A stretch of 6,306 bases of DNA from a bacterium (lineage in GTDB: Bacteria > Thermosulfidibacterota > Thermosulfidibacteria > Thermosulfidibacterales > Thermosulfidibacteraceae). The stretch lies in NCBI GenBank assembly GCA_027022065.1, contig JALVZS010000210.1, positions 1 through 6,306 on the forward strand, read 5' to 3'. Under the pieces are notes generated by a model. The model did not search any database. It was not told the DNA's origin and saw only the letters and a program-made list of their open reading frames with translations. A program made the translations under genes and the position numbers. Below, piece after piece: positions 1 to 6,306 of the stretch (positions are counted from its first letter, which is position 1; each line of letters begins with the position of its first letter).

Positions 1-205
1 CGCAGGAGGACCAGAAAGTATGCATTTTTCAGGACAGATGGTCTGTGCAAAAGACGGCGCATGCTTCAATGAGGAGAGAAGGCTCTTTGGATCCGCCATA
101 ACCCTGATGGAAGGAATTAAGTGGGCTGCTGAAGTCACAGAGACAAATCCAGAGGATTTGTTGCAAAATAATTTTAAGCTATATAAATTTTATAAAAACT
201 GCTAA
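1..205 (+). CDS. NagA-like amidohydrolase, C-terminal end only (partial)
   Basis: The reading frame is open from base 2, so the gene begins before the window; the Met codon at base 20 is probably internal. About 67 C-terminal residues are visible. The stretch FSGQMVCAKDGACFNEE followed by RLFGSAITLMEG matches in order the end of N-acetylglucosamine-6-phosphate deacetylase (E. coli NagA: F-G, then G-C, an E, then L-GS--T--EG). That enzyme removes the acetyl group from GlcNAc-6-phosphate in the cytoplasm during amino-sugar and cell-wall recycling. The metal-binding residues lie outside the window, so activity cannot be judged. It ends only about 38 residues after the GSAIT motif, where NagA normally has about 75, so the last strands of the beta-sandwich appear to be missing, and the final codons are AT-rich. 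It is probably co-transcribed with the HD-GYP gene 11 bases downstream. Another amidohydrolase subfamily is possible. Confidence 0.5.
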   Translation, partial: AGGPESMHFSGQMVCAKDGACFNEERRLFGSAITLMEGIKWAAEVTETNPEDLLQNNFKLYKFYKNC

Positions 206-216
206 AGGATATTACC

Positions 217-1179
217 ATGGACACCACCCTTGAAGAAAAGAAGATAGAGTTGGAATCCCTCATACCCGTTCCCGGAGAAATGCTCAAGACTTTAAACATT
301 GAAGATATCAGTATCTTTCTCATACACAGGAGCAAACCAGTTCTCTACAAAAAGGCAGGAACCCCAGTATCCGAAAAGCTTTTGGAAGAGATAGACCACA
401 ACAGGGTATTTTATATACAGCGCTCAGACAGCACAAAGCTTATAAACCAAGTAGAGGAACACTTCAGAAAGCTTCTTAAAAAGCCCCCCTCAGTAGAAAA
501 CCTAACAGACATGTTCTCCCAAGTGGGTAAGATGGTGGACTTTCTACTTAAGATGCCCAACAAGGAGAATCTGAATGCTGCTGTAAACTTTTCCAAGCAG
601 CTTTCTAACTACATAGAGGAAAATCCAAAGGCCGCATACCTCATGGGGTTTATCCTGCAAAAGGACTTCACCACAGCCCTTCACGTGTCCAATGTGAGTG
701 CCCTGGTCTCTGGCTTTGCCTATCATCTGGGTATGAGGGGAGAAGAGCTAAACCACATAACATCCGCAGCCCTTCTGCACGACATAGGAAAAAGCAGGGT
801 GCCAGACAGCATACTGAAGAAGCCGGGGAAGCTCACAAAGGAAGAGTTTGAGATCATAAAGAAGCACACCATTTGGGGAGCCAGGATACTTGAGGAAAAC
901 GGCCTTGCAAAATACTCAAAGGCAGCCCTCTATCACCACGAAAACTCCGATGGCTCAGGGTATCCAAGGGGGCTTCCAGATATAAAGATACCAGAAGACG
1001 CAAAGATAATAAAGGTTTGCGACGTTTATGAAGCACTAACGGGTATAAGACCCTACAGAAACTCCGTGGATCCCTTCCCCGCCTTAACCATAATGCAGGA
1101 AGAGTTTGTAAACGTGGGCAAGATGAACAAGGAACTATACAGGAAGTTTGTAAACTACCTATACAAAAACAGAACCTAA
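217..1179 (+). CDS. HD-GYP domain cyclic-di-GMP phosphodiesterase
   Basis: This 320-residue cytoplasmic protein has no membrane segment. Residues about 1-130 form a variable N-terminal domain; the part with FLIHRSKPVLYKKAG and then VFYIQRSD resembles the sensory N-termini of some other HD-GYP proteins. Residues about 145-320 are a complete HD-GYP domain, which hydrolyses cyclic-di-GMP to pGpG or GMP. All expected metal ligands are present: His156 (HVSNV), His188-Asp189 (LLHDIGK), His217 (KKHT), His240-His241 (HHE) and Asp269 (VCDVYEAL), together with the signature DGSGYPRGL (GYP at 248-250) and the Arg/Tyr-containing TGIRPYR. It is therefore predicted to be active. The start at 217 is supported by AAGGA at 205-209, 7 bases upstream and overlapping the stop of the NagA-like gene. 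There is no attached GGDEF or receiver domain, so the input signal is unknown. Its stop overlaps tail to tail with the opposite-strand gene. Confidence 0.93.
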   Translation: MDTTLEEKKIELESLIPVPGEMLKTLNIEDISIFLIHRSKPVLYKKAGTPVSEKLLEEIDHNRVFYIQRSDSTKLINQVEEHFRKLLKKPPSVENLTDMFSQVGKMVDFLLKMPNKENLNAAVNFSKQLSNYIEENPKAAYLMGFILQKDFTTALHVSNVSALVSGFAYHLGMRGEELNHITSAALLHDIGKSRVPDSILKKPGKLTKEEFEIIKKHTIWGARILEENGLAKYSKAALYHHENSDGSGYPRGLPDIKIPEDAKIIKVCDVYEALTGIRPYRNSVDPFPALTIMQEEFVNVGKMNKELYRKFVNYLYKNRT

Positions 1180-1961
1180 ATTAGAGCCTCCGATACTATC
1201 TTCAAGCCAGCATTGGTAACCTTTAAAACTAGAACCCTTAATCCATCCACCCTTTTTATGTTGCTTCTGTAGGTGTTTCTGAAGAATATTGCATATAAAT
1301 CGCTTTCCGGCACCTTCACCAGCACAGGGTTGTCCACCACCACATCAACATACTTGGCTATACCGTCTTCTGCCCTTCTATAGGATAGCCACTTTTCCCT
1401 GTTGCCCTGAGGGCTTTTAAAGTCATCAGCGTATAAAGAGGCGTAGGCCTCAAAATCCTTCTTTATGTTTATCCAGGCCTTCTGCCATCTATAGACAAAA
1501 TCCAAGGCGGAAACAGGATAAAGGGTTTTTTCCGGTTTCGGCGCCACCACCAGCAGCTCGCACCCTAATCGTAGGTAAAGCTCTTTGATGTCTCCAGTAT
1601 TATAAACGCACATAAACCTCCATCCCTTTGTCCTGTGGCAGGCCACATCCTCTATCCCATACCTCTTCACCCTGTACCACACCCTCCTTTGAAGCCTTCG
1701 GTTAACCACCTTTCTTCCATCTCTCACTATGAGAACCTTTTTGCTTTTGGTAAAAACTATGTATGCGTACCTGTTAGGCGTTATAAGGTAGGGAAAAGGA
1801 GACTCCGCCTGTTTAATGGATAAAGAGGAGGTTTTGTTTTGAGTTCCCTCTTTTGTACTTAACACCTTGAAAGGGCGCTTCCTGCCGGAAGTAAAAAACA
1901 AGACAAATAAAAAAAGAAGAGCAACAGCGCCTATGCCAATTAAGAGTCGCCTATCCTTCAT
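1176..1961 (-). CDS. Membrane-anchored Cds6 (NTF2-like) domain protein with possible YkuD remnant
   Basis: The protein has 261 residues. Residues about 6-24 (LLIGIGAVALLFLFVLFF) form one hydrophobic helix flanked by KDRR and GRKR, so the protein is probably a single-pass anchor with the bulk outside the cytoplasmic membrane. Residues about 152-258 match the Cds6 C-terminal domain, an NTF2-like fold often attached to L,D-transpeptidases: the pattern W-KAW, then DFEAYASLYADDF, then REKWLSYRRAE, and late FFRNTYRSN and GLKIVSEA. The middle part (about 64-140) begins like a YkuD domain (YAYIVFTKSKKVLIVRDGRK) and ends like one (CVYNTGDIKELY), but it is much too short and lacks the SHGC motif. No enzymatic activity is predicted from this. 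It starts 3 bases after the iclR stop with no clear ribosome binding site, so translation is probably coupled to iclR. A cell-envelope role is inferred from the domain family only. Confidence 0.75.
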   Translation of the reverse strand: MKDRRLLIGIGAVALLFLFVLFFTSGRKRPFKVLSTKEGTQNKTSSLSIKQAESPFPYLITPNRYAYIVFTKSKKVLIVRDGRKVVNRRLQRRVWYRVKRYGIEDVACHRTKGWRFMCVYNTGDIKELYLRLGCELLVVAPKPEKTLYPVSALDFVYRWQKAWINIKKDFEAYASLYADDFKSPQGNREKWLSYRRAEDGIAKYVDVVVDNPVLVKVPESDLYAIFFRNTYRSNIKRVDGLRVLVLKVTNAGLKIVSEALI

Positions 1962-1964
1962 ACA

Positions 1965-2741
1965 TCAGACAACATAGCCCAGGTGCTTTGAAATCTCAAG
2001 AGCCGCTTCCTTCACAGCCTCTATCATCTCTCCCATTCTATCCTCGGTCATCCTGAAGGAGGGAGCCGATATGGAAAGACCCGCCACCACATACTTGGTA
2101 TAGTCTCTTATGGGAGCAGCCACACACTTAACATCCTCCTGGAACTCCTCATTGTCAACAGCGTACCCTTTCTCAGCAACTTCTTTTAGGTGCTCCATAA
2201 GCTCATTAACATCGGTTATGGTGTTGGGGGTGTACTGCTTTAACTTTTTGTCCTTAAACAGCTCCTCCAGCTCATCGGGTGGAAGAAATGCAAGCTGCGC
2301 CTTGCCAATAGCCGTGGCATAAGCCGGTATCTGCACCCCCACACGGGAAACAACCCTTATGGTGTGGGTGGTCTCCACATTGTCAATGTAGATAGAGTAA
2401 ATATTCCTCAAAACCCCAAGATACACCGTCTCATTGAACCTATCCCTCAGCTTCTCCATAACGGGGCGGGCATGCTTTATAAGCCCCATCTGGTACTTGA
2501 AGATAAGACCCAGCTCAAAGATCTTGGGTCCTAGCCTGTAGCCTTCTGTTTTGGGATTCTGTTCTATATATCCCCTAAATTCCAGCGTTGCCAGAATTCT
2601 AAAAACATTGTTTTTGTGAAGCCCCATGCGTTGAGAAAGCTCAGTGACGCCCATCTCTTCCTTATCTGTATAGCAACTCAAAAGAAGCAAAGCGTGATCC
2701 ACCGCCTTAACAAGAGGAAGCTCCTTCTTGTATCCCCTCAT
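1965..2741 (-). CDS. IclR-family transcriptional regulator
   Basis: At 258 residues this is the usual length for the family. Residues about 11-72 are the N-terminal winged helix-turn-helix: VDHALLLLSCY, then GVTELSQRMGLHKNNVFRIL (recognition helix around 42-50), then LEFRGYIEQ and the wing ending in GYRLG. Residues about 85-255 are the IclR effector-binding domain, with RVGVQIPAYATAIGKA, a KGYAVDNEEF segment and VKCVAAPI followed by VVAGLSISAP. Family members bind small metabolites and repress or activate catabolic or stress genes. Nothing in the window identifies the ligand. The start is well supported by GGAGGTG seven bases upstream. It is separated from tatD by 42 bases containing a candidate promoter, so it may be transcribed independently. 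The gene 3 bases downstream (Cds6-like) is the most obvious co-regulated partner. Autoregulation is possible but not shown by any visible operator. Confidence 0.93.
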   Translation of the reverse strand: MRGYKKELPLVKAVDHALLLLSCYTDKEEMGVTELSQRMGLHKNNVFRILATLEFRGYIEQNPKTEGYRLGPKIFELGLIFKYQMGLIKHARPVMEKLRDRFNETVYLGVLRNIYSIYIDNVETTHTIRVVSRVGVQIPAYATAIGKAQLAFLPPDELEELFKDKKLKQYTPNTITDVNELMEHLKEVAEKGYAVDNEEFQEDVKCVAAPIRDYTKYVVAGLSISAPSFRMTEDRMGEMIEAVKEAALEISKHLGYVV

Positions 2742-2748
2742 GGATTCC

Positions 2749-2755
2749 CACCTCC
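2749..2755 (-). promoter_or_regulatory. Ribosome binding site of the iclR-family gene
   Basis: On the minus strand the sequence reads GGAGGTG, close to a full anti-16S match, ending 7 bases before the ATG at 2741-2739. This fixes the start of the IclR-family gene. It also shows that the gene is initiated independently rather than by overlap with tatD, unlike the upstream genes of the operon. Confidence 0.8.
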
Positions 2756-2768
2756 ATTTTATAGAGGC

Positions 2769-2797
2769 AGATTAAAACAAGGTTTACCGATTGTCAA
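2769..2797 (-). promoter_or_regulatory. Candidate sigma-70-type promoter for the iclR-family gene
   Basis: On the minus strand a perfect -35 hexamer TTGACA (2797-2792) lies inside the last codons of tatD. It is followed by either TAATCT (2774-2769, 17-base spacing, weak hexamer) or TTTAAT (2776-2771, five of six matches, 15-base spacing). A transcript would start a little downstream, around 2763-2760, leaving a short leader with the GGAGGTG site. The position directly before the only non-overlapping junction of the minus-strand cluster supports it. The call rests on consensus matching alone, and the -10 element is ambiguous. Confidence 0.35.
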
Positions 2798-3557
2798 GGG
2801 CAAAGAGGCTTTTAGAGTTTTCAAACACCAAGTTAAAAAGCTCCTCCGTTGATATTCCCCTAACTCCAGCTATAACAGACGCCGTATACCTTACATACAC
2901 GGGTTCATTGCGTTTTCCCCTGAGGGGCATAGGTGTGAGAAAGGGAGCATCCGTTTCAACCAGAAGCCTATCTTCAGGCACCCACTTAGCCACATCCCTT
3001 AAGTGCTGGTTTTTGGAGTATGTGGTGTGTCCTGCAAAGGAGATATAGCAGCCCATATCCAAATAATCTTTGGCATCGCTTAAATCTCCAGAGAAGCAGT
3101 GTATTACCACGCCTCTCAAGCTTGAAGAGTATCGTCTAAGCACACTTTTGGTATCGGGATGGGCATCTCTGGTGTGTATCACAACGGGAAGATTAAGCCT
3201 AACTGCAAGCTCAAGCTGGGCCTCAAAGGCTTCAAACTGAGCTTCTTTTGGGGAAAAGTTTCTGTAAAAGTCCAGCCCTATCTCCCCTATGGCCACAACC
3301 TTTTCGCTTTTTGCAAGCTCCTCCAAGCGTTTCAACGCCTCATCGCTAAAGTCCTTTGCATCGTGAGGATGAACCCCGCAGGTGGCATATATGAAGGGAA
3401 ATCTTTCAGCCAGGGAAACTGCCCTTTCACTGTCCTCCACACTGATACCAACAGTTAAAATAAAGGGAGAGCCCTCCTCCTCTATGCGGGAAATCACCTC
3501 ACCTCTGTCCTTGTCGTAGTAGTCCATGTGCAGGTGGCAGTGGGTATCAACTATCAT
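2784..3557 (-). CDS. tatD: TatD-family metal-dependent deoxyribonuclease
   Basis: The protein has 257 residues, a standard TatD length, and is a TIM-barrel amidohydrolase-fold nuclease. It is thought to act in the cytoplasm as a 3'-5' exonuclease on DNA during repair or DNA turnover. All landmark residues are present: His6 and His8 in DTHCHLH, the GVHPH motif (61-65), Glu92 in GEIGLDFYR, His128 in VVIHTRDA, His153 in IHCFSG and Asp203 in ETDAPFL, followed by PLRGKRNEP (211-219). Despite the name, the family has no role in Tat protein export. Its ATG overlaps the metG stop by four bases (ATGA), and GGAGG sits four bases upstream inside metG, so it is translated as part of the metG operon. The same metG-tatD pairing is found in Bacillus and many other bacteria. 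It looks intact and is expected to be active. Confidence 0.96.
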   Translation of the reverse strand: MIVDTHCHLHMDYYDKDRGEVISRIEEEGSPFILTVGISVEDSERAVSLAERFPFIYATCGVHPHDAKDFSDEALKRLEELAKSEKVVAIGEIGLDFYRNFSPKEAQFEAFEAQLELAVRLNLPVVIHTRDAHPDTKSVLRRYSSSLRGVVIHCFSGDLSDAKDYLDMGCYISFAGHTTYSKNQHLRDVAKWVPEDRLLVETDAPFLTPMPLRGKRNEPVYVRYTASVIAGVRGISTEELFNLVFENSKSLFALDNR

Positions 3558-5443
3558 CTCACCTCCGCTCCAACAGGGGTATCCTCTGGAAACTCGGGCA
3601 GATATAGCTTATCCCCCTTTGAAGCGGCAAGGATCATACCCTGAGACTCTATGCCTCTCAGCTTCTTAGGCTTAAGGTTTGAAAGATAAAGCACCTTTTT
3701 ACCCACAAGCTCCCCAGGACTGTAGTGGGCGCCAACGCCTGCAACCACCGTGCGAACGCCACTTCCCGTATCAAGCACAAGCTTCACAAGTTTATCGGTT
3801 TTGGGCACCTTTTCCGCCTCAAGCACCTTGGCAACAATAATCTTCACCTTAGCAAAGTCCTCTATGCCTATCTCCTGGGCCATCTCCTCCCCCTCCTTTA
3901 TCTCCTGCTCTACCCTTCTGGCTATCTCCTCTTCGTCCAGTTTGGGGAACAGAGGCCTACCCTTCTTCACCTTACCGCCGACAGGTATCCTGCCCCACTC
4001 CAAATCCTCAGGCTTAGGCTCGGAAGGGCACCCCAGTTGCTCAAGCATCTCGGCCATCTTAACGGGCATAAAGGGATATAGAACCACTGCAACAAGCCTT
4101 AGGGTCTCAAGCAAATTGTAAAGCACATTGGAAAGTTCCTCTTTCCTCCCTTCTTTAGACAGCTTCCACGGAGCGGAAACATCTATATATCTATTGGCAG
4201 CCCTGATTACCTCCCAAACGGCCTCCAACGCCCTGTTGAAGGCCTGAACATCCATAAACCTGTCCACCTCTTCAAGCATCTTCAAGGAAAGCTCCTCAAG
4301 CTGCCTGTCCCTGTCCTTAGTAGGCTCAGGAATCACCCCATCCAAGTACTTTATGGTCATGGTAAGCACCCTATAAAGCAGATTACCCAGATCGTTGGCC
4401 AGATCCCCGTTTATGCGGTGGGCCAAGGCCTTGTGGGAAAAGTCTCCGTCAAGCCCAAAGGGAACCTCCCTCAAGAGGAAGTACCTCACCGCATCTGCCC
4501 CATAGGCATCTATGAGCCTGTTAGGTTCAACAACGTTTCGTAAGGATTTGGACATCTTCCTTCCCTCAACGGTCCACCAGCCATGGGCGAACACCCTTTT
4601 AGGCGGCTCAAAGCCCGCCGCCATAAGAAAAGCAGGCCAGTAAACGGCGTGGAACCTCAAAATGTCTTTCCCTATGATGTGGAGATCCGCAGGCCAGTAC
4701 TTCTTAAACTTCTCGTTGTCTGTTCCGTATCCCACTCCAGATATGTAGTTGAACAGGGCATCAAACCACACATAGATCACATGCTCCTTGTCAAAAGGAA
4801 CGGGAATCCCCCACCTAAAGGTCGTTCTTGAGATAGATATGTCCTCAAGCCCCATTTTAACGAAGGACTTAATTTCATTCATACGGGACTCCGGAAAGAC
4901 AAAGTCGGGATGCTCATCGTAAAACTTCAACAGCTTGTCCTGATAAGCGGAGAGCCTGAAGAAGTAGCTCTTCTCCTTAACCCTCTCTACGGGTCTTCCA
5001 CAGTCGGGACAGTACTTCTCCTCCACAAGCTGGCTCTTGGACCAAAAAGACTCACAAGGGGTGCAGTACCAGCCTTCATACTCGCCGAGATATATATCTC
5101 CTTTATCGTAAAGCCTCTGGAAGATCTCCTGAACCACCCTTTCGTGGTAGTCATCTGTGGTTCTTATAAAGTGACTGTAGCTTATGTTTAGCCTCTCCCA
5201 TAGGCGTTTGAAGTTCACAACAACGCTATCTGCAAGCTCCTTGGGACTCATCCCCTTGGCCCTTGCACTTTTCTCTATCTTCTGCCCGTGCTCATCTGTC
5301 CCAGTAAGAAAGAAAACATCATAGCCCTTAAGCCTCTTGTACCTTGCAATCACATCGGCGGCTATGGTGGTGTATGCGTGTCCCAGATGGGGCACATCAT
5401 TAACGTAGTATATGGGCGTGGTCACATAGAACTTCTTCATCAT
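3554..5443 (-). CDS. metG: Methionyl-tRNA synthetase with fused C-terminal tRNA-binding domain
   Basis: This enzyme joins methionine to tRNA(Met) using ATP, an essential cytoplasmic step. Class I Rossmann signatures are present: HLGH (19-22, the HIGH motif) and KMSKS (296-300). The connective insertion carries one zinc knuckle, with Cys127/Cys130 and Cys145/Cys148. VWFDALFNYISG (225-236) and the IIGKDILRFHAVYWPA region (256-271) belong to the catalytic core. Residues about 340-500 are the helical anticodon-binding domain, and a charged linker with EEEIARRVEQEIKEGEE (504-520) leads to an OB-fold tRNA-binding domain of the Trbp111/EMAP type (about 527-629, with SNLKPKKLRGIESQGMILAA). The length of 629 matches the single-chain dimeric type. 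There are two adjacent Met codons: the first overlaps the ricT stop (ATGA), while the second, at 5440, has better spacing from AAGGAGG. The true product may be 628 residues. Confidence 0.98.
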   Translation of the reverse strand: MMKKFYVTTPIYYVNDVPHLGHAYTTIAADVIARYKRLKGYDVFFLTGTDEHGQKIEKSARAKGMSPKELADSVVVNFKRLWERLNISYSHFIRTTDDYHERVVQEIFQRLYDKGDIYLGEYEGWYCTPCESFWSKSQLVEEKYCPDCGRPVERVKEKSYFFRLSAYQDKLLKFYDEHPDFVFPESRMNEIKSFVKMGLEDISISRTTFRWGIPVPFDKEHVIYVWFDALFNYISGVGYGTDNEKFKKYWPADLHIIGKDILRFHAVYWPAFLMAAGFEPPKRVFAHGWWTVEGRKMSKSLRNVVEPNRLIDAYGADAVRYFLLREVPFGLDGDFSHKALAHRINGDLANDLGNLLYRVLTMTIKYLDGVIPEPTKDRDRQLEELSLKMLEEVDRFMDVQAFNRALEAVWEVIRAANRYIDVSAPWKLSKEGRKEELSNVLYNLLETLRLVAVVLYPFMPVKMAEMLEQLGCPSEPKPEDLEWGRIPVGGKVKKGRPLFPKLDEEEIARRVEQEIKEGEEMAQEIGIEDFAKVKIIVAKVLEAEKVPKTDKLVKLVLDTGSGVRTVVAGVGAHYSPGELVGKKVLYLSNLKPKKLRGIESQGMILAASKGDKLYLPEFPEDTPVGAEVR

Positions 5444-6279
5444 TTGCCCTCCTTAGAAGAAATCACCTCTTCCAGAGGCACCGTCATCTGCCCCTTTCCT
5501 TCCCCCAGCGAAATGATGATCTTGCGGTTTATAATGTCAGCGCTAACCACCTCTCCCTCAACGCCCGCTATAGTTTTTACCTTCTCACCCACTTTAGGAA
5601 ACTCCTTTGCAAGCTCTTGGTATATAGGATACTCGTAGGATAAACAACACATGAGCCTCCCGCAAAGGCCAGAAATTTTGGAGGGATTAAGCATAAGATA
5701 CTGCTCCTTGGCCATCTTAACGGAAACCGAGTGGAATCTATTGAGGAACTGCCTGCAGCAGGTAACAAGCCCACAGGGACCTATCCCCCCTATCATCTTG
5801 GCCTCATCCCTTATCCCTATCTGCCTCATCTCAATGCGGGTTCTGTATTTTCTCGCAAGGTCCCTGACAAGCGCTCTAAAGTCTACCCTCCTGTCGGATG
5901 TGAAGAAGAACATTATGCGGCGCCTGTCTAAAGAGGCCTTAACCTTTATAAGCTTCATGGGAAGCTCTCTCACCTCTATCCTGTGCCTGCAGAAATGAAA
6001 TGCCTCCTCCTCCAGCGGAAGGTTCCTCTCGTGCTTTTTCCAGTCATCTTCTGTAGCAAGCCTCAAAACGGGAGTAAGATCCTCCATGGTCATATCAAGC
6101 TCCTCAAGCATAACCACCTCAGGCCCTTTCACTACACGCCCCAGAAGCTCCCCCACAAGATCCTCCACCACTACATAGTCACCAACCGAAAGCTCCAAAC
6201 TCCCAACGGCATAAGGCTTTATGGGAAACGCATCATCGGTCTTAACCCAAACCACCTCAACTTCCCCTTCTCTTCTCAT
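5440..6279 (-). CDS. ricT: RicT / YaaT (PSP1 domain) family protein
   Basis: The protein has 279 residues, close to the 275 of B. subtilis YaaT (RicT). In Bacillus, RicT works with RicA and RicF as an iron-sulfur complex that helps RNase Y process mRNAs, affecting biofilm formation, competence and sporulation; elsewhere its role is less clear. The N-terminal part (about 1-50) is a beta-rich PSP1-type region. The core carries the family hallmarks IGGIGPCGLVTCCRQFL (163-179), VSVKMAKEQYLMLNPSKISG (185-204) and GLCGRLMCCLSYE (204-216). Cysteines at 97, 169, 174, 175, 206, 211 and 212 match the cluster-ligand pattern. A C-terminal segment, VGEKVKTIAGVEGEVV (230-245), resembles a small KOW-like beta strand pair. 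Its ATG overlaps the upstream stop by four bases (6276-6279), with GAGGG four bases before it. The frame is also open to the window edge, but the overlap makes this start the best choice. Confidence 0.93.
   Translation of the reverse strand: MRREGEVEVVWVKTDDAFPIKPYAVGSLELSVGDYVVVEDLVGELLGRVVKGPEVVMLEELDMTMEDLTPVLRLATEDDWKKHERNLPLEEEAFHFCRHRIEVRELPMKLIKVKASLDRRRIMFFFTSDRRVDFRALVRDLARKYRTRIEMRQIGIRDEAKMIGGIGPCGLVTCCRQFLNRFHSVSVKMAKEQYLMLNPSKISGLCGRLMCCLSYEYPIYQELAKEFPKVGEKVKTIAGVEGEVVSADIINRKIIISLGEGKGQMTVPLEEVISSKEGK
5448..5454 (-). promoter_or_regulatory. Ribosome binding site deciding the metG start
   Basis: On the minus strand AAGGAGG lies inside the last codons of ricT. It is 4 bases from the first ATG (5443-5441) and 7 bases from the second ATG (5440-5438). 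The usual 5-9 base spacing favours the second ATG, giving a protein that begins MKKFYVTTP as in many relatives, although either start keeps the gene coupled to ricT. Confidence 0.7.
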
Positions 6280-6306
6280 GCAACCCTCATCACTAGGTAA
6301 TCGTAA
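6276..6306 (-). CDS. C-terminal end of an upstream gene (partial, possibly holB)
   Basis: On the minus strand a frame reads YDYLVMRVA and then TGA at 6278-6276, forming a 4-base ATGA overlap with the ricT start, exactly like the two downstream junctions. Nine residues are too few to identify a family. In many bacteria ricT follows holB (DNA polymerase III delta prime subunit), and the short hydrophobic ending is compatible with that protein's C-terminus. The holB identity is a guess from gene order only. Confidence 0.4.
   Translation of the reverse strand, partial: YDYLVMRVA

Follow-up and report, generated by a model that had tools for sequence, protein, structure and literature searches.

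A predicted membrane-anchored Csd6-type NTF2 protein with an orphan middle module encoded next to iclR

The Cds6_C domain (the name 'Cds6' is presumably a misspelling of Csd6, the Helicobacter pylori cell-shape protein) is accompanied by a YkuD domain in most of its occurrences across genomes. It is also found with SPOR, AMIN, or AAA ATPase domains or with a transmembrane helix alone, and since it occurs with SPOR, AMIN, or only a helix, an enzyme-less Cds6_C protein is unexceptional. The window analyzed here, a stretch of 6,306 nucleotides, encodes a Cds6_C protein in which the region before this domain is short. An initial annotation proposed that this region is a decayed YkuD domain that keeps a YkuD-like beginning and ending, or, failing that, a new fold sharing just the ends with YkuD. 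Here, the question of what stands before the Cds6_C domain was addressed, and the protein was divided into the following features.

1176..1961, minus strand: whole coding sequence, 261 amino acids (aa) plus stop, with its ATG 3 bases past the iclR stop
1890..1949, minus strand: N-terminal transmembrane helix predicted from the sequence, residues about 5-24, with basic residues on both flanks
1788..1889, minus strand: linker, residues 25-58, rich in Ser, Thr, and Lys and without predicted structure
1521..1787, minus strand: orphan module, residues 59-147, probably beta-rich, without significant similarity to YkuD, SPOR, or HR domains
1188..1505, minus strand: Cds6_C (Csd6-type NTF2-like) domain, residues 153-258, assigned by Pfam, with pocket residues W163, Y173, Y177, F181, R195, R242, and E258

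The open reading frame is real. Its codon usage resembles that of the neighboring genes across nearly all 261 aa, and stops abound in the other frames. Thus, translation does extend through the central part of the protein, and a frameshift or double-frameshift origin of the reading frame is ruled out. Upstream on the same strand lie ricT, metG, tatD, and iclR, in this order, and iclR and the Cds6_C gene, with the same strand and a spacing of 3 bases, likely form one operon. The order ricT-metG-tatD-iclR was also found in L054, and metG-tatD-iclR in L053, which are the two closest named relatives. In both, iclR is followed by a convergent pdxA-like gene instead of the Cds6_C gene. The contig is thus a member of their lineage, and the Cds6_C gene is an addition at that place.

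The lineage-conserved ricT-metG-tatD-iclR run (window 1965-6279, minus strand; also L054) holds an IclR-type regulator amid housekeeping genes. At the other end of the window, a C-terminal fragment resembling the N-acetylglucosamine-6-phosphate deacetylase NagA (1-205, plus strand; TIGR00221, E 5.6e-6) is followed by a gene for an HD-domain protein (217-1179).

A search by DNA pattern found no close relatives in the genome contig and viral contig collections searched. Within the phylum, no orthologue was found, the match at E 0.155 in G001 falling inside a miaA-like gene, and NCBIfam and PHROGs profiles gave no credible match for the 261-aa protein. The protein is most plausibly lineage-specific, and its middle module an orphan.

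The C-terminal half, which had been annotated as an intact Cds6/NTF2-like domain, was confirmed as such. Pfam Cds6_C (PF24125) matched residues 153-258 with an E value of 4.3e-11 and 43.5 bits, above the curated cut-off of 27, and the match covered profile positions 3-110 of 111; the NTF2 part of the family HMM gave a 69-bit match to the protein. NTF2 domains can have other roles. Among solved structures, the closest in sequence is 7O21, that of Bd1075 of Bdellovibrio, in which the same domain is responsible for targeting the enzyme to a single face of the cell (PMC8938487). In Campylobacter Pgp2, the pocket of the NTF2 domain binds peptidoglycan; cell shape depends on Y233, F242, K257, K307, and E324, and peptidoglycan pull-down on K307 (PMC8038945). 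In our alignment, Pgp2 W225, Y233, Y237, F242, and E324 are identical here (W163, Y173, Y177, F181, and E258, respectively), and K257 and K307 are replaced by arginine (R195 and R242). At the position of R242, all 57 other aligned sequences with a letter there have lysine, so peptidoglycan binding may differ in this protein. The position of Pgp2 Tyr301, which is tyrosine in most sequences, is lysine here. Judged by the alignment, most of the peptidoglycan pocket appears to be retained, the two Lys-to-Arg changes aside, and we infer that the NTF2 domain binds peptidoglycan.

The predicted membrane anchor at the other end of the protein held up, as the hydrophobic N-terminal helix appears both in the sequence and in the AlphaFold model built without relatives (helix 3-24, whose first two blocks have pLDDT 76-89). 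With its basic flanks, the segment of residues about 5-24 looks like an N-in anchor, a topology predicted from sequence features.

When residues 59-147, between linker and NTF2 domain, were searched alone, Pfam gave no match at E values up to 10. For the segment among 391 genomes around G018, the best E value was 0.003, and the strongest matches lay in stop-containing frames and were taken as chance. Comparison of the segment with YkuD, SPOR, and HR alignments by hhalign gave probabilities of about 0.1-0.2 percent. Without relatives, AlphaFold reached a pLDDT of 41.7 for the whole chain and 42.2 for residues 59-150, and in these low-confidence models the secondary structure was mixed for the whole chain versus all-beta for residues 59-150 alone. 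A Foldseek search with the pLDDT 42 model gave a best E value of 1.2, with no YkuD among the 50 matches listed.

If the module were a decayed YkuD domain, a YkuD-Cds6 enzyme would have lost about 55 core residues together with the catalytic motif, leaving a pseudoenzyme in which the first hairpin and the final strand-helix-strand survive. The order and position fit, as the module lies directly before the Csd6-type domain, where YkuD sits in most relatives, and BLAST alignments with some Aquificota-type proteins extend back to residue 85 (L133 and L145) or 115 (L134, L141, L152, and L154). The AlphaFold strands at 66-89, 105-111, and 115-121 are compatible with YkuD at low confidence. Several letters noted in the initial annotation are as claimed, namely Cys118, His109, RFMC (115-118), and ACHRT (107-111), and the central span is indeed short, with 30 residues at 88-117 versus about 80 or more in real YkuD-Cds6 relatives, where the distance from TPEG to Cys alone is 61-72 residues. 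The proposed YkuD-like beginning, VFTKSKKVLIVRDGRKVVN, is present, but at 69-87 instead of 66-86. The catalytic HG and (S/T)xGC motifs are absent, with ACHRT and RFMC in their stead. The only GC in the protein (133-134) precedes Glu, versus Val or Ile in the YkuD family; Cys118 and W159 are 41 residues apart, whereas the measured relatives have 43 or more; and the BLAST alignments disagree on register, the catalytic Cys lying opposite Trp114 rather than Cys118 in the one with L133. The PF03734 (YkuD) profile gave no match at E values up to 10 with either the whole chain or the segment, and none in this genome (88% complete) or in 8 others of the phylum, in a search confined to this family.

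For a quantitative test, an HMM was built from 42 YkuD-Cds6 proteins, and the real segment was compared with shuffled segments placed before the unchanged NTF2 domain. With residues 55-147, the score was 71.0 bits versus 70.4 ± 1.0 bits for the shuffles, a gain of 0.6 bit that 86 of 500 shuffles equaled. With subfamily HMMs, 369, 987, and 1376 of 3000 shuffles were as good as the real segment, and the sum of pairwise BLAST scores was ordinary (41/300). The YkuD profile picked up a weak signal of 1.0 bit in the segment alone, a score that 73 of 2369 scored shuffles equaled (p about 0.02-0.03). In contrast, two proteins with truly decayed YkuD domains (L043 and L051) gained 19 to 22 bits, and six held-out YkuD proteins still gained 45 to 96 bits after their core had been cut out; in either case, none of 500 shuffles did as well, although these controls are less diverged than a fully eroded YkuD could be. 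When held-out YkuD proteins were cut to the start plus the part from GC to the end, about 15-55 bits were still gained (0/500). Because the controls were detected by the same HMM test, the test has the power to see a decayed YkuD. Across the profile and pairwise tests, p varied by test between about 0.02 and 0.5, and the claim that both ends of the region are YkuD-like beyond chance was not confirmed. A decayed YkuD is thus doubtful and without measurable support here, though a form eroded beyond recognition is possible, and the fallback, taken as a different domain that has just the ends in common with YkuD, is the better reading.

Other known envelope domains were weighed in the same way. 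The module could be an HR-type domain, as in GspB, GspC, and PilP of secretion and pilus machineries, the NTF2 domain then serving as the wall anchor. GspB and GspC have a TM-linker-HR architecture. The home-made HR profile scored best among the three profiles tried (4.8 bits; 12 of 2309 scored shuffles as good, a p value that requires correction for the three profiles), and a GspA-like AAA ATPase with C-terminal Cds6_C exists in the same phylum (L028). However, the match spans 13 residues in a register that differs from the one proposed by eye, the reversed segment still gave 3.3 bits, and the T2SSB and T2SSC models (GspB, PF16537; GspC, PF11356) had no match in this genome, which makes an HR domain quite unlikely. 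A SPOR-like domain binding denuded glycan strands, for which we see a very low probability, would have precedents, as SPOR-Cds6_C fusions are known (L045, SPOR E 1.2e-17; the L046/L161 gene was the best SPOR match in the search), and the whole-chain single-sequence model runs strand-helix-strand-strand-helix-strand over 76-139. The model of the segment alone has strands only, Pfam SPOR (PF05036) had no match, and the home-made SPOR profile gave 4.2 bits, which 64 of 2690 scored shuffles equaled, on a best segment that is essentially WYRV.

Several other Cds6_C architectures came to light. Within the phylum, the domain occurs in just one other genome, where L028 (G003:C170) is a GspA-like AAA ATPase that ends in Cds6_C after a long Lys/Pro-rich linker. 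L043 and L051 (G366) are NHL beta-propeller proteins in which a decayed YkuD (residues about 355-495 of 612) precedes the C-terminal Cds6_C; the TPEG, HG, and GC motifs are lost, and the YkuD-Cds6 HMM still places them 19-22 bits above shuffles. They are a clearer case of a YkuD pseudoenzyme than the window gene. In L007 (G061), L030/L052 (G335), L005 (G014), and L036 (G255), YkuD is joined by apparently two Cds6_C-like NTF2 domains, in tandem or separated by a linker.

Taken together, we favor, with a probability of roughly 60%, a single-pass inner-membrane, non-catalytic peptidoglycan-binding tether or adapter with a periplasmic C-terminal Csd6-type NTF2 domain. The N-terminal helix would anchor the protein in the inner membrane with the remainder facing the periplasm, the NTF2 pocket would hold it against the cell wall via peptidoglycan, and whatever the module at 59-147 contacts may thereby also be kept at the cell wall. 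The protein would act as a tether or adapter rather than as an L,D-carboxypeptidase or transpeptidase. More tentatively, residues 59-147 might form a small, beta-rich envelope module of a new kind, or a non-catalytic scaffold eroded from YkuD, working with the Csd6-type NTF2 domain in a lineage in which no PF03734 enzyme was found. Together with several relatives, this gene presents the Csd6-type NTF2 domain as an envelope module of general use, untied from YkuD enzymes and combined with SPOR, AMIN, ATPase, or orphan partners. If the domain binds peptidoglycan alone here, this protein could allow its targeting role to be examined with no enzyme attached.

The characterized proteins Csd6 of H. 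pylori (4XZZ), Pgp2 of C. jejuni (6XJ6), and Bd1075 of Bdellovibrio (7O21) are L,D-carboxypeptidases that end in an NTF2 domain. The present protein shares with them the C-terminal NTF2-like domain, most pocket residues, and a probable periplasmic location. Unlike them, it has no recognizable YkuD domain and no TPEG, HG, or SHGC motif; in their place, it carries a membrane helix and a short orphan module. The best NTF2 matches were the Aquificota-type YkuD-Cds6 proteins (L133, L134, L029, and others), at about 25-30% identity; these carry an intact YkuD of about 130-150 residues, whereas about 90 unrelated-looking residues are found here. The middle module has no detectable match to the SPOR domains of L045 and L046 or to the AMIN domain of L041. 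In general architecture, the protein is comparable to these enzyme-less, envelope-type Cds6_C proteins (SPOR-NTF2 in L045 and L046, AMIN-NTF2 in L041) and to L044, in which a transmembrane helix and a linker likewise precede the NTF2 domain.
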